64,000 nt of DNA from Actinomyces denticolens (GTDB lineage: Bacteria; Actinomycetota; Actinomycetes; Actinomycetales; Actinomycetaceae). The DNA lies in NCBI RefSeq assembly GCF_002072185.1, contig NZ_MVIW01000013.1:1-64000 (forward strand), given 5' to 3'. Made by a program: the position numbers and the translations under genes. The notes under the pieces are model-generated. The model was not told where the DNA came from, did not search any database, and worked only from the letters and a program-made list of their open reading frames with translations. Positions 1 to 64,000 of the stretch are shown here, piece after piece (position 1 is the stretch's first letter; every line of letters starts with the position of its first letter).

Positions 1-749
1 GCGGCCGGCGCGCCCGCGGTGGCGCTCGCGGCGGCCGTCGGGCCGGCCGTGGCCCCCGCGGCGCCGGCCGACGCCATCGCCTTCGTGAGGGACTCCAGCT
101 CGGCCCAGGTGGTGGGCACCTTGTACCCCGCCTCGGAGAAGGCCGACGGGGAGTACCAGATGAAGGACTTCACGGCCGCCATGAGGGGCGCGGCGTAGAG
201 CGTGCCGTCGTAGGTCCCGGCCTCGCCCCAGGTGCGCTCCCAGCCGAGCTCCACATTCGCCCCGACCTGGTTGGACAGGGCCACCAACTGGCCGTCCGCC
301 ACGAGCTCGGCGATGATCCCCGCCTGGGGGATGATCGCCAGGTCCCCATGGCGCCCGGCGCGCAGGTCCTCCTCGAGCGTGTCGGAGCCGGTGTGGACGA
401 CGTTGATGCCGGTGCAGACCGTGAAGGCCTCCAGGGAGGCCTCCAGGCGCTCGGCCTCGACGCCCGTCAGCGGCGAGGTGAGCGTGACCGAGGTGCCCCG
501 CAGCGCCGGGTCCACGTCGCAGCCGGGAGTGCCGCTGGCCTGCGCCCCGCCGATGCCCCTGGGCGCGCAGCCGACCAGGGCGGCGCCCGCCAGGACGAGC
601 GCCGTCGCCCCCATGGCCCGGCGTGAGGGACGGGGCGGGACCGGGCCACCGCCGGAGCCGATGGCATCGGCGACGCCCGGGGCGCCGGCGGCGATGCGGG
701 CACCCCCGGCGCTCCGGGCGGGTTCGGGACGGCGGACGATGGGGCTCAT
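1..749 (-). CDS. ABC transporter substrate-binding lipoprotein, partial
   Basis: The frame stays open from an ATG at 749 to the window edge, so about 249 N-terminal residues are seen and the C-terminus is missing. After ~45 Pro/Gly/Arg-rich residues there is a hydrophobic segment ending in the lipobox LVGC (Cys about residue 61), which predicts a lipid-anchored, extracytoplasmic protein. The mature part looks like a carbohydrate-type solute-binding protein: a beta strand SVTLTSPLTG, then DLAIIPQAG and APLMAAVKSFIWYSPSAF, a typical hinge and sugar-site layout. An Ala/Gly/Thr-rich insert lies at the window edge. It starts 26 bp after the HAD gene on the same strand. The first 45 residues are unusual, and an internal start is possible. 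Substrate unknown. Confidence 0.75.
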   Translation of the reverse strand, partial: MSPIVRRPEPARSAGGARIAAGAPGVADAIGSGGGPVPPRPSRRAMGATALVLAGAALVGCAPRGIGGAQASGTPGCDVDPALRGTSVTLTSPLTGVEAERLEASLEAFTVCTGINVVHTGSDTLEEDLRAGRHGDLAIIPQAGIIAELVADGQLVALSNQVGANVELGWERTWGEAGTYDGTLYAAPLMAAVKSFIWYSPSAFSEAGYKVPTTWAELESLTKAMASAGAAGATAGPTAAASATAGAPA

Positions 750-775
750 CAGGGTTCTTCTCTCTCAGCGGCCCA

Positions 776-1897
776 CTAGGATCGGGCGGTCAGGAGGTCG
801 ACGAGGGCATCGAGGACCGCTGCGCACCCATCGTGCCAGACGGACTCGGTGATGATGTCGGCACTCGCCTTGACGGACTCGGGCGCTGAGCCCATGGCCA
901 CGCCGAGGCCCGCCCAGCGGAGCATCTCGATGTCATTGGTCCCGTCCCCCACGGCCACCACCTGGGAGGCGTCGGTGCCCAGGCGGGCGGCCAGGCCCGC
1001 GAGCGCCGTCGCCTTCGAGACGCCCTCGGGGGCGACGTCGAGCCAGGAGGTCCAGCCGATCGAGTACTCCTCGACGGTTGAGGAGCCGGTGGCGCGGACG
1101 AGGTCGGTGAAGTCCTCCAGACTCATGGCCGGTGCGCGCAGCACCACGCGGTTGACGGGCCGCGAGACGATCTCCTCATGGCTGACCACGCGCTGGTCCT
1201 CGATAAGCTCGCCGTCGGGGAAGAGCCGGGTGACGAGGAAGCCCTCGTCGGGGACCTCGACGGCGAAGATGCCCTCCGGGATGGCCTCGCGCAGCGTGGA
1301 GATGACGTGAGTGGGGTCGAAGGTCACCGAGTCCACAACCTCGTGGCCACCCTCCAGGCCGGGGTCCAGGCGCAGGGTCAGGGCGCCATTGGCGCAGACC
1401 ATCCAGCCGTGGCGGACCCCGATGTGATGGGCGACCGGCAGGGAGGCGAACACGCTGCGCCCCGTGGAGACGACGATCCGGGCGCCGGTGGCGCCCAGGC
1501 GGCTCAGGGCGGCGTGGACGCGGTCGGAGACGCGCCCATCGCGGTCGAGGATGGTGCCGTCGACGTCGAGGGCGACGATGAGGCCGGGCCCCAGGGCGGG
1601 GCGGAAGGCCGGCGGGGTGGACGCGCCGACCGGGCCCGTGGCGTCGAGGATCGGGGCGATGGCCTCGACCCGGTTGGCGACGAGCAGGGCGTAGGCGTCA
1701 TCGTCCAGGGGACGGGCCCCCGCGGGCCCCGGGTAGTGCGTGGCCCCTCCGAGGCTGAGCCCCGGCGCGGAGTCGGGGTCGAGATCCGTCAGCGGCGCGC
1801 CCGAGGGGCGCACCTCCTCGACGGCATCCCACGGCTCGCCCGGGCCGGGCATGCCCGCCGCCCCCGCCTCGGGGCGCCGCGACCGGTCCAGGCTCAT
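776..1897 (-). CDS. HAD-superfamily (Cof-type) hydrolase
   Basis: A 373-residue phosphatase of the HAD IIB/Cof group, expected to dephosphorylate small phosphorylated metabolites in the cytosol. The nucleophile motif DVDGT (Asp111 and Asp113) is present, followed by STGRS and the C-terminal Mg-binding [10 protein letters not shown]. The cap lies between the second and third motifs. The first ~100 residues are an Ala/Pro/Gly-rich extension not usual in Cof proteins, so the start may be over-called, but the ATG at 1897 overlaps the serS stop by 4 bp (ATGA), which supports translational coupling. Substrate cannot be told from sequence. Confidence 0.88.
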
Positions 1898-3171
1898 CGC
1901 TCGACGGGCTCGATGACCTCGAGGCCACCCATGTAGGGGCGCAGGCCCTCGGGGACGACGACGGCGCCGTCGGCGCGCTGCTGGTTCTCCAGGATCGCCA
2001 CCATCCAGCGGGTGGTGGCCAGGGTGCCGTTGAGCGTGGCCACCGGCGCGGTGCCGCCCTCGCGGCGCTCGCGGATGCCCAGGCGCCGGGCCTGGAAGGT
2101 GGTGCAGTTGGAGGTGGAGGTGACCTCCATCCAGCGCTCCTGGGTGGGCAGCCAGGCCTCGCAGTCGAACTTGCGGGCGGCCGAGCTGCCCAGGTCCCCG
2201 GCGGCGGTGTCGATGACCCGGTAGGGCAGGCCGACGAGCGCCAGCATCTCCTCCTCCATGGCCAGGAGACGGGCGTGCTCGGCCTCGGCGTCCTCCGGGC
2301 GGCAGTAGGAGAACATCTCGGCCTTGTTGAACTGGTGGACGCGGATGATGCCGCGGGTGTCCTTGCCGGCGGCGCCGGCCTCGCGCCGGTAGCAGGTGGA
2401 CCAGCCGAGGTAGCGCTTGGGGCCGGCGGCCAGGTCGAGGATCTCGTCGGTGTGGTAGCCGGCCAGGGCCACCTCGGAGGTGCCGGTGAGGTAGAGGTCG
2501 TCCGCCGGGAGGTAGTAGATCTCGTCGCTGTGGGCGCCGAGGAACCCGGTGCCGCCCATGACGGCGGGGGACACGAGGGTCGGCGTCGTCATGGGGGTGA
2601 AGCCGTGGCGGCCGGCCAGGTCGAGGGCGGCGGTCATGAGCGCGAGCTCCAGGCGCATGCCCGCGCCCTTGAGGTAGTAGAAGCGGGCGCCGGAGACCTT
2701 CGCGCCGCGGCGCGTGTCGATGATGTCCAGGGCCTCGCCGAGGGCGAGGTGGTCGGCGGGGGTGAAGCCCTCGGCGCCGAAGTCGCGCGGCTCGCCGCCC
2801 TCGTGGCGCAGGACGATGTAGTCGTCCTCGCCACCGGTGGGCGCGCCGGCGATGAGGTTGGGGAACTGGCGGGCGAGATCGTCGAGCTCGGCGGCGGCGG
2901 CGTTCGCGGCGGCCTCGGCGGCCTTGACGCGCTCGGCGAGCTCCTTGGCACTGGCCAGGGCGGCGTCGCGCTCGGCCCCCGGGGAGGCCTTGCCGATCGC
3001 CTTCGACATGCTCTTCTGCTCGGCGCGCAGGGCCTCGAAGGCGCCCAGGAGCGAGCGGCGGGACTCATCAGCGGCGATGATGCGGTCGACGAGGTCGGTA
3101 TCGGCACCGCGGGCGCGCTGGCTGGCGCGGTACGGCTCTGGGTTCTCGCGGAGCTCGCGCAGATCGATCAT
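1894..3171 (-). CDS. serS: seryl-tRNA synthetase
   Basis: Charges tRNA-Ser with serine. The 425-residue protein has the N-terminal helical tRNA-binding arm (residues ~1-110, starting [15 protein letters not shown]) and the class II catalytic core: motif 2 in [14 protein letters not shown] followed by [11 protein letters not shown], and motif 3 in [18 protein letters not shown]. The frame is open further upstream, but MIDLREL is the standard family N-terminus. The hexamer TACACT lies 7 nt upstream of that ATG with no Shine-Dalgarno, so the mRNA is probably leaderless. The next gene (HAD phosphatase) overlaps its stop. Confidence 0.97.
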
Positions 3172-3178
3172 GAGACCG

Positions 3179-3184
3179 AGTGTA
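3179..3184 (-). promoter_or_regulatory. predicted -10 element of serS (leaderless)
   Basis: Minus-strand TACACT ends 7 nt before the serS ATG and no ribosome-binding site fits in between, which places the transcription start at or next to the start codon. Confidence 0.5.
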
Positions 3185-3334
3185 GCCAGCGCCCGGGTCG
3201 GGGCGCGCCGTCGATCCTGCGCGGGGCGAGGCGCCGCAGCGGTGCCGCTCACGCCCGGGGTGAGCGCTGCCCGCCTGGGCGCATGGACACTCCGAGGCGC
3301 CTTAGAAAACTTCTGCATTCATTGGAAAAGCGCC

Positions 3335-3340
3335 TATAGT
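3335..3340 (+). promoter_or_regulatory. candidate -10 element for oxyR
   Basis: TATAGT inside the only AT-rich patch of the serS/oxyR gap; a -35 is not convincing. It would give a 5' leader of about 150 nt. Confidence 0.3.
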
Positions 3341-3499
3341 GAGGTCAATAGCGGCTCCACCTGCGAGCTCACCTGTCCGACGCGGCTTCCCTGGGCCGCC
3401 CGACCCCCACGCGGCCCGTCCCTGCGCGGACGAGCGTGCCCCGGATCCCTCGACACTCCCAAACCCGATACATGCCCCATCCTCACCCCAGGAATCGCT

Positions 3500-4447
3500 A
3501 TGCCCTCCTCCTCGCTGCCATCCTTCTCGCAGTTGCGCGCCTTCGTCGCACTGTGCGACCACCAGCACTTCGGTGAGGCCGCTGCCACCCTCGGCGTCTC
3601 CCAGCCCAGCCTCTCGCAGGCGATCACCGCCCTGGAGAAGCGGGTGGGCGGGGAGCTCGTCGAGCGCACCACGCGGCGCGTGCTCGTCACGCCCCTCGGC
3701 GAGACCCTGCTGTCCTACGCCCGCGAGGCGGTCCTCGCGGCGGAGGCCTTCTCCGACGCCGTCACGAACCAGGGCGCGGCCCTGACCGGGGCGCTGCGGC
3801 TGGGGGTCATCCCGACCCTCGCCCCTTACATCGCGCCGGTCCTGCTCGACGGCCTGCGCGAGAACCACCCGCAGCTCCAGCCCGAGATGCGCGAGATGGT
3901 CACCGGGGACATCCTGGACATGCTGGGCCAGGGCCGTCTCGACGCCGCCATCATCGCCGTCGACTCCGACATCCCCCGCATCACCGCGGTGCCGATGTTC
4001 GACGAGCCACTCGTCATCCTCACCTCCGCCGATCACCCCTGGGCGGGCCGCGAGGATGTCTCCCCCGAGGAGCTCGACGAGGAGAACCTCCTCCTCCTCG
4101 ACGAGGGCAACTGCCTGCGGGACCAGACCCTCGCCCTGTGCCAGCGCTACGGCAACCGCCCCCCGGTCGCGGTGGCGACCACCCTGTCCACGGTCATGCG
4201 GATGGTGGCGCACGGTGTGGGCATCACCGTCATCCCCGAGGGCGCGCTGAGCCTGCTCGGCGGCACGGACGCCCACGGGGTGGCCCGCTTCGCCGCCCCC
4301 ACACCGGTGCGCCACATCGCCCTGGTCCACCGCGCCTCCTCCTCGCGCACCGAGGATTTCGCCCAGCTCGCCGAGATCGGCACCGATCTCATGCGGTCGA
4401 CCGGGTTGCCGATTCTGGAGCCCACGGCGCCCGCCGAGAGCGCCTGA
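3500..4447 (+). CDS. oxyR: LysR-type hydrogen peroxide sensor/regulator OxyR
   Basis: A 315-residue LysR-family transcription factor. An N-terminal winged helix-turn-helix (residues ~8-66, FGEAAATLGVSQPSLSQ) is followed by a periplasmic-binding-like effector domain. The motif EGNCLRDQ plus LALC places Cys205 and Cys214 nine residues apart, matching the redox pair Cys199/Cys208 of E. coli OxyR, so peroxide sensing by a disulfide is a good call. The ATG at 3500 has AGGA 7 nt upstream and gives the standard family N-terminus; a longer open frame upstream is non-coding. Expected targets are catalase or peroxiredoxin genes, none of which lie in this window. Confidence 0.93.
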   Translation: MPSSSLPSFSQLRAFVALCDHQHFGEAAATLGVSQPSLSQAITALEKRVGGELVERTTRRVLVTPLGETLLSYAREAVLAAEAFSDAVTNQGAALTGALRLGVIPTLAPYIAPVLLDGLRENHPQLQPEMREMVTGDILDMLGQGRLDAAIIAVDSDIPRITAVPMFDEPLVILTSADHPWAGREDVSPEELDEENLLLLDEGNCLRDQTLALCQRYGNRPPVAVATTLSTVMRMVAHGVGITVIPEGALSLLGGTDAHGVARFAAPTPVRHIALVHRASSSRTEDFAQLAEIGTDLMRSTGLPILEPTAPAESA

Positions 4448-4476
4448 GACGGCCGCGCCGATCCGATCGCGACCGC

Positions 4477-5457
4477 ATGAGCGGGCTGGCCTGCGTCGTC
4501 GTCAACCCCTCCAAGCGGGGGGCGACGCCGCGCCTGCGCGCCGCCCTCGACGCTGAGCTGCGCGGCGCCGGCTGGGGGCGCGTCGCCTGGGCGACCACGA
4601 CCCCCGAGCAGCACGGGGCCCGCCAGGCCGCAAGGGCCGTGGAGGCCGGCGCAGGGCTGGTCATCGCCGTCGGCGGGGATGGGACCGTTCGGGCCGTCGC
4701 CGACGGCCTGGCCGCGGCCGACGGCGCCCGCGGCGGGGTGGAGCTGGGCATCGTCCCGCTCGGCACGGCGAACCTCGCGGCCCGCGGCCTCGGCATCCCG
4801 CTGCGCCGGTGGTCGGCACTGCGCCTGGCCGCCGGCGCTGAGGGGCACTGGGCCGCGCCGATCGACCTGCTGCGGGTGAGCACGGACGCGCTCGAGGCCG
4901 CCGGAGCGCCCCCGGAGCCCTGCCTGGTGGTGACCGGCATCGGATTCGACGCCCGGCTCGTGGCCGCCACCCGCGCCGGGCTCAAGCGCCGCGCCGGCTG
5001 GGGCGCTTACGCGATCGCGGCCGCGCGGAGCCTGGGGGCGCCCCGCCTGCCGATGAGCATCAGCGTCGACGGCGGGGCCCGGGAGGGCTCCCGGGAGAGG
5101 ACCCGCGCCCGCTGCCTGCTCATCGCGAACTCGGGCCGGCTTCCCGCCGGGATCCGACTGCTGCCGGGGGCCCGCATGGACGATGGCGCGCTCGATGTGG
5201 CCGTGATCGACGCGAGGCGCGGCCTGGCCGGATGGGCCTCGCTCGCCCGCCAGGTCCTGCCGCCCGCTCCCGCCCGCTACTCGGCGCCCGGGCGGGCCCT
5301 GGCCGAGGTGCGCCTGAGCCGCGGGCGCGAAGTGGTGGTGGGGCTGGATGGGCCCGCGCCGCTGGAGATCGACGGCGAGCTGCTCGCCCCCGCCAGGCGG
5401 GTGCGCGCGCGCGTGGAGCCCAGCGCCGTCGTCGTCCGCGTGCCGCGGCCGAGATGA
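4477..5457 (+). CDS. diacylglycerol/lipid kinase family protein (YegS/DagK-like)
   Basis: A 326-residue protein of the diacylglycerol kinase catalytic family, which phosphorylates lipid alcohols with ATP at the membrane. The nucleotide-binding loop VGGDGTVRAVADGL and the following PLGTANLAARGL (GTxN) are intact. The C-terminal half carries GIGFDA and LDVAVIDARRG, typical of the second domain. It begins 29 nt after oxyR and may be co-transcribed with it. No membrane segment is present. The exact lipid substrate cannot be told. Confidence 0.88.
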   Translation: MSGLACVVVNPSKRGATPRLRAALDAELRGAGWGRVAWATTTPEQHGARQAARAVEAGAGLVIAVGGDGTVRAVADGLAAADGARGGVELGIVPLGTANLAARGLGIPLRRWSALRLAAGAEGHWAAPIDLLRVSTDALEAAGAPPEPCLVVTGIGFDARLVAATRAGLKRRAGWGAYAIAAARSLGAPRLPMSISVDGGAREGSRERTRARCLLIANSGRLPAGIRLLPGARMDDGALDVAVIDARRGLAGWASLARQVLPPAPARYSAPGRALAEVRLSRGREVVVGLDGPAPLEIDGELLAPARRVRARVEPSAVVVRVPRPR

Positions 5458-5498
5458 GCCGGGATGCACCGGGAAGAGCCGGGACGGGCTGAGGCGGC

Positions 5499-6434
5499 CT
5501 ACAGCGTGCGGCCGGCGAGGACGTCGGCCACCCAGGCGCGGGCCACCATGAAGTCCTTGTCGCTCGTGCCGGCGCTGACCACCACCGGGCGGCCGTCGAG
5601 CCGGGGGTAGGAGCCGAGGAAGCGGACCATCGGGCAGGTCCGGTGCAGGCCGATGAAGGCGGCCTGCACGCGCTCCTCACGAATATGCCCCTCGATGTCG
5701 ATGCTGAAGCGGTAGCGGCCCAGGGAGTCGCCCACGGGGCGGGACTCGATGCGCGAGAGGTTGACCCCGCGGGCGCTGAACTGCTCGAGCATGTCGAGCA
5801 GGGCGCCGGCGCGGTCGTGCGGGAGCTGGACCATGAGGGTCGTCTTGTCAGCGCCGGTCGGCTCGGAGACCCGCCCGGGGCGGGAGATCACGACGAAGCG
5901 GGTGACGGCGTCGGGGTTGTCCGCCACGCCGCCGGCGATCACGCTCAGGCCGTACTGCTGGGCGGCCAGCGGGTTGCACAGGACCGCCTGGAAGCCGACC
6001 TCGGCGCCCTCGGCGAGCGCCTTGGCGGGGGCGGAGGTGGAGGTGCCGGCCACGTAGACGGCGTCGGGGAGGGTGGCGTGAGCCCAGCCGCGGCACTGCG
6101 CCCAGGCGTGGGGGTGGGTGGAGATGGCCCGCACGTCCTCCAGGCGGGTGCCGGCGCGACCGGCGAGCACGAAGGTGATGTTGATGGCCACCTCGGCGGT
6201 GATGACCAGCGGGGAGGAGGCGATGAGGTTGTCGATCGTGGCGTTGACTCCGCCCTCGACCGAGTTCTCGATGGGGACAACGGCGGAGGCGGCCTCGCGC
6301 TCGCGCACCCGGTCCAGGGCGGTGGGCACATCGGGGCAGGGCTGGGCGTCGACGCCCGCGGGCGCGACGGCGCGCAGGGCCATCTCGCTGAAGGTGCCGG
6401 CGGGACCGAGGAAGGACCAGACAGGAGCGCTCAT
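5499..6434 (-). CDS. pheA: prephenate dehydratase
   Basis: Converts prephenate to phenylpyruvate in phenylalanine synthesis. The 311-residue protein has the monofunctional actinobacterial layout: a dehydratase domain (residues ~1-185) starting FLGPAGTFSEMAL, with VVPIENSVEGGVN and the catalytic Thr region VTRFVVISR, then a C-terminal ACT domain (GALLDMLEQFSARGVNLSRIESRP) that would bind phenylalanine for feedback control. The ESRP motif is the usual regulatory signature. TACCCT 7 nt before the ATG suggests a leaderless transcript. It converges on the lipid-kinase gene with a 41-bp gap. Confidence 0.96.
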   Translation of the reverse strand: MSAPVWSFLGPAGTFSEMALRAVAPAGVDAQPCPDVPTALDRVREREAASAVVPIENSVEGGVNATIDNLIASSPLVITAEVAINITFVLAGRAGTRLEDVRAISTHPHAWAQCRGWAHATLPDAVYVAGTSTSAPAKALAEGAEVGFQAVLCNPLAAQQYGLSVIAGGVADNPDAVTRFVVISRPGRVSEPTGADKTTLMVQLPHDRAGALLDMLEQFSARGVNLSRIESRPVGDSLGRYRFSIDIEGHIREERVQAAFIGLHRTCPMVRFLGSYPRLDGRPVVVSAGTSDKDFMVARAWVADVLAGRTL

Positions 6435-6441
6435 GGTCCCG

Positions 6442-6447
6442 AGGGTA
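6442..6447 (-). promoter_or_regulatory. predicted -10 element of pheA (leaderless)
   Basis: Minus-strand TACCCT, 7 nt before the pheA ATG, with no Shine-Dalgarno in the gap. Confidence 0.5.
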
Positions 6448-6480
6448 TCCGCGCCCGTCTCAGCGCGTCGCCGCCGTCCG

Positions 6481-6553
6481 CCGAGACCGGTCGATAACGT
6501 CATCGAGACCGGCTCTCCGAGCCGGTCTCGATGACGTTATCGACCGGTCTCGG
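6481..6553. repeat. CGAGACCGGT-family repeat, perfect 35-bp inverted repeat
   Basis: Arms 6481-6515 and 6519-6553 are perfect reverse complements over 35 bp around a 3-nt loop (TCC). Each arm contains two CGAGACCGG cores 22 bp apart, separated by a variable block. It sits between the divergent pheA and 6667 genes, so it is not simply a transcription terminator of a convergent pair. Related copies lie at 9285, 18358, 50996, 53911 and 54053. Confidence 0.9.
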
Positions 6554-6666
6554 CGAAGGGGGACGGGGGGGGGAGTGGAGCGCCCCAATATGCGGACTCG
6601 CCGCACGGCGGGGGATGAACCATGACAATATGCGACCTGCCTCACTCTCAATTCCGAAGGTGCATG

Positions 6667-9273
6667 ATGAGAGACGATTCCACCCTTCCAGACGATCAGT
6701 CCCACTCTTCCGACGAGGCAACTGAGACGCAGGGCCCGATGCCCATGGCCCCGCCCCCGCCCCATCAGGAAGCGCAGGGCTCGCCCCAGCCCTACCCCGC
6801 TCAGCCATCGGCCTTCCAGGCGCCGCCGGGCATCGTGTCCCAAGCGGTGTCGCCACTGGGCCGCGCGCCCGCGCAGATCTCCTTCCTGCTGACCCTCGCC
6901 GCAGTGCTCGGCACGGCGCTCATCTCCGCGATCCTCATCCTCGTGGCCATCACGTCCTCCGTGGACAAGGCGCCGTCCGGGGCCTCCCTGCTCGTGGTCG
7001 CCATGGGCTACAGCCTGGGCGGGCACCTGACGGGCGGCATCGACGGGGGCTCGGACGGATCGGTATCCATCGGGGCGTCCATGCTCCCCCTGGGCACGCT
7101 GGCCGCCGCGGCCGCTCTCGTGCACCTCCTCGCGCGCCGCCGCGCGCACCAGGACGAGTCCTGGGCGCCGTTCGGCGCCGTCGCCCTGCGCGCGGCCCTG
7201 GAGGCGCTGGCCGTCGCCGTCGTCGCCTGTCTCCTGACCGGCATCGTCTCCCTGTCCGGCGAGGGCATCAACCGCGACCTCGAGAAGGGCGAGATCCACG
7301 CCTCACCGGTGTGGATCCTCCTCATCGTCTGGGTCCTCGTCTTCGGCGCGCTGACGGCCGCGCGCGCCGGGAGCGCCCTGCTGGCGCGCGCCCCCGGGGC
7401 CGTCCAGCAGGTGGTACGCGAGCTCGGAGGGCTCGCCTGGGCGGTCGGCGTGGTCCTCGGTCCCGTCACCGTGCTGGGCGCCATCGTGGGCGCCGTGCTC
7501 AACGACGCCGCCCCCGCGATCCTCGTCATCCCCGTCTACCTGGGCAACCTGCTCGTCTACGCGCTCAGCCTGGGCACGCTCGGCGGAGCATCGTTCTCCG
7601 CGAGTCGGCGCGACATCTTCGGCATCTTCGACGACATCCCGGCCGACGCCGGGAGGACGACGAGCCTGGCCTGGGATGCGCTGGGCGGCTGGTCGGCCCT
7701 GCTGTTCCTGGCGGTCCTCGTGCTCCTGGTGGTGGCCGCGGCGCGCATCGGCGCGCGCCGCCGGCGCCTGGCCGCGCCTTCCTTCGAGCGCGTCTGGCAG
7801 TTGCCGGTCGTGGGTCTCGTCCTCGCTGTCGTGGCGCTCCACCTGCTGGTCCCTCTGAGGGTTCATATCGGCGTCTCCATCGCGCAGTTGGCGTCCGGCA
7901 GCGCGGGCTTCTCCCTCGGCTCGTCGTGGTGGTCCTCGCTCGCACTCGCGCTCATCCTGCTGGTGATCTCCGTGCTCGCCGAGTACATCCCAGGCCTGCT
8001 CCACGCCAATGCGGGCTCACTGCTGCGCCTCATCGGCGGTGGTGCCACCGTCGACCGCTGGGTCGCGGGCCTGCCAGCGACCGGAGCGCTCCCGACGGCG
8101 CCCGCCGTCTATCCCGCCGCCCCAGCAACGCCTCCGCCGCCGGGGACCTCCGCGCTCACTCCCGGCACGGGAACCTTCCCGGTCGGCGCGCCCCTCGCGA
8201 CGGGGGCCGCTGCACCCGCGCCGGCCCTCCCGACCCCCATGAGCCCCCGGTCGCGCCGTCGCCTCAAGCTCATCACGGGCGCCGTCGTCGGCTGCCTCGC
8301 GCTCCTCATGGGCGTCTTCGTCGCGGTCGAGGTGCTCAACTCCCGGCGCTCCCCCGAGAAAGCGGTCGAGAAGTACCTCGATCTCGTGGCCGCCGGGAAT
8401 GCCTCCGAGGCCACGGCCATGGTGGACCCAGGCGTGTCGAACGATCAGCGCGCGCTCCTGACGGACTCGGCCATGTCCGCGGCGACGTCGCGGATCACGG
8501 TGGTCGACGTCGAGGAGAAGGGGAAGGGGGACGACGAGAAGCGGGTCGAGGCCACGCTGTCCCTCAATGGCGAGCAGTTCACCCAGATCTTCACCGTGTC
8601 CTCCGAGGACAAGTCCTTCGGCCTGCTCAACAACTGGAAGGTGGAGACCTCGCTGGCCATGCCCGTCCAGCTGTCCTCCGAGTCATTGGGAGGCCTCAGC
8701 GTGGGCGGCACCGAGGTCGCTCTGGAGAACCCGAACAAGGGCTCGAAGGGGCTGACGTCCTCGGAGCGCACCGGCGGAACCGCCACCCAGTACATGTACC
8801 CCGGCATCTACCCCGTCGCCAGCACGTCGGCGACCTCCACCTATGTCACCACTGACGAATCCTCGGTCACGGTCCTGCCCGGCGACAGCGGCGCCTCGGC
8901 GGGAACTCTTCTCGCCGTCGAGGGCGAGGCGACCGAGGAGCTCAAGCAGTACGTCCTGACCAAGATCAACGAGAAGGCCACGAGCTGCGTGACGCCGCCG
9001 ACCAATATCGACAGCCTCTGCCCCGACGAGCTGCAGGCCACGGACCTGGCGTCGCTCTCGGTGACGACTCCGGCGAGCACGGTGACCATGAACGACGCCT
9101 CCATCTTCAAGAGCGGGACGATCGTCTTCACCTACCGGAAGGACCCCTCCGCGTGGGACAAGAACCCGAAGGACCGGACGGTGAAATACACCTTCTCCGG
9201 GACGGTCGAGCTGTCGGGGAGCGGCGACCCGGAGGTGACCGTCACCCGAGCGGTTCACGCCTACGGTCTCTGA
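6667..9273 (+). CDS. polytopic membrane protein with extracytoplasmic C-terminal domain, unknown function
   Basis: About 868 residues; not assigned to a known family. A Pro/Gln-rich N-terminal ~55 residues precedes roughly ten hydrophobic segments (residues ~65-455). After a second Pro/Ala-rich linker and one more membrane helix (LITGAVVGCLALLMGVFVAV) there is a ~280-residue likely extracytoplasmic domain. That domain begins RRSPEKAVEKYLDLVAAGNASEA, which looks like an NTF2/DUF4878-like fold, and it has Cys residues that could pair. Starts at 6622 and 6664 are also open; 6667 is preferred because GAAGG lies about 6 nt upstream. The same architecture is common in Actinomyces-like genomes, judged from memory. 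Confidence 0.7.
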   Translation: MRDDSTLPDDQSHSSDEATETQGPMPMAPPPPHQEAQGSPQPYPAQPSAFQAPPGIVSQAVSPLGRAPAQISFLLTLAAVLGTALISAILILVAITSSVDKAPSGASLLVVAMGYSLGGHLTGGIDGGSDGSVSIGASMLPLGTLAAAAALVHLLARRRAHQDESWAPFGAVALRAALEALAVAVVACLLTGIVSLSGEGINRDLEKGEIHASPVWILLIVWVLVFGALTAARAGSALLARAPGAVQQVVRELGGLAWAVGVVLGPVTVLGAIVGAVLNDAAPAILVIPVYLGNLLVYALSLGTLGGASFSASRRDIFGIFDDIPADAGRTTSLAWDALGGWSALLFLAVLVLLVVAAARIGARRRRLAAPSFERVWQLPVVGLVLAVVALHLLVPLRVHIGVSIAQLASGSAGFSLGSSWWSSLALALILLVISVLAEYIPGLLHANAGSLLRLIGGGATVDRWVAGLPATGALPTAPAVYPAAPATPPPPGTSALTPGTGTFPVGAPLATGAAAPAPALPTPMSPRSRRRLKLITGAVVGCLALLMGVFVAVEVLNSRRSPEKAVEKYLDLVAAGNASEATAMVDPGVSNDQRALLTDSAMSAATSRITVVDVEEKGKGDDEKRVEATLSLNGEQFTQIFTVSSEDKSFGLLNNWKVETSLAMPVQLSSESLGGLSVGGTEVALENPNKGSKGLTSSERTGGTATQYMYPGIYPVASTSATSTYVTTDESSVTVLPGDSGASAGTLLAVEGEATEELKQYVLTKINEKATSCVTPPTNIDSLCPDELQATDLASLSVTTPASTVTMNDASIFKSGTIVFTYRKDPSAWDKNPKDRTVKYTFSGTVELSGSGDPEVTVTRAVHAYGL

Positions 9274-9284
9274 CCTCTTCCCAC

Positions 9285-9355
9285 CGAGACCGGTCGAAGT
9301 GGCGATCGAGACCGGTTCTCCGAATCGGTCTCGATCGCCACTTCGACCGGTCTCG
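9285..9355. repeat. CGAGACCGGT-family repeat, 34-bp inverted repeat
   Basis: Arms 9285-9318 and 9322-9355 match at 33 of 34 positions around the same TCC loop as the copy at 6481, but the variable block between cores differs (aagtggcg here, ataacgtc there). It lies just after the stop of the upstream gene and ends 12 bp before the -10 of the next. Confidence 0.9.
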
Positions 9356-9366
9356 CGCGGGGGCCG

Positions 9367-9372
9367 TAGGCT
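9367..9372 (+). promoter_or_regulatory. predicted -10 element of the 9379 gene (leaderless)
   Basis: TAGGCT followed by 6 nt and the GTG start; no Shine-Dalgarno. It shows that this gene has its own promoter after the repeat. Confidence 0.55.
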
Positions 9373-9378
9373 TCTCGG

Positions 9379-11649
9379 GTGAGCAGGCGACGGCGGAACC
9401 CCCAGCAGCGCTTCGCGCGCGCAGTGGTCCACGGCATCATCCTGCTCACCGTCCTCGGGATGATCCTGACGATGGTCGGCATGGCTGCCACCGCCTTCGC
9501 CCAGGCCCCGACGACGGCGCCCCCCGACGCCCGGCAGGCCGAGGGGACCGCTGCGCCCGCCCCCATCGTCGTACTGGGGACCCGCGATCTGAGCTGGGGA
9601 GGCCTCCGCGAGATCGCGGGCTCCTCCTCCCCCGCCGCCGGCGATGCCGGCTCCCTCCTCGACGCCGCGGGCGGCGGCGAGCCCGTCAATGTCGTTGTGC
9701 GCTCGGCGAACCCGGCCACCTGCCCGGCCGACGGCTGGCTGACCCTCGGCGCCGGGTCCCGCGCCCGCGCCCTGCCCCCCGGCGCCGCATCCGCCCCGGG
9801 CGCCCCCGCCTGCCTGGGCGCCCCGGACGCGGCATCCGCCCTGGCCGCCTCCAGAGACTCCGGCTACGGGGCCCGCCCCGGGGCGCTGGCCACCGCCCTG
9901 GCGGAGGCCGGCGTGCCCGCCACCGCCATCGGGGACACCGCCTCCCTCGCGCTGGCCGCCGAGGGCGGGGCCGCCACGCCCGGCGACAGCCTCGAGGCCC
10001 TCCTGGCCTCCGGCCCCAGCGGGCTGGTCCTCGTCGACACCGCCATCGGGGCCGCCACCGCCGAGCAGCGGGTGACGTCCCTGGCGCGCTCCCGCGAGGC
10101 TGTCCTGGCCGCGACGCCGCGGGCGAGGGTCGTCATCGTCTCCGTCGCCGACGCCGAGAGCCCCGGCCCACAGATCGGCATCCTGCCCGCGGGCACCGCC
10201 TCCCCGCGGGGCCGCGACGGCGGGCTGCTCGTCGGCGAGTCCACCCACCAGGCAGGGCTCATCCAGCTCACCGACCTCGCTCCCACGATTCTCGCCGCGC
10301 TCACCGGGAGCCCCCGCCCGGGCAGCGCCTCCGCGCGGATGACGGGCAGCGCTCTCGCCCTGCCCGACTCCCCTCCCCCATCCGCGGGCGTCACCGACTC
10401 CGCAGGGGCTCGCGCGGTGAGCCGGCTCGCCGACGACGCCCTGCGCGCCCGCGCCTCCCATCTGTCCACGATCCCATCCGCGCTGCTCATCATCGTCGCT
10501 TCCGGGGCGCTCGCGCTCACGGCCGCCCTCGCCCTGCGGCGCCCGCGCCCGCCGCGCGCGCCGGCGGCCCTGCGAGCAACGGCGCTGGCGGCATCGTGCC
10601 TGCCGCTCGCCGCGCTCCTGTCCGGGGCCATTCCCTGGTGGCGCGCCGGGGCGTCGGCGGGCGAGCCCTCATCGGCCGCCGTGGCCGCTGCCGTCGCCTC
10701 GATCCTGGTCATCGGCGGCGCTCTCGCCGGGTTCGTCGCGCTCGCCGCTCGGGCCGTGGACGCCGCGCGCCCCGTGCGCCCCGTGCGCCCCGCGGGGCTC
10801 GTCGCGGCGCTCACGGCGTCGGCCTGGCTGCTCGACGCCGCCCTCGGGGCGCCGCTGGCACTCAACGGCGCCCTAGGCATGGACACCGTGGTCGCGGGCC
10901 GCTTCTACGGCATGTCCAACACGGGGTTCGCGATCGCCTCCGCCGCGCTCGTGATCGCGCTCGCCGCGCTGCGCCCCATCATGCCCGAGGGCCGCGGCTG
11001 GACGGTGGGCATGGTGGCGCTCGCGGGCGGCGGAGCGCTGGTGCTCGACGGCGCGCCCTGGCTCGGCGCGGATCTGGGAGGCGCGCTCACACTCGCGCCC
11101 GTGCTCGTGGTGCTGGCCGTCGCCCTCGTCGCCCCGCGGCCGAACGGTCGGGGCCGACTGCGGCCCGCCCTGGGGGCGGGCGCGGGAATGCTGGCGGTCG
11201 GGGCGATCCTGGCGGGGCTCGATCTCACCCGCCCGGCCGATCGCCGAACCCACCTGGGGCGCTTCGCGGCGGACCTGACCGACGGCTCGGCCTGGAGCAC
11301 GCTGGGGCGCAAGGCCGGGGCCCTTGTCGCGCCCTTCCTCAGCAGTGCGCTCGCCCTCGCAGCACTGGCGGTGGGACTGATCGCCGTCGTCGGCGCGGCA
11401 TGGTGGGGGGCCCGGGAGCGCCGGGCGTGGCGCGAGGGGCGGTCCGCCTACCAGTGGCTCGCCGCGGGATCCGCCACCGCTCCGCACCGGGTGAGGCCCG
11501 CACTGGCGGGGTTGGGAGTGCTCGTCGTCGTCGAGACGCTGCTCAATGACTCGGGGCCGTCCATGGCCGTGATCTCAGCCGCCGTGGCAGCGCCCCTCAT
11601 CGCGCTGGAGCTGATGCCGACGCGCCCGGGGCCCGAGCAGCGGGCCTGA
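9379..11649 (+). CDS. membrane protein with N-terminal extracytoplasmic alkaline-phosphatase-like domain
   Basis: A 756-residue protein of unknown function. A cytoplasmic Arg-rich start and one helix (residues ~15-40, signal anchor ending AFAQA) lead into a ~330-residue exported domain. That domain has LVLVDTAIG and LIQLTDLAPTILAALTG, the latter resembling the C-terminal strand of alkaline-phosphatase-superfamily enzymes, although a full metal site is not evident. The second half (residues ~370-740) has about ten membrane helices with GRFYGMSNTGFAIASAAL, a signature seen in an uncharacterised actinobacterial membrane family. The start is GTG. It converges on the glycosyltransferase gene. Confidence 0.7.
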   Translation: MSRRRRNPQQRFARAVVHGIILLTVLGMILTMVGMAATAFAQAPTTAPPDARQAEGTAAPAPIVVLGTRDLSWGGLREIAGSSSPAAGDAGSLLDAAGGGEPVNVVVRSANPATCPADGWLTLGAGSRARALPPGAASAPGAPACLGAPDAASALAASRDSGYGARPGALATALAEAGVPATAIGDTASLALAAEGGAATPGDSLEALLASGPSGLVLVDTAIGAATAEQRVTSLARSREAVLAATPRARVVIVSVADAESPGPQIGILPAGTASPRGRDGGLLVGESTHQAGLIQLTDLAPTILAALTGSPRPGSASARMTGSALALPDSPPPSAGVTDSAGARAVSRLADDALRARASHLSTIPSALLIIVASGALALTAALALRRPRPPRAPAALRATALAASCLPLAALLSGAIPWWRAGASAGEPSSAAVAAAVASILVIGGALAGFVALAARAVDAARPVRPVRPAGLVAALTASAWLLDAALGAPLALNGALGMDTVVAGRFYGMSNTGFAIASAALVIALAALRPIMPEGRGWTVGMVALAGGGALVLDGAPWLGADLGGALTLAPVLVVLAVALVAPRPNGRGRLRPALGAGAGMLAVGAILAGLDLTRPADRRTHLGRFAADLTDGSAWSTLGRKAGALVAPFLSSALALAALAVGLIAVVGAAWWGARERRAWREGRSAYQWLAAGSATAPHRVRPALAGLGVLVVVETLLNDSGPSMAVISAAVAAPLIALELMPTRPGPEQRA

Positions 11650-11657
11650 GACCCGCG

Positions 11658-11673
11658 GAGCGCTTATGCGCTC
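11658..11673. terminator. short bidirectional hairpin between convergent genes
   Basis: GAGCGC-TTAT-GCGCTC, a 6-bp stem with a 4-nt loop in the 30-bp gap between two convergent genes; no T-tract. Confidence 0.45.
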
Positions 11674-11679
11674 GACGGC

Positions 11680-12570
11680 TCAGTCCTGGGCAACGGGATC
11701 GGCCTCGGCCGGCGCCTGACGATCGGCGCCCTGCTCGTCGCCGCCGGCCATCGGGGATTCGTCTCCGGCCGGACGCACCGCCCGGAACGCCACGAAGGGC
11801 GCCTGCGCGCGGATCGCGTCCTCGTCGCGCCGGTGAACCGGGACGCGGCGGCCACGGAGCTTGCGCCGGGCGATGGCGTGCATGACGGCGCGGTACTGGG
11901 CGGCGCGGTGGAGTCTGCCGGCCATGTCGTTGCCGGAGGCCCGGTGCTGGATATCGCAGGGGACCTCGATGACGGCCAGGCCCGCGACGAGCACGTCGAT
12001 GGTCATGCCGACCTCCACGCCCCAGCCCTCGGCGAAGGGCTGGGCGGCGTCGTAGGCGGCCCGGGTCAGGCAGCGCTGGCCGGACAGGGGGGCGATCGGC
12101 GCCCAGCCGGTGGTGGCGGCGATGGCGCGGCGGGCCGCGCGCACAACGCGGCCCCGCCCGCCGGCGCCCGCCTGCTTGGGCAGAACGGCGATGGACATGT
12201 CCGCAGCGCCGTCGAGCACCGGCGGGACCAGGTCGGCGCAGGCGGCGGCGGAGTCGCCGAGGTCGCCGTCGATGAAGAGCAGGAGGCGGGTGGGGCCGTC
12301 CTCGTAGTCGCGCATGGCGACGACGCCCGCGCCGGTCTCCATCGCGGAGGCCTTGCCCCGGCTCACCGAGTGGCGGACGGTGACGGCACCGGCGCAGCGC
12401 GCAGCGCTCTGGGTGGAGTCGGTGGATCCGTCATCGACGACGACGACGAGGTCGACTCGCGGGATGGCGCGGCAGGCGCGGACCGTGGCCGCGATGCGGT
12501 CGGCCTCGTCCTTGGCGGGGATGACCACGGCGACGCGTTGATCGGCTCGTGGTGCGGAGGACGAACTCAC
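11680..12570 (-). CDS. family 2 glycosyltransferase
   Basis: A 296-residue GT-A enzyme, probably transferring a nucleotide-activated sugar in the cytosol. It opens VAVVIPAKDEADRI, then VVVDDGSTDST, then the metal-binding FIDGDLGD, and SGQRCLTRAAY followed by GWGVEVGMTID, a pattern close to glucosyl-3-phosphoglycerate synthase-like GT2/GT81 enzymes. No membrane segment is seen; the C-terminal ~50 residues are low-complexity. The GTG at 12570 is preferred over the ATG at 12588 because TAGGCT lies exactly 7 nt before it. Its substrate is not determinable. Confidence 0.85.
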   Translation of the reverse strand: MSSSSAPRADQRVAVVIPAKDEADRIAATVRACRAIPRVDLVVVVDDGSTDSTQSAARCAGAVTVRHSVSRGKASAMETGAGVVAMRDYEDGPTRLLLFIDGDLGDSAAACADLVPPVLDGAADMSIAVLPKQAGAGGRGRVVRAARRAIAATTGWAPIAPLSGQRCLTRAAYDAAQPFAEGWGVEVGMTIDVLVAGLAVIEVPCDIQHRASGNDMAGRLHRAAQYRAVMHAIARRKLRGRRVPVHRRDEDAIRAQAPFVAFRAVRPAGDESPMAGGDEQGADRQAPAEADPVAQD

Positions 12571-12577
12571 GGGGGCA

Positions 12578-12583
12578 AGCCTA
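12578..12583 (-). promoter_or_regulatory. predicted -10 element deciding the glycosyltransferase start
   Basis: Minus-strand TAGGCT lies 7 nt before GTG 12570. An upstream in-frame ATG at 12588 would lie before this -10 and would not be in the transcript. Confidence 0.5.
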
Positions 12584-12848
12584 ATCATGAACGGGGCCCC
12601 TGTGTGGGATCGGACGAGTCCGCCTCGCGTCTCGGCTCGGCAACGACCAGCGCCTCCGTTGCTGAAAGCTTGCGGATTCCATGCGTTTGCCCAGGTGGCT
12701 TTCGCGGCCGGTGGAAACCCTCTCCGGAGCGTGCGACCCTGGACCCAGGGACCCGTCAACGGCGACGGGCCCCATCCGTACCACCGCAGACTCCCCGCAG
12801 CGCCCCTCGCGCCCTTCGCCGGGCTTCTCGCTCACCGGGCGCGGACGC

Positions 12849-14669
12849 TCAGGCGGCGGAGCGCCTGCCCGCCATGAACCACCAGGCCGCTCCTCCGACG
12901 CCGACCAGGGCGGCCGGGGTGAGGATCCAGGGGAGCATGTCCAATCCATCAGTGCCCTGCTCGCTCGGAGCCGCCGCCTGGGTGGCCGGGGCCGCCTGCT
13001 GGGAACCGGACTCGGACGACGGCGCGCCGCTGGGGTTGGTCGTCGAGGTCGAGCGCGGGGTCCGTGTCGGACTCGGGCCGGTGCTGCCCTGCGGGACGGG
13101 GTTCGGGGCCGCATTGGAGGCCAGCGGGCTGGGTGTGCTACCTGCGGAGGGGTTGGTCGCGTCGCGCTGGACCTGGCCGACGGCGTTGGCCGAGCCGTCA
13201 CGACCGGCCGGGACCGGGTTGGGCGAGGCGGGGGCGACGACGCTGCCGGGGTTCGTGGCGCCGGGCAGGGAGAGAGCGCCCCGCGCTGCGGCACCGGGGT
13301 CGGCCTGGGGGGCGGGCGCCTGCGGGGCCGGAGCGGCGGGCCCCGCGATCTCAGGAGCGGAAGGTGCCTCCGGAGCCCGTGGGGCGGGGGCCTGCGGGGC
13401 CGGAGCCTGTGGGGCAGGGTCCCCCGGAAGCCCCGGTGCGGGGATCCCGGGAGCGTCGTCGTCCGGGAGGCCCTGGCCACCGCCGTCGCCGCCGCCCAGA
13501 TCATCGCCGGGGTTCTCCGGCAGGGGGGCGGGGTTCTCAGGGCGGGGTCGGGGCGGCGGCCCCGGGTTCTCCGGGCCGGGGCCCGGGGAGGGGGCGGGAT
13601 CAGGGGCGTCCGGCCCCGGGTTGGGCTTCGGCTCGGGCTGAGGCCTGGGCGTATCCGGCTCCCCGGGCTCCCCGGGCGCGTCCGGGGCCGGCGCGTGGGA
13701 GGTCGCCGTGAGAGTGCGGAGGATGCCATCGGCGCCGATGTAGGTCGCGGAGGCCTCGCCCTCGAAGTCGGGGCCCGGGGTGAAGACGACCTTCCCGTTC
13801 TCATCGGTGGACCAGGTGCCGACGCCCTCTTCGTGCTGGGGGGCCAGATCACCTCCCGCTCCCGCCGGAATGGTGAACTCCGCCCGGCCGTCGACGATCT
13901 GCTTGGTATCGGTGTTCGGGTCGGCCTCAGGGGCCCTGTCCTCACCCGGATTGGCCCGCGGAGCGGGGTTCGGTGCCTCCCCGTCCTGGGGCTCGTCGCC
14001 CCGCCGGTCGTCCTGGTCGTCGCGGTCCTCGGGGTTCTGCGGGACGTCCGGGTTCCCGGGCGTCCTCGGGCGCAGGACGTTGTCATCGTGCCGGGGGGTG
14101 TTCCGGCCCTCGGGAGCGTCCTGGTCGCGGTCCGCGTCCCCCTGCGGGTCGTCCTGGTCGTCGCGGTCCTCGGGGTTCTGCGGGACGTCCGGGTTCCCGG
14201 GCGTCCTCGGGCGCAGGGCGTTGTCATCGTGCCGGGGGGTGTTCCGGCCCTCGGGAGCGTCCTCGTCATCGGCCTGCGGGTCGGCGTCCTGGCCATCCTC
14301 GCGCTCCCGCGGATCGGCCGCGTCCCGACGCTCGGCGTTCCGGTCCTGGGGGGCGCCCTTCTGACCGCCGGCGCCTTCGCCCCGGTCCTGCTCGTCGTCC
14401 TGGGGCTCGGCCTGCTGCTTGCCCGCCCGCCCCTCGTCCTGGGGCTGGGCGGGGTCCGCGCCTCGCTCGCCCCGGTCGTCCTGCCGGGCCTCGTCCTGCG
14501 CGCCCGCCCGGTCGGCGGCCCGATCGCCGTGGTTCTGGGCACCGGGGTCGGCGGGGGCGTCAACGCCCGGCTCCGGGCTCTCATCGGCAGTTGCCGACGG
14601 GCTGATAACCGCGATGGAGGCGGCGATGGCAAGGGCGAGGGCGCCGTTCCCGGCGATGGGGTGCTTCAC
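12849..14669 (-). CDS. cell-surface proline-rich stalk protein with internal duplication
   Basis: A 606-residue exported protein. A signal peptide (LALAIAASIAVISPSATA) is followed by ~240 acidic Asp/Glu/Arg/Pro-rich residues containing two nearly identical copies of DAPEGRNTPRHDDN plus the following ~25 residues. A small beta domain comes next (AEFTIPAGAGG to GEASATYIGADG) that resembles CshA-type surface repeats, then a ~280-residue Pro/Ala/Gly stalk and a C-terminal helix ending in Arg residues. No LPxTG sortase motif is seen, so it is likely membrane-anchored through the C-terminal helix. The start is GTG with GGGAG 6 nt upstream. A role in adhesion is inferred only from layout. Confidence 0.75.
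   Translation of the reverse strand: MKHPIAGNGALALAIAASIAVISPSATADESPEPGVDAPADPGAQNHGDRAADRAGAQDEARQDDRGERGADPAQPQDEGRAGKQQAEPQDDEQDRGEGAGGQKGAPQDRNAERRDAADPREREDGQDADPQADDEDAPEGRNTPRHDDNALRPRTPGNPDVPQNPEDRDDQDDPQGDADRDQDAPEGRNTPRHDDNVLRPRTPGNPDVPQNPEDRDDQDDRRGDEPQDGEAPNPAPRANPGEDRAPEADPNTDTKQIVDGRAEFTIPAGAGGDLAPQHEEGVGTWSTDENGKVVFTPGPDFEGEASATYIGADGILRTLTATSHAPAPDAPGEPGEPDTPRPQPEPKPNPGPDAPDPAPSPGPGPENPGPPPRPRPENPAPLPENPGDDLGGGDGGGQGLPDDDAPGIPAPGLPGDPAPQAPAPQAPAPRAPEAPSAPEIAGPAAPAPQAPAPQADPGAAARGALSLPGATNPGSVVAPASPNPVPAGRDGSANAVGQVQRDATNPSAGSTPSPLASNAAPNPVPQGSTGPSPTRTPRSTSTTNPSGAPSSESGSQQAAPATQAAAPSEQGTDGLDMLPWILTPAALVGVGGAAWWFMAGRRSAA
14008..14262. repeat. 114-bp direct repeat within surface-protein gene
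   Basis: Copies at 14008-14121 and 14149-14262 (141-bp offset, in frame, 47 codons) differ at about one position. The near identity implies recent duplication and makes copy-number change by slippage or recombination likely. Confidence 0.85.
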
Positions 14670-14779
14670 AGGATCTCCCAGGGTGGAGTGTCACGGGCTG
14701 ATAACGAGGCTAGCAGGGTCCGCGCGTCGGCGGTAGCGCAGGTCTGTGCAGTTCGTGCAGTTCACGCGGTTCACGCGGT

Positions 14780-17284
14780 TCAGTGCAGGAGGGCGTACAC
14801 CTTCCACGTCGCGGCATCGGAGTCGACGACGAACGAGTAGTCCCCGGCGCCTCCCCACGGGATGGCCGGGGAGGCGGCGTCGATCGGCTGGGTCGTCGTC
14901 GGATCGGACATCTGCGCGTAGAGCCACTGCTCGGATGCGGTCTGGCCGTAGTAGTAGGCGCCGTCGCAGGTCGCCGGGGCGAGAGCGGCCTGAGTCATCG
15001 AGGGCTGATCGCCAGTGGTCATGATCACCTGTCCGACCGCGTGGATCGACCTCTCCGGGAAGCCGATGACGCTGGCGGGCAGGGTCGTCACGTCCAGCCC
15101 GGACATCGAGGCGAGGCGGGTGCCGTCGTCGGCGCTGAACAGGCCCAGGGTGCCGCCGGTCGCGTCATTCCAGCCCACCGCCACGAGCGAGGCGGTCACC
15201 GTGCAGATGTAGGCCGGGGCCGCGCCCGTCCCGCCGTCGCCGACCAGCGTCCCCTCGCCCACGGCGCCCGCGCGGGAGATCCGCGAGTAGTGGGCGTTGC
15301 CGTCCACCACGAGGACATGGCTGTCCGTGGCCGCGGTAGCGGTATGCCCACTGGGCACGGTCACCGTGTAGACGCCCTGGCTGTCGACGCCGGCGGCCGA
15401 GGAGTTCGGCAGGGTGAAGAGCGGATTGCCCCCCACCCAGCTCACCGTGGCCCCCTGCGGCGGGGTGACGCTCGTGGGCGCTCCCAGGGAGGTGCCGGTC
15501 AGCGGGTACCAGGACATCCCGGTCGGGGCGACGGCCCAGATCGCCGCGCTCCCTCCCATGGAGCCCAGCACGAGCGCCTGGGCGTCGGCCGGAGCGCTCT
15601 GGCTGCTCACCGGCGCGCCATTGACGTCGAGGACGTCGAGCGTCGAGCCCGGCGTGAGGATGGCCACACCATCACTCAGCGCCAGAGGGCTCGTCTGCGG
15701 CTTGATCTCGGCCTCCCAGACAGCCTTGCTGCTGAGCGGCGACGGCGCGGAGTGCGAGGGCAGGGCGATCGTCCCGCTCGGTCGCGGCGTCGTCGACGCG
15801 GACCCGGCTGTGGACTCCGACGGCGCCATCACCTTGACGAGGAGGGCGACGGCGCCCGCCGTGCCGATGACCCCACCACCCAGAAGGATGGCGCGCCGGC
15901 GGACCCGGTGCCCGTCGGTTCGTCCCGGCGCCTCGTCGTCGGCTCCGTCCCCGCTCGACGGCAGGGCCTGGGAGGTGTACTGGTACGACGGCGCCGACGG
16001 TCCCGCGCCGCTCATCGGCTGGTTCCAGTCGCGCGGCGAGGCGGCGGGCGCGGGGGCGAACGGCTCCGCCGCGGGCGCGGCCTGCGCGGGTTCCTGGACC
16101 TGCGAGTCGGGGCGGGCGGGGTTGACGGAATCGTCCTGGTGGAGCGCGGAGCCGTGCGGGGGAGCCGGCTCGGGGGAGGGCGATCGCTGGGCGGTCGGCT
16201 CGGGCGACGCCGTCCACTGCCCCTCGGCCGGCGCGGGCGTCTCGGCGGCCGGCTCGGGGGACCACCGCCGAGGGACGGAGATCGGCCGGGTGTCCGGGAT
16301 GGGCCGGACCGATGGCGGGCCGTCGAGAGGATCGGGGGCGATGACCGCCTCGGGCGCCTCGGCGGCCTCGAGCACCGGCTCCACCGGAGCGGGTACTGAC
16401 CCCACCGGATCGGGCGCGAGTCCCACCGGCTCCGCCTCCGCCTGCTCGGCCAGCTCCGCCCGCTCGGCCGACGCGGGATCCACGGGGGAGGGCGCGCCTG
16501 GGGAGCGGAGGGCGGGGGCGGGCGCGGCTGAGGACGCCGCGGGGATGGCGGGAGAGGCGGGGGGCACGGGAGGCGCGAGGGGCGCTGCCGGTCGGGGTGC
16601 CGGCATCACCCCGTAGGACCCGTATGCGGAGGACGCGGAGGACGCCGTCGGGTAGCCACGGGTGTCCGGGATCTGCGGGGCCGACGTCGCCTGAGGAGCC
16701 GAGGCCACCTGGGGGGAGGGCGGGGCCTGCTGCTCCGGGGGGAGCCAGTAGACCGGCCCGGGATCCGCGGCGGGCGCGGCCCCGCCGCCCGCCGGCTCGG
16801 TGGCGCCGACCGCACCGGGGCCCATGGCGCCGGGGATCGAGGGGGGCCCGCTGACTGCGAGGGCCTCGTCGGGGTCGATGTCCACCGGGGCGGGGGCTCC
16901 CGCGCTGGTCCACGTCCTGTGGGCGTCCGCGCCAAGGGCCTCCCACTGGTCGTCGGAGGCGAAGGCCATCGCGTCCAAGGGGTCGATGGGGCTGAAGTTG
17001 GTGTCGTTGGGACCGCGCAGGATCGCCCCGGTGATGTCCCCCTTGAGGACGTACCACCGGGAGTCCTGACCGACCCGCACATGCATGGGGGCGAGAACCC
17101 CGTCGCCGTACTGCGTGCCCACCAACCACACGGCCGCGCTGATGCAGGTCACCGCGGGCGCCTGCCCGTCGACGGGCGTCACCTCCTGGCCGTTGATGGT
17201 GATGACGCCGGCGGAGTCGACCTCCGCCTGGATGACCGGGTGGGTGAAGGCCATGCCCAGGAGGTCGGGGGTCATCTTCTGCAT
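14780..17284 (-). CDS. single-pass membrane protein with proline-rich linker and extracytoplasmic domain, unknown function
   Basis: A protein of 834 residues with no recognised family. The N-terminal ~150 residues form a compact cytosolic domain (MQKMTPDLLGMAFTHPV...). About 300 residues of Pro/Ala/Ser/Glu-rich linker follow, then one membrane helix (ILLGGGVIGTAGAVALLVKV), then a ~300-residue exported region of short beta repeats that may be a beta-propeller. The ATG at 17284 is chosen because AAGGA lies 8 nt upstream and the longer open frame has no such site. The long disordered linker suggests that it spans the wall or connects a cytosolic sensor to an outer domain; this is inference. Confidence 0.7.
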   Translation of the reverse strand: MQKMTPDLLGMAFTHPVIQAEVDSAGVITINGQEVTPVDGQAPAVTCISAAVWLVGTQYGDGVLAPMHVRVGQDSRWYVLKGDITGAILRGPNDTNFSPIDPLDAMAFASDDQWEALGADAHRTWTSAGAPAPVDIDPDEALAVSGPPSIPGAMGPGAVGATEPAGGGAAPAADPGPVYWLPPEQQAPPSPQVASAPQATSAPQIPDTRGYPTASSASSAYGSYGVMPAPRPAAPLAPPVPPASPAIPAASSAAPAPALRSPGAPSPVDPASAERAELAEQAEAEPVGLAPDPVGSVPAPVEPVLEAAEAPEAVIAPDPLDGPPSVRPIPDTRPISVPRRWSPEPAAETPAPAEGQWTASPEPTAQRSPSPEPAPPHGSALHQDDSVNPARPDSQVQEPAQAAPAAEPFAPAPAASPRDWNQPMSGAGPSAPSYQYTSQALPSSGDGADDEAPGRTDGHRVRRRAILLGGGVIGTAGAVALLVKVMAPSESTAGSASTTPRPSGTIALPSHSAPSPLSSKAVWEAEIKPQTSPLALSDGVAILTPGSTLDVLDVNGAPVSSQSAPADAQALVLGSMGGSAAIWAVAPTGMSWYPLTGTSLGAPTSVTPPQGATVSWVGGNPLFTLPNSSAAGVDSQGVYTVTVPSGHTATAATDSHVLVVDGNAHYSRISRAGAVGEGTLVGDGGTGAAPAYICTVTASLVAVGWNDATGGTLGLFSADDGTRLASMSGLDVTTLPASVIGFPERSIHAVGQVIMTTGDQPSMTQAALAPATCDGAYYYGQTASEQWLYAQMSDPTTTQPIDAASPAIPWGGAGDYSFVVDSDAATWKVYALLH

Positions 17285-17627
17285 GGCGGTGTCCTTCTTC
17301 GGGGATGCGTCAGGGAGGAGACGGGGCGGCGCCCGGGAGCGCGACGCGCCGTCTCTGAGAGCGACGGCGACGGCAGGGGACGCCGCTGTCCTCAATCCTC
17401 GGACGAGGCCGCACTACTCGTGAAGCGGTGCTGAAGGTAACGGTACCATCACGGCGTTTGGCCGGATATGTGCTGGATTTCGCATCCCACACGCTCGCGC
17501 GACGCCGTCGGGGGCAGTTCCGCCCGACACCCCCGGGCCAGGACGGGACTCGTGGCGCTGGGACGGCGGGATGCCGGGACGGCGGTCCCGGCGGTGCCCA
17601 CCGAGCGGTGGGCGACGGCCGGAGGGG
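17285..17627. other. 343-bp intergenic region
   Basis: Both flanking genes read leftward. The right end carries a hairpin (17596-17613) just after the upstream stop codon. The promoter of the 834-residue membrane protein must lie in the remainder; the palindrome-like GGTAACGGTACC at 17436-17447 is the only notable site. No small gene is supported. Confidence 0.4.
17596..17613 (-). terminator. hairpin after the 17628 gene
   Basis: GCCCACCG and CGGTGGGC form an 8-bp stem separated by AG, starting 15 nt past the stop codon; no T-tract. Confidence 0.4.
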
Positions 17628-18269
17628 TCAGAAGAGGCCGCCGTTCATGACGTGCTCCCATTCCGCAGCGCGGTCCGCACGACGCCCGGCCCCGATGAGG
17701 ATCTGCTGGGCGGCGGGCACATCCTCCACGATCATGGCCGCCATCGCCTGAGCGGTGCCCGACCGGCGGCCCCAGCTCTGCCTGGCGGCGTCGAGCGCCA
17801 TGCCGGCGTCCCCCCACTCCCCCAGCCCGGAGCGCAGGGCGGTGACCAGCGTGTACACCGCAGCGCGCCGCCGCCAGGCCTGCCCGGTCGGAGCGGGGTG
17901 CCGGGCGCGCAGCCGGACGACGAGCTCGTCGTCGGTCTCGAGGTGGACGAGCCAGCCGGAGTGGAGGAGGAGGTCGCCGGCGCCGTCGAGACCCGCCCTC
18001 CAAGCACGGCGGGCGGCGACGGCGGGGGCGGGGGTATCGGTGAAGGTGGGGATGGTGGCCGCCCACTCCCCCAGCCAGACGGCGTCGACGACGGCGGCCA
18101 GGTCCGCGCGCCCCAGGGCGGCGTGGTCGACCAGCTCGGCGGCCTGATCGCACTGCTCCCGGGCCGAGCGTATCCGGTCCTCGTCGAGCCCGTCGGCGAC
18201 GATCCGGGCGACGGCGGGGGAGATCGGTTGCGGGGAGAAGAAGGAGTGGTCGGCGGCGGGCACGGGCAT
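17628..18269 (-). CDS. hypothetical protein, DUF4192-like in composition
   Basis: A soluble protein of 213 residues, alpha-helical and rich in Ala, Arg and Trp. No membrane segment or catalytic motif is seen. The spacing of WLGEWAAT, RRAWRAGLDGAG and LDAARQSWGRR suggests helical hairpins like those in uncharacterised actinobacterial DUF families, but I do not recognise it firmly. The ATG at 18269 has GAAGGAG 3-4 nt upstream; an earlier in-frame ATG at 18533 would run through a repeat of the CGAGACCGGT family and is rejected. Confidence 0.6.
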   Translation of the reverse strand: MPVPAADHSFFSPQPISPAVARIVADGLDEDRIRSAREQCDQAAELVDHAALGRADLAAVVDAVWLGEWAATIPTFTDTPAPAVAARRAWRAGLDGAGDLLLHSGWLVHLETDDELVVRLRARHPAPTGQAWRRRAAVYTLVTALRSGLGEWGDAGMALDAARQSWGRRSGTAQAMAAMIVEDVPAAQQILIGAGRRADRAAEWEHVMNGGLF

Positions 18270-18357
18270 CGCTCCTTCAGGGCCGGGGCGCTCGGGGCGG
18301 CCGGGCGCCGCCGGCATCAGCGTAGGCCAGCGGCGCGACGGAGCGCGACGAGCGGCT

Positions 18358-18416
18358 CCGAGCCGGTCTCGATGCCCGTATCGACCGGTTTCGATGGCGT
18401 TTTCGACCGGTCTCGG
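18358..18416. repeat. CGAGACCGGT-family repeat, three-core array
   Basis: On the minus strand it reads core - aaaacgccat - core - tacgggcat - core, with cores spaced 22-23 bp. The variable blocks match those in the copies at 50996 and 53911. It is not a simple hairpin like the copies at 6481 and 9285. Confidence 0.85.
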
Positions 18417-18535
18417 CGCGCTGGGGAGGGGAGGGGGGTGGGGTGGGAGATGGAGGGGTGGCCGCCGCCGAGGGCTGCAAGAACCCTCCGGCGGCGGCCA
18501 CCCTGAGCTCCGCACCACTGGAGCCGACACCATAA

Positions 18536-18550
18536 TGATAACCGTTCTCG
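18536..18550 (+). promoter_or_regulatory. candidate Fur-family (Zur-like) operator
   Basis: TGATAAC-C-GTTCTCG is a 7-1-7 inverted repeat matching at 5 of 7 pairs, the geometry of actinobacterial Zur/Fur boxes. It lies in the -35/-10 region directly upstream of TAGGAT, where a bound repressor would block RNA polymerase. Class I aldolase needs no metal, so zinc control would make sense. Confidence 0.4.
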
Positions 18551-18552
18551 GC

Positions 18553-18558
18553 TAGGAT
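18553..18558 (+). promoter_or_regulatory. predicted -10 element of the class I aldolase gene
   Basis: TAGGAT, giving a leader of about 30 nt that contains the GAGGAGG ribosome-binding site. Confidence 0.45.
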
Positions 18559-18595
18559 GTCACGTACCAGATCCGATCCCCTGCGAGGAGGCATC

Positions 18596-19486
18596 ATGAC
18601 CAACCCCGACCAGCTCGCCCGCATCCGCACCGCGCCCGGCTTCATCGCCGCCCTCGACCAGTCCGGCGGTTCCACTCCCAAGGCCCTGGCCGCCTACGGC
18701 ATCGGCGCCGACCGCTACAGCGGCGACGCGGAGATGTTCGACCTCGTCCACGCCATGCGGACCCGAGTCATCACCTCCCCCTCCTTCACCTCCGAGCGGA
18801 TCATCGGCGCCATCCTCTTCGAGCGCACCATGGACGGCCAGATCGAGGGCCGCCCCACCGCCGAGTACCTGTGGGACGTCAAGGGCATCGTCCCCTTCCT
18901 CAAGATCGACAAGGGCCTGGCCGAGCGCGCCGACGACGCCCAGGTGATGAAGCCCATCCCCGAGCTCGACTCCCTGCTCGACCGCGCTCTCGCCGCGGGC
19001 ATCTTCGGCACCAAGGAGCGCTCGGTCATCCACGGCGCCAACCCCGCCGGGATCACGGCCGTGGTGGATCAGCAGTTCGAGGTGGCCCGGCGAGTCCTGG
19101 ACAAGGGGCTCGTGCCGATCATCGAGCCCGAGGTCTCCATCGACGCCCCGGACAAGGCCGAGGCCGAGGCGCTGCTGCGCGATGCCCTGATGGCGGGCCT
19201 GGACGCCCTGCCCGAGGACGCCGTCGTCATGCTCAAGCTCACCATCCCCTCAGAGGACGGCTTCTACAGCCCACTCATGTCGCACCCGCGCGTGGCGCGG
19301 GTCGTGGCGCTGTCCGGCGGATACCCGCGCGAGGAGGCCAATGAGCGCCTCTCGCGCAACCCCGGCCTCATCGCCTCCTTCTCCCGCGCCCTGCTGGAGG
19401 GCCTGAGCGACGGCCAGTCCCAGGACGAGTTCGACGCGACTCTCGCCGCCACGATCGACGGCGTCTACCGGGCCTCCATCGCCTGA
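18596..19486 (+). CDS. fda: class I fructose-bisphosphate aldolase
   Basis: Cleaves fructose 1,6-bisphosphate to glyceraldehyde 3-phosphate and dihydroxyacetone phosphate by a Schiff-base Lys, without metal. The 296-residue length and the sequence (FIAALDQSGGSTPKAL, WDVKGIVPFLKIDKGL, VPIIEPEVSI, MLKLTIPS, VALSGGYPREEAN) match the COG3588 bacterial class I family. Lys residues in VPFLKIDKG and VVMLKLTIP are the active-site candidates. The ATG is set by GAGGAGG 5 nt upstream. A class II zinc enzyme may exist elsewhere in the genome, as is common; the promoter box suggests this one may be induced under zinc or iron shortage. Confidence 0.93.
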   Translation: MTNPDQLARIRTAPGFIAALDQSGGSTPKALAAYGIGADRYSGDAEMFDLVHAMRTRVITSPSFTSERIIGAILFERTMDGQIEGRPTAEYLWDVKGIVPFLKIDKGLAERADDAQVMKPIPELDSLLDRALAAGIFGTKERSVIHGANPAGITAVVDQQFEVARRVLDKGLVPIIEPEVSIDAPDKAEAEALLRDALMAGLDALPEDAVVMLKLTIPSEDGFYSPLMSHPRVARVVALSGGYPREEANERLSRNPGLIASFSRALLEGLSDGQSQDEFDATLAATIDGVYRASIA

Positions 19487-19503
19487 ACTCCATCCCCACA
19501 GGT

Positions 19504-19554
19504 GCCGAATGCGCCGACAGGTGCGACCTACCCGCTCCTGTCGGTGCATTCGGC
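19504..19554 (+). terminator. terminator hairpin after the aldolase gene
   Basis: Arms 19504-19521 and 19537-19554 pair at 17 of 18 positions with a 15-nt loop, beginning 18 nt past the stop codon. Confidence 0.7.
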
Positions 19555-19588
19555 TCCTCTCAGTGCGGGCGGCTCCTCTCAGTGCGGG
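19552..19588. repeat. 19-bp tandem direct repeat
   Basis: Two copies of GGCTCCTCTCAGTGCGGG at 19552-19569 and 19571-19588, between the aldolase terminator and the histidine kinase promoter. Confidence 0.8.
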
Positions 19589-19625
19589 GCGCACCCGTCG
19601 GCGCGGGTGCTCCCGGGCGAGGCGG

Positions 19626-19631
19626 CACAAT
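19626..19631 (+). promoter_or_regulatory. predicted -10 element of the histidine kinase gene (leaderless)
   Basis: CACAAT then 6 nt and the ATG; the identical hexamer and spacing precede purB at 36896. Confidence 0.5.
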
Positions 19632-19637
19632 GGCCCC

Positions 19638-20480
19638 ATGCCCAGCGCCTGGACTCCCGCGCTTCTGGTCGCCCTGTGCCTCACGCTCGCCGCGGCCTGC
19701 GGCATCGCGGCGCGCCAGCGCCGCCTCCTGCGCCTGACCCGCCTGGACAACGAGCGCCTGCGCGCCGCCGCTCAGGACCGGGCGACCCCGCGGGACGTCC
19801 TGGCGCACGAGATCCGCACGCCGCTGGCCCTCATCGGCGCCTCGGCCGAGCTCCTCGCCGAGGAGACCCCGGGGGAGCTCAACGAGGTGCAGCGGCGCTT
19901 CGTCCACACGATCCAGGACAACGCCCGCCAGGCCCAGCAGATGGCCGAGGATTTCCTCACCGAGGCCCGCCTGGGTCATGAACTGTTCTCCCTGCGCCTG
20001 GCGGACGTCGAGCTGCGCGGCCTCGTGCGCGACCTCATCCAGGAGATGCGCCGCACGGCGAGCAACCCGATCCGACTGGAGGAGCGCGGCCGCCCGATCC
20101 GCACGCATGCCGACCACCGCCTCCTTCGCCAGGCCATCGCCAACACCGTCACCAACGCGCTGCGCCACTCCCCCGAGGACGGCACCGTGACGGTGCGAGT
20201 GAGCGCCGAGGCCGAGAACGCGCTCATCACCGTCATGGATGATGGCCCGGGCATGACCCCCCACGAGCGCAGTCGCGCCTTCGAGCCCTACGCCACGACC
20301 AACCCCCTGGCGGCCCCGGCGAGCCGAGGGGCGGGCCTGGGCATGCTCGTCACGCAGCGCATCATGGAGGCGCATGATGGAGGCGTGCTCATCGACACGA
20401 TCATGGCCAGGGGCACCACCGTCTACCTCTCGCTCCCCCTGCGCCGCAGCGCACCGCCGAAGGAGGGCCGACCAGCATGA
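19638..20480 (+). CDS. sensor histidine kinase without extracellular sensor domain
   Basis: A 280-residue two-component kinase. One N-terminal helix (residues ~6-24) is followed directly by a short coil and the HisKA domain with the phosphorylated His in LAHEIRTPLALIG. The ATPase domain is complete: N box NTVTNALRHS, G1 DDGPGM, G2 GAGLGM. No periplasmic loop, PAS or HAMP domain fits in the short N-terminus, so the signal is probably sensed in the membrane or through a partner protein. Its stop overlaps the response-regulator start by 4 bp. The ABC importer follows 154 bp beyond the regulator and is the obvious target. Confidence 0.92.
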   Translation: MPSAWTPALLVALCLTLAAACGIAARQRRLLRLTRLDNERLRAAAQDRATPRDVLAHEIRTPLALIGASAELLAEETPGELNEVQRRFVHTIQDNARQAQQMAEDFLTEARLGHELFSLRLADVELRGLVRDLIQEMRRTASNPIRLEERGRPIRTHADHRLLRQAIANTVTNALRHSPEDGTVTVRVSAEAENALITVMDDGPGMTPHERSRAFEPYATTNPLAAPASRGAGLGMLVTQRIMEAHDGGVLIDTIMARGTTVYLSLPLRRSAPPKEGRPA

Positions 20481-21187
20481 CCGGGACGCCGGCCCCGCCG
20501 TCGCTCACCGCGCTCGTCGTCGACGACGAGCCGCAGATGGTCTACATCATCACCTTCGCGCTCGAAACCCAGGGCTTCACCTGCCTGAGCGCCTCCAGCG
20601 CCGAAGGGGCCTGGGCGATCCTGTCCGCTCATGCCATCGATCTCGTCATCCTCGACGTCATGCTCCCCGGCACCAGCGGCGTGGACCTGTGCCGTCGCAT
20701 CCGGGCGGCGGGGATCGGAGCGCCCATCATCCTCCTGACGGCGCTGGGCGATGAGCCCGACCGGATCGCCGGGCTCGAGGCCGGGGCCGATGACTATGTG
20801 GCCAAGCCCTTCTCGCCCCGGGAGCTCGCCCTCCGGGCCCGCGCGGTCACCCGGCGCGCCGGGGCGGGCCCGGAGGCGATCGAGAACGGGCCCCTGCGGG
20901 TCTCCACGCTCACCGGCCGCGTCTCCTGGGCGGGACGCTCCATCCCACTACCGGATACCGAGGCCAGGCTGCTGGCGGCGCTGGCCCGCCGCCACGACGC
21001 GGTCCTCACCTGGCAGGAGTTGCTCGGGGAGGTCTGGGGCACGAGCGACGACGCCGGGGGCAGGGAGATGGTGCGCACCACCGTCTACCGCCTGCGCCGT
21101 CACCTCCAGGCCCGGGGCATCAGCCCGGAGATCGTCGTCTCCGCGCGCGGGCGCGGCTACCTCATGCCCCGGCTCGACGGAGCGTGA
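20477..21187 (+). CDS. OmpR/PhoB-family response regulator
   Basis: A 236-residue regulator with an intact receiver (acidic pair in VVDDEP, phospho-acceptor Asp in LVILDVMLPG, Thr in ILLTAL, Lys in AKPFSPREL) and a C-terminal winged helix (residues ~140-232, MVRTTVYRLRRHL, ARGRGYLM). It pairs with the kinase upstream (ATGA overlap). Such proteins bind tandem direct repeats; a 12-bp tandem repeat lies 27-50 bp past its stop, in front of the ABC importer genes. Confidence 0.95.
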   Translation: MTGTPAPPSLTALVVDDEPQMVYIITFALETQGFTCLSASSAEGAWAILSAHAIDLVILDVMLPGTSGVDLCRRIRAAGIGAPIILLTALGDEPDRIAGLEAGADDYVAKPFSPRELALRARAVTRRAGAGPEAIENGPLRVSTLTGRVSWAGRSIPLPDTEARLLAALARRHDAVLTWQELLGEVWGTSDDAGGREMVRTTVYRLRRHLQARGISPEIVVSARGRGYLMPRLDGA

Positions 21188-21213
21188 AGCCCGACCGCGT
21201 GCGGGACGGAATG

Positions 21214-21241
21214 CATGACAGCATTCATGACAGCACTGTCA
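21214..21241 (+). promoter_or_regulatory. tandem 12-bp direct repeat, candidate response-regulator site
   Basis: CATGACAGCATT (21214-21225) and CATGACAGCACT (21226-21237) are adjacent near-identical repeats, and TGACAG-CA-CTGTCA (21228-21241) is also palindromic. The position, about 100 bp upstream of the solute-binding protein start, fits an activator site of the neighbouring OmpR-type regulator. Confidence 0.45.
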
Positions 21242-21341
21242 CCGTCCGTGATCGTCGAGGCATGGATCGTGACGACGCTCACGGATCATGATGGATTCGA
21301 TCGGCGCAATGAGGCGCCGCTGACGACTGAAAGGCAACCCC

Positions 21342-22394
21342 ATGCGCTCCCCTCTCCGCCGCGCCACCGCCGCCGCTCTCCTGACCGCGAGCCTCAGCCT
21401 TGCCGGATGCGCGGGCACCACCGACTCATCCTCCGGCGGCGACGGCGATGGCCCCATCACCATCGCCTGCGGCGCCATGGAGGACCTGTGCCAGGCCTGG
21501 ACCAGTGCCTTCACCGCCGACACCGGCATCCAGGCCACCTACGTGCGCCTGTCCTCCGGCGAGACGGTGGCCCGCCTGGCCTCGGCCAAGGACAGCCCCG
21601 AGTTCGACGTGTGGCACGGCGGCCCCGTCGACGGCTACGGGGAGGCCGTCAACCAGGGGCTCATCGAGGCCTACAAGTCGCCCGAGGCCGAGAAGATCCC
21701 CGCCCAGTACAAGGACGCCGACGGCAACTGGACCGGCGTGTACATCGGCGCGCTCGGCTTCTGCTCCAACAAGACCCAGCTCGACAAGCTCGGGGCGGAG
21801 GTCCCCGACTCCTGGGACGACCTCCTCGACCCCGCCCTCAAGGGCCAGATCTCCACCGCCCACCCCTCGACCTCCGGCACCGCGTTCACCACCCTGTGGA
21901 CGCAGGTCACCCGCCTGGGCGGCGAGGACGCCGGCCTGGACTACATGAAGAAGATGCACAACAACGTCCTCCAGTACTCCAAGTCGGGCACCGCCCCCGG
22001 GCAGATCGCCGGGCGCGGGGAGGTCGCCGTCGGACTGGTCTTCTCCCACGACTGCGTGAAGTACCAGGAGGAGGGCATGAGCGACCTCGTCGTCTCCTTC
22101 CCCAAGGAGGGCACGGGCTATGAGGTCGGCGGCGTCGCCCTCGTGGCGGGCTCGAAGCACAAGACCTCGGCGCAGAAGTACATCGACTGGGCCATCTCCG
22201 CCAAGGCGCAGAACGTCGGGCAGACCGTGGGCTCCTACCAGGCGCTGACCAACCCGGAGGCCACCCCGAGCGACAAGAGCGTGGATCTGTCCACCCTCAC
22301 CCTCGTCGACTACGACTTCACGGCGGCCGCCAAGGCGAAGTCGGGGCTCACCGCCCGCTTCGACGAGGAGATCGCCGCCGCCCCCAAGGAGTGA
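21342..22394 (+). CDS. ABC importer substrate-binding lipoprotein, AfuA/FbpA type
   Basis: A 350-residue extracytoplasmic lipoprotein: the signal peptide ends LSLAGC (lipobox Cys23). The mature protein starts ITIACGAMEDLCQAW and has SSGETVARLASAKDSPEFDVWHGG and VGLVFSHDC, typical of class II binding proteins for ferric iron, hexose phosphates or phosphonates. It contains several Cys residues. It lacks the paired Tyr-Tyr motif I would expect in a clear ferric-ion binder, so hexose phosphate or another anion is equally likely. It is first in a three-gene operon (33 nt to the permease), probably controlled by the two-component system upstream. Confidence 0.85.
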   Translation: MRSPLRRATAAALLTASLSLAGCAGTTDSSSGGDGDGPITIACGAMEDLCQAWTSAFTADTGIQATYVRLSSGETVARLASAKDSPEFDVWHGGPVDGYGEAVNQGLIEAYKSPEAEKIPAQYKDADGNWTGVYIGALGFCSNKTQLDKLGAEVPDSWDDLLDPALKGQISTAHPSTSGTAFTTLWTQVTRLGGEDAGLDYMKKMHNNVLQYSKSGTAPGQIAGRGEVAVGLVFSHDCVKYQEEGMSDLVVSFPKEGTGYEVGGVALVAGSKHKTSAQKYIDWAISAKAQNVGQTVGSYQALTNPEATPSDKSVDLSTLTLVDYDFTAAAKAKSGLTARFDEEIAAAPKE

Positions 22395-22427
22395 CGGCGC
22401 GGTCGGCGTCTGCGTAAGGACATCACT

Positions 22428-24191
22428 ATGACTGCCATCCCCCTGCCCTCCTCCGGGGGCACCGCTCCCGCCGGCCCTGCCACCCGCGGCCGGGCGCCGG
22501 CGGGGCGGCGGGCCCGCACCCGCGTCAAGCAGGACCCGGTGACGATCTCGATCCTCGTCGTCGTCCTGGTCGCCCTCATCGCCCTGGTCCTCCTGCCGCT
22601 GACCCGCGTCCTCGGCGAGGCCGTGTCCGGCAAGGGCATGGCCGTTCTGCGCAACATCGTCAGCTCGGCGGCGAACCGCACCACGGTGCTCAATACGCTC
22701 GTGCTGGGGGTCGTCGTGGGCGCCGTCGGGACGCTCGTGGGCTTCCTCCTGGCCTATGTGCAGGTGCGGGTGCGCTTCCGCGGCAAACGGCTCTTCCACC
22801 TCATCTGCCTGCTGCCCGTGGTCTCCCCGCCCTTCGCGGTGGCGACAGCGGCCATCACCCTGTTCGGGCGCAACGGCATCATCTCCACTCAAGTGCTCGG
22901 CCAGCACTGGAACATCTACGGCTTGAACGGCCTGACGCTCGTGCTCGTGCTGTCCTTCTTCCCGGTGGCCTACATGAACCTGGTGGGGATGCTGCGCAGC
23001 CTCGACCCGGCCATGGAGGAGGCGGCGGCATCCCTCGGCGCCTCGCGCTGGACGGTGTTCCGCACGGTCACCCTGCCGATGCTCGTGCCGGGCCTGGGCG
23101 CATCCTTCCTCCTGCTGTTCACCGAGGCGATCGCGGACCTGGCCAATCCCCTGGTCATCGGCGGGGATTTCACGGTGCTGGCCTCGCGGGCCTACATCGC
23201 CATCACCGGCGAGTACAACACCGCCGCGGGCGCCGCCTACTCCCTCGTGCTGCTCGTGCCCTCGCTGCTCGTCTTCCTCGTGCAGCGGTACTGGTCCGGG
23301 CGCGCCTCCACGGTCACGGTGACCGGTAAGCCGGCCGGCTCCTTCAAGCTCCTGCGCGGGTCGGCCCGCGTACCGCTGCTGGCGGTGAGCGGGGTGATCC
23401 TGGCGCTCGTGGTGGCCGTCTACGCCGCGGTCGTCGTCGGCGGCTTCGTGGAGATCCTGGGGGTCAACAACGCCTTCACCATGCGGCACTTCGACTACGT
23501 GCTCTCGGGCATCGGCAATGACGCCATCGTCGACACCACGATCCTCGCGCTCCTGGCCACCCCGGTGGCGGGCCTGCTGGGGATGCTGGTGGCGTGGTTG
23601 GTCGTCGTGCGCATGCGGCGCGGCGCGGGGATCGTCGACTTCCTCGGGATGCTGGGACTGGCCGTTCCGGGCACGGTCATCGGCATCGGCTACCTCGTCA
23701 CCTTCAACAAGCCGGTGGCGATGTTCGGCGCCAACATCATCCCACCGCTGGCCGGGGGCGGGGCCGTCATGGGCGGCGCCCTGGCGATCGTCATGGTGTA
23801 CACGGCGCGCTCCATGCCCGCGGGCCAGCGCTCCGGCATCGCCTCCCTCCACCAGATCGACAAGGCGATCGACGAGGCCTCGACATCGCTGGGAGCCTCG
23901 GGGGCGCAGACCTTCCGGCGCGTCACCCTGCCGCTCATCCGGCCGGCGTTCCTCACGGGCCTCGTCTACGCCTTCGCGCGCTCGATGACGACGCTGTCCC
24001 CGATCATCTTCATCACGACGCCGCACACGAAGATCATGACCTCCCAGATCCTCGCGGAGGTCGACGCCGGGCGCTTCGGCAACGCCTTCGCCTTCTGCAC
24101 GATCCTCATCGTCATCGTCATGACCGTCATCGGCGGCCTCAACCTCCTCATGCGGGGCCGCGCCGGCCACGCCCGCAGCGACGCCGGTTAG
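22428..24191 (+). CDS. ABC importer permease, double-length (AfuB/FbpB type)
   Basis: A 587-residue permease in which two six-helix halves are fused. Each half carries an EAA loop that docks the ATPase: EEAAASLGASRWTVFRTVTLP around residue 200 and DEASTSLGASGAQTFRRVTLP around residue 485. The N-terminal 35 residues are Pro/Ala/Arg-rich and cytosolic. A good ribosome-binding site (AAGGA) precedes the ATG. The fused layout is characteristic of iron/hexose-phosphate/phosphonate importers of this family. It works with the flanking binding protein and ATPase. Confidence 0.93.
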   Translation: MTAIPLPSSGGTAPAGPATRGRAPAGRRARTRVKQDPVTISILVVVLVALIALVLLPLTRVLGEAVSGKGMAVLRNIVSSAANRTTVLNTLVLGVVVGAVGTLVGFLLAYVQVRVRFRGKRLFHLICLLPVVSPPFAVATAAITLFGRNGIISTQVLGQHWNIYGLNGLTLVLVLSFFPVAYMNLVGMLRSLDPAMEEAAASLGASRWTVFRTVTLPMLVPGLGASFLLLFTEAIADLANPLVIGGDFTVLASRAYIAITGEYNTAAGAAYSLVLLVPSLLVFLVQRYWSGRASTVTVTGKPAGSFKLLRGSARVPLLAVSGVILALVVAVYAAVVVGGFVEILGVNNAFTMRHFDYVLSGIGNDAIVDTTILALLATPVAGLLGMLVAWLVVVRMRRGAGIVDFLGMLGLAVPGTVIGIGYLVTFNKPVAMFGANIIPPLAGGGAVMGGALAIVMVYTARSMPAGQRSGIASLHQIDKAIDEASTSLGASGAQTFRRVTLPLIRPAFLTGLVYAFARSMTTLSPIIFITTPHTKIMTSQILAEVDAGRFGNAFAFCTILIVIVMTVIGGLNLLMRGRAGHARSDAG

Positions 24192-24256
24192 AGCCGGCCC
24201 ACTCGCCCGGCACCGCCCCCGCATCCCCTACGAGCACAGAGCCAAGGAGGCTCCCC

Positions 24257-25429
24257 ATGCCCACACCGTCCACACCCACCGCGCCCGGCCCCGAGGGCGG
24301 CCCGAGCGCCACTGGCCGCCTCGAACTGCGCGACGTCGTCAAGGTCTTCTCCAACCGGGGCAAGGATGTCTACGCCGTCCACGGCGTCAGCCTCGACATC
24401 GCCCCCGGCGAGTTCGTCACCCTGCTGGGGCCCTCGGGCTGCGGCAAGACGACGACGCTGCGCATGATCGCCGGATTCGAGGACGCCACCTCCGGCCAGG
24501 TGGTCCTCGATGGCCAGAACATGGTGTCCCTGCCGCCCAACAAGCGGCCCATGTCCATGGTCTTCCAGTCCTACGCCCTGTTCCCCCACCTGAGCGTGCG
24601 CGAGAACATCGCCTACGGGCTCAAGCTGCGCCGTACCGGGCCCGAGGAGATCCGCGAGCAGGTGGAGGTGGCGCTGACCTCCATGAACCTGAACTCCCTG
24701 GCGGATCGCGCGCCGAATGAGCTCTCCGGCGGGCAGCAGCAGCGCGTGGCCCTGGCCCGCGCCATGGTCATGCGCCCCAAGGTGCTGCTCTTCGACGAGC
24801 CGCTGTCCAACCTGGACGCGAAGCTGCGCGTGCGGATGCGCCTGGAGATCCGTCGCCTCCAGCAGCGCATGGGCATCACCTCGATCTACGTCACGCACGA
24901 CCAGGCCGAGGCCATGACGATGTCGGATCGGATCGTGGTGATGAACGCCGGCCGGATCGAGCAGGTGGCCACGCCCGAGGAGATCTACCGGAGACCGGCC
25001 AGCGCGTTCGTCGCCGACTTCATCGGCCGGGCCAACTTCCTGTCGGCCACCGCCCGGGATGTCGGCGCAGGGCGCTGCTCGGTGCGGGTGCTCGGTACGA
25101 CCATCCAGGCGGCCTGCCATGAGGGCGTGTCCTCCGGCAGCGGCGCCACGGTGATCGTGCGGCCCGAGTCGGTGCGCCTGAGCCCGGGCGGAGCCGCTGG
25201 CGGCGCGGGCGGCAGCGAGCTCGTCGGCGCGCACGGCCGAGTGCTGTCCTCCGTGTTCTACGGCGATCACGTCGAGTACGAGGTTGAGACGGAGGCCGGC
25301 ACGATCCTGTGCGTGGAATCCGATCCTGAACCCGCATCCGTTCACGCCGAGGGCGACGACGTCATGGTCGGTATCGAGGCCTCCCGCGCCTGGGTGCTCC
25401 CCGAGGAGACCGCCGACGGCGGTGAATGA
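24257..25429 (+). CDS. ABC importer ATPase with C-terminal TOBE domain
   Basis: A 390-residue ATP-hydrolysing subunit. Walker A GPSGCGKTTT, Q loop VFQSYALFPHL, signature LSGGQQQR, Walker B VLLFDEPLSNLDAKLR and the switch His in YVTHDQAEAM are all intact. The last ~120 residues form a TOBE-type regulatory domain (VIVRPESVRLSPGG, VFYGDHVEYEV). The start at 24257 has AAGGAGG 6 nt upstream. It is the last gene of the importer operon and is followed by strong inverted repeats before the convergent DUF5926-type gene. Confidence 0.96.
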   Translation: MPTPSTPTAPGPEGGPSATGRLELRDVVKVFSNRGKDVYAVHGVSLDIAPGEFVTLLGPSGCGKTTTLRMIAGFEDATSGQVVLDGQNMVSLPPNKRPMSMVFQSYALFPHLSVRENIAYGLKLRRTGPEEIREQVEVALTSMNLNSLADRAPNELSGGQQQRVALARAMVMRPKVLLFDEPLSNLDAKLRVRMRLEIRRLQQRMGITSIYVTHDQAEAMTMSDRIVVMNAGRIEQVATPEEIYRRPASAFVADFIGRANFLSATARDVGAGRCSVRVLGTTIQAACHEGVSSGSGATVIVRPESVRLSPGGAAGGAGGSELVGAHGRVLSSVFYGDHVEYEVETEAGTILCVESDPEPASVHAEGDDVMVGIEASRAWVLPEETADGGE

Positions 25430-25510
25430 GGATCGAGGAGGGCGGTTCGCAGTGCGATCGCGGGGCGCCCGACGAGTTCACACCGGGCTCATGCTCTGCG
25501 CGCCGCGCGC

Positions 25511-25596
25511 CGACCGGTGCATTCCGCCCCGACGAGTGCCGTCAGCGCCGAGAGGCGCGTTGTCCCCGCACCTCTCGGCGCTGAGCGCACCGGTCG
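25511..25596. terminator. nested bidirectional terminator
   Basis: Inner stem 25542-25555 with 25571-25584 is 14 bp perfect (15-nt loop). An outer pair, 25511-25520 with 25587-25596, is 10 bp perfect. It lies between convergent genes and could end transcription from both sides. Confidence 0.7.
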
Positions 25597-25641
25597 GGGC
25601 GGACGGCGCCCCTCGGTGCTGGAGGCACCGGTCAACGCGGC

Positions 25642-26511
25642 TCAGAGGTTGACCTGGCGGGAGATGATGCCGGCCTTGGCACGGCGGGCGCTGGCGTCGA
25701 GCGGCGAGTCGTCCGAGAGCGCGGCGTCGAGGCGCTTGGCCATGGCCTGCATGGGCTCGGTGAGGTCGGCCGCCGTCGTGCCGGGCAGGAGCTCCCACAC
25801 GGGGATCGCCAGGCCGCAGGCGCGGAAGGCGCCGATGAAGCGCACCCCTTCGGCGAGATCGGACTGGCGGGCGGCGTGAACGCGGGCGAAGGCGTTGAAG
25901 AACACGTCCTCGTCCTCGCCGCGCACCCAGCGCACGAACTCCTTGCCGTTCATGCGGCACCAGTAGGCGTGCGGCACCCCGGGCACGGGCTCGGTGGGGG
26001 CGATGTCGTCCTTGGCCTCGGCGATGACGCGCATCGTGTCCGGGTCCTCGCGCTGCTCGTCGGTGAGCCAGAAGCCGAAGGACTCGTGGACGGTGAACTC
26101 GGATTCGAAGGACGGGTCGAGCATGTCCTGCAGGCGCGGGCCGGGCTCGGGCAGGGCGTTCGCGGTCAGGCCGGTGCCCGGCTCGAGGCCGAGGGTGGTC
26201 TGGAGGGCGGCGGCGACATCGCGGGAGGCATCCCCGGAGTGGAGGGAGGTCTGCAGGGCGATGAGGACCGCGCCGTCGGCGCGCTTGAGGCCCTGGGCGA
26301 GCTCGGGCAGGAGACTCGCGAAGGTGACCTCGGTGCCGCCGTGCTCCTCGGTGAGGCGGGCGGTGAGGGTGGCGGCCGGGATGAGCTGCATCATCGCGAC
26401 GAGCTCCTCCTCGTCCGCCAGGCCCTCGAAGGGGCGGGCGACGAAGGGGACCTGCTGCTTCTTGGGGGCCTTGGCGTCGGGCTGACGGCGCTGGCGCTTC
26501 TTCTTCGACAT
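25642..26511 (-). CDS. DUF5926 family protein
   Basis: A 289-residue soluble protein of an uncharacterised actinobacterial family. It begins with a basic, nucleic-acid-like tail (MSKKKRQRRQ, then KAPKKQQ) and continues into an alpha/beta region with PFEGLADEEELVAMMQLIPAATLT, FWLTDEQREDP, PHAYWCRMNGKEFVRWVRG and a C-terminal helical segment. No catalytic motif is evident. TAGTCT lies 7 nt before the ATG, so it is probably leaderless. The basic tail may contact RNA or DNA; this is inference. Confidence 0.85.
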   Translation of the reverse strand: MSKKKRQRRQPDAKAPKKQQVPFVARPFEGLADEEELVAMMQLIPAATLTARLTEEHGGTEVTFASLLPELAQGLKRADGAVLIALQTSLHSGDASRDVAAALQTTLGLEPGTGLTANALPEPGPRLQDMLDPSFESEFTVHESFGFWLTDEQREDPDTMRVIAEAKDDIAPTEPVPGVPHAYWCRMNGKEFVRWVRGEDEDVFFNAFARVHAARQSDLAEGVRFIGAFRACGLAIPVWELLPGTTAADLTEPMQAMAKRLDAALSDDSPLDASARRAKAGIISRQVNL

Positions 26512-26518
26512 GCGGGCA

Positions 26519-26524
26519 AGACTA
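26519..26524 (-). promoter_or_regulatory. predicted -10 element of the DUF5926 gene (leaderless)
   Basis: Minus-strand TAGTCT, 7 nt before ATG 26511, no Shine-Dalgarno. Confidence 0.5.
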
Positions 26525-26563
26525 CCGGGAGCCCGTGCCCTTGCCCCGCAGGCCCGGTGGCCG

Positions 26564-27727
26564 CTACTTCTTCTTCCCCGAGTCCCGCGAGCCGTCGTAG
26601 GCATCGAGGATCCGCTCGATCGGGCTGGAGTACTGCGACGCCGTCGCCGGGCCCCGCCACCGGATGCCCGCCGCCCGAATGCCCGGGGAGTAGTCGTGGA
26701 GGCGGATGGTGGCGGCGGGGTTGTAGGCGACCTCCGCCGGCTCACCGGCCCGCCCGCCGCTGGAGCCGCCCACGCCGCCCGGACCGACCCCGCCGGCATC
26801 GGTGCCCTCGTCCTGCCAGGTGCCGGAGTACGCGTAGCGGTCATCATCATCGGGCAGCTTCCAGCTGCTGATGTACTCGCGGTAGTGCGCGAGGCCCGCG
26901 TCCCCTCCGGGCGGGGCCTCGGCGGCGAGGGCACGGCGGGCGAGGGCGTCTGCGCGGGCGCGGATCTCCGCCGCCATCGCGTCGAGCTCGTCGAGGGCGG
27001 CGCCCGGGGTCAGGGCCCCGGAGGCGATCCGGGCGCGCAGGGCGGTGAGCCGGGCGCCGCAGACACGGGCCCAGCCGAGCTCGGAGTCGGTGGTGGGGGT
27101 GGTTGGGCCGTCGCCGCCCGTCTCCCGGCAGAGCTCACGGAGGGTTCCCAGGTCCTCGCGCAAGGGGCCGCACTCGTTCTCCCAGGCGTCCTCCCAGCCC
27201 GGGGTCAGGGTGAGGAGGGTGGCGGCGTTGTGGACGGCGTCGTTGATGGCGCTCAGGTCGGAGACGTCGTCGCTCAGCTCGGTGGCGACCTCGCGCAGGG
27301 CGGGGTCGTGCCAGTCGATCCAGCGCATCCGCCCGACGCCGGCGAGGACCTCGCCGATCTCGTGCTGTCTCCCCTCGTACCAGCGCAGGCGCTTGAGGAC
27401 CTGGGCTCCATGGGCGTCGTCGGTGGGGATGCGGGCGGCGTCAGCGCGCGCGGCATCGGCGCCGGCCTCGGCCCGCGAGTAGGAGTCCTGGGCCTGGTGG
27501 AGCATCCGGCGACCGCGCCGCGGCGGGGAGAGGATCTCGTCCTCAAGGATCAGGGCGCCGCAGGCCACCAGCACGACGACGATGAACCAGCCCTCCAGGT
27601 CGAGGTCCAGCATGACGATCAGGACGGCGGGGATGGCGAAGAAGATCGCCGTGATGACGCCCATGGGGATGAGCGCGCGGACGGCGCGGCGCGCGGAGGG
27701 ATGCGGGAGCGAGGTCGGGGAACTCAC
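26564..27727 (-). CDS. two-helix membrane protein with cytosolic coiled-coil-like domain, unknown function
   Basis: A protein of 387 residues. Two adjacent helices (residues ~18-62: LIPMGVITAIFFAIPAVLIV and FIVVVLVACGALIL) anchor it; the rest is a hydrophilic, largely helical cytosolic region with several Trp residues, a Gly-rich linker near residue 325 and a Lys-rich C-terminus (GKKK). I do not recognise a family. GTG start; TAGGCT lies 6 nt upstream, so it has its own leaderless promoter, 70 bp from the ridA stop. Confidence 0.7.
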   Translation of the reverse strand: MSSPTSLPHPSARRAVRALIPMGVITAIFFAIPAVLIVMLDLDLEGWFIVVVLVACGALILEDEILSPPRRGRRMLHQAQDSYSRAEAGADAARADAARIPTDDAHGAQVLKRLRWYEGRQHEIGEVLAGVGRMRWIDWHDPALREVATELSDDVSDLSAINDAVHNAATLLTLTPGWEDAWENECGPLREDLGTLRELCRETGGDGPTTPTTDSELGWARVCGARLTALRARIASGALTPGAALDELDAMAAEIRARADALARRALAAEAPPGGDAGLAHYREYISSWKLPDDDDRYAYSGTWQDEGTDAGGVGPGGVGGSSGGRAGEPAEVAYNPAATIRLHDYSPGIRAAGIRWRGPATASQYSSPIERILDAYDGSRDSGKKK

Positions 27728-27733
27728 GGCCGC

Positions 27734-27739
27734 AGCCTA
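27734..27739 (-). promoter_or_regulatory. predicted -10 element of the 27727 gene (leaderless)
   Basis: Minus-strand TAGGCT, 6 nt before the GTG start. Confidence 0.5.
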
Positions 27740-27797
27740 CCAAGCCCGGAATCCCAACGTTTCAGGGGCTCCAAGGGGCGGCCACGACTCAACCCGC

Positions 27798-28193
27798 TCA
27801 GGGGCGAACGGCGATGGCCTCGATCTCCACGCCGGCGCCCAGGGGCAGAGCGGCGACGCCGAACGCCGCCCGGGCGGGCAGGGCCTCGCCGGTGAAGTAG
27901 CGGGCGTAGACCTCGTTGACGGCGGCGAAGTCGGCGATGTCGGCGAGCAGGACCGTGGTCTTGACGACGTTCTCGTAGGCCAGCCCCGCCTCGGCGAGGA
28001 TCGCGCCCACGTTCTTCAGGGCCTGCTCGGCCTGGGCCGCGATGCCGCCGTCGACGAGCGCGCCGGTGGCGGGGTCGAGCGGCACCTGACCGGAGACGAA
28101 GACGAGGGAGCCGGGCGCGTCGGCGGCGCTCACTCCCTGGGAGTAAGGGCCGACGGCGGCCGGGGCCTGGGCGGTGGCGATGCGGGTGGGCAT
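27798..28193 (-). CDS. ridA: RidA family enamine/imine deaminase
   Basis: A 131-residue cytosolic protein that hydrolyses reactive 2-aminoacrylate-type enamines made by PLP enzymes. The family signature is complete: AVGPYSQGV near the N-terminus, FVSGQVPLDP, and the substrate-binding Arg in PARAAFGVAALPLGAGVEIEAIAV. RidA forms trimers. The ATG at 28193 has GAGGAG upstream; a longer frame starting at 28358 would overlap the pgm promoter region and is not supported. Confidence 0.95.
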   Translation of the reverse strand: MPTRIATAQAPAAVGPYSQGVSAADAPGSLVFVSGQVPLDPATGALVDGGIAAQAEQALKNVGAILAEAGLAYENVVKTTVLLADIADFAAVNEVYARYFTGEALPARAAFGVAALPLGAGVEIEAIAVRP

Positions 28194-28453
28194 GGGTCTC
28201 CTCGGATTCTCGGTACGGGTCGCCTGGACAACAGCCACCATAGATGAGCCGGCCGCGATGAGCGCCGCAGCGCCCGAGGCCCAAGCGCGGTCAGGGCGAA
28301 CGTTGTCCCTGGGCACTGGCGGATGCGCAACGCCGGCGGAACGCACCGCTCCCGCCATGGGAGGATCCGACCCCCGCAGCCCTTTTCCGTCTCGCTGGGC
28401 GTGGAATCCCCGTCCATTTGGCGGATATGCTCGGCCTCAGCGGTGGCGCATGA

Positions 28454-28459
28454 CACACT
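28454..28459 (+). promoter_or_regulatory. predicted -10 element of pgm (leaderless)
   Basis: CACACT then 6 nt and the ATG; no Shine-Dalgarno. Confidence 0.45.
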
Positions 28460-28465
28460 GCCCTT

Positions 28466-30145
28466 ATGCATCCACGCGCAGGAACAGTTGCCCAGCCCGA
28501 GGACCTCATCGACGTCGATGAGGTCACGTCCGCCTACTACGACCTCGTCCCCGACCCCGCCAACCCCGCCCAGAAGGTCGTCTTCGGCACCTCCGGGCAC
28601 CGCGGATCCTCCCTCGACACCGCCTTCAACGAGGCCCACATCGTCGCCACCACCGCGGCGATCGTCGAGTACCGCCGCTCCCAGGGCACCGACGGCGTCC
28701 TCTACATCGGCCGCGACACGCACGCCCTGTCCGAGCCCGCCTGGCGCACCGCCATCGAGGTGCTCGCCGGCGCCGGCGTCACCACCGCCGTCGACGCCCG
28801 CGGCTCCTATACGCCCACGCCCGCCGTCTCGCACTCCATCCTCCTGGCCAACGGCGTGGGCACCGAGGCGGGCCCGCGCACCAGCGGCCCCGGCCTGGCC
28901 GACGGCATCGTCGTCACCCCCTCCCACAACCCCCCGCGCGACGGCGGCTTCAAGTACAACCCGCCGCACGGCGGCCCCGCCGACTCCGACGCCACCAGCT
29001 GGATCGCCGCCCGGGCCAACGAGCTGCTCGCCTCCGGCTGGCGCGACGTTCCGCGCGTGCCCATCGCCGAGGCCCTCGAGGGGCCCCACGTCATCAAGCA
29101 CGACTACCTCGAGACCTACGTCTCCGATCTCGAGAGCGTCATCGACATGGAGGCCATCCGCGCCGCCGGCGTGCGCATCGGCGCCGACCCGCTGGGCGGG
29201 GCCTCCGTGGACTACTGGGGCGCCATCGGCGAGCGCTACGGCCTCGATCTGACGGTCGTCAACCCGAAGGTGGACCCCGCCTGGTCCTTCATGACGCTGG
29301 ACTGGGACGGCAAGATCCGCATGGACTGCTCCTCCCCCAACGCCATGGCCTCCCTGCGCACCGCCATGACCCCCGACGCCGAGGGCAACACCCCCTACGA
29401 CGTCGCCACCGGGAACGACGCCGACTCCGACCGCCACGGCATCGTGACCCCCGACGGGCTCATGAACCCCAACCACTACCTGGCCGTCGCCATCGAGTAC
29501 CTCTTCACCCACCGCCCCGGCTGGCGGGCCGACGCGAAGGTCGGCAAGACCCTCGTCTCCTCCTCCCTCATCGACCGGGTCGTGTCCGCGATGGGCCGCG
29601 AGCTCATCGAGGTGCCCGTCGGCTTCAAGCACTTCGTGCCCGGCCTGCTCGACGGCTCGGTGGGCTTCGGCGGTGAGGAGAGCGCCGGCGCCTCCTTCCT
29701 GCGCAAGGACGGCACCGTGTGGTCCACGGACAAGGACGGCATCATCCTGGCCCTCCTGGCCAGCGAGATCATCGCCGTCACCGGCAAGTCCCCCTCCCAG
29801 CTCCACGACGAGCAGGTCGAGCGCTTCGGCGCCTCCGCCTACGCGCGCATCGACGCCGCCGCCACCAAGGAGGAGAAGGCCAAGCTCGCCGCGCTGGCCC
29901 CCGAGGACGTCACGGCCACCGAGCTCGCCGGTGAGCCCATCACCGCGCGCCTCGTCAAGGCCCCCGGCAACGGCCAACCGATCGGCGGCCTCAAGGTGAC
30001 CACCGAGAGCGCCTGGTTCGCGGCCCGCCCGTCCGGCACGGAGGACGTCTACAAGATCTACGCCGAGTCCTTCAAGGGCGCCGAGCACCTGGCCCTCGTC
30101 CAGGACGAGGCCAAGAAGGTCGTCGCCGCCGCCCTCGGGAGTTGA
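28466..30145 (+). CDS. pgm: phosphoglucomutase (alpha-D-glucose phosphate-specific)
   Basis: Interconverts glucose 1-phosphate and glucose 6-phosphate, linking glycolysis with glycogen and cell-wall sugar nucleotides. The 559-residue protein has the four-domain layout of the family. The phosphoserine loop is [11 protein letters not shown] (residues ~152-162), the metal loop is NDADSDRHG, the sugar-binding loop is [11 protein letters not shown], and the C-terminal phosphate loop contains [14 protein letters not shown]. Length and motifs are those of the PgmA class rather than the phosphomannomutase class. Confidence 0.97.
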
Positions 30146-30277
30146 CGGACTCTCCTCAGGGGTGGTGGTGCCGGTCCGCGGGGCCGCACCACCACCCCGA
30201 TCCTCACCCGATCGCGCAACCCCGACGGCGCGGCGCCCGGGAGATGACAGTGCTGACACGCTGGTGGGCGGCGCCCG

Positions 30278-30283
30278 TAGGCT
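30278..30283 (+). promoter_or_regulatory. predicted -10 element of the YwiC-like gene (leaderless)
   Basis: TAGGCT, 7 nt before ATG 30291. A CTGACA-like hexamer lies further upstream but the spacing is long. Confidence 0.5.
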
Positions 30284-30290
30284 GGCCCGC

Positions 30291-31220
30291 ATGACGCAGA
30301 CCCGTCCCTCCGCGCCGTCGAGGCGGACTCCCCGTCGGCCCGGTCGGAAGCCCCGCCCGACGCAGGAGCAGATCCGCCGCCAGCCGGGCCGCCGAGCCTG
30401 GGTGCCGAACCAGCACGGGGCGTGGGCGATGCTCATCGTCCCGGCGATGGTCGGCTGGGTGGTCGGCGGCTGGAGCTGGCTCAACCTCCTGCTGCTGCCG
30501 GCCTGGTGGAACGGCTACCTCACCTACTGGGCCTGGTCGCAGTGGCTGCGCACGCGCTCGGCCCGCAAGCGCGCCCTCCTCATCCCCCCGCTGGTCACCT
30601 ACACGGCGCTCACCGCGGGGCTCGGGCTGCTGACGATCCTCCTGGCCCCCTACCTGCTGCAGTGGGCCGTCCCGATGCTGCCACTGCTGGGCATCGCCGC
30701 TCACGAGGTGTGGCGGGGCCGGGAGCGCTCGCTGGCCTCCGGGCTGTCGACGACGACGGCCGCCAGCCTCATGGCCGGCATCACCTACCACCTGGCGGTC
30801 CAGGGGCGGGGTGGCTTCCTCGGCACCGGTGCCGGGGCGACGGCGCTCGTTGGGGCGAGCCCCAATGGCGAGCTCACGGGCTGGGCGTGGTCCTGGGCGG
30901 CCGTCGCGCTCATCACCGCCTATTTCGCGGGGACGGTCCCGTACATCAAGTCGATGATCCGCGAGCGCTTCAACACCCGTCTGCTCGTGGGGTGCACGGC
31001 GGCCCACGCCGTCGTCGCCGCGATCGTGGTCTGGGCGGCGGCCGGGGGCTATGTCCCCTGGGCGCACGCGATCCTGTGGGTCGTGCTGGCGATCCGCGCC
31101 TGGGTCATGCCGACGCTCCAGTGGCGCCAGGTGCGCCTCAAGCACCGGCCCCTGCGGCCGGGGACGATGGGCATCGTGGAGATGGTCTTCTGCGTCCTGT
31201 TCCTCGTCACGATCGCCTGA
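30291..31220 (+). CDS. YwiC-like family membrane protein
   Basis: A 309-residue polytopic membrane protein with a ~45-residue basic cytosolic N-terminus and eight or nine helices. The motif WVPNQHGAWAMLIVP marks the YwiC-like family, whose fold resembles UbiA prenyltransferases; the biochemical role is not established. The expected UbiA metal-binding Asp clusters are not clear here. ATG 30291 is preferred over an upstream in-frame start because of the -10 element just before it. Confidence 0.88.
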   Translation: MTQTRPSAPSRRTPRRPGRKPRPTQEQIRRQPGRRAWVPNQHGAWAMLIVPAMVGWVVGGWSWLNLLLLPAWWNGYLTYWAWSQWLRTRSARKRALLIPPLVTYTALTAGLGLLTILLAPYLLQWAVPMLPLLGIAAHEVWRGRERSLASGLSTTTAASLMAGITYHLAVQGRGGFLGTGAGATALVGASPNGELTGWAWSWAAVALITAYFAGTVPYIKSMIRERFNTRLLVGCTAAHAVVAAIVVWAAAGGYVPWAHAILWVVLAIRAWVMPTLQWRQVRLKHRPLRPGTMGIVEMVFCVLFLVTIA

Positions 31221-31266
31221 GCGGAAACGCCCTCAGCCCTCAGCCCTCAGAAACCGTCTCGGCCCG

Positions 31267-31305
31267 GCGTTGCGCCCTCATCCTCGCAGTTTGAGGGCGC
31301 AACGC
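31267..31305. terminator. bidirectional terminator hairpin
   Basis: Arms 31267-31280 and 31292-31305 pair perfectly over 14 bp with an 11-nt loop, and CCGTCTC (31254-31260) with GAGACGG (31312-31318) extend it. It lies between convergent genes. Confidence 0.7.
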
Positions 31306-31373
31306 GGGGGTGAGACGGTATTTGCAGGGCGAGGGCGCAGGAGCGGGATGAGGGCGCAGACGGGGCAGGCCGG

Positions 31374-32510
31374 TCAGGCGCGCTTGCCCGGCCAGGAGGC
31401 CGCCGCGGCGAGAACGCGCTCGTTCTCCTCGGGAGTGCCCACCGAGATGCGCACACCCTCCCCGACGAAGGGCCGCACGAGGATGCCGACCGCCTCGAAG
31501 TGCGCAGCCAGGCGGGCGGTATCCTCCCCCGCCCCGAGCCAATAGAAGTTGCCCTGGGCGTCCGGAACCGTCCAGCCCTGATCGCGCAGCGCGGCGAGGA
31601 CCCGGTCCCGCTCGACGGCGACGGCGCGCGCCCGCCCGGCCGTCTCGGCCAGAGCCGGTGGGACGATGGCGGCAGCGGCGGCGGCCTGCGCGGGCAGGCT
31701 CACCCCGAAGGGCGTGGCCACGGAGCGGATCGCCGAGGCGAGCGCCGGCTCGGCCACGAGGTAGCCCACCCTCATGCCGGCCAGGGCGTGAGCCTTGGAG
31801 AAGGTCCGGGAGACCACGAGGCCGGGGTGGTCGGCGAGCAGGTCGAGGGCGTTGCCGACCGCCGGATCGGTGACGAAGTCGAGGTAGGCCTCATCGACGA
31901 GCACGAGCGCGCCGTCGGGGGCGCCATCCACCAGCGCCTCCAGCTCTGCGGCGGTCAGAGCGGGGCCGGTCGGGTTGTTCGGGGTGCAGGCCATGATGAC
32001 CCGGGTGGCCGGCCCGCAGGCGGCGAGCATGGCGGGCACATCGTGGCGGCCCTCGGCGGTGACGGGGACGCGCACGACCCGCGCCCCGGCCACCGCGATG
32101 CAGATCGGGTAGGCCTCGAAGGACCGCCAGGGGACCACGACCTCGTCACCCGGTTCGCAGACCGTGTCGAGCAGGTGCTGGATGAGGGCGACGGAGCCGT
32201 TGCCGAGCACGATCTGCGAGGGGTCGATCCCGTGCTCGGCGTGCCGGGCGGCCAGGGCCTCGGCCAGCGACTGCCCGGTCATCTCCGGGTAGCGGTTGAC
32301 GCCCGCGGCGGCGTCGGTGAGGGCGGCGAGCACGGAGTCCTGGACCGGGTAGGGCAGCTCGTTGGAGGAGAGCTTGGCGATGCCCTCGCCCTGGGGGCGG
32401 GCGCCGGGCACGTAGGCGGGCAGGGCTGCGATGTCGCGGCGCAGCGGGACGGCCGGGGCGGCGGGCGCAGGCGCTGCGGCGCCCATGGCGGGAGTGCTCG
32501 TGCTGCTCAT
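31374..32510 (-). CDS. aminotransferase, HisC/aromatic type
   Basis: A 378-residue class I/II PLP aminotransferase. The PLP Lys lies in SRTFSKAHALAGMRVGY. Also present are SSNELPYPV, YPEMTGQSLAEALAARHG-type substrate loops, the cofactor-binding ACTPNNPTGP, DEAYLDFV and the C-terminal Arg in GEGVRISVGTPEEN. This is the histidinol-phosphate aminotransferase family. In actinobacteria the single-copy version outside a his operon often acts on phenylpyruvate (Pat), and no other his gene is nearby. Which reaction it runs cannot be told from sequence. Confidence 0.9.
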   Translation of the reverse strand: MSSTSTPAMGAAAPAPAAPAVPLRRDIAALPAYVPGARPQGEGIAKLSSNELPYPVQDSVLAALTDAAAGVNRYPEMTGQSLAEALAARHAEHGIDPSQIVLGNGSVALIQHLLDTVCEPGDEVVVPWRSFEAYPICIAVAGARVVRVPVTAEGRHDVPAMLAACGPATRVIMACTPNNPTGPALTAAELEALVDGAPDGALVLVDEAYLDFVTDPAVGNALDLLADHPGLVVSRTFSKAHALAGMRVGYLVAEPALASAIRSVATPFGVSLPAQAAAAAAIVPPALAETAGRARAVAVERDRVLAALRDQGWTVPDAQGNFYWLGAGEDTARLAAHFEAVGILVRPFVGEGVRISVGTPEENERVLAAAASWPGKRA

Positions 32511-32585
32511 GCCCGTATCCTTCCACTCGTGGAGGGATCGGCGCCTCGCCGTCTGCGCCTCAGTCCCCGGCTCTCCCGGCCTCCG

Positions 32586-34574
32586 TCAGGACTCGCGGGT
32601 GACGTCGAAGACCACCTCGGTGGTGGTGGCCCCCTGCTCCCCCGCCCCGGTGAGCCCGGAGAGGTCGCGCGAGTAGTCGGCGAAGGCCTGCTCGCTGCTC
32701 TCGGCGCCGCGCACGGCGTCGGCGTAGACGGACTCGCTGTGAGTGCCTTCCCCTCGGGTGTCGACATAGGCGGTGGCCCGGTTGGGGGTGGCCGGGTTGG
32801 TGGAGGCGTCGAGCCCGGGCACGACGTCGCTGGTGGACTCCAGGTGGAGGGCGCGGGTGCCGTCCGGCAGGACCACCCCGGAGGTGGGGCCGCCCGCGGT
32901 CAGGATGCTCGTGATCGTGTAGTTCTCCGTGATGGCGGGGTCGGAGGCGATGTTGACCGCCGTCATCGCGCCCTGGGAGTGCCCGTAGATCCCGACCTCC
33001 TCGCCCGGCTGGATCCCTGACTGCCTCATCGCCGTGACGACGGCGGCCTCCATGTCCGTGGGGCGCCCGGAGACGGCCTGGAGGTTGGTCTGGAGGTCCT
33101 GGGGGTTGGAGTCCCCGCTGGTCCACTCCGTGGTTCCGGGGACGACGACCACCCAACTGCGCGTGCCGTCGGCGTGGTCCGTGCGCAGGATCGAGATGGC
33201 GCCGGCGCCGTCGGCCTGGGCCTGTCCCTTGACGGTCTGGGCGTGGTCGAGGAGCTCGGAGGCGGTGGATGGGGGCGAGTCGATCCGGCTGCCCGTCAGG
33301 TCCTGGGCGGCGATGTCGGTGCCCAGGCCGAAGGGATCCTGGGGGCCGGGCGGGATGCGGACCGTGGTGCCCGCGGCGCCCTTCCTGTTGTGCGGAGCGA
33401 TGAGCAGGCCGGTCGGCTCGCCGTGGCGGGTGGCCCCGGCCCTCTCCGATTCGAGCGCCAGGGCGTAGGCGACGCGCTGCATGGGGGTGAGGGAGGATGT
33501 GGGCACCTTCCGGCTGCCCACCTGCACCTCAGGGGGGAGTTCCGCCGTCGCCCTGGCGTCGAGCCGCCCCGCGGATGCCCTCAGGAACTCCTGGATGGTG
33601 GCTCCCTCCCTGCCGGTGGCCCCCTTCCTCGCCCAGGCGCCGAGGCAGGCCAGCCCGATGAGGTTGCTCATGGCCCACTCCGAGGTGACATCGCTCTTGA
33701 GCAGGAGCTGCAGGTCCTCCAGGACCACCTGGGCGTCATCGGGCATGAGGCCGTGGGTGGTGAGGATGTCGACGAGGACGGCGGCGGGCAGCCAGGCGCC
33801 GGCTGTGAGCAGCAGCCCGCTCCCGACGGCCGCGCCGGCCGCGAGCGCCTCCTGGGACGGGCCGTAGCCGCGGGCGCCGACGTCGGCGTCGGTGCGAACC
33901 GTGGCGCCGTTCTCGGCGTCGGTGTACATGAGGGAGCAGGCTGACACATCCGCTGCCAGCGAAGTGAGGGTGCTCGACGCGGCACTGAGCGAGCCCGTGC
34001 CGGTGAGCAGGGCGTCGCAAGCGGAGATGAGGGCTCTGCGCTTGCGCTCGAAGGCGGCCACGGGCAGCTCGACGAGATTCGCGACGAATGATGAATCGGC
34101 GTCGGGCAGGAGCGAGCCGCCGGTCTGGGCGCCGGTGACCGTGTTGTAGCTGGGGTCCTGGGCGATGATGTCCGCCGGGACGGTCGCGTTCTCGGCGTCG
34201 GTCTTGGCGCTGCGCACATGCGTCGCCGCGGTGTCGAGGTGGCCGGCGGCGGTGGTGAGGGAGGCCGCGAGGGCATCCAGGTCCGCCGTGCTCACCGAGA
34301 TGGAAGAGCCCCCGGCCACGAGGACGAGCGGGCGGCCCCGGGTCATGCCCCAGGTGTGGCCGGAGGTGACTGGCGGCGCTGAGGGCGGCGCCGTCGGGGT
34401 GGGGGCGGGCCCCGGCTGGGCGGTCGGCACGGGGCTCGGCGCCTCGGTGGGTGAGGGCGAGGGACGGGGATTCGCCGAGGGCTCGGCGTGGTGGGCCCAG
34501 CCCATCGGCGTCGGCGGGGGGCTGGGCGGCAGGACGGGGTCCGCGCTCAGCGGACTGGCGGCCACGGGCGTCAT
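32586..34574 (-). CDS. large Ser hydrolase (alpha/beta fold) paired with a WXG100-like protein
   Basis: A 662-residue protein. The first ~75 residues are Pro/Ser/Thr-rich; residues ~90-230 form a helical region (ADLDALAASLTTAAGHLDTAATHV...) reminiscent of WXG/LXG secretion domains. The middle is helical with a hydrophobic stretch near residue 255, and the C-terminal ~230 residues are an alpha/beta hydrolase with strand WVVVVPGT, nucleophile elbow GIYGHSQGAM, and candidate Asp (DVVPG) and His (GEGTHSES). No classical signal peptide is seen. The ATG overlaps the stop of the 70-residue WXG-like gene by 4 bp, and GAGGAGG precedes it. An exported esterase or lipase using type VII secretion is a reasonable inference; no secretion machinery is in the window. 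Confidence 0.7.
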   Translation of the reverse strand: MTPVAASPLSADPVLPPSPPPTPMGWAHHAEPSANPRPSPSPTEAPSPVPTAQPGPAPTPTAPPSAPPVTSGHTWGMTRGRPLVLVAGGSSISVSTADLDALAASLTTAAGHLDTAATHVRSAKTDAENATVPADIIAQDPSYNTVTGAQTGGSLLPDADSSFVANLVELPVAAFERKRRALISACDALLTGTGSLSAASSTLTSLAADVSACSLMYTDAENGATVRTDADVGARGYGPSQEALAAGAAVGSGLLLTAGAWLPAAVLVDILTTHGLMPDDAQVVLEDLQLLLKSDVTSEWAMSNLIGLACLGAWARKGATGREGATIQEFLRASAGRLDARATAELPPEVQVGSRKVPTSSLTPMQRVAYALALESERAGATRHGEPTGLLIAPHNRKGAAGTTVRIPPGPQDPFGLGTDIAAQDLTGSRIDSPPSTASELLDHAQTVKGQAQADGAGAISILRTDHADGTRSWVVVVPGTTEWTSGDSNPQDLQTNLQAVSGRPTDMEAAVVTAMRQSGIQPGEEVGIYGHSQGAMTAVNIASDPAITENYTITSILTAGGPTSGVVLPDGTRALHLESTSDVVPGLDASTNPATPNRATAYVDTRGEGTHSESVYADAVRGAESSEQAFADYSRDLSGLTGAGEQGATTTEVVFDVTRES

Positions 34575-34783
34575 GACGCGCCTCCTCGCATCGCGTCGAA
34601 GTCCTTGGCGGCGTCGGCCGCGGTGTCGAGGAGCGTGTTGAGGGCCGGGATGAGCAGGACGGCCGAGTCCAGGGCGCTCTGGCACTGGTTGGCGGCCAGC
34701 CCGGTCCAGCTGGCGGGGACGGTGGAGGGGACGGATGCGGCGTCGACCTCGGTATCGGCCGACGCGATGTCGAGCTGTGCCAT
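34571..34783 (-). CDS. WXG100/ESAT-6-like small protein
   Basis: A protein of 70 residues, with ASWTGLAANQCQSALDSAV (a W-x-G turn between helices) and a helical C-terminal half ending DFDAMRGGAS. It is shorter than the usual 95-100 residues and carries a Cys. It is translationally coupled to the large hydrolase that follows, as type VII secretion partners often are. TACCGT 6 nt before the ATG suggests a leaderless start; an upstream in-frame ATG at 34915 would precede this promoter. Confidence 0.65.
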   Translation of the reverse strand: MAQLDIASADTEVDAASVPSTVPASWTGLAANQCQSALDSAVLLIPALNTLLDTAADAAKDFDAMRGGAS

Positions 34784-34789
34784 GGCTCG

Positions 34790-34795
34790 ACGGTA
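34790..34795 (-). promoter_or_regulatory. predicted -10 element of the WXG100-like gene (leaderless)
   Basis: Minus-strand TACCGT, 6 nt before ATG 34783. Confidence 0.45.
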
Positions 34796-34933
34796 GGTCG
34801 GCCCCGGAACGCCCCGGGCGGGGCGTCCCCAGAGGCCGTCCCGGGCCATGCGTGAGAGCGTCTGTGGTTCACGGGAATGGAGTGGAACGGGACCGGCGCG
34901 CCGCGGTCGTCCCACGCGAGGGGCGGGGGAGCC

Positions 34934-35605
34934 TCAGGCGGCGGTTCTCCGACGCCGGGCCCGGCGCTCGCGGCGAACGGCGAGCATCGCCTCGACGTCG
35001 GCGACGACGGCCAGCACGACCACCCACCACCAGGAGACGCCCGGCGGTCGCGAGCCCTCGGCCATGCCCGCCGCAAATCCCGCCACGACGACGCCGCCGG
35101 CGACCGCCATGGACAGCGCCGTCGCCGCCCGGCGCGCCCCGGCGCCGAGGCCCGCGCGCAACCAGGCCCCGAGATTGCCGATGACCATGGCCGCACCCGC
35201 GCAGGCAGCGGCGGTCAGGAGGGTGTGCGGGGCGCCGGAGAGGCGCAGCCCGATCCACAGCCCGAGGGACAGGGCGCTCACGGTGAGGTCGACGAGGAAC
35301 ACCCGGGTGGCGGTGACCACGCCCGCGGGCAGACGGCGGTCCGCGGGCAGGTCGCGATCGAGGGCGAGGACGGCGCCGGCGGCGAGGAGGAGCAGGGCGG
35401 CGGGCCAGGGCGCCACGGGCAGGTCGCGCGGAGCGAGCCGGCCCGCCCAGGCGCCGGCGGCGGCCAAGAGGAGGGCTCCCGCACCGATCCAGGGAAGAGC
35501 GGTGGTCAGGGGCGCTCGGGCACGATCGGCCACGGGCACGAGCTCGGCGATCCAGGCGGGAGGCTCGGGAGGCTCGGCCCTCTCGCCGCCCGGCGGCCCG
35601 CTCAT
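34934..35605 (-). CDS. polytopic membrane protein, unknown function
   Basis: A protein of 223 residues with a short Pro/Glu-rich cytosolic N-terminus and about six hydrophobic segments (e.g. LPWIGAGALLLAAAGAW, PAALLLLAAGAVLAL, WWWVVVLAVVADVEAML), ending in an Arg-rich tail. No family is recognised. The start at 35605 overlaps the methyltransferase stop by 4 bp, so the two are co-translated. Confidence 0.7.
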   Translation of the reverse strand: MSGPPGGERAEPPEPPAWIAELVPVADRARAPLTTALPWIGAGALLLAAAGAWAGRLAPRDLPVAPWPAALLLLAAGAVLALDRDLPADRRLPAGVVTATRVFLVDLTVSALSLGLWIGLRLSGAPHTLLTAAACAGAAMVIGNLGAWLRAGLGAGARRAATALSMAVAGGVVVAGFAAGMAEGSRPPGVSWWWVVVLAVVADVEAMLAVRRERRARRRRTAA

Positions 35606-36285
35606 GCCGTCTCCGGGCGGCGCAGGCAGATGAGGGCGTCGGAGCGGCGACCGGCCTCGCCGTCGGGTCCCGCGGCCTCGCGCCAGCGCTCCTCGGAGGC
35701 CTCGATCGTCCAACCGTCGACGGCGTCGCCGAGGCCCTCGATGAGGTCGTCGGGGGTGTAGGTGTGGGCGTGGTGGCGGTGCCACGGCGGGTTGACGCAG
35801 TGGACGGCGGCCACGAGGCGCCCGCCGGGGGCGACTCGCGCGGCGGCGTCGCGCAGGAGGGCCGGCAGGTTGATGGCGCCGGGCTCGGGCCCGCCGTGCA
35901 TGTAGAAGGAGGTGACGAGGTCGAAGGGGCCCTCGGGGAGGGTATCGGCGGTGACGTCGTGGACGCGGGCCCGGACGCGCTCGGCCACGCCGCGTCGGCC
36001 GGCCTCGGCGTTGAGGCGCTCGACGGCGGTGGGGGCGAGGTCGAGGCCGGTGGCCCGCCAGCCGTGCTCGGCGAGCCAGAGGACATCGGCCCCCTCCCCG
36101 CAGCCGATGTCGAGGGCGGTGCCGGCGGGCCAGTCGGCGGCGAGCTCGGGGAGCCAGTCGTTGGCGTGCCCGGACCAGAGCCGGTCGACGCCGGAGTACC
36201 GGGCCTCCCACTCCTCCTGGCGGGCGGTGATGGGGCTGTGGGCGGCGGGCCGCGAGGCGGTGGAGCGCGAGTCGTCATACGTCAT
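35602..36285 (-). CDS. class I SAM-dependent methyltransferase
   Basis: A 227-residue cytosolic methyltransferase. The SAM-binding loop is ALDIGCGEGADVLWLA, followed by the acidic strand end GLDLAPTAVERL and the post-motif FDLVTSFYMHGG. It belongs to the small UbiE/tellurite-type (Methyltransf_25) group; the substrate is unknown. TACGCT lies 6 nt before the ATG (leaderless). It is coupled to the membrane protein downstream. Confidence 0.9.
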   Translation of the reverse strand: MTYDDSRSTASRPAAHSPITARQEEWEARYSGVDRLWSGHANDWLPELAADWPAGTALDIGCGEGADVLWLAEHGWRATGLDLAPTAVERLNAEAGRRGVAERVRARVHDVTADTLPEGPFDLVTSFYMHGGPEPGAINLPALLRDAAARVAPGGRLVAAVHCVNPPWHRHHAHTYTPDDLIEGLGDAVDGWTIEASEERWREAAGPDGEAGRRSDALICLRRPETA

Positions 36286-36291
36286 GGACAG

Positions 36292-36297
36292 AGCGTA
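36292..36297 (-). promoter_or_regulatory. predicted -10 element of the methyltransferase gene (leaderless)
   Basis: Minus-strand TACGCT, 6 nt before ATG 36285. Confidence 0.5.
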
Positions 36298-36387
36298 ACG
36301 AGAGTGGGACCAAAGTCCAGCCCTCCTCCTGGGCGCCTCCACGCCCCCTTCACAGCCCTGTCACAGCGCGGCCCGTGCGGAGGCTGG

Positions 36388-36393
36388 CAGGAT
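36388..36393 (+). promoter_or_regulatory. predicted -10 element of the holin-family gene (leaderless)
   Basis: CAGGAT, 6 nt before ATG 36400; the same hexamer and spacing occur before 50372. Confidence 0.4.
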
Positions 36394-36399
36394 AGGGGC

Positions 36400-36807
36400 A
36401 TGGAACTCGCCATCAGGATCGCCGGGAACGCCGCCGGGCTGTGGCTCGCCTCGCGCCTCCTGCCCGCCTCGCTGTCCCTGCCCGCCAACGCGACGACACT
36501 GCTGTCGATCGTCAACCTCCTCATCATCGGCGCGGTGCTCACAGCCGTGAACTCGGTGGTCAAGCCCGTCGCGAAGATTCTGGCCTTCCCCCTGTACCTC
36601 CTCACCTTCGGGCTGTTCGCCCTCGTGGTCAACGGCGCGATGCTGCGACTGACCGGCTGGATCACGGAGGAGTTCCTCAGCGGCGCCACCGACCGCCTGG
36701 CCGTGGGGCTGACGGTGGACGGCTGGTCCGGGGCGATCCCGGCCGCGCTCATCACCTCGGTCGTCTCGGCGCTCGTCGTCGCCATCGGCCACCGGGAGCG
36801 GGACTGA
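36400..36807 (+). CDS. phage holin family (Phage_holin_4_2) membrane protein
   Basis: A 135-residue protein with four membrane helices and the family pattern LLIIGAVLTAVNSVVKPVAKIL then FPLYLLTFGLFALVVNGAML. Despite the name, this family is widespread on bacterial chromosomes and its role there is unclear; no phage gene is nearby. It starts 114 bp from the divergent methyltransferase gene and ends 88 bp before purB. Confidence 0.9.
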   Translation: MELAIRIAGNAAGLWLASRLLPASLSLPANATTLLSIVNLLIIGAVLTAVNSVVKPVAKILAFPLYLLTFGLFALVVNGAMLRLTGWITEEFLSGATDRLAVGLTVDGWSGAIPAALITSVVSALVVAIGHRERD

Positions 36808-36883
36808 GGGCGCGGCCGGCTGTCCTGACCGCCATCCCGTCGGGCGCCCGACGCCCGGGGCGCCCGGGGCGCCCAGCGCCTGC

Positions 36884-36889
36884 CACAAT
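36884..36889 (+). promoter_or_regulatory. predicted -10 element of purB (leaderless)
   Basis: CACAAT, 6 nt before ATG 36896. The GC-rich tandem GGGGCGCCC units just upstream leave no room for a Shine-Dalgarno. Confidence 0.5.
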
Positions 36890-36895
36890 GAGCGC

Positions 36896-38350
36896 ATGGT
36901 CGACCTCGCCACCGTGACTCCCCCCATCGCCCTGGGCCCGCTCGACGGCCGCTACCGCGCCGTCGTCGCCCCGCTGACCGATCACCTCTCCGAGGCCGCG
37001 CTCAACCGGGCGCGCCTGCACGTCGAGATCGAGTGGCTCATCCACCTCACCGCCGAGCGCGTGCTCCCCGGGGCGCCCGTCCTGAGCGAGACCGAGACCG
37101 CCTACCTGCGCGGGCTCGTGGAGGCCTTCGGGCCGGACGAGATCGCCGAGCTCGCCGCCATCGAGGCCGAGACCCGCCACGACGTCAAGGCCGTGGAGTA
37201 CCTGCTCAAGCGCCGCCTCGCCGCGGCCGCCGAGACCCCCGGGGTCACGGGGGCCGACGGCAGGGCCTCCGTCCTGCCGGGCGTGGGCGAGATCGTCCAC
37301 ATCTTCTGCACCTCCGAGGACATCAACAACCTCGCCTACGCCCTCACCATCCGCTCGGCTATCCAGGAGGTGTGGCTCCCGGCGGCCCGCGGGCTCGTGA
37401 CCGACCTGGCCGTCATGGCGCGCGAGCACGCTGATGCCGCGATGCTGGCGCGCACGCACGGCCAGCCCGCCACGCCCACGACGCTCGGCAAGGAGCTCGC
37501 CGTGCTCGCCCACCGCCTGCGCCGCCAGGTCCGGCGCGTGGAGTCGGCCGAGTACCTGGGCAAGATCAACGGGGCCACCGGCACCTACGGGGCGCACGTC
37601 GTCGCCGTGCCGGGGGCCGACTGGGAGGCCGTGGCGCGCGGCTTCGTGGAGCACCTGGGCCTGATCTGGAATCCGCTGACCACGCAGATCGAGTCCCACG
37701 ACTGGCAGGCCGAGCTCTACGCCGACGTGGCGCGCTTCGGGCGGATCGCCCACAACCTGGCCACGGACGCCTGGACCTACATCTCCCTGGGCTACTTCCG
37801 CCAGCGCCTGAGCGCGCAGGGCTCCACCGGCTCGTCGACGATGCCGCACAAGGTCAACCCGATCCGCTTCGAGAACGCCGAGGCGAACCTGGAAATCTCG
37901 GGGGCGCTGCTGGACACGCTCGCCGCCACGCTGGTGACCTCCCGCCTCCAGCGCGATCTCACCGATTCGACGACGCAGCGCAATATCGGCGTCGGCCTGG
38001 GCCACTCCCTGCTGGCCATCGACAACATCCGCCGGGGCCTGGCCGGTCTCGACGTCGATGAGGCGCGGCTCGCCGAGGACCTGGACGCCACGTGGGAGGT
38101 GCTGGGCGAGCCGGTGCAGCAGGCGATGCGGGCGGCGTCGGTGGCCGGGGCCACGGGCATGGCCGACCCCTACGAGCGCCTCAAGGAGCTCACCCGGGGA
38201 CGCGCGGTGAGCACCGAGGGGATGCGGGACTTCATCGCCGGCCTGGGCATGCCCGCCGAGGTGGAGGCGCGTCTGATGGCCCTCACCCCGGGCACCTACA
38301 CGGGACTGGCGGCCTCCCTCGTCGCGCACCTCGACGACGAGCCCTCCTGA
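36896..38350 (+). CDS. purB: adenylosuccinate lyase
   Basis: Catalyses two fumarate-releasing steps of purine synthesis (SAICAR to AICAR and adenylosuccinate to AMP). The 484-residue protein has the fumarase-superfamily layout: LDGRYRAVVAPL at the N-terminus, the catalytic His region ARTHGQPATPTTLGKEL, IFCTSEDINNL, and the mobile signature loop GSSTMPHKVNPIRFENAE with the catalytic Ser. Length fits the longer PurB class found in actinobacteria and E. coli. The RiPP cluster begins (3' end) 148 bp downstream on the other strand. Confidence 0.97.
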   Translation: MVDLATVTPPIALGPLDGRYRAVVAPLTDHLSEAALNRARLHVEIEWLIHLTAERVLPGAPVLSETETAYLRGLVEAFGPDEIAELAAIEAETRHDVKAVEYLLKRRLAAAAETPGVTGADGRASVLPGVGEIVHIFCTSEDINNLAYALTIRSAIQEVWLPAARGLVTDLAVMAREHADAAMLARTHGQPATPTTLGKELAVLAHRLRRQVRRVESAEYLGKINGATGTYGAHVVAVPGADWEAVARGFVEHLGLIWNPLTTQIESHDWQAELYADVARFGRIAHNLATDAWTYISLGYFRQRLSAQGSTGSSTMPHKVNPIRFENAEANLEISGALLDTLAATLVTSRLQRDLTDSTTQRNIGVGLGHSLLAIDNIRRGLAGLDVDEARLAEDLDATWEVLGEPVQQAMRAASVAGATGMADPYERLKELTRGRAVSTEGMRDFIAGLGMPAEVEARLMALTPGTYTGLAASLVAHLDDEPS

Positions 38351-38390
38351 GGCCCGCCCCTCCTGCGGCGTCGAGTTCGTCCTTTCAGGG

Positions 38391-38421
38391 ACGAGTTCGT
38401 ACCCTCACCCACCGAACTCGT
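38391..38421 (+). terminator. hairpin after purB
   Basis: ACGAGTTCG (38391-38399) pairs with CGAACTCGT (38413-38421), 13-nt loop, 41 nt past the stop. Confidence 0.5.
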
Positions 38422-38439
38422 CACCGGAAGTACGAAGTC

Positions 38440-38495
38440 GACGACGGCACCCGGCCGACGGCACCCGGACGACGGCACCCGGACGACGGCGCCCG
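38440..38495. repeat. 14-bp tandem repeat (four units) at the edge of the RiPP cluster
   Basis: Consensus GACGACGGCACCCG at 38440-38453, 38454-38467, 38468-38481 and 38482-38495, with one or two changes in units 2 and 4. It ends 3 bp before the stop codon of the last RiPP gene. Confidence 0.85.
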
Positions 38496-38498
38496 GGC

Positions 38499-39398
38499 TC
38501 ATCCCCCGGGCAGGAGGTAGCGGGAGGCCAGACCCGCAACGGCCTCCTCGGCGGGGTTGAGGCCGAGGCGGTTCGCGTCGATGTGGAGCAGGTCGATCGC
38601 ACGGCGCCATTCCTCCCCCCCGCCCATGCGGGCCACGGCGCGCGCCGCGTCATCGGCGAGAGCATCGAGGGAGGCCACCGCCTCGGGCCGCAGTGGCCCG
38701 CCCGGGCCGGCGGCACCGAGGACGCCGCGCACCATGTGCTCCAATCCGGCTCCCCCGCGCAGCTCGGCGGGCAGCCGGGGGCCCCAGGCGCGCAGGTGGG
38801 CGGCGAGCAGGCCCGACGCCGAGGCGCCGCCCCAGGGCGACCCCGCCCCCAGTCCCACCCCTCCTGGCCCGGCCGCGCGGTCGGCGCGAGCGATCGCCGT
38901 CACCGCCCGGGCGAGGTAGTGGGCCGCGAGCGCCGCGCGCGCCTCGGGCCGGGGCGCCTCCCAGACCCGCTGCTCCAGGCACCACCGGCTGGCGGCGTCG
39001 AAATGCGCCTCGGCGGCCTCCACGCCGCTCGGCCCCCCGTACTTGCCGTACTCGGGGCCGTAGACGGCCAGTGCCACTCCGGCTCGACCGGTCTGCGCGC
39101 TGGTGAGCGGGTCGGGGACGAGGCGCGGCAGGACCCGCCCGGTCGAGGTGCGGCAGGCGCGGTCGAGCGGCTCGAGCCCGGCCGCGAGCCGGTCGAGGAC
39201 GTCGGGTGCGGCCTTGACGCGCAGCCGCAGGTGGTGTCCGCGCAGGTCGACGAAGCGCAGGAAGTGCGCCGAGTCGATCCTCCAGCGCTCCCGCGCGCCC
39301 TCCAGCCACGCGGCGACGGCGGGCAGGAGCGCGTCGGTGTCGTCGCCGCCGGGGCAGTAGAGGCGGGCGTAGAGCCAGTCCCGATCGTCCTCGCTCAT
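38499..39398 (-). CDS. thiopeptide-type (SpaB_C) elimination or cycloaddition domain protein
   Basis: A 299-residue member of the 'thiopeptide-type bacteriocin biosynthesis' family, the stand-alone C-terminal domain of LanB dehydratases. Typical features are DWLYARLYCPG at the start, SAHFLRFVDLRGHHLRLRVK, YGPEYGKYGG followed by AEAHFDAASRW, and LLHIDANRLGLNPAEE. In split dehydratases such a protein removes glutamate from glutamylated Ser/Thr to give dehydroalanine or dehydrobutyrine; in thiopeptides a paralog does the [4+2] ring closure. Only one copy is present here, so the first role is more likely, but this is inference. The ATG overlaps the stop of the dehydratase gene (ATGA), with GGAGGAG upstream. 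Last gene of the cluster. Confidence 0.88.
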   Translation of the reverse strand: MSEDDRDWLYARLYCPGGDDTDALLPAVAAWLEGARERWRIDSAHFLRFVDLRGHHLRLRVKAAPDVLDRLAAGLEPLDRACRTSTGRVLPRLVPDPLTSAQTGRAGVALAVYGPEYGKYGGPSGVEAAEAHFDAASRWCLEQRVWEAPRPEARAALAAHYLARAVTAIARADRAAGPGGVGLGAGSPWGGASASGLLAAHLRAWGPRLPAELRGGAGLEHMVRGVLGAAGPGGPLRPEAVASLDALADDAARAVARMGGGEEWRRAIDLLHIDANRLGLNPAEEAVAGLASRYLLPGG

Positions 39399-42088
39399 CG
39401 CGCGCTCCTCCCCCCGGAGGGGTGGACGGCCCGAGCCGCCGCGGGCCCGGTGGCCGCGCCGACCGCCGAGGCCCCGATCGGCGCCGAGGCCCCTGCCGCC
39501 ATGCCGCCGCCCTTGGGCCACTGGATGGCGACCAGGTACTCGAGGGTCGTCGCCTCCCCGCCGCCCGTGGCGCCCGCGAGCTCGTCGCGCGCCGGCAGGG
39601 CCTCCACGAGGGAGAGGTGCTCGGCCTCGGGGCTGATCCACCCGCGCAGCGCCATGAGCGAGACCGGCGAGCGCAGGTCCACGTAGCGGGGCTTGTGCTC
39701 ATCGAAGGTGGCGCCCTGGTTGGGCATGAGCTGGTGGGCGTAGACCTCGGCGGGCAGCCCCCATGCCTCGCGCAGCCTGGCCACGCCCACCAGGGTGGCG
39801 GTCATATCCCGCTCGAGGAGGTCGGTGAGCTCGTGGGCGGGGAAGGTCCAGGACTCGCGGCGCGTCACGAGTCGCCCCTCGACGGCGCGCGGCTCGTGGG
39901 TGAGCTCGTCGGCGGGCGGTCCCGAGGTTCCCCGGCGTCGGCTGATCCAGTGATCGGCCATCGGGGGCAGACGGGACCACGGGTCGGCCAGGAGCGCCAG
40001 CCAGGCGAGGTAGCCGCCGAGTCGGTGCTGCGGGGCCAGGCCCAGGTAGGAGATGCCCACGGGCCCGTCGCCATCGGCGAGGAAGAGCGTGGCCGTGGCG
40101 GGGTCGTGGGCGAGCCGCAGCTCATCCAGGTCGACGGCGCCCGGCGAGTCGGGGTCGCCCGGCAGGCGCAGTGCGGGCAGGGTCCCGCACGAGACGGCCT
40201 GCCCGGTGTTGCACTCGGTGGCGGCCTGGATCTCCAGGAGCCGATCGGTGCCCCAGGCGGTGCGCAGGGACCGGGCGAGGCGCTCGCGGTAGTCCTCGCC
40301 GAGGAGGCGGTGGAAGCGGGCCTGGAGCGAGCCGTTGCCGTTGGTGAAGGCGTTGACCACGGTCAGGCCGCCCCCGCTCTCCCAGGGGGCGGCGCCCGTG
40401 GCAACGGGCTGGAGGAAGGCCCCGAGGTGGCGGGGGGAGGCGGAGGCGCCGCCGGGCAGGGCGGCGCGCTGCGGGCTGGGGCCACTGGTGAAGTCCCGGG
40501 CGGCGGCGGCCAGCATCTCGGCGTCGCCGTCGGGGGCGTGGGCGAGGGTGAGGAGGAAGGCGAGGGGGTCCTCGCAGATCCCGCCGCGGCCGTAGGCGGA
40601 GACGAATCGCTCCACGAGGAGGTCGTAGAGGTGGGAGCGCGTGACCCAGGGGTCGGCCATCCGGGCCAGGCGGGCGCAGTCCGCCCCGAAGGACTCGTAC
40701 CGTGACGGATCGGGCCAGGCGAGAGGGGATTCGCAGTCCTCGTAGAGGAGGCCGCCGGGGCGCTCGCCGAGCTCGCCGTCGCCGAAGACGCGCCGGGCGA
40801 TGGCCCCGGCCCTGCCCAGGAGCCTGGCGCGCTCGGGTCCCGCGGCGGCCCCGACGGCGCCGTCCAATCCGGCCAGCCACGCCAGGTCCTCCCCCCAGGC
40901 CTCGCGCTGGGAGGGGGACAGCGCCGCTGCCAGCGCCGGGAAGGGGTTGTCCCCGCGCTGCCAGGGGACGTGGACGCGCACCGCCCCGGACTCGAGAAGC
41001 CGGGTCAGGCGCAGCCCCGGGTCATGGGCGTCCAGCCGCGCGGCGGCCTCGCGGATGGTGACGGGTCCGGGTGGGACGGGACGGGGTGCTCGCCCCGCGG
41101 GGCCGGCATTGAGGCCGGCGGGAGCGCCCAGGCCCCCCGCGACCCAGGTGGCGGGGGCGACCTGCTCTCGGCGGAACACCATGCCATTGGCGTAGTCGTA
41201 CTCGGGCAGGGCGGTCAGGGGGATCGGAAGGGGCGGGGCGGACTGGGCGGCCGCCTCCTCAGAGCCTTCACCGCCCGCGCCGATGGGCGGCACGGCCTCG
41301 CGCACCGGCAGCGCCTCCAGCTGGATGCCGCTGGCCGGGTCGAGCTCGCGGGCCAGGGCCATGAGGATCCCGTGGGCGAGATGGACGGCGACCATCCGGT
41401 GGGACCGCCCCCTCCCGCCGTTCCTCCCGCCGCCCGGCCCTCCCCTCGCGCCCTCCTCGGCGGCGCCGTCCCCCGCCGTCCCGGCGCCGGGGGAGACCGT
41501 GGTCAGCCCGGAGAAGGGGCTGGTCTTGAGCGCCGCGCGCGTGGCGAGGGTGTAGAGGCTGCGGGCCACACGGGCATCGCCCAGGCGCACTCCCCGCAGC
41601 GCCAGGATGGACACGAGCTCGGGGGCGGCCACGGCGAGGGCCTCGAGGTAGCCGGGCTCGTCCAGACCCGCCGCCAGCACGGCCCTGCTGGCCTCGAGGT
41701 CACCGGCCACCGCCTCCTCCAGGTGGGCGCGCGCCGCGTCGCGTCGGGCGAGCATCGCGTCCCAGCGATCGACGCCGTCGGCCAGGGCCCTGGGCATCGC
41801 GGCGCGCGCCCGGTCGCTCAGCGCGCTCGGCCGACCCTGGAAGACGCGGCGCTTGGCGGCCAGGACGGCGCGCCGCTCGGGGCGCTCCAGGGTGGGGATG
41901 AGCTCGTAGAGCGGATCCAGCAGGGCCTGCCCCACCGGCTCCAGGGCGTCGTGGCGGCGCAGGTACTCCTCCAGGGCCGTCGTCAGGCCGGGGCTGGGAC
42001 GGGGGATGGCGCGCTCGGGCAGGCCGCCGACGCGCACAAGGGTCGGCAGCGGGAGGCCGGGGGACGGGGGAGCCGGGACGGCGATCAT
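39395..42088 (-). CDS. LanB-type lantibiotic dehydratase (glutamylation domain)
   Basis: An 897-residue protein homologous to the N-terminal, tRNA-Glu-dependent glutamylating part of class I lanthipeptide dehydratases, as used in split form by thiopeptide and goadsporin pathways. The family hallmark KTSPFSGLTTV is present (around residue 210), as are FVSAYGRGGICEDPLAFLL, a NAFTNGNGSLQARFHRLLGEDYRE core, ITRRESW-type and RYVDLRSPVSLMALRGW segments near the C-terminus. It would activate Ser and Thr of the precursor for dehydration. The true start is ATG 42088, overlapping the protease stop; the frame is open for 470 codons further upstream, which is a GC-rich artefact. Confidence 0.88.
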   Translation of the reverse strand: MIAVPAPPSPGLPLPTLVRVGGLPERAIPRPSPGLTTALEEYLRRHDALEPVGQALLDPLYELIPTLERPERRAVLAAKRRVFQGRPSALSDRARAAMPRALADGVDRWDAMLARRDAARAHLEEAVAGDLEASRAVLAAGLDEPGYLEALAVAAPELVSILALRGVRLGDARVARSLYTLATRAALKTSPFSGLTTVSPGAGTAGDGAAEEGARGGPGGGRNGGRGRSHRMVAVHLAHGILMALARELDPASGIQLEALPVREAVPPIGAGGEGSEEAAAQSAPPLPIPLTALPEYDYANGMVFRREQVAPATWVAGGLGAPAGLNAGPAGRAPRPVPPGPVTIREAAARLDAHDPGLRLTRLLESGAVRVHVPWQRGDNPFPALAAALSPSQREAWGEDLAWLAGLDGAVGAAAGPERARLLGRAGAIARRVFGDGELGERPGGLLYEDCESPLAWPDPSRYESFGADCARLARMADPWVTRSHLYDLLVERFVSAYGRGGICEDPLAFLLTLAHAPDGDAEMLAAAARDFTSGPSPQRAALPGGASASPRHLGAFLQPVATGAAPWESGGGLTVVNAFTNGNGSLQARFHRLLGEDYRERLARSLRTAWGTDRLLEIQAATECNTGQAVSCGTLPALRLPGDPDSPGAVDLDELRLAHDPATATLFLADGDGPVGISYLGLAPQHRLGGYLAWLALLADPWSRLPPMADHWISRRRGTSGPPADELTHEPRAVEGRLVTRRESWTFPAHELTDLLERDMTATLVGVARLREAWGLPAEVYAHQLMPNQGATFDEHKPRYVDLRSPVSLMALRGWISPEAEHLSLVEALPARDELAGATGGGEATTLEYLVAIQWPKGGGMAAGASAPIGASAVGAATGPAAARAVHPSGGRSAR

Positions 42089-43275
42089 GCGAGAAGCCCT
42101 CTCACCAGGTTGAACAGGATGAGGCCCAGCGACGTCAGGCTCATCACCATGACGGTGATGCCGAGCAGCGCGGCGAGCAGGCCGTAGAGGAAGTAGCCCC
42201 AGCGGGCGGATCTGCGCATGACGGCCAGGGCCGGGGGCAGTGGGACGCGCCTCAGGGCGCAGCGCAGCACGAGCATGGAGCGGCCCCGGAGGTTGACCGA
42301 GCCGGTGAGGGCCTCGATGGCGGCCACGCCGTCGGACTGGGTGAGCGGATTGGAGTTGGTCACGAGCATGGTCAGCTGGAAGGCGCACAGGGTGAGCGCG
42401 ACCTGCCGGACGACGCCCCCGCTCGAGGCCGCGACGGCCGCCTCGATGCCGCAGACGACGCCGTCGGAGCACATGCCGGCGAGGGCGAGCATGGCCAGCC
42501 CCAGCCGCGAGCGCACCCGGTAGGAGTCGGTGCGGTCGACGTAGGCGATGGGTATCACCCAGAACATGAGCGCCACGCCGAGGCCCCGCACGGGCGGGCC
42601 GAGCCAGCCGGCGACGATCGCGTGCCAGGACTCGTGCCCGACGATGCTCATGAGCTGGATGGCGATGGCGATGATGATCACTGAGAGCGTCGGCCGCGCG
42701 CCGCCGGCGAGGTTGAGCAGTGCGAGCACTCCGGCGGCGTACCCGGCGACGGCGGCGAGGATGAAGACGACGGCGAGGCTCCGCGCCGGCAGGCGGCGCA
42801 GCAGTCGGACGATGGGGGCGACCACCCGGTGGTAGCTGCGGCAGAGCATGAAGCGGGGCAGGAGCCAGCCGCCGCTCCAGCGCGAGGGGTGGACCCTGAC
42901 GTGCCGCCCCTGGTGAACGGGGGCGACATGCCGGCCGCGCGCGAATCGGGGTCGCCGCTCGGGATGGGGGCGCGGAGCGACGAGGGGGGCGCTGGGGGCG
43001 GCCGTGGAGGCCATGCTCAGCAGTTGCTTGCCGCGCAGGGAGTCGACGAGGCCGTTGATGCGCTGGGCGCCGGCGGCGTCGATCTTCTGCGGGAGCTGCT
43101 CGATGATGGCGGGCAGGCTCCTGCGCCCGTCGAACTGGCCGACGATGAAGGCGGCGGCGGCGCCGAGCCGGTGGTACTTGCCCGAGTCGGAGTCGAAGAG
43201 CATGGGCTGGTTGTCCATCCCGACGATCAGGGACACGCCCTGTCGCAGCCGCGGGATGTCGGTGGTGGCCGTCAT
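42085..43275 (-). CDS. PqqD-like domain fused to M50 (site-2-type) metalloprotease
   Basis: A 396-residue membrane protein. Residues ~8-85 resemble a PqqD-like precursor recognition domain (RLRQGVSLIVG, FDSDSGKYHRLGAAAAFIVGQFDG). A basic linker follows, then about eight membrane helices. The zinc site of M50 proteases looks intact: HESWH at residues 214-218 and NPLTQSDG at 309-316, which supplies the third Asp ligand. I infer that it binds the leader of the precursor and cuts it at the membrane, perhaps during export. It lies directly after the precursor gene, separated by a hairpin, and overlaps the dehydratase start by 4 bp. An RBS (GGAG) precedes ATG 43275. Confidence 0.85.
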   Translation of the reverse strand: MTATTDIPRLRQGVSLIVGMDNQPMLFDSDSGKYHRLGAAAAFIVGQFDGRRSLPAIIEQLPQKIDAAGAQRINGLVDSLRGKQLLSMASTAAPSAPLVAPRPHPERRPRFARGRHVAPVHQGRHVRVHPSRWSGGWLLPRFMLCRSYHRVVAPIVRLLRRLPARSLAVVFILAAVAGYAAGVLALLNLAGGARPTLSVIIIAIAIQLMSIVGHESWHAIVAGWLGPPVRGLGVALMFWVIPIAYVDRTDSYRVRSRLGLAMLALAGMCSDGVVCGIEAAVAASSGGVVRQVALTLCAFQLTMLVTNSNPLTQSDGVAAIEALTGSVNLRGRSMLVLRCALRRVPLPPALAVMRRSARWGYFLYGLLAALLGITVMVMSLTSLGLILFNLVRGLLA

Positions 43276-43327
43276 CGTGCGCTCCTGCCTCCCTCAGGTG
43301 ATGCGATGGGTTCGGGGATCCGGGGGA

Positions 43328-43367
43328 CGGTGGCGGCCGGGGGAAGGGGATCCTCCGGCCGCCACCG
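43328..43367 (-). terminator. attenuator hairpin between precursor and downstream enzymes
   Basis: Arms 43328-43340 and 43355-43367 form a perfect 13-bp GC-rich stem with a 14-nt loop, 7 nt after the precursor stop. No T-tract follows, so partial read-through into the protease and dehydratase genes is expected, giving more precursor than enzyme mRNA. Confidence 0.65.
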
Positions 43368-43374
43368 CGCGTCC

Positions 43375-43572
43375 TCAGCAGGACGTGGTCGAGGCGCAGG
43401 CGGCGCAGGCCTCCGTCGAGGCGCTGGCGGCGCAGCCCGCGGTTGAGGCGCAGGCGGCGCAGGCCGGGCATGAGGCGCTGGCGGCGCAGAAGAAGCAACC
43501 CAGGGCGTTGCCCTCGGGGAGCTCCTCAACACCGAAGTCGCTGTCAGCGAGCGTCAGGTCGATCGTGGTCAT
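43375..43572 (-). CDS. RiPP precursor peptide, Cys-rich (azole/thiopeptide-like)
   Basis: A 65-residue peptide with a clear leader/core split. The acidic leader (residues 1-25) contains DLTLADSDFGVEELPEG and NALG; the core (26-65) holds nine Cys, seven Ser and four Thr among Ala, with few other residues (two Phe, one Pro, two Gly, one Glu). Cys sit at 26, 29, 35, 38, 41, 47, 56, 59 and 65. The segment CAACAST occurs twice (38-44 and 56-62), suggesting internal duplication. AAGGAGGTG 7-8 nt before the ATG is the best ribosome-binding site in the cluster. YcaO/SagB enzymes would turn Cys into thiazoles, and the LanB pair would dehydrate Ser/Thr. The leader resembles thiazolylpeptide-type precursors; the exact product class is unknown. 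Confidence 0.85.
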   Translation of the reverse strand: MTTIDLTLADSDFGVEELPEGNALGCFFCAASASCPACAACASTAGCAASASTEACAACASTTSC

Positions 43573-43616
43573 ATGCTATTCACCTCCTTCACTTGAGTAA
43601 CTGGCTGGTGCAGGAG

Positions 43617-43634
43617 CAGGCCCGCGAGGGCCTG
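43617..43634 (-). promoter_or_regulatory. second small hairpin in precursor 5' region
   Basis: CAGGCCC and GGGCCTG form a perfect 7-bp stem with a 4-nt loop, 44 nt before the precursor ATG. Together with 43637-43668 it makes a two-hairpin block upstream of the ribosome-binding site. Confidence 0.5.
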
Positions 43635-43636
43635 AT

Positions 43637-43668
43637 GAGGGGGCTGGTCCGGCATGACCGGCCCCCTC
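43637..43668 (-). terminator. hairpin between SagB-like gene and precursor
   Basis: Arms 43637-43649 and 43656-43668 pair over 13 positions (one G-T/G-U pair) with a 6-nt loop. It may end the upstream enzyme transcript or stabilise the 5' end of a processed precursor mRNA. Confidence 0.6.
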
Positions 43669-43717
43669 GCCCCGTGATGGGGCGCTCGGGGCGCGGCGCA
43701 ACGGGCGCCGCGGCGCT

Positions 43718-44434
43718 CTATCCGGGCGGTGAGGCCACCGTGACGGCGAACATCTGGTGGCGGCTCACGCCGTCGGAGTCGAGCAGGTGGCGCACCGCGG
43801 AGGTCGAGAAGCCGGCGAAGACGGTCCCGACCAGCCCTCGGGCGATGGAGCGCAGGTGCAGGGAGTAGATGAGGGCGGCGGCCCGCCCCATGACGAAGCG
43901 GTACCCATGGGCCCCTCCCCAGGAGTCGGCCTCGTCGAGGTTGGCGGCCGCGGAGATGATCGCCCCGGCGCGGGCGAACTCCTTCTGCACGGCCATGCCC
44001 TCGATCTCCTCCTCGTCGGGCAGGTCCCCCAGGCGCTCGACGACCCGCCCGGCGCCGGCGGCCCCCGGGGCGCTGATCCGGTAGAGGCCGGGCTCGGCGC
44101 CGCTGGGGCGCAGCAGGAGGATGAAGGCCTCGAGGGACCCGACGGAGGCCTCGTCCCCCCAGGTGCGCGCGTCCTCGTCGAGGGCGGCGGCGACGTCGGC
44201 GAACAGGACGGCCGCGTCAATGGGCCCGGGGCCGTAGTCGGTGGCCGACGATCGCCGCTCGAGGCTGGCGCGCAGGTCACGGGGGTAGGGGGCCATCTCC
44301 TCGATAGGGGCGCCGCTCATGGCCGCCAGAGGGCGGCGCGGGCGGCGGGCGGCGAGCCCGTCACCGGTCGGCGGCGTGGCGGGATCGGGCAGGGCCGCCA
44401 CGATCTCGCGCAGGGTCTCGATGTCAGAGCGCAT
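43718..44434 (-). CDS. short SagB-like nitroreductase-fold protein
   Basis: A 238-residue protein of the nitroreductase/SagB fold. ERRSSATDYGPGPI near residue 57 is the FMN-phosphate binding segment. VGSLEAFILLLR, LYRISAPG and HGYRFVMGRAAALIYSLHLRSIARGL follow the order of azoline oxidases. Where the fused dehydrogenase and characterised members have Lys-Tyr, this one has Gly-Tyr, so it may be a partner or have altered chemistry. GGAGGAAG 2-3 nt before ATG 44434 sets the start; the gene overlaps the upstream one by 11 bp. Confidence 0.75.
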   Translation of the reverse strand: MRSDIETLREIVAALPDPATPPTGDGLAARRPRRPLAAMSGAPIEEMAPYPRDLRASLERRSSATDYGPGPIDAAVLFADVAAALDEDARTWGDEASVGSLEAFILLLRPSGAEPGLYRISAPGAAGAGRVVERLGDLPDEEEIEGMAVQKEFARAGAIISAAANLDEADSWGGAHGYRFVMGRAAALIYSLHLRSIARGLVGTVFAGFSTSAVRHLLDSDGVSRHQMFAVTVASPPG

Positions 44435-46316
44435 CGCTTCCTCCTGTTCCAGTCGCCTCCCCGGTCCCGCCGACCCCATCGGGGAGGTCGACGACGGCGC
44501 ACACCGGCTCCCGGGCGGGGTCGGTGCCGATGAGGGCCGCGATCGCCCGCTCGTCCCAACGGGAGCGCGCGCGGATCGGCAGCCCGAGGGCTCGGGCCAC
44601 CAGGCGGATGACCTCGAAGGCGCAGCCGCAGTCCTGGACGGCCAGGCGCAGGGCGAAGGCGTAGTACTTCTGGGAGACCTTGTCGATGTTGCCGGTCAGG
44701 ACGATCCGGGTGGGGTCGCCGGCAGGCGCGGCGGGGCCGATGAGCGCGAGCTCGTGGTCCCTCTCGACGTACACGTAGGTCCCGGGGGCGAGCCCCGTCC
44801 CGTCGACCTCCCCGGCGCGGTCGCCGGCGGCCTCGGGAATGAGCACGTAGGCGGTGACGGAGCCGATGTTGCCGCCCGCGGCCGTCCAGCGGCGCAGCTT
44901 GGCGCCGAGGTCCGCGCCACCGTCGGCGCCGCCATCCCCGCCGCCGGTGGTGGCCCGACCGCCATCCGCGGCCGCGTCGCGGGAGAGGGGCTCGCGGACC
45001 CCTGCGGCCAGGGCGAGGATCGTGGCGAGCCGCGTTGTGCCCGCACTGCGGGCGGACGGGCCCTCTTCCCCGTCCCGTCCCGGCCCGGTGCGCCCGTCGG
45101 CGCCGCTGGGCCAGGGGCGCTGGAGGCCGGAGAGGTCAGCGGCGGGCAGCGGCGAGCGCGGGCAGACCGGCCAGTCGCGGAAGGCGCGCTGGAGGCGCAG
45201 GTTGGAGGGCTTGTAGTGCTGCTGGTGTCCCTTGGCGTCCACGAAGGCGGCGGGCGGGATGGCCACGGACTGCTCATACCGGGCTCCGACGGGCGCCGAC
45301 GCCGCCACGGGCGCGGCGCCCCGCCCCTCCGCGCCGCCCCCGCTCACCGAGCACACCGGGCAGCCGGGACGGGTGACCACGGGGATGTGGGTGCTGGCCA
45401 GGGTGACGAGGTCGGTGCGCTGGGAGTCGCCGGGAAGGTGGGTGACGGTGGCGCGGGCGATGACGGCGGCGACGGCCCTTGCGGCCAGGCCGATGGCGAG
45501 GTCCATTCGGGCCGGCCCCGGCACCGGCCCGATCCCCTCCTCACCGGCGGTGGCGCACTCCAGGCACGGGGAGAACGCGGGATCGATGTAGGGACCCACC
45601 GTCACAGCGCCGTTCTCGGCGCGCACGCGCAGCAGCGGGATGCCCGCGTCCCAGCACTGCTCCGCGGCGCGCGCCACGGCCTCGCGCGCCCCCCGGGTCT
45701 CGACGGCGACGACGAGCGTGTCCCCCGCCCGGGGCCCCGGGCCCGTCGCCGCGCTGAGGGTGGGGGCGAGGGCGCCCGCCAGGGCGTCGGCGCAGGCCGT
45801 GCCCCCGCCCGCCCCGACGATCCTCACACGGGCGGCGACCAGGCGCCGGGCGGCGTCCTGCCAGGAGTCGTTGACGCCGGTGGAGTCGCCCAAGCGGGAC
45901 AGGAGGCACACGAGGGCGGGGGCCGGGCCGCTTCCGCCCTCATCGGTCGCGCCCGGCGCCCGGGCGGTCCAGGACGTCAGCGGCTCGGTGTCCCCCTCCT
46001 CGATGATCCCGCCTGTCCACAGCAGGGAGGCGGCGGCGAAGGCGGCCTCGGGGCCGATGCCGGTGATCTCGCCGATCTCGCCGAGGGCGCGGGTGCCGTC
46101 GCAGGCCTCGATGTAGGCTCCCAGGTGCTCGCGGGCGAAGGCGCCGCCGAGCACCTGGCTCTTGCGGGCGCCGTCGATGACCCAGGCCTCGTCCTCCCAG
46201 CGCAGCCGCAGGCCGCGCCGCAGCACGGGCTTGCGCGGGATCCTGAACTGGAGATCGCGCTGGGCGGCCATCCCGACGTCGGAGGCCCGCATGGCAGTGC
46301 TCGCGGCGGCAGCCAT
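44424..46316 (-). CDS. E1-like leader-binding protein fused to SagB-type dehydrogenase
   Basis: A 630-residue fusion. Residues ~25-115 resemble the RiPP recognition element of ThiF-like partners (PRKPVLRRGLRLRWEDEAWVIDG, CDGTRALGEIGEITGIG). Residues ~155-330 form the E1-like domain with zinc-type pairs CLEC (251-254) and CPVC (319-322). Residues ~345-615 are an FMN azoline dehydrogenase with YKPSNLRLQRAFRDWPV, TGNIDKVSQ and KYYAFALRLA (Lys about 550). The fusion would deliver the precursor to YcaO for cyclisation and then oxidise azolines to azoles. Long Ala/Gly-rich linkers lie near 330 and 400-450. It abuts the preceding stop (TGA followed directly by ATG). Confidence 0.82.
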   Translation of the reverse strand: MAAAASTAMRASDVGMAAQRDLQFRIPRKPVLRRGLRLRWEDEAWVIDGARKSQVLGGAFAREHLGAYIEACDGTRALGEIGEITGIGPEAAFAAASLLWTGGIIEEGDTEPLTSWTARAPGATDEGGSGPAPALVCLLSRLGDSTGVNDSWQDAARRLVAARVRIVGAGGGTACADALAGALAPTLSAATGPGPRAGDTLVVAVETRGAREAVARAAEQCWDAGIPLLRVRAENGAVTVGPYIDPAFSPCLECATAGEEGIGPVPGPARMDLAIGLAARAVAAVIARATVTHLPGDSQRTDLVTLASTHIPVVTRPGCPVCSVSGGGAEGRGAAPVAASAPVGARYEQSVAIPPAAFVDAKGHQQHYKPSNLRLQRAFRDWPVCPRSPLPAADLSGLQRPWPSGADGRTGPGRDGEEGPSARSAGTTRLATILALAAGVREPLSRDAAADGGRATTGGGDGGADGGADLGAKLRRWTAAGGNIGSVTAYVLIPEAAGDRAGEVDGTGLAPGTYVYVERDHELALIGPAAPAGDPTRIVLTGNIDKVSQKYYAFALRLAVQDCGCAFEVIRLVARALGLPIRARSRWDERAIAALIGTDPAREPVCAVVDLPDGVGGTGEATGTGGSDAL

Positions 46317-46949
46317 TCAGATCACCGCCCTGGAGGGGATGGGGCCGCGGGAGCGGCCGGGCAGGAGGGCGGCGAGCTCGGGCACGCCGTCGCGCGAGCC
46401 CTCGTAGCGCCCGGAGCAGGTGGGGCATCGGTCGACGGCGGTGACGCTGGCGCTGGAGGTGACGCCGGTGACGAGCTCGACCGTCCACACGCGGCCGCCG
46501 GCTCCCTCATCGCCCTCGTCGAGCAGGCCGAGGGCCATGGTGATCAGGCCCGCGCCGATGACCACGTGGTGCTCGGCGTAGCCCTGCTCCAGGGGGGCCA
46601 GGCCCTCGGGGAGGGGACGGTGGCCGTGCTGGCGGCGGCGCCGGGCGGAGCAGTCGTGGCAGGGGGTGGCGCCGGGGATGACCAGCGGGCCGCAGCGCAG
46701 CTGGGTGGGCCCGAGCTCCAGCCCGATCGAGGGGATGCCCCGGGTGAAGGACTCGGCGTCGAGGGCGGCGCGCAGGTCGTCGCGGTCGGCGTCGCAGATG
46801 AGGACGAGGCGGTCGGCGTAGGGCAGGGCGGCGCCGAACACGTCGTCGCGCACGTTGAGGACCACGTCCTGCGGGCCGGCGAGCCGATGGGCGACGGCGT
46901 GGCCGTAGGCGCCCTGGGCGAGGAGGGCCGTGATGGTCGGCGCGCTCAT
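46317..46949 (-). CDS. small E1/ThiF-like RiPP cyclodehydratase partner
   Basis: A 210-residue protein with the C-terminal part of the ThiF/E1 fold used by azole cyclodehydratases: YADRLVLICDADRDDLRAAL, CGPLVIPGATPCHDCSARRRRQ, HHVVIGAGLITMALGLLD and a second Cys pair CPTC (175-178), giving a four-Cys zinc site with CHDC (97-100). It lacks an obvious recognition domain, which the following fusion protein supplies. AAGGAGG 6 nt before the ATG. It probably forms a complex with YcaO (33 bp upstream). Confidence 0.78.
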   Translation of the reverse strand: MSAPTITALLAQGAYGHAVAHRLAGPQDVVLNVRDDVFGAALPYADRLVLICDADRDDLRAALDAESFTRGIPSIGLELGPTQLRCGPLVIPGATPCHDCSARRRRQHGHRPLPEGLAPLEQGYAEHHVVIGAGLITMALGLLDEGDEGAGGRVWTVELVTGVTSSASVTAVDRCPTCSGRYEGSRDGVPELAALLPGRSRGPIPSRAVI

Positions 46950-46982
46950 GCGCCGCCTCCTTCCTTGATACGGGTGCGACCC

Positions 46983-48329
46983 TCAGGCGAAGGGCTGCTG
47001 GACGGGGTTGATGCCGGACTCGTCATGGGCGCTCAGGCCCATGGCGATGGGCGCCTCGTAGAGGCGCGGGGTGGCCAGATAGCGGGCGCGGTGGCTGAAG
47101 GACAGGGGCATGGCCTCGGGGATGAGGGCCTTGATGACGCGCATGCCGACCTGACGGGCCTCGTCGGTGGTCAGGTCGACGACGATCGCCTCGGCCCCGG
47201 CGCGCTCCAGGCCGGCGACCACCTGCTCCAAGTCGTCGGAGCCGTGCCGCAGGGCGCCGATCTCCTCCAGGTCATGGCTGGGGCGCGAGCCCTCCAGGAG
47301 GAAGTCGAAGACGTGGCGCATGGAGGGGTCGGCGTCGGCCAGGGCGCCTCCGACGACGGTGAGGTCGGCCCCCTTGACCTCCTCGAAGCGGGGGCTTCGG
47401 GCGTGGGAGCGCAGGGCGATGCGCAGGGAGGCGAGCTCGCGGTAGATCTTGGCCAGGGCGCGCCGGGGATCGAGGTCGCAGGTGGCGGCCACCACCTGAG
47501 CGAGCTCGGGGTCGGTCTCGGATAGCTGGACGGCGTAGAGGGTGGGCACGCCGTAGTCGGTGGTGGCATCGAACAGCCGCACCTCCAGCCCGGTGGACGT
47601 GCCCACGCGGTGGTACTCGGCGGTCGCCTCGTCCAGCGCGCCGGGGTCGACGACGACCCTCGGCAGCCGCAGTCGCTGAAGCCAGGTCAGGGCGATGGAG
47701 TCGCGCTCGATGACCTCCAGAAGGCCCCCGAGGACGGCTTCGCGCAGGTCGGAATGGGCGGCGGTCCCGGTGGACACGGGGTTGGTGAAGCGCTCGGCGG
47801 GGGTCTTGATGGGGAATTTGAGGTAGACGAGGAGGGCGGGGACGTAGACCTCCCTGCCCTGGGTGAGGGACCAGCCGCGCACCCAGCGCAGGGGCAGTCG
47901 GGGGTCCGAGGGGATGAGTCCGCAGCGCGGGTCGGCGAGCTCGGCGGCGGAGCAGGCGGGCCAGCGCTCGGGGCCGATCGCGGCGTCGCCGAGGCCCGCG
48001 GCGGTGTCCCAGATGAGCTCGGAGTCGGTCCATGAGCAGCTCGAATAGCGCTCGAGGGACTCCACGAAGGCGATATGGCGGGCGAGCTCGGGGTCGATCG
48101 CGCCGCCGGCGCCGTCGATGTTGCCCGACTCCGCCCGGTGGTCCCAGGTGCGCTGGGAGGCCAGGGACTGGGAGAGGTCGCCCAGGAGCCCGGTCCAGAT
48201 CGAGTAGGCGGGCTCGCCCGGGGCCGGGGGGAGCTCCGCGGCGCGCGAGACGAGTCCGTAGGGCGACTCCAGGGCTGCCGCGCGCGCCAATGAGGGCGCG
48301 ACATCCTCACGCAGGGCGGAGCGGTACAC
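46983..48329 (-). CDS. YcaO-domain azoline cyclodehydratase
   Basis: A 448-residue ATP-dependent enzyme that would convert Cys (or Ser/Thr) of the precursor to thiazoline/oxazoline. The ATP/Mg motifs of YcaO are present: AFVESLERY (Glu90, Glu93, Arg94), RFTNPVSTGTAAHSDLREAVLGGLLEVIERD (in two parts; Glu205 and Glu208) and LRSHARSPRFEEV. The C-terminus NPVQQPFA stands where azole-forming YcaOs carry a Pro-rich tail. The start is GTG 48329, with GGAGGAGG 6 nt upstream. It is the first gene of the cluster, read away from the LuxR-type regulator. Confidence 0.93.
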   Translation of the reverse strand: MYRSALREDVAPSLARAAALESPYGLVSRAAELPPAPGEPAYSIWTGLLGDLSQSLASQRTWDHRAESGNIDGAGGAIDPELARHIAFVESLERYSSCSWTDSELIWDTAAGLGDAAIGPERWPACSAAELADPRCGLIPSDPRLPLRWVRGWSLTQGREVYVPALLVYLKFPIKTPAERFTNPVSTGTAAHSDLREAVLGGLLEVIERDSIALTWLQRLRLPRVVVDPGALDEATAEYHRVGTSTGLEVRLFDATTDYGVPTLYAVQLSETDPELAQVVAATCDLDPRRALAKIYRELASLRIALRSHARSPRFEEVKGADLTVVGGALADADPSMRHVFDFLLEGSRPSHDLEEIGALRHGSDDLEQVVAGLERAGAEAIVVDLTTDEARQVGMRVIKALIPEAMPLSFSHRARYLATPRLYEAPIAMGLSAHDESGINPVQQPFA

Positions 48330-48705
48330 GGAATCCTCCTCCGGACACCTTTCAGGGACTCTTCACAATCCACGACCATCCATTCAGGGCTGGTTATGCC
48401 TCGTTTCAGGTCGCAGTTGCGGGAGCAGCGCCTCCATCAGGGCTCGGCGGCACTGAACCGGACCCGAGTCTGCCCGACCCTGCGCGAGATCGGCATCAGC
48501 CCTTCGTCTAGACCGTCATCACCCTCAAGCGGAGCGCGCTCATCCATTCGTCGCCGCCAAGATCTTCCCCGATGACCATGCGCGCGCATATGATCACGAC
48601 ACGCAGATATCCTCATTTCCGCAGTTCACAGCCTTAATCTCGCCTTTATGGGATATCCTCTGCCCATCCCTGATCCTGCTGCCCCTGACATGATGGAGAC
48701 GACTT
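48330..48705. other. 376-bp divergent promoter region, RiPP cluster / LuxR regulator
   Basis: Markedly lower GC than the genes around it, especially 48540-48700. It must hold promoters for ycaO (minus) and the regulator (plus). GATATCCTC occurs twice (48606-48614 and 48652-48660) in the half next to the regulator. No small gene with a ribosome-binding site was found in either strand. Confidence 0.55.
48606..48660 (+). promoter_or_regulatory. direct repeat GATATCCTC, candidate operator
   Basis: Two identical 9-mers whose starts are 46 bp apart, lying 46-100 bp upstream of the LuxR-type gene; GGATATCC in the second copy is palindromic. Confidence 0.35.
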
Positions 48706-49407
48706 ATGCCCCGCCGGAGCCCCGCCGCCCAGAATCTGTCTGATCCGATCTCCGTCGCGCTCGTCGACGACGACGCCATGGCGCTGGCGCACCTCCAGTC
48801 CTACTTCTCGGATTCCACCGAGTTCGAGATCCGGCTCTCGACGGGGTCCGTGCATGAGGCACTGCAATTCCTCCAGACGCACCAGGTCGATGTCATCATC
48901 AGCGAAATCCACATTCACTCCGAGGAGATGGATGGCGTGGCCATGACGGAGGAGGTCCTGCGATCCTCGTCCCAGACCCGGGTCATTCTCCTGACATCCC
49001 TGGACACCGACTCCGATCTCATGCGCGGCCTGGCCGCCGGTGCGAGCGGCTTCCTGCTCAAGAGCGCGCCGCCCCAGGAGATCCTGGCCGCCGTGCGGGC
49101 CGTCCACTCGGGCGCCAAGGTCGTGGCGCCGGTTCCCACGGCCAGGCTCATCGACCACGCGCTGGCCTCCGTGCGCCGGGCCGATGGGAGCATCGAGATG
49201 TCCGAGCGGGAGGCCGACGTCCTGCATCTGCTGTGCGAGGGCGCCTCCAATCGCGCCATCGCCGAGCGGCTGTCGATCGCGGAGGCGACGGTCAAGTCCC
49301 ATATCTCAGTCCTCTTCACCAAGACCGGCACGAGCTCGCGCCTGGAGATGGTGGTGTGGGCCTTCCACCACGGCTACGCCTCGCAGGAGGCGCCCGCCGC
49401 CGGTTGA
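48706..49407 (+). CDS. LuxR/NarL-family regulator with Glu at the phospho-acceptor site
   Basis: A 233-residue protein with a receiver domain (residues ~14-135) and a LuxR-type helix-turn-helix (~165-225, SEREADVLHLLCEGASNRAIAERL). The receiver keeps the acidic residues (Asp21, Asp22), Thr97 and Lys119, but the phospho-acceptor position reads IISEIHI, i.e. Glu67 (codon GAA) instead of Asp. Glu often mimics phospho-Asp, so the regulator may be active without a kinase; no kinase gene is adjacent. It is transcribed away from the RiPP operon, whose regulator it probably is. GGAG 8-9 nt before the ATG. Confidence 0.88.
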   Translation: MPRRSPAAQNLSDPISVALVDDDAMALAHLQSYFSDSTEFEIRLSTGSVHEALQFLQTHQVDVIISEIHIHSEEMDGVAMTEEVLRSSSQTRVILLTSLDTDSDLMRGLAAGASGFLLKSAPPQEILAAVRAVHSGAKVVAPVPTARLIDHALASVRRADGSIEMSEREADVLHLLCEGASNRAIAERLSIAEATVKSHISVLFTKTGTSSRLEMVVWAFHHGYASQEAPAAG

Positions 49408-49439
49408 GCGGTCGAGCGGTCGGCGAGGAGGACGGCGCT

Positions 49440-49459
49440 GCCCGCCCGGCGAGGCGGGC
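49440..49459. terminator. hairpin between convergent genes
   Basis: GCCCGCC (49440-49446) pairs with GGCGGGC (49453-49459), 6-nt loop, 33 bp after the regulator stop. Confidence 0.5.
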
Positions 49460-49491
49460 GCGCATCGGGCAGGCCCGGCGCGGGGGCCGGC

Positions 49492-50169
49492 TCAGCGCAG
49501 AATGCTCAGGATCATGAGGACGAGCATGATGATGAAGCCGATGGCGCTCGTCGAGCCCTTCGACTGGGCGTCCCCGCCCCTCGGCGCGGGACGGCCCGCG
49601 ACTCGCGCCGGGTGCGGCCGAGGTCGGCCGCCGGGCGCCAGTCCCGGCGTCGCGGCTCCCCGGGGCGGGCGCATGGCCGGTGCGGCGCCGTGAGCGCCAT
49701 GGATCCCGTAGGGGGCGGCGGGCTCGGGTGGGAGTCCTCCGCGGACCGGAGGGCCTGCGGGCCGCCCCGCGGCCCGTCCGGGCCGAGCGGCGCCCGATCG
49801 CTCCGCCGGGGCGGCGGCGGGCCGCCCGACGGAATGGGGGGAGGCCGCCTGGTCCAGGTAGCGGCGCGCGGCGGCCCGCAACTCCTCCACCTGCTGCGCC
49901 TGCTGGGCCGCGAGCGCCCGGGCGACCGGGTTCGACTCGCCCGGCCCCCCATCGGCCGCGCGGAGCGGGTCCCCCTGGCCGGGCGCGGCCGCGGCGTCGC
50001 CGTCGTCGAGAAGAGGGGAGCCCATGAGCGGATCGCCCAGGACCGATCCGAAGGGATCATCGCCGAAGCCGGGGTCCAGCGGTTCCCAGTCCATGGGCGC
50101 CCACGTGCCGACGACCTCCGATTCCTGGTCGTTGGCCAGTGCGGTTGCGGCGCTGCGTGACTCGCTCAT
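49492..50169 (-). CDS. hypothetical tail-anchored protein
   Basis: A protein of 225 residues with no known family. The N-terminal ~110 residues are acidic with short motifs (WAPMDWEPLDPGFGDDPFG) and one helix (NPVARALAAQQAQQVEELRAAARRYLDQA); the middle is Pro/Gly/Arg-rich and probably disordered; the last ~16 residues are one hydrophobic helix (AIGFIIMLVLMILSIL), so it should be anchored by its C-terminus. GATGCT lies 6 nt before the ATG, a weak match to the leaderless pattern. It is the last gene before the phosphoribosyltransferase, which diverges from it. Confidence 0.6.
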   Translation of the reverse strand: MSESRSAATALANDQESEVVGTWAPMDWEPLDPGFGDDPFGSVLGDPLMGSPLLDDGDAAAAPGQGDPLRAADGGPGESNPVARALAAQQAQQVEELRAAARRYLDQAASPHSVGRPAAAPAERSGAARPGRAAGRPAGPPVRGGLPPEPAAPYGIHGAHGAAPAMRPPRGAATPGLAPGGRPRPHPARVAGRPAPRGGDAQSKGSTSAIGFIIMLVLMILSILR

Positions 50170-50359
50170 GGCACCAGCATCGCACGCGGAGAGGCGCCGC
50201 CGGCGGCATCGGCAGCGCCGGGGATGCCGGAGTCGGCCGGGGAGGCGGGGGCGATGGCGGGGCGACGGCGGGTGGCCGATCCCGGCACGATCCCGGCGCC
50301 GCCTCGCCTCGGCGCGCGCCTCCTACTACGATTCACACGCAACCGTTTTGTCCCGATCC

Positions 50360-50365
50360 CAGGAT
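50360..50365 (+). promoter_or_regulatory. predicted -10 element deciding the phosphoribosyltransferase start
   Basis: CAGGAT, 6 nt before GTG 50372; supports that GTG over the longer upstream frame. Confidence 0.5.
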
Positions 50366-50371
50366 GCCGAC

Positions 50372-50980
50372 GTGAGCAACGCGAACAGCCCCAGCCCGAC
50401 CTCCCCCGACGCCCCCGGCCCGGCCTTCGACGACGGCGCCTCGACCACCGCCCACCCGGACCGCGAGAACCTCACCTGGGAGCTCTTCGGCGTCGCCGAG
50501 CGCGAGCTGAGCGCCCAGATCGTCGCCTCGGGCTGGATGCCCGACCTCATCATCGCCATCGCCCGCGGCGGCCTCATCCCGGCGGGCGCGATCGGCTACG
50601 CCATCGGGATCAAGGCGATGGGCGCGATGAACGTCGAGTTCTACACCGGGATCGGCGAGACGCTGGAGGAGCCGGTCATCCTGCCCCCGCTCATGGACGC
50701 CTCCGAGCTGCCGGGCAAGAAGGTCCTCGTGGTCGACGACGTCGCGGACTCGGGCAAGACCCTCAAGCTGGTCATGGACCTCCTGCGCAGCCAGGGCCTG
50801 GAGCTGGGCGATGAGACGGTGCCGGTCGACGCGCGCAGCGCCGTCATCTACCGCAAGCCGCGCAGCGTCTTCGCCCCGGACTACTGCTGGAAGGAGACCG
50901 ACAAGTGGATCAACTTCCCCTGGTCGGTCCAGCCGGTCATCACCCAGGAGTCCCTCGGCCCCCAGGCCTCCCCCGCCTGA
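50372..50980 (+). CDS. phosphoribosyltransferase (PRTase type I)
   Basis: A 202-residue cytosolic enzyme with the PRPP-binding loop VLVVDDVADSGKTL around residue 122, an upstream substrate-side segment DLIIAIARGGLIPAG and a C-terminal flap-like FAPDYCWKETDKWINFPWS. The pattern matches the Gpt/xanthine-hypoxanthine-like actinobacterial PRTases that salvage purine bases. The first ~30 residues are a disordered Pro/Ser-rich tail. The base accepted cannot be told. Confidence 0.9.
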   Translation: MSNANSPSPTSPDAPGPAFDDGASTTAHPDRENLTWELFGVAERELSAQIVASGWMPDLIIAIARGGLIPAGAIGYAIGIKAMGAMNVEFYTGIGETLEEPVILPPLMDASELPGKKVLVVDDVADSGKTLKLVMDLLRSQGLELGDETVPVDARSAVIYRKPRSVFAPDYCWKETDKWINFPWSVQPVITQESLGPQASPA

Positions 50981-50995
50981 CCCCCTCCCCCCTCG

Positions 50996-51051
50996 CCGAG
51001 ACCGGTCGAAAACGCCACCGAAACCGGTCGAAGTGGCGATCGAGACCGGTT
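50996..51051. repeat. CGAGACCGGT-family repeat, three-core direct array
   Basis: CGAGACCGGTCGA - aaacgccac - CGAAACCGGTCGA - agtggcgat - CGAGACCGGTT: three cores in direct orientation at 22-bp spacing. The first variable block matches the copy at 53911 and the second that at 9285. Confidence 0.88.
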
Positions 51052-51124
51052 CAGGGCGGACCCGTCCCCGGCTCGCCCCGACGCCTTCTGTCCGCACTTG
51101 ACACCCCCGCGCAACTTTTTACTG

Positions 51125-51134
51125 ACACCGGTGT
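51125..51134. promoter_or_regulatory. palindrome in the cstA promoter region
   Basis: ACACCGGTGT is a perfect 10-bp palindrome about 110 bp upstream of the cstA start, just after TTGACA (51099-51104), a good -35-like hexamer; a matching -10 is weak. Candidate operator. Confidence 0.35.
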
Positions 51135-51246
51135 GTTCAACGTGGCCAATCCCTGAGACAATGAGTAGGCTCTGCAAGGCCGTCATCCCAGGCGCGCCTC
51201 ATGTCCCAACGCACACCGCTCTCTCTCAGCGCCGAGAAGGGAATCT

Positions 51247-53640
51247 ATGAACTCCCAAGACCAGAAGGACCTGCCCTCCTACACCCCCCAGGAGGAGCGC
51301 CTCATCATCAGGAACAAGGCCGGCGTGCCCGTCGGCACCAGGATGGACACCACCTGGACCCCCAAGCGCATTGCGACCTGGGTGGTCATCACCGCCCTGG
51401 GTGTGCTGGGCTGGTGGATGCTGGCGGTGGCGCGCGGGGAGAGGGTCAACACGATCTGGTTCGTGGTGACCGCCATCTGCACCTACGCCATCGGCTACCG
51501 CTTCTACGGCCTGTTCATCCAGCGCACGATCATGCGCCCCGATGACACCAACGCGACCCCGGCCGAGCGCATCAACAACGGCCGCGACTTCGACCCGACC
51601 CACCGTGTGGTCCTCTACGGCCACCACTTCGCCGCCATCGCCGGCGCCGGGCCCCTGGTCGGACCGGTCCTGGCCGCCCAGATGGGGTACCTGCCCGGAA
51701 CACTGTGGATCATCCTGGGCGTCGTCGTGGCCGGAGCCGTGCAGGACATGCTCGTCCTGTTCTTCTCCATGCGCCGCGGCGGACGGTCGCTGGGCCAGAT
51801 GGCCACCGATGAGATCGGCAAGATCGGTGGCACGGTCGCCACGATCGTCGTCTTCGTCATGCTCATGATCGTCCTCGCGGTCCTCGCGATGGTCTGCGTC
51901 AACGCCCTGGCCGAGTCCCCCTGGGGCGTCTTCAGCGTCGGCATGACCATCCCGATCGCCATCGGCATGGGCCTCTGGCTGCGCTACGTCCAGCCCGGCA
52001 GGATCACGCAGGTCTCCATCGTCGGCTTCGCCATCCTCATCGGCGTCATCATCGCCGGGCGATGGGTGGCCGAGTCCTCCCTCGGCAGGTTCCTGCACCT
52101 GTCCCCCACGACGCTCGTGTGGGCCATGGTCATCTACGGCTTCCTCGCCGCCGTCCTGCCGGTGTGGGTGCTGCTCACCCCGCGCGACTACCTCTCGACC
52201 TTCATGAAGGTCGGCACCATCGCGATCCTGGCCATCGGGATCGTCATCGTGCGCCCCGTCGTCGAGATGGCCGCCGTCTCCGAGTTCGCCCTCAACACCG
52301 AGGGGCCGGTCTTCGCCGGCGGCATCTTCCCATTCCTGTTCATCACCATCGCCTGCGGTGCCCTGTCCGGCATGCACGCCATGGTCTCCTCGGGCACCAG
52401 CCCCAAGATGATCCAGAAGGAGTCGCAGGTCCGCATGATCGGCTACGCCGGCATGCTCATGGAGTCCTTCGTGGCGATCATGGCCCTGGCGGCGGCCGTC
52501 TCGCTCAGCCCCGGCATCTACTTCTCGATGAACACCTCCCCGGCCACGATGGACAAGCTCGCCGGCCCCGACGTCGTCGCCACGGCCAACGCCGCCAACG
52601 GGGACGACAGGGCCGCCGCACGCGCCGAGATCGCCGACGTCGCCGTCGAGAACCTGAACGTCACCGACGCCCACGGCAACCGGATGGAACCCACCTGGGA
52701 CTCCTGGGACGCCGCCGGCAATCCCACGACCTACACGGGCGCCGATGCGCTCAAGCAGGTCGCCTCCGACGTCGGAGAGCCCAGCATCGTCTCACGCACC
52801 GGAGGGGCGCCGACCCTGAGTGTCGGGATGTCGCACATCCTCCACCAGATCGGCGGCGGTCGGGCCATGATGGGCTTCTGGTACCACTTCGCCATCATGT
52901 TCGAGGCCCTGTTCATCCTCTCGGCCGTCGACGCCGTCACCCGCGTGGCGCGCTTCCAGCTCTCCGACGCGCTGGGCAACATCTGGCCCAAGTTCCGCGA
53001 CCCCTCCTGGCACGTGGGCGCCTGGGCGACCACCGCCGTCGTCGTGGCGGCCTGGGGATCGCTGCTGCTCATGGGGGTGACCGATCCACGAGGAGGGATC
53101 CAGACCCTCTACCCGCTCTTCGGCATCGCCAACCAGCTCATCGCGGCCGTCGCGCTGCTGGTGTGCACGGTCATGGTGGTGCGCAAGGGCTACACGAAGT
53201 ACGTGTGGATCCCGATGATCCCACTGGTGTTCGACACGGTGGTCACCTTCACGGCGTCGTGGCACAAGATCTTCTCCACCGATCCGCGCGTGGGCTACTT
53301 CCAGCAGTGGCGCGACGCCAAGAAGCTCCTGCCCACGCTCACTGATGCCACGGCGATCGCCGACACCCAGGCCGTCGTGCGCAACACGATGATCCAGGGC
53401 ACTCTGTCCGTCGTCTTCGTGGTCATGGTGGCCTTCGTCATGGTCATGGCGCTCCTGCGGGTCGTCAAGTCGATCCGCACGGGCGACACCTCGAACTCCG
53501 AGGACCCGTATCAGGAGTCCAACTTCTACGCGCCGAGCACGATGTTCGCCTCGCCGCTGCAGAAGAAGCTCGTCAAGGAGTACGAGGCCGTGGGCGACCC
53601 GGCGCTCATCCCCGGCCAGGCGCCCCACGGCGCGCACTGA
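51247..53640 (+). CDS. cstA: CstA family carbon-starvation / pyruvate-peptide transporter
   Basis: A 797-residue membrane protein with about 16-18 helices. Characteristic stretches are GHHFAAIAGAGPLVGPVLAAQMGYLPG, QDMLVLFFSMRRGGRSLGQM, HAMVSSGTSPKMI and SAVDAVTRVARFQLSDALGNIWP. CstA proteins take up pyruvate and some peptides when carbon is limited. An insertion of ~110 hydrophilic residues (about 440-550) lies between helices and is probably outside the membrane. AAGGGA precedes the ATG. The small YbdD-like gene follows, as in many genomes. Confidence 0.95.
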   Translation: MNSQDQKDLPSYTPQEERLIIRNKAGVPVGTRMDTTWTPKRIATWVVITALGVLGWWMLAVARGERVNTIWFVVTAICTYAIGYRFYGLFIQRTIMRPDDTNATPAERINNGRDFDPTHRVVLYGHHFAAIAGAGPLVGPVLAAQMGYLPGTLWIILGVVVAGAVQDMLVLFFSMRRGGRSLGQMATDEIGKIGGTVATIVVFVMLMIVLAVLAMVCVNALAESPWGVFSVGMTIPIAIGMGLWLRYVQPGRITQVSIVGFAILIGVIIAGRWVAESSLGRFLHLSPTTLVWAMVIYGFLAAVLPVWVLLTPRDYLSTFMKVGTIAILAIGIVIVRPVVEMAAVSEFALNTEGPVFAGGIFPFLFITIACGALSGMHAMVSSGTSPKMIQKESQVRMIGYAGMLMESFVAIMALAAAVSLSPGIYFSMNTSPATMDKLAGPDVVATANAANGDDRAAARAEIADVAVENLNVTDAHGNRMEPTWDSWDAAGNPTTYTGADALKQVASDVGEPSIVSRTGGAPTLSVGMSHILHQIGGGRAMMGFWYHFAIMFEALFILSAVDAVTRVARFQLSDALGNIWPKFRDPSWHVGAWATTAVVVAAWGSLLLMGVTDPRGGIQTLYPLFGIANQLIAAVALLVCTVMVVRKGYTKYVWIPMIPLVFDTVVTFTASWHKIFSTDPRVGYFQQWRDAKKLLPTLTDATAIADTQAVVRNTMIQGTLSVVFVVMVAFVMVMALLRVVKSIRTGDTSNSEDPYQESNFYAPSTMFASPLQKKLVKEYEAVGDPALIPGQAPHGAH

Positions 53641-53676
53641 GGCCGGGCGGACAACGAGAAGAAGGAGATGGTTCGG

Positions 53677-53892
53677 ATGACTCGCGCCCTGACGGGACTG
53701 CCGGACGGCCTGCGCGACGGCCTGCGCCAGGCGCGCGCCATGTGGCGGGATTTCACCGGGGAATCCGGGTATGAGCGCTACGTCGCCCGCCACCGGCGCG
53801 AGCATCCGGACCACGAGCCGATGACCGAGCGCGAGTACTGGCGCGCCCGCCGCGAGCTCGCCGAGCAGAGCATCGAGACGAGCTGCTGCTGA
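53677..53892 (+). CDS. YbdD/YjiX-family small protein
   Basis: A 71-residue protein found next to cstA or btsT genes; probably an accessory of the transporter. The motif MWRDFTGESGYERYVARHRREHPDHEPMTEREYWRAR (two halves, W-R-x-F-x-G and the C-terminal MT-x-x-E-Y/F) is diagnostic. ATG 53677 is chosen over 53668 because AAGGAG lies directly against 53668 but 9 nt from 53677. It ends CC, a Cys pair. Confidence 0.9.
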   Translation: MTRALTGLPDGLRDGLRQARAMWRDFTGESGYERYVARHRREHPDHEPMTEREYWRARRELAEQSIETSCC

Positions 53893-53910
53893 CCCCCGGA
53901 ACCCACCGCG

Positions 53911-54035
53911 CCGAGACCGGTCGAAAACGCCATCGAGACCGGTTGGCCCTCCACAGGCCCTCTCCGCCCCCGCAAGGAGTGGGGAGGGCTGTGGATAGTG
54001 GACCGGTTTCGGTGGCGTTTTCGACCGGTCTCGCG
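53911..54035. repeat. CGAGACCGGT-family repeat pair in inverted orientation
   Basis: Two-core unit 53911-53944 and its near-perfect reverse complement 54001-54035 enclose 56 bp that is itself partly self-complementary (CCTCCACAG / CTGTGGA). The whole can fold into one long branched hairpin. It starts 18 bp past the ybdD-like stop. Confidence 0.85.
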
Positions 54036-54052
54036 GTACTACGTGGTGCTGA

Positions 54053-54097
54053 TCGACCGGTCCCGTGACCATTTCGAGCCGCTGCGGTCTCGATACC
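54053..54097. repeat. degenerate CGAGACCGGT-family unit
   Basis: TCGACCGGTC and GGTCTCGATA are recognisable, with the middle core altered (TTTCGAGCCGC). It lies next to the VanZ promoter and looks like a decayed copy. Confidence 0.5.
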
Positions 54098-54113
54098 CGT
54101 CCTCGTCCGCACC

Positions 54114-54119
54114 TACGCT
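54114..54119 (+). promoter_or_regulatory. predicted -10 element of the VanZ-like gene (leaderless)
   Basis: TACGCT, 7 nt before GTG 54127; this favours the GTG over the in-frame ATG at 54139. Confidence 0.45.
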
Positions 54120-54126
54120 GAGAGCC

Positions 54127-54684
54127 GTGCCCGCACCCATGACCTCGCACTCCTCCCGTGTCGGAGCGCCCAGCACCCTCGACTCGCACTCCGCCGAGGT
54201 CCCCGTCGCCGAGGCGGCCCTCGGCGACGGACTCCCCCTCCTCGGACCTGATCGACTCGCCGTGCCCGGGCACGCCCACCGCCCCGGTCCCCGCCGGAGG
54301 GCGGCGAGAGCCCTGGCCGTGCTCTACGGGATCATCGTGCTCATGGCGGTGCTCTGGCCCTCGGGCGGCGATATCGCCACCACCAAGGGCCTGCTCGGCC
54401 CATTCTTCCTCGGGGAGGCGGGCAAGGACATCGTCCTCAACCTGGTCATGCTGGCGCCCCTGACGGCGATCCTCACCCTGGCCTGGCCGCGGGTGCCCTG
54501 GTGGGCGTGGGCGCTGCTGGGGTGCCTCATCGGCGCGGGCGCGGAGCTCGCCCAGGCGCTCATCCCCGCCCTCGATCGCAGGCCGAGCCCTGCCAATGCC
54601 GCGCAGAACGCCGTCGGCTCCTGGTGCGGGGCGGCCATCGGCCTCATCGTCTCCCGTCTCATCGAGCGCCGTTCCCGGTCCTGA
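54127..54684 (+). CDS. VanZ-like family membrane protein
   Basis: A protein of 185 residues. A ~55-residue hydrophilic N-terminus precedes four helices (ALAVLYGIIVLMAVLWP, DIVLNLVMLAPLTAILTL, WWAWALLGCLIGAGAELAQAL, WCGAAIGLIVSRL) with the family signature KDIVLNLVMLAPL...GAGAELAQALIP and D-x-x-x-N-x-x-G-like SPANAAQNAVG. VanZ relatives affect teicoplanin tolerance in enterococci; in actinobacteria the role is unknown. Confidence 0.88.
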   Translation: MPAPMTSHSSRVGAPSTLDSHSAEVPVAEAALGDGLPLLGPDRLAVPGHAHRPGPRRRAARALAVLYGIIVLMAVLWPSGGDIATTKGLLGPFFLGEAGKDIVLNLVMLAPLTAILTLAWPRVPWWAWALLGCLIGAGAELAQALIPALDRRPSPANAAQNAVGSWCGAAIGLIVSRLIERRSRS

Positions 54685-54840
54685 GCGGCCCTGAACCGCG
54701 CACGCCCATCCCCGCCCCGGGGCGCCCGACGGCGGCCGCCCCCACAACAGCCCCCGCCCCCACGGCCGCCCCACCCCTCCGCCGGGCTGCGGGGACCGTG
54801 GGGATCGCGCCGCCGTCAAAGGGCGGTCGACCGGGGAGAG

Positions 54841-54880
54841 ACGACGAGGGCCCGGTCCATCCGGACCGGGCCCTCGTCGT
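54841..54880 (-). terminator. terminator of tRNA-Leu
   Basis: A perfect 18-bp stem (54841-54858 with 54863-54880) and 4-nt loop, 5 nt past the tRNA 3' end. No T-tract; stem strength alone probably serves. Confidence 0.8.
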
Positions 54881-54885
54881 GAGGC

Positions 54886-54972
54886 TGGTGCGCGAGGGGG
54901 GACTCGAACCCCCATGATCGTGAGATCACACGGACCTGAACCGTGCGCGTCTACCAATTCCGCCACTCGCGC
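54886..54972 (-). tRNA. tRNA-Leu (anticodon CAG)
   Basis: An 87-nt tRNA with acceptor stem GCGCGAG/CTCGCGC, D-loop AATTGGTAGA, anticodon loop TTCAGGT (anticodon CAG, reads CUG), a long variable arm typical of class II tRNAs, T-loop GTTCGAGTC and an encoded ACCA end. A tRNA-Leu next to fhaA is also seen in mycobacteria. Confidence 0.96.
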
Positions 54973-54986
54973 GAGAAGCGAGAGCG

Positions 54987-55017
54987 ACGATAGCCGCTGG
55001 ACGCCCCCGGAGTCCAA
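54987..55017 (-). promoter_or_regulatory. candidate tRNA-Leu promoter
   Basis: Minus-strand TTGGAC (55012-55017), 19-bp spacer, TATCGT (54987-54992), 14 nt before the mature 5' end. Confidence 0.45.
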
Positions 55018-55134
55018 TCGAGAACCGCCCCCCGGCCGTGACGCCAATCACCTGGCCACTCCTCGGGGAGCGCCTCCCCGCGAATGTCGACCGTCTTGCA
55101 ACGCGCCCCACTCGGCTCGCACCGGATCAGCGGT

Positions 55135-55140
55135 TACGAT
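55135..55140 (+). promoter_or_regulatory. candidate -10 of the fhaA-pknB operon
   Basis: TACGAT about 63 nt before the fhaA ATG; no clear -35. It is the only good match in the tRNA-fhaA gap. Confidence 0.35.
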
Positions 55141-55203
55141 GGGCGCGGAGAGGACCCGGTCTCCTGCGGCCGGGCACGGTCCCCACACAGGGAGGTTGAG
55201 TCC

Positions 55204-55926
55204 ATGGGTTTCCTGGACAAGCTCGAGAAGGGCGTAGGGAGCGTCACCAACCGTGCCATGTCACGGCTGGGGGACGACGTCGAGCCGATCGAGATCGCCT
55301 CCAAGATCCGCGAGACGATGGACAAGCGGGCGGCCTCCTTCGCGCGCGACCGCTCCGTGGTGCCCAACCACTTCCGCGTTCGACTCCCGGCCACCGCCAT
55401 CGAGCGCATCCGCGCCTGGGGCGAGGAGGAGATGGCCCGCCAGCTCGTCGACGTCGCCACCTCCCACGCCGCCGAGCAGGGCTATTCCTTCGTCGGCCCC
55501 GTCGAGGTCGTCTTCGCCTCCGACTCCGCCCTCACGGCCTCGGCCATCGAGGTGGACTCCTCGACGCGCCGCGGCGCCTCCACCCCGGTCGCCACCCCAT
55601 CGCCGACCCAGCCGATCCTCGACATCGACGGCCAGCGCTACCTGCTCACCGGCCAGGTCACGGTCATCGGCCGCGGCAGCGAGGCGGACATCATCGTCGA
55701 TGACTCCGGCGTCTCCCGCCGCCATCTGGAGATCCGCCTGACCCAGGGGCACGCCATCGCCACCGATCTCGGCTCGACCAACGGCACATTCGTCGAGGGC
55801 CACAGGGTCGACGCCGCCACCCTCCTGGACGGCAACACGCTGACGATCGGCCGCACCCGGATCATGTTCTGGGACGGGTCGCAGAGCGCCAACCAGGCGC
55901 CGTCACCCGTAGGAGCGGCCACTTGA
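55204..55926 (+). CDS. fhaA: FHA-domain protein FhaA (DUF3662 plus FHA)
   Basis: A 240-residue cytosolic protein. The N-terminal ~110 residues are the DUF3662 domain (MGFLDKLEKGVGSVTNRAMSRL...). A Ser/Thr/Pro linker of ~40 residues follows, then an FHA domain (TVIGRGSEADIIVDDSGVSRRHLEI, DLGSTNGTFVEG) that binds phospho-Thr of PknA/PknB substrates. In mycobacteria FhaA regulates peptidoglycan precursor export via MurJ. The ATG at 55204 has GGGAGG 7-8 nt upstream. First gene of the operon. Confidence 0.96.
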   Translation: MGFLDKLEKGVGSVTNRAMSRLGDDVEPIEIASKIRETMDKRAASFARDRSVVPNHFRVRLPATAIERIRAWGEEEMARQLVDVATSHAAEQGYSFVGPVEVVFASDSALTASAIEVDSSTRRGASTPVATPSPTQPILDIDGQRYLLTGQVTVIGRGSEADIIVDDSGVSRRHLEIRLTQGHAIATDLGSTNGTFVEGHRVDAATLLDGNTLTIGRTRIMFWDGSQSANQAPSPVGAAT

Positions 55927-56420
55927 GCCAGCTGGCCTTCACCGTTCTGCGGCTGGGGTTCATCGTCCTGCTGTGGGTCTTCGTCTATCTCGTCATCCGC
56001 GTCCTTCGTCGCGACATGGCCGATATCCCGATCGGGCGCCCCGGGCGCGCGCTCCCCTCCGCTCCCCGCGCGCAGCGGGGGCAGGGCCAGGCCGCCCCGC
56101 AGGCCCCGCCCGCGCCGCCCAGGCGCAACGACGCCCGCCGCCTCATCATCACCGAGGGGCCGCTCGCCGGCTCCACCGTCCCCCTGTCCCCCTCGTCGAT
56201 CATCATCGGCCGATCGCCCTCATCGACCCTCGTGCTCGATGACTCCTACGCCTCCTCCCGCCACGCCCGCGTGTTCCCCAAGGACGGGTCCTGGTGGCTG
56301 GAGGACCTGGGCTCCACGAACGGCACCATGCTGGGCGGACGCCCAGTGCATGGGGCCGTCGAGCTGCCGATCGGCGTTCCCGTGAAGATCGGTCAGACCA
56401 CCTTGGAGCTGCGCCCATGA
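55923..56420 (+). CDS. fhaB: membrane FHA-domain protein FhaB
   Basis: A protein of 165 residues with one N-terminal helix (VLRLGFIVLLWVFVYLVIRVL), a ~50-residue basic/Pro-rich linker and a C-terminal FHA domain (IIIGRSPSSTLVLDDSYASSRHARV, DLGSTNGTMLGG). The start is the rare TTG at 55923, overlapping the fhaA stop (TTGA), which indicates translational coupling. Mycobacterial FhaB (FipA) is a kinase substrate at the septum. Confidence 0.95.
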   Translation: MSQLAFTVLRLGFIVLLWVFVYLVIRVLRRDMADIPIGRPGRALPSAPRAQRGQGQAAPQAPPAPPRRNDARRLIITEGPLAGSTVPLSPSSIIIGRSPSSTLVLDDSYASSRHARVFPKDGSWWLEDLGSTNGTMLGGRPVHGAVELPIGVPVKIGQTTLELRP

Positions 56421-57877
56421 CGATCTCCCTGCGCTACGCCGCCCGGAGCGATATCGGGCTCGTGAGGCAGTCCAACCAGGACTCCGCCTACGCGGGCCCC
56501 CATCTGTGCGTCCTGTGCGACGGCATGGGCGGCCCGGCGGGCGGCGACATCGCCTCGGCGGTCGCCATCGAGCACCTCGCGCCCCTCGACGCCGACTCCC
56601 ACCAGGCCGGCGAGCTCCTGAGCCTCCTGCGCTCAGCGGTGCAGGACGCCCATGCCGAGCTCATCGATCGCTCCGCCTCCGACCCCGAGCTCTCGGGGCT
56701 GGGCACCACCTGCGTGGGCCTCATGCGCTCCGGGAACAAGCTCGCCATGGTCCACGTGGGCGACTCGCGGGCCTACCTCCTGCGCGACGGCGAGTTCACG
56801 CAGGTCACCACCGATCACACCTTCGTGGAGTACCTCGTGGAGTCCGGCCGCCTCACCCGCGAGCAGGCGCGCCGCCACCCCCAGCGCTCCGTCCTGCTGC
56901 GCGTCCTGGGCGACGCCGAGGGCGATGTCCAGCTCGACGAGTCGATCCGCGAGGCGGTCCCCGGCGACCGCTGGCTCCTGTGCTCCGACGGCCTGTGCGG
57001 CCCTGTCACCGCCGAGACGATCGGGGAGGTCCTCACCTCGATCCCCGAGCCGGAGATGGCCGCGGACCAGCTCATCGACCTGGCCCTGCGCGCCGGGGGC
57101 CCCGACAACGTCACCGTCGTCATCGTCGATATCGTCGACGACGACGAGGCCCCCCAGTCCGATACGCAGGTCGTCGGCTCGGCCGCCAACCGGCGCGCCC
57201 TGGCGGCCGCGGCCCGTGCCAAGAGCGCCGGGACCCCCGCCGACGCCGGACCCGGGGAGGACGGCGAGGAGGCCGAGGAGGCCGATAGCGCGGCGAGCCC
57301 CGCGACGGGATCGGCCGATACCCCGGCCGCCAAGGCCGCCGCGCTCGTGGCCGGCCTCGACCCGGACGCCGGCAAGGAGGCGAGCCGCTCCGAGCGCGAG
57401 CTCGTCGCCGAGGAGGCCGCCAAGCAGGCCGAGCGCGCGGAGACCCAGCGCCGCCGCGGCCGCCGTTCGCTGGTCGCCTCCCTCATTCTGCTCGTCGCCC
57501 TGGCAGCGGCCCTCGGCCTGGGGTACATGTGGACCCAGCGCCAGTACTACGTGACCACCACCTCGGCCAACGGCCAGGAGCAGATCGCCATCTACCAGGG
57601 GATCCCGCAATCCGTGGGCCCCATTCGACTCAGCCACGTCGTCGAGACCTATGACGCCCCGCCGGTGGACTCGCTCACCGCCGAGATGCGGTCCCGGCTG
57701 GCCAGCACGGTGGCCAAGGGCTCGATCGACGAGGCCCGCGCCTACGTCTCCCAGACGGTGACGGTCGCGACCGTCGCCCCGACGACCCCCGTTCCGAGCA
57801 GCAGCGCGACGCCGTCCGTGGCCTCCACGCCATCCGCGCCTCCCACGCCCACGCCATCCGCGACCGCTCAGGGGTGA
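56417..57877 (+). CDS. pstP: PP2C-family Ser/Thr phosphatase PstP
   Basis: A 486-residue membrane phosphatase that reverses PknA/PknB phosphorylation. The PPM metal-binding motifs are intact (RQSNQDSAY, CDGMGGPAGGD, GDSRAYLLRDG, CSDGL, GGPDNVTVVIVD). An acidic/Ala-rich linker (~245-355) leads to one helix (SLVASLILLVALAAALGLGY) and a ~110-residue external domain ending in a Ser/Thr/Pro tail, as in the mycobacterial enzyme. The ATG overlaps the fhaB stop. Confidence 0.97.
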   Translation: MTISLRYAARSDIGLVRQSNQDSAYAGPHLCVLCDGMGGPAGGDIASAVAIEHLAPLDADSHQAGELLSLLRSAVQDAHAELIDRSASDPELSGLGTTCVGLMRSGNKLAMVHVGDSRAYLLRDGEFTQVTTDHTFVEYLVESGRLTREQARRHPQRSVLLRVLGDAEGDVQLDESIREAVPGDRWLLCSDGLCGPVTAETIGEVLTSIPEPEMAADQLIDLALRAGGPDNVTVVIVDIVDDDEAPQSDTQVVGSAANRRALAAAARAKSAGTPADAGPGEDGEEAEEADSAASPATGSADTPAAKAAALVAGLDPDAGKEASRSERELVAEEAAKQAERAETQRRRGRRSLVASLILLVALAAALGLGYMWTQRQYYVTTTSANGQEQIAIYQGIPQSVGPIRLSHVVETYDAPPVDSLTAEMRSRLASTVAKGSIDEARAYVSQTVTVATVAPTTPVPSSSATPSVASTPSAPPTPTPSATAQG

Positions 57878-57881
57878 TGAC

Positions 57882-59516
57882 GTGCGCTTCCGATCCCGCC
57901 GGCCCGAGAGCCAACCGACGAGCGCACCCCCTGCAGACCCCCTGGGCGCGCGCCGCACCACTGGGCGCTGGGCGGAGGCCGCGCTCATCGTCGTCGCCGT
58001 CATCATCGGTCTGAGCGGCTTCGTCCTCACGGCCCTCAACCGCACCGGCACCTCTCCGGCCCAGGCCCTCCAGCTCGGCGGGGCGCTCGTGCTCATCGGC
58101 ATCGTCGTGCACCTGTGGGTGCGGTGGAAGGCCCCCTGGGCGGACCCCGTCATCCTGCCCACCGCCATCGCGCTCAACGGCATCGGCCTGGCGATGATCT
58201 CCCGCCTCGACATGTCCTACAGGATCCTGGAGGCCTGGCAGTACTACGTCGGACCGCGCCAGGCCATCTGGACGGGCCTGGGCATCGCCCTGTTCTGCGC
58301 GGTGCTCATGCTCCCCGACTACCGGGTCCTGCGCCGGTGGGACTGGTCGGCGATGGTCGCGGGCCTGGTCTTCCTCATCCTGCCGTTCATCCCGTTCCTG
58401 GGCGTGGAGATCAACGGCGCGAGGATCTGGATCCGGCTGGGCCCCATGTCCTTCCAGCCGGCCGAGCTCACCAAGGTGCTCCTGGCCGTCTTCTTCGCCT
58501 CCTTCCTCGTGGCCAACAGGGACAACCTCGCCCTGGCGGGGCGCCGGATCATGGGGATCAACCTGCCCCGGGCCCGCCACCTCGTCCCGCTGCTCATCGT
58601 GTGGGGGGTCAGCATCATGGTGCTCGTCGCCCAGCGCGACCTGGGCACCTCCCTGCTCCTCTTCGGCCTGTTCGTCGTCACCCTGTACGTGGCCACGGAC
58701 CGCCCCTCCTGGCTGCTCATCGGCGCCGGCCTGTTCGTGCCCGCCGCGTGGTTCGCCGCCACGCACGTCTCCCACGTGCAGGCGCGCATCGACAACTGGC
58801 TGCACGCCATGGACCGGGACGTCTACGAGACCTCCTCGCGCCAGTTGCCCGACGCCCTGTTCGGGATGGCCTCGGGCGGGCTGACCGGCTCGGGCTGGGG
58901 CAAGGGCTACCCCACGCTCGTGCCCTTCGCGAACTCCGACTTCATCGTCTCCTCCATCGGCGAGGAACTGGGTCTGACCGGCATCCTGGCGATCCTCGTG
59001 CTGTACATCGTGCTCATCGAGCGCGGCCTGCGCACCGCCATGAGCCTGCGCGACGGCTTCGGCAAGCTCCTGGCCACCGGCCTGTCGTTCACGATCGCGC
59101 TGCAGGTCTTCGTCGTCGTCGGCGGGGTGACCCGCCTCATCCCGCTGACGGGGCTGACGATGCCGTTCCTGGCCTACGGGGGGTCGTCCCTGGTGGCGAA
59201 CTGGGTCATCCTCGCCCTCCTCGTGCGCCTGTCCGATGCCGCCCGGCGCCCGCCGTCGACGGCGCCGCGCATCATCGACACCGCCGAGCTGCCCGTGGGT
59301 CTGCGCAAGCTCGTGCTCGACCCCGACTTCGACTTCGATGAGATGCACGGCGCGGACGGCCCGGCCGGCACGCCGTCGGGCACGGGGCGCTCCTTCGACG
59401 AGGACCCGGACATCACCATCGACACACCGCCCGACGGCGTGAGCAAGCAGCAGGGCGGCGCCCCGACCGGCACCGCTCCCCAGGGGACGCCGCGAGTGGA
59501 GGGAGCCCAGCCATGA
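57882..59516 (+). CDS. rodA: FtsW/RodA/SpoVE-family glycosyltransferase (SEDS)
   Basis: A 544-residue SEDS protein that polymerises lipid II glycan strands. About ten to twelve helices with the family signatures RIWIRLGPMSFQPAELTKVLL, NSDFIVSSIGEELGLTG and LTMPFLAYGGSSL. An ~85-residue disordered cytosolic C-terminal tail follows. Start GTG, 5 nt after the pstP stop. The position beside a class B PBP is that of actinobacterial RodA. Confidence 0.96.
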   Translation: MRFRSRRPESQPTSAPPADPLGARRTTGRWAEAALIVVAVIIGLSGFVLTALNRTGTSPAQALQLGGALVLIGIVVHLWVRWKAPWADPVILPTAIALNGIGLAMISRLDMSYRILEAWQYYVGPRQAIWTGLGIALFCAVLMLPDYRVLRRWDWSAMVAGLVFLILPFIPFLGVEINGARIWIRLGPMSFQPAELTKVLLAVFFASFLVANRDNLALAGRRIMGINLPRARHLVPLLIVWGVSIMVLVAQRDLGTSLLLFGLFVVTLYVATDRPSWLLIGAGLFVPAAWFAATHVSHVQARIDNWLHAMDRDVYETSSRQLPDALFGMASGGLTGSGWGKGYPTLVPFANSDFIVSSIGEELGLTGILAILVLYIVLIERGLRTAMSLRDGFGKLLATGLSFTIALQVFVVVGGVTRLIPLTGLTMPFLAYGGSSLVANWVILALLVRLSDAARRPPSTAPRIIDTAELPVGLRKLVLDPDFDFDEMHGADGPAGTPSGTGRSFDEDPDITIDTPPDGVSKQQGGAPTGTAPQGTPRVEGAQP

Positions 59517-61006
59517 ACCGCCAGATCCACCAGGTGGCCGTGCTCGTGACCATCATGTTCCTCGCGCTGGCCGTGTCCGTCACCAGCGTGCAGGGCTTCG
59601 CGCGCCCCGCCCTGTGGGAGGCGGAGTCCTCCGAGGGCAACCTGACCACTGACTGGCGCAACCAGCGCGCGGCCTTCGCCGCATTCGGGGCGCACCGCGG
59701 CCAGATCCTCGTGGCCGGCTCCCCCGTGGCCTCCTCGCAGGCCTCCGACGACGTCTACTCCTACCAGCGCATATACTCCTCCGGCCCCCTCTACGCGCAG
59801 GTGACCGGCTACTCCTCGCCGATCCGCTCGGAGCTGACGGGCATGGAGAAGTCCGAGAACGAGGTGCTCAACGGGGATGACCCCTCCCTGTTCTCCTCGC
59901 GGGTCAAGGCCCTCATCACCGGCGCCTCCCAGGAGGGGGGCTCGGTGGACCTGACCATCAACGCCCAGGCGCAGCAGGCCGCCTCGAGCGCACTGGGGGG
60001 CAGGCGCGGCGCGGTCGTCGCGCTCGACCCGTCCACCGGTGCCGTGCTGGCGCTCGTCTCCTCCCCATCCTTCGACCCCAACGCCCTGGCCTCCCACGAC
60101 GCGGCCACCGTGTCCACCGCCTGGGACCAGTACTCCGCCGACCCCGGACAGCCGCTGGTCAACCGGGCGACCGGCGGCGACCTCTACCCCCCGGGCTCGA
60201 CCTTCAAGATCCTCACCACCTCGGCCGCGCTGCGCGCCGGCAAGGTCACCACCTCCACCTCCCTCGACGCCCCCGACTCCATCACGCTGCCCGGCACGAG
60301 CCACTCGCTGTCCAACTACCGGGGGGAGTCCTGCGGCAACGGCACCGCCACCCTGTCCACGGCCTTCGCCCAGTCCTGCAACACGCCCTTCGCGCAACTC
60401 GCGATGGACGTGGGCGACGACTCCCTGGCCAAGGAGGCCGAGGCCTGGGGCTTCGGCACGAAGGACGACTTCCCCCTGCCGGTGACCGCCTCCACCTACC
60501 CGGCGAACTCCTCCGCCGCGGAGACCGCCATGGCGGGGATCGGCCAGCAGTCCGTGCGCGCCACCCCCCTCCAGATGGCCCAGGTGGCCGCCACGGTCGC
60601 CAATGACGGCAAGCAGATGAAGCCGTACCTGGTGGCCCGCACCCTGGACGCCGATCTGTCGGTCGTCTCCACGACGAGCCCATCCGTGGCGCGCACCCCG
60701 ATCGACGCCAAGACCGCGGAGATCCTCACCGGGCTCATGCAGGACGCCGTCTCGTCGGGCACCGGGACCACCGCCCAGGTCGCCGGCGTGCAGGTGGCCG
60801 GCAAGACCGGCACCGCCGAGACCGGCTCCGACGAGGGCGGCCCCGTCACCTGGTTCGTCGGGTTCGCCGGCACGGATATCAACAAGCCCTCCATCGCCCT
60901 GGCCGTGGTGCTCGACGGCGGCCAGCAGACCTCGCCCACCGCGACCGGTGGCTCGGAGGCGGGGCCGATCGCGGCCGCCGTCATCGATGCGGCGGTGAAC
61001 CAGTGA
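59513..61006 (+). CDS. pbpA: class B penicillin-binding protein PbpA
   Basis: A 497-residue transpeptidase that cross-links peptidoglycan together with the SEDS protein encoded just upstream (ATGA overlap). An N-terminal helix (VAVLVTIMFLALAVSVTSV), a dimerisation domain, then the transpeptidase with SxxK (PPGSTFK), SxN (SCN) and KTG (KTGTAET) motifs all intact. It ends two residues after VIDAAVNQ and overlaps the pknA start. Confidence 0.97.
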   Translation: MNRQIHQVAVLVTIMFLALAVSVTSVQGFARPALWEAESSEGNLTTDWRNQRAAFAAFGAHRGQILVAGSPVASSQASDDVYSYQRIYSSGPLYAQVTGYSSPIRSELTGMEKSENEVLNGDDPSLFSSRVKALITGASQEGGSVDLTINAQAQQAASSALGGRRGAVVALDPSTGAVLALVSSPSFDPNALASHDAATVSTAWDQYSADPGQPLVNRATGGDLYPPGSTFKILTTSAALRAGKVTTSTSLDAPDSITLPGTSHSLSNYRGESCGNGTATLSTAFAQSCNTPFAQLAMDVGDDSLAKEAEAWGFGTKDDFPLPVTASTYPANSSAAETAMAGIGQQSVRATPLQMAQVAATVANDGKQMKPYLVARTLDADLSVVSTTSPSVARTPIDAKTAEILTGLMQDAVSSGTGTTAQVAGVQVAGKTGTAETGSDEGGPVTWFVGFAGTDINKPSIALAVVLDGGQQTSPTATGGSEAGPIAAAVIDAAVNQ

Positions 61007-62496
61007 TCCCACAGGTCGGCCTCGAGCTCCAGGGGCGCTACCAGCTCCTGGAGCGCATCGCCCTGGGCGGCATGGGGGAGGTCTGGCGCGCCACCGACCT
61101 CAACTCCGGTCGGATCGTCGCCGCCAAGATCCTCCGCCCCGAGCTGACCGGCGACGAGATCTTCCTGTCCCGCCTGAGGGCGGAGGCCGCCAACTCCCGG
61201 GGGCTGCGCCATCCCAACCTCGCCGTCGTCCTGGACTTCGGGGAGCGCAAGGGCTCGGGATGGATCATCATGGAGCTCGTGCAGGGCCGCGCCCTGTCCG
61301 ACATCCTGGAGGAGAAGGGCACGATGGCGCCCGCGGAGATCCTCCCGATCCTCGCGCAGGTCGCCCGCGCCCTCCAGGTCGTCCACGACTCCGGCGTCGT
61401 CCACCGCGACGTCAAGCCCTCCAACATCCTCATCAACCGCGAGGGTCTGGCCAAGCTCACCGATTTCGGCATCTCCACCGGACCCCACCAGCGGCCGATG
61501 ACCGCCACCGGCATGGTCATGGGGACCGCCCAGTACCTGGCGCCCGAGCAGGCGATGGGCAATGCCGCCCAGCCCTCCGGCGATCTCTACGCCCTGGGGA
61601 TCATCGCCTACGAGGCCCTCGTGGGCCGCCGCCCCTTCACCGGCTCCACCCAGGTGGATATCGCCTTCGCCCATGTCAACGAGTCCGTGCCGCCGATGCC
61701 CAAGAGCGTGCCCCCCGAGGTCCGCCAGGTCGTCATGGAGCTCCTGGCCAAGAAGCCCGCCGATCGGCCGGCCTCGGCCCGCGAGCTCGCCCGGCGCCTC
61801 GATCGGATCGTCATCCACCTGCCGGAGGAGCACTGGGATCCCGAGGAGAGCCTCGCCTGGGCCTCCACCGGTAGGTCGGCCCAGGAGACGGGCGCCACTG
61901 CCGCTGGCGGCAGCACCGGCGGCAGTGGCGGCACGGGTGCTGCGGGGAGCGGTGAGGGCGCCAGGCCCACCGACTCCCCGGCGGCCGCTGCCGCCCCGGA
62001 GGACGGCAGCGCCGCGCCGGCATCCCCGAGAGGGTCGAAGGCGGCGCTCCGCCCGCGCGCCTCGGCCAGCGCCGCTCAGTGGGCGGCGACCATCGTCGAG
62101 ACCGCGCCCGAGCGCTGGCCCGAGCGCCGACCCGAGATCCACAGCACCCGTCGGGGCGCGCACGGCTCGCGTGCGCGCGCCCTGCCGGTGTCCCACCACG
62201 CGCGTGATGCTCGTCGCCCCCGCCGCAGCTCGGGTCGGGGCCGCCTCGGCCTGCCGCTCCTGAGCAGCCTGTCCGTCCCGGCACTGCTGATGCTCGCCGG
62301 CGCAGTGCTCATCCTCATTGCCGCCGTCGTCGCGCTCATGAGTACCCTAGCCTCAGCGCAACCGGGCACGACGGACGCCGCCCACCAATCACCCACCACC
62401 GCCGGATCCCTGAGCAAAGCGGGCTCAGAGCCCCTCGTGCAGGCCTCCGGCCTCCCCGCCCCAGTGCCCGTCACCTCAGTCAAGGAGGCACCGTGA
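61003..62496 (+). CDS. pknA: Ser/Thr protein kinase PknA
   Basis: A 497-residue kinase with a full cytosolic Hanks-type domain (residues ~12-270): Gly-rich ALGGMGEV, Lys in VAAKIL, catalytic HRDVKPSN, DFG and APEQAMG. A long Ala/Gly/Ser/Arg-rich juxtamembrane region leads to one helix (VPALLMLAGAVLILIAAVVALMS) and a ~50-residue Ser/Pro exterior tail without PASTA repeats, as in PknA. GTG start inside the pbpA stop (GTGA). Confidence 0.95.
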   Translation: MIPQVGLELQGRYQLLERIALGGMGEVWRATDLNSGRIVAAKILRPELTGDEIFLSRLRAEAANSRGLRHPNLAVVLDFGERKGSGWIIMELVQGRALSDILEEKGTMAPAEILPILAQVARALQVVHDSGVVHRDVKPSNILINREGLAKLTDFGISTGPHQRPMTATGMVMGTAQYLAPEQAMGNAAQPSGDLYALGIIAYEALVGRRPFTGSTQVDIAFAHVNESVPPMPKSVPPEVRQVVMELLAKKPADRPASARELARRLDRIVIHLPEEHWDPEESLAWASTGRSAQETGATAAGGSTGGSGGTGAAGSGEGARPTDSPAAAAAPEDGSAAPASPRGSKAALRPRASASAAQWAATIVETAPERWPERRPEIHSTRRGAHGSRARALPVSHHARDARRPRRSSGRGRLGLPLLSSLSVPALLMLAGAVLILIAAVVALMSTLASAQPGTTDAAHQSPTTAGSLSKAGSEPLVQASGLPAPVPVTSVKEAP

Positions 62497-64000
62497 CCGA
62501 CACGTTCCCCGCGATCCTGGCCGGACGCTACGAGATCCGTGACCTCATCGGCCGTGGCGGCATGGCGGAGGTGCATCTCGGGTACGACCGGCGCCTCAAC
62601 CGCGTCATCGCCATCAAGCTCCTGCGCTCGGACCTGGCCAGCGACTCCACGTTCCAGACCCGCTTCCAGCGCGAGGCCCAGTCGGCCGCCGCGCTCAATC
62701 ACCCCTCGATCGTCGCCGTCTACGACTCCGGCGAGGAGGCCCTCGTCCAGCCCGACGGGACGAGCCGCACCGTCCCGTACATCGTCATGGAGTACGTCGA
62801 GGGGCACACGGTCCGCGAGCTCCTGGGCGACGGCGAGGCCGTGCCGATCCCCGAGGCCGTCGAGATCGTCACCGGTGTGCTCGACGCCCTGGAGTACTCC
62901 CACCGCGCCGGAATCGTCCACCGGGACATCAAGCCCGGGAACATCATGATCACCTCCACCGGCGCGGTGAAGGTCATGGACTTCGGCATCGCCCGGGCCA
63001 TCGAGGACTCCGCCGCCACCGTGACCCAGCAGCACGCCGTCGTGGGCACCGCCCAGTACCTGTCCCCGGAGCAGGCCCGCGGGGAGGTCGTCGACACCCG
63101 CTCGGACCTCTACTCCACCGGCTGCCTCCTCTACGAACTCCTCACCGGCCAGCCGCCGTTCACGGGCGACTCGGCCGTGGCCATCGCCTACCAGCACGTG
63201 CGGGAGGTGCCCAAGCCGCCGTCGTCGATCGCCGCCGATATCCCGGAAGCGATCGACCGGGTCGTCCTCAAGGCGCTGGCCAAGCGCCGTGATGACCGCT
63301 ACGGGGACGCCGCCCACATGCGCTCCGATCTTCTGGCGGCGCAGCGGGGCAGCGCCGTGTCCGCGCCCGCGGCCTCCGCCTGGGCCGCCGCGCCGACGAC
63401 GACGCTCCCGCAGCAGGCGGACGCCTTCAGTCCCGCGCGCCCCGAGACGCCGGCACCACCGCCCCCGACACCCCAGCAGCCCCTGGTCATGCCCACTGAG
63501 AAGGACGACGAGCGCGACTCCAAGAACCGCCTCGGACTATGGCTGCTCATCGCCGCGCTGATCGTCGCGGTCGCGCTGGGCGCGTGGGCGATCAGCTCGG
63601 GGAAGCTGGGCGGGGCCGATCCCAAGCCCACCGCCTCACCGACGCCGACGAGCGTCACCGTCCCGGATGTCACGGGCAAGTCGGAGCAGGAGGCCAAGGC
63701 CGCGATCGAGTCCGTCGGCCTCGTCTATGCCAAGGGCGACGACGTCGCCTCCGACACGATCCCCTCGGGCCGAGCGGTCTCCACCGACCCGGCCGTGGGC
63801 ACGGGCGCCGCTCCTGGCTCCACGGTGACGGTCCAGTACTCCCTGGGCACCGCCATGGTCGAGGTTCCCGATGTCTCGGGCAAGACCCAGGAGGAGGCGC
63901 GCGACGCCCTGGAGAAGGCGGGGCTCAAGGTGGGGACCTCCACCTCGGAGGACTCCGCGGAAGTGGGCAAGGACAAGGTCATCCGCACCAACCCCACGGC
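62493..64000 (+). CDS. pknB: Ser/Thr protein kinase PknB with PASTA domains, partial
   Basis: The frame runs from GTG 62493 to the window end, giving about 502 residues. The kinase domain (~12-275) has GRGGMAEV, Lys42 (AIKLL), HRDIKPGN (Asp145), DFG and SPEQARG. A helix near residue 350 (LGLWLLIAALIVAVALGAWAIS) separates it from one full PASTA domain (VPDVTGKSEQEAKAAIE...) and the start of a second (VPDVSGKTQEEARDAL), which bind muropeptides or lipid II. AAGGAGG 5 nt before the start. More PASTA repeats lie beyond the window. Confidence 0.96.
   Translation, partial: MTDTFPAILAGRYEIRDLIGRGGMAEVHLGYDRRLNRVIAIKLLRSDLASDSTFQTRFQREAQSAAALNHPSIVAVYDSGEEALVQPDGTSRTVPYIVMEYVEGHTVRELLGDGEAVPIPEAVEIVTGVLDALEYSHRAGIVHRDIKPGNIMITSTGAVKVMDFGIARAIEDSAATVTQQHAVVGTAQYLSPEQARGEVVDTRSDLYSTGCLLYELLTGQPPFTGDSAVAIAYQHVREVPKPPSSIAADIPEAIDRVVLKALAKRRDDRYGDAAHMRSDLLAAQRGSAVSAPAASAWAAAPTTTLPQQADAFSPARPETPAPPPPTPQQPLVMPTEKDDERDSKNRLGLWLLIAALIVAVALGAWAISSGKLGGADPKPTASPTPTSVTVPDVTGKSEQEAKAAIESVGLVYAKGDDVASDTIPSGRAVSTDPAVGTGAAPGSTVTVQYSLGTAMVEVPDVSGKTQEEARDALEKAGLKVGTSTSEDSAEVGKDKVIRTNPT

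Follow-up and report, generated by a model that had tools for sequence, protein, structure and literature searches.

Eight RiPP genes on one strand

The window, a 64,000-nucleotide stretch of Actinomyces denticolens DNA, carries eight RiPP genes, all on the minus strand and spanning positions 48329 down to 38499. Read in the direction of transcription, they encode a YcaO cyclodehydratase (G2, or D protein; 46983..48329), a small E1-like partner (G1, C-type; 46317..46949), an E1-like protein fused to SagB, an McbC-type FMN dehydrogenase (E2-type; 44424..46316), a second SagB-like protein of nitroreductase fold (E1-type; 43718..44434), a 65-amino-acid precursor (43375..43572), a PqqD-like RRE fused to an M50-type intramembrane metalloprotease (42085..43275), a GodF-like LanB-type glutamylation enzyme (39395..42088) and a SpaB_C protein (38499..39398). 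The YcaO gene begins with GTG. Refined start sites lie at 39398 for the SpaB_C gene (the open reading frame 38499-39641 is over-long), at 42088 for the LanB-like gene and at 44434 for the second SagB-like gene, and there is a 4-base overlap both between the M50 and LanB-like genes and between the LanB-like and SpaB_C genes. Matches in Pfam and NCBIfam cover six of the eight proteins. The other two match neither library and were typed through GodF (the LanB-like protein) and through the predicted fold (the second SagB). The preliminary description had recognized a compact azole and dehydro-amino-acid RiPP cluster in these eight same-strand genes, and its outer coordinates, protein types and enzyme assignments all stand.

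The 2.83-Mb genome has a single match to this YcaO and a single PF14028 protein. On one side the cluster is flanked by adenylosuccinate lyase, and on the other by a divergent LuxR-type response regulator (48706..49407, plus strand; PF00072 and PF00196), followed by a phosphoribosyltransferase and CstA. The response regulator might control the cluster, and one of the same two families adjoins it in four of the four type-A loci whose gene lists were inspected. Neither a dedicated exporter or immunity gene nor a GodB-type transporter was recognized among the 10 flanking proteins scanned, three of which match no family; CstA is a general transporter-like protein. A scan for promoters and terminators found nothing, its output being near shuffle level.

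Relatives in Actinomyces and beyond

A pattern-based scan of named genomes, which gives a lower bound, recovered at least 29 loci (15 from Actinomyces and 14 from Streptomyces or Nocardiopsis). The full type-A gene order is present in 13 of the 15 Actinomyces loci (L002-L008, L010-L014 and L029), although the best segment is partial for LanB in L005 and for E1-SagB in L012. Of the other two, L009 is truncated where its contig ends, and L015 represents an additional, divergent cluster of A. timonensis. The 14 Streptomyces/Nocardiopsis loci carry the azole quartet, with YcaO proteins 47-56% identical to that of the window and a distant LanB match in 12 of them (not in L027 or L028), and no relative of the M50 protein was found in any of the 14. 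Across 200 genomes of the family, 25 have a match to that protein; 20 of these belong to the same genus, and the five from outside it match weakly. Precursor relatives occur in 24 of 49 Actinomyces genomes, 22 of them at E <1e-15 and two (G592 and G609) with type-B matches only. Matches to the precursor family NF033482 in genomes G107 and G008 were set aside as not belonging to kin clusters, because the gene lists around them (L074 and L075) hold no relative of any of the eight window proteins. Relative to A. timonensis, dN/dS lies between 0.18 and 0.48 for all eight genes, which indicates purifying selection.

A precursor with a three-residue register

The precursor presumably divides into a leader of residues 1-25 (43572-43498) and a core that would begin at Cys26 (43497-43378), followed by the stop codon at 43377-43375. 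It is 94% identical to its counterpart in A. timonensis, and the leader stretch IDLTLxDxDFGVEELPEGNALG is nearly constant in 21 distinct type-A precursors. When the 21 distinct cores are numbered from the Cys after LG and positions divisible by three are taken as sites, a strict register appears. Cysteines fall in register in 170 of 171 cases, and every one of the 280 register positions holds Cys (170), Ser (86) or Thr (24). Among the 160 off-register Ser and Thr residues, 122, all of them Ser, immediately precede a register site and the other 38 immediately follow one, while each of the 51 Pro residues comes directly after a register site. Agreement of the Cys/Ser/Thr pattern, computed for lags 1-18, reaches 0.69-0.89 whenever the lag is a multiple of three (0.889 at lag 9) and stays at 0.30-0.41 otherwise. 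Cores of 31, 37, 39, 40 and 43 residues occur, 13 of the 21 having 40, and the lengths differ by three- or nine-residue steps except in L054. The sole off-register Cys is the last one of this same core (L054/L086), which ends out of register.

For the window core, none of 20,000 shuffles placed all Cys in one register and none of 20,000 matched the Cys/Ser/Thr register; among the remaining 20 cores, the observed values were reached by 0-105 (Cys) and 0-42 (Cys/Ser/Thr) of 20,000 shuffles, and these tests, like the counts above, are not independent because the 21 cores are related, partly through repeat duplication. A stronger argument that both Cys and Ser would be heterocyclized is their exchange at fixed sites: in nine of the 13 alignment columns with Cys, some cores have Ser or Thr instead. 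A single register describes type-B cores less well: it takes in 6/10 to 10/10 positions in the 11 cores, out of 13, that were tried, one of the 11 having been cut inside the leader by the automatic rule. Because gene order recurs in relatives, dN/dS is low and the core register exceeds that of shuffles, the RiPP cluster is real and maintained, and not a product of chance.

The exchange of Cys and Ser also bears on a reading in which azoles are combined with thioether rings, some free Cys adding to dehydro residues as in lanthipeptides. The LanB pair and the many Cys would suit such chemistry. A fixed thioether would not permit the exchange seen at most register columns, and a search for LanC-like proteins matched none in the window's genome and one of the 14 control genomes, which makes this reading very unlikely in our estimation.

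The 21 cores form a natural series that varies in module number and in the choice of Cys or Ser, and they offer a handle on how YcaO enzymes and azole-dependent dehydratases select their sites.

Predicted enzymes for azole formation

The YcaO protein matches TIGR03604 (E 1.3e-117) and ends in NPVQQPFA. This tail (46983-47009) follows the pattern NPxxQPxA, in which Q and A are present in 34 of 34 aligned rows, N and the first P in 33 and the second P in 32. Many azoline-forming YcaO proteins end in a PxPxP tail, unlike the window protein. The small E1-like partner (TIGR03882, E 2e-9) has two Cys pairs, C97/C100 and C175/C178, that are invariant in 32 rows. The E1-SagB fusion matches TIGR03882 (E 4e-10) and, at 46 bits and under the cut-off of 78, TIGR03605 (E 3e-12). 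Its Lys (K550) and Tyr (Y551) are each found in 33 of 34 rows, the remaining row being cut by a contig end; the Lys-Tyr pair has been called catalytic for McbC (PMC8442711). With a YcaO protein, an E1-like partner and a precursor rich in Cys, Ser and Thr, the locus has the hallmarks of a TOMM, or linear azol(in)e-containing peptide.

No Lys-Tyr pair could be seen by eye in the alignment of the second SagB-like protein. Its AlphaFold2 model (pLDDT 81.5) has nitroreductases as Foldseek matches, including ThcOx and McbC. Since this second protein appears to lack the pair, the two SagB proteins likely form a heterodimer with a single catalytic half.

Predicted dehydration enzymes and the question of a pyridine ring

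The LanB-like protein has no LanB match in Pfam or NCBIfam. By phmmer it matches GodF (9jhq) at E 5e-31 and TbtB (6ec7) at E 2e-9, and a 13-row profile strengthens these matches to 1.1e-75 and 3.5e-29, respectively, with GodF as the nearest solved relative. That this half of the dehydratase pair escapes the general libraries would fit an azole-only peptide whose dehydratase pair is silent or otherwise employed. All 13 full type-A loci have both halves, with dN/dS of 0.28 and 0.23, which argues against this, and we hold an azole-only product to be quite improbable.

The SpaB_C protein (PF14028, E 3e-27; TIGR03891, E 1e-19) has 12 residues that do not vary across an 18-row alignment in which three rows are GenC-type proteins from thiopeptide loci: R48, H56, R58, R60, P115, E116, K119, Y120, G121, H272, N276 and R277. 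MibB shows stretches similar to these motifs, with Arg in place of the Lys at 119, whereas the GenD consensus, judged by eye, lacks them. A search of the PDB with the SpaB_C profile up to E 1 returned MibB (1e-13), 9g04 (MadB; 9e-10), NisB (1.4e-9), TsrE weakly (7cww; 8e-4) and three unrelated chains, with TbtD and PbtD absent. When both profiles were run on 30 loci, no GenD protein was hit by the SpaB_C profile and no SpaB_C protein by the GenD profile. Predicted structure discriminates less well. The model (pLDDT 90.1) has a [4+2] cyclase as its first Foldseek match and MibB as its second at near-equal scores, and TbtD and PbtD chains fill much of the list, such that the fold alone does not separate an elimination enzyme from a pyridine synthase. 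On its motifs and profiles, the protein is most likely the glutamate-elimination enzyme. The SpaB_C proteins of L003-L008 and L010 (A. oris, A. naeslundii and close relatives) carry an N-terminal extension of about 100 residues that is absent from the window protein.

Searches for a pyridine synthase address the product class more directly. A GenD profile matched nothing in the window's genome or in six of seven other Actinomyces genomes. It did match A. bowdenii (L111, on another contig and not a row of the profile) and two Streptomyces genomes, the latter controls being rows of the profile itself, and it also detects proteins outside its own rows in L017, L024 and L111. GenD-like proteins are present in nine of the 14 Streptomyces/Nocardiopsis loci (none was seen in L022, L023 or L025-L027); the 15 Actinomyces loci gave no match, nor did L069-L073. 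The second profile, NF045556, found nothing in the window's genome or in 14 named control genomes and gave below-cut-off matches in the genomes of L019 and L014.

The cluster might nonetheless make a thiopeptide if its single SpaB_C protein also formed the pyridine, or if a divergent cyclase were encoded elsewhere. YcaO-based azole formation and split LanB genes are both present, as expected of thiopeptides, the azole set is thiopeptide-like, NCBIfam labels the precursor 'thiocillin family', and Foldseek does not tell the two folds apart. The [4+2] pyridine/piperidine synthase is what two profiles failed to find. Because both profiles are empty in the window's genome yet match elsewhere, a thiopeptide is an unlikely product, and the elimination-type motifs and profiles of the SpaB_C protein, together with the repetitive 40-residue window core, argue in the same direction. 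We have rejected a thiopeptide identity on the cyclase profiles and the SpaB_C motifs. A dehydrazole identity was rejected as well: that class is defined by a DUF4135/LanMbC dehydratase (PMC10676384), none of the eight proteins matches this family in Pfam, and the dehydratase of the window is of another kind. Azole enzymes and a split LanB without a matched pyridine synthase, as seen in the window, are what characterizes goadsporin-type linear azole/dehydroalanine (Dha) clusters.

The window precursor is a member of NF033482, named 'thiocillin family RiPP' (45.7 bits against a cut-off of 25; E 5.7e-12). The name suggests a thiopeptide, although members in the window, L069, L071 and L072 occur without a pyridine synthase detectable by the GenD profile, a finding that questions the 'thiocillin' label in NCBIfam. 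The family also figures as a 'thiocillin-like' label on a published YcaO tree (PMC8442711).

An RRE joined to an intramembrane protease

The M50 protein has long hydrophobic segments and the motifs HESWH at 214 and NPLTQSD at 309. In its alignment, H214, E215, H218, P310, L311, S314 and D315 are present in 14 of 14 rows and N309 in 13. The N-terminal stretch matches PqqD (E 1.9e-5) and, in a profile comparison, TfuB1 (E 5e-4). The match to the daptide protease family daptide_HExxH (NF041824, E 1.5e-19) reaches 70.4 bits, under the cut-off of 300, and does not qualify the protein as a daptide protease. Epipeptide clusters with EpeP and daptide-type clusters resemble this one in having a membrane M50 protease and differ in their precursor classes; EpeP is thought to both cut and export an epipeptide (review, PMC10885120). 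The pairing of an RRE with an intramembrane protease offers an entry point for studying how azole RiPPs lose their leaders.

Proposed pathway and known systems

Taking these results together, we consider it fairly probable that the cluster makes a linear RiPP containing azoles and dehydroalanines, of the goadsporin and spongiicolazolicin kind and without a pyridine macrocycle, whose leader would be bound by the RRE and cut by the M50 protease. We infer all chemical steps, the cleavage site and export in the following pathway. The RRE-like N-terminus of E1-SagB and the small E1 partner would hold the leader and act with YcaO to cyclize Cys, Ser and Thr at each third position of the core. Azolines would be oxidized to azoles by the SagB pair, after which the GodF-like enzyme and the SpaB_C protein would dehydrate each Ser that immediately precedes an azole. 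Finally, the RRE-M50 protein would bind the leader and cut it at the membrane, and because no dedicated exporter was recognized beside the cluster, it may also release the product. For the window core, up to 14 azoles (nine Cys, two Ser and three Thr sites) and five Dha residues are predicted, for a product of about 3287.9 Da if cleavage occurs before Gly25. Common oral Actinomyces would thereby gain a definite, testable natural product.

By analogy, the cluster should work like that of goadsporin with azole enzymes of the berninamycin type. The berninamycin and geninthiocin B clusters share with the window the YcaO, small E1, E1-SagB fusion and second SagB in the same order, and the paper on geninthiocin B describes this split G2-G1-E2-E1 set and calls it unusual (PMC6306032); our L019 locus is from the strain producing that compound. 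What sets geninthiocin B apart from the window cluster is the pyridine synthase GenD and a core of 15 residues, ten of them Ser (PMC6306032). Goadsporin is similar in its azoles and Dha, its split LanB and its lack of a [4+2] enzyme (PMC4603692, PMC5303826), and its azoles seem to be required before GodF acts (PMC5303826). It differs in having a single fused cyclodehydratase, the peptidase-ABC transporter GodB, an acetyltransferase and a 19-residue core. The window cyclodehydratase parts are separate genes, and this, along with the lack of a GodB-type transporter among the flanking proteins, sets the cluster apart from goadsporin proper. The genome-mined coryneazolisins likewise combine azole genes and LanB-like dehydratases with no [4+2] enzyme, but have two D proteins and a core of ten Cys, Ser or Thr residues, an Ile and then five to seven more residues (PMC4603692).

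Given these precedents, the view in the preliminary description that the enzyme set is unusual was too strong: both berninamycin and geninthiocin B have published clusters with the azole quartet, and many Actinomyces as well as a same-class genome share the complete gene order. That reading, sound on cluster type and enzymes, also omitted the absence of a recognized pyridine synthase, the GodF-like nature of the dehydratase and the three-residue register. Its failure to name a matching described product is borne out by the literature searched, as no description of this Actinomyces cluster was found among the matches listed in open-licence papers. One study counted 31 gingiva-enriched RiPP clusters of Actinomyces, apparently without describing this one (PMC8549736). 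The enzyme types are already known, the strict three-residue register and the presence of an RRE-M50 protein in such a cluster are new points, and no description seems to exist of this branch or of its highly regular peptide pattern.

Spongiicolazolicins and divergent clusters

The main risk to the novelty of the Actinomyces cluster is presented by spongiicolazolicins A and B, linear azole/Dha peptides of 29 and 28 residues with a tripeptide pattern, which we compare by product description only (PMC8838263, PMC11583998). The Actinomyces cluster could be a branch of this family, whose pathway is already described in Streptomyces sp. CWH03; such a reading competes with ours on novelty and not on chemistry. 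Type-B relatives share the gene order, and a same-class genome, G171 (L069 and L070), has it with four precursors. One of its cores would measure 28 or 29 residues depending on where it is cut, which equals the published lengths of spongiicolazolicins B and A (PMC8838263), and the S/T-[STC]-x runs of this core agree by eye with the tripeptide pattern described for these compounds (PMC11583998). Against this, the Actinomyces type-A cores are mostly 40 residues (13 of 21), rich in Cys and strict in register. We rate membership in the spongiicolazolicin family as a serious possibility, somewhat below an even chance. More doubtful is a separate linear polyazole class, defined by a triplet core in which every third residue would become an azole (up to 14 azoles in 40 residues) and Cys and Ser are interchangeable at most sites, by nine-residue modules (31, 40) with three-residue steps (37, 43), and by an RRE-M50 protein that would both remove the leader and release the product in place of a transporter.

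The YcaO and SagB trees, in which L070/L069 and L111 are long branches, are compatible with a single origin for the M50 clusters, a single change being obtained in 26% and 50%, respectively, of 200 bootstrap replicates; the 15 rows labelled thiopeptide include L111 and the five loci (L022, L023 and L025-L027) where no GenD was seen.

L072 is the same cluster as L015. Together with L071, it represents divergent type-B Actinomyces clusters in which several distinct precursors follow one another and an ABC transporter pair lies alongside. Two precursors were counted in L072 by both scans, and in L071 four by one scan and five by the other. Beside clusters L070, L071 and L015 lie an ABC ATPase and a membrane protein of the ABC-2 type, the latter being truncated in L015 at the locus end and just under the Pfam cut-offs. 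The A. bowdenii locus L111 (G600:C7:65000-84900) is a separate, thiopeptide-like locus with YcaO, E1-SagB, SagB and LanB-like proteins and a match to a GenD-like pyridine synthase, and the A. bowdenii genome holds both a cyclase-bearing and a cyclase-less cluster.
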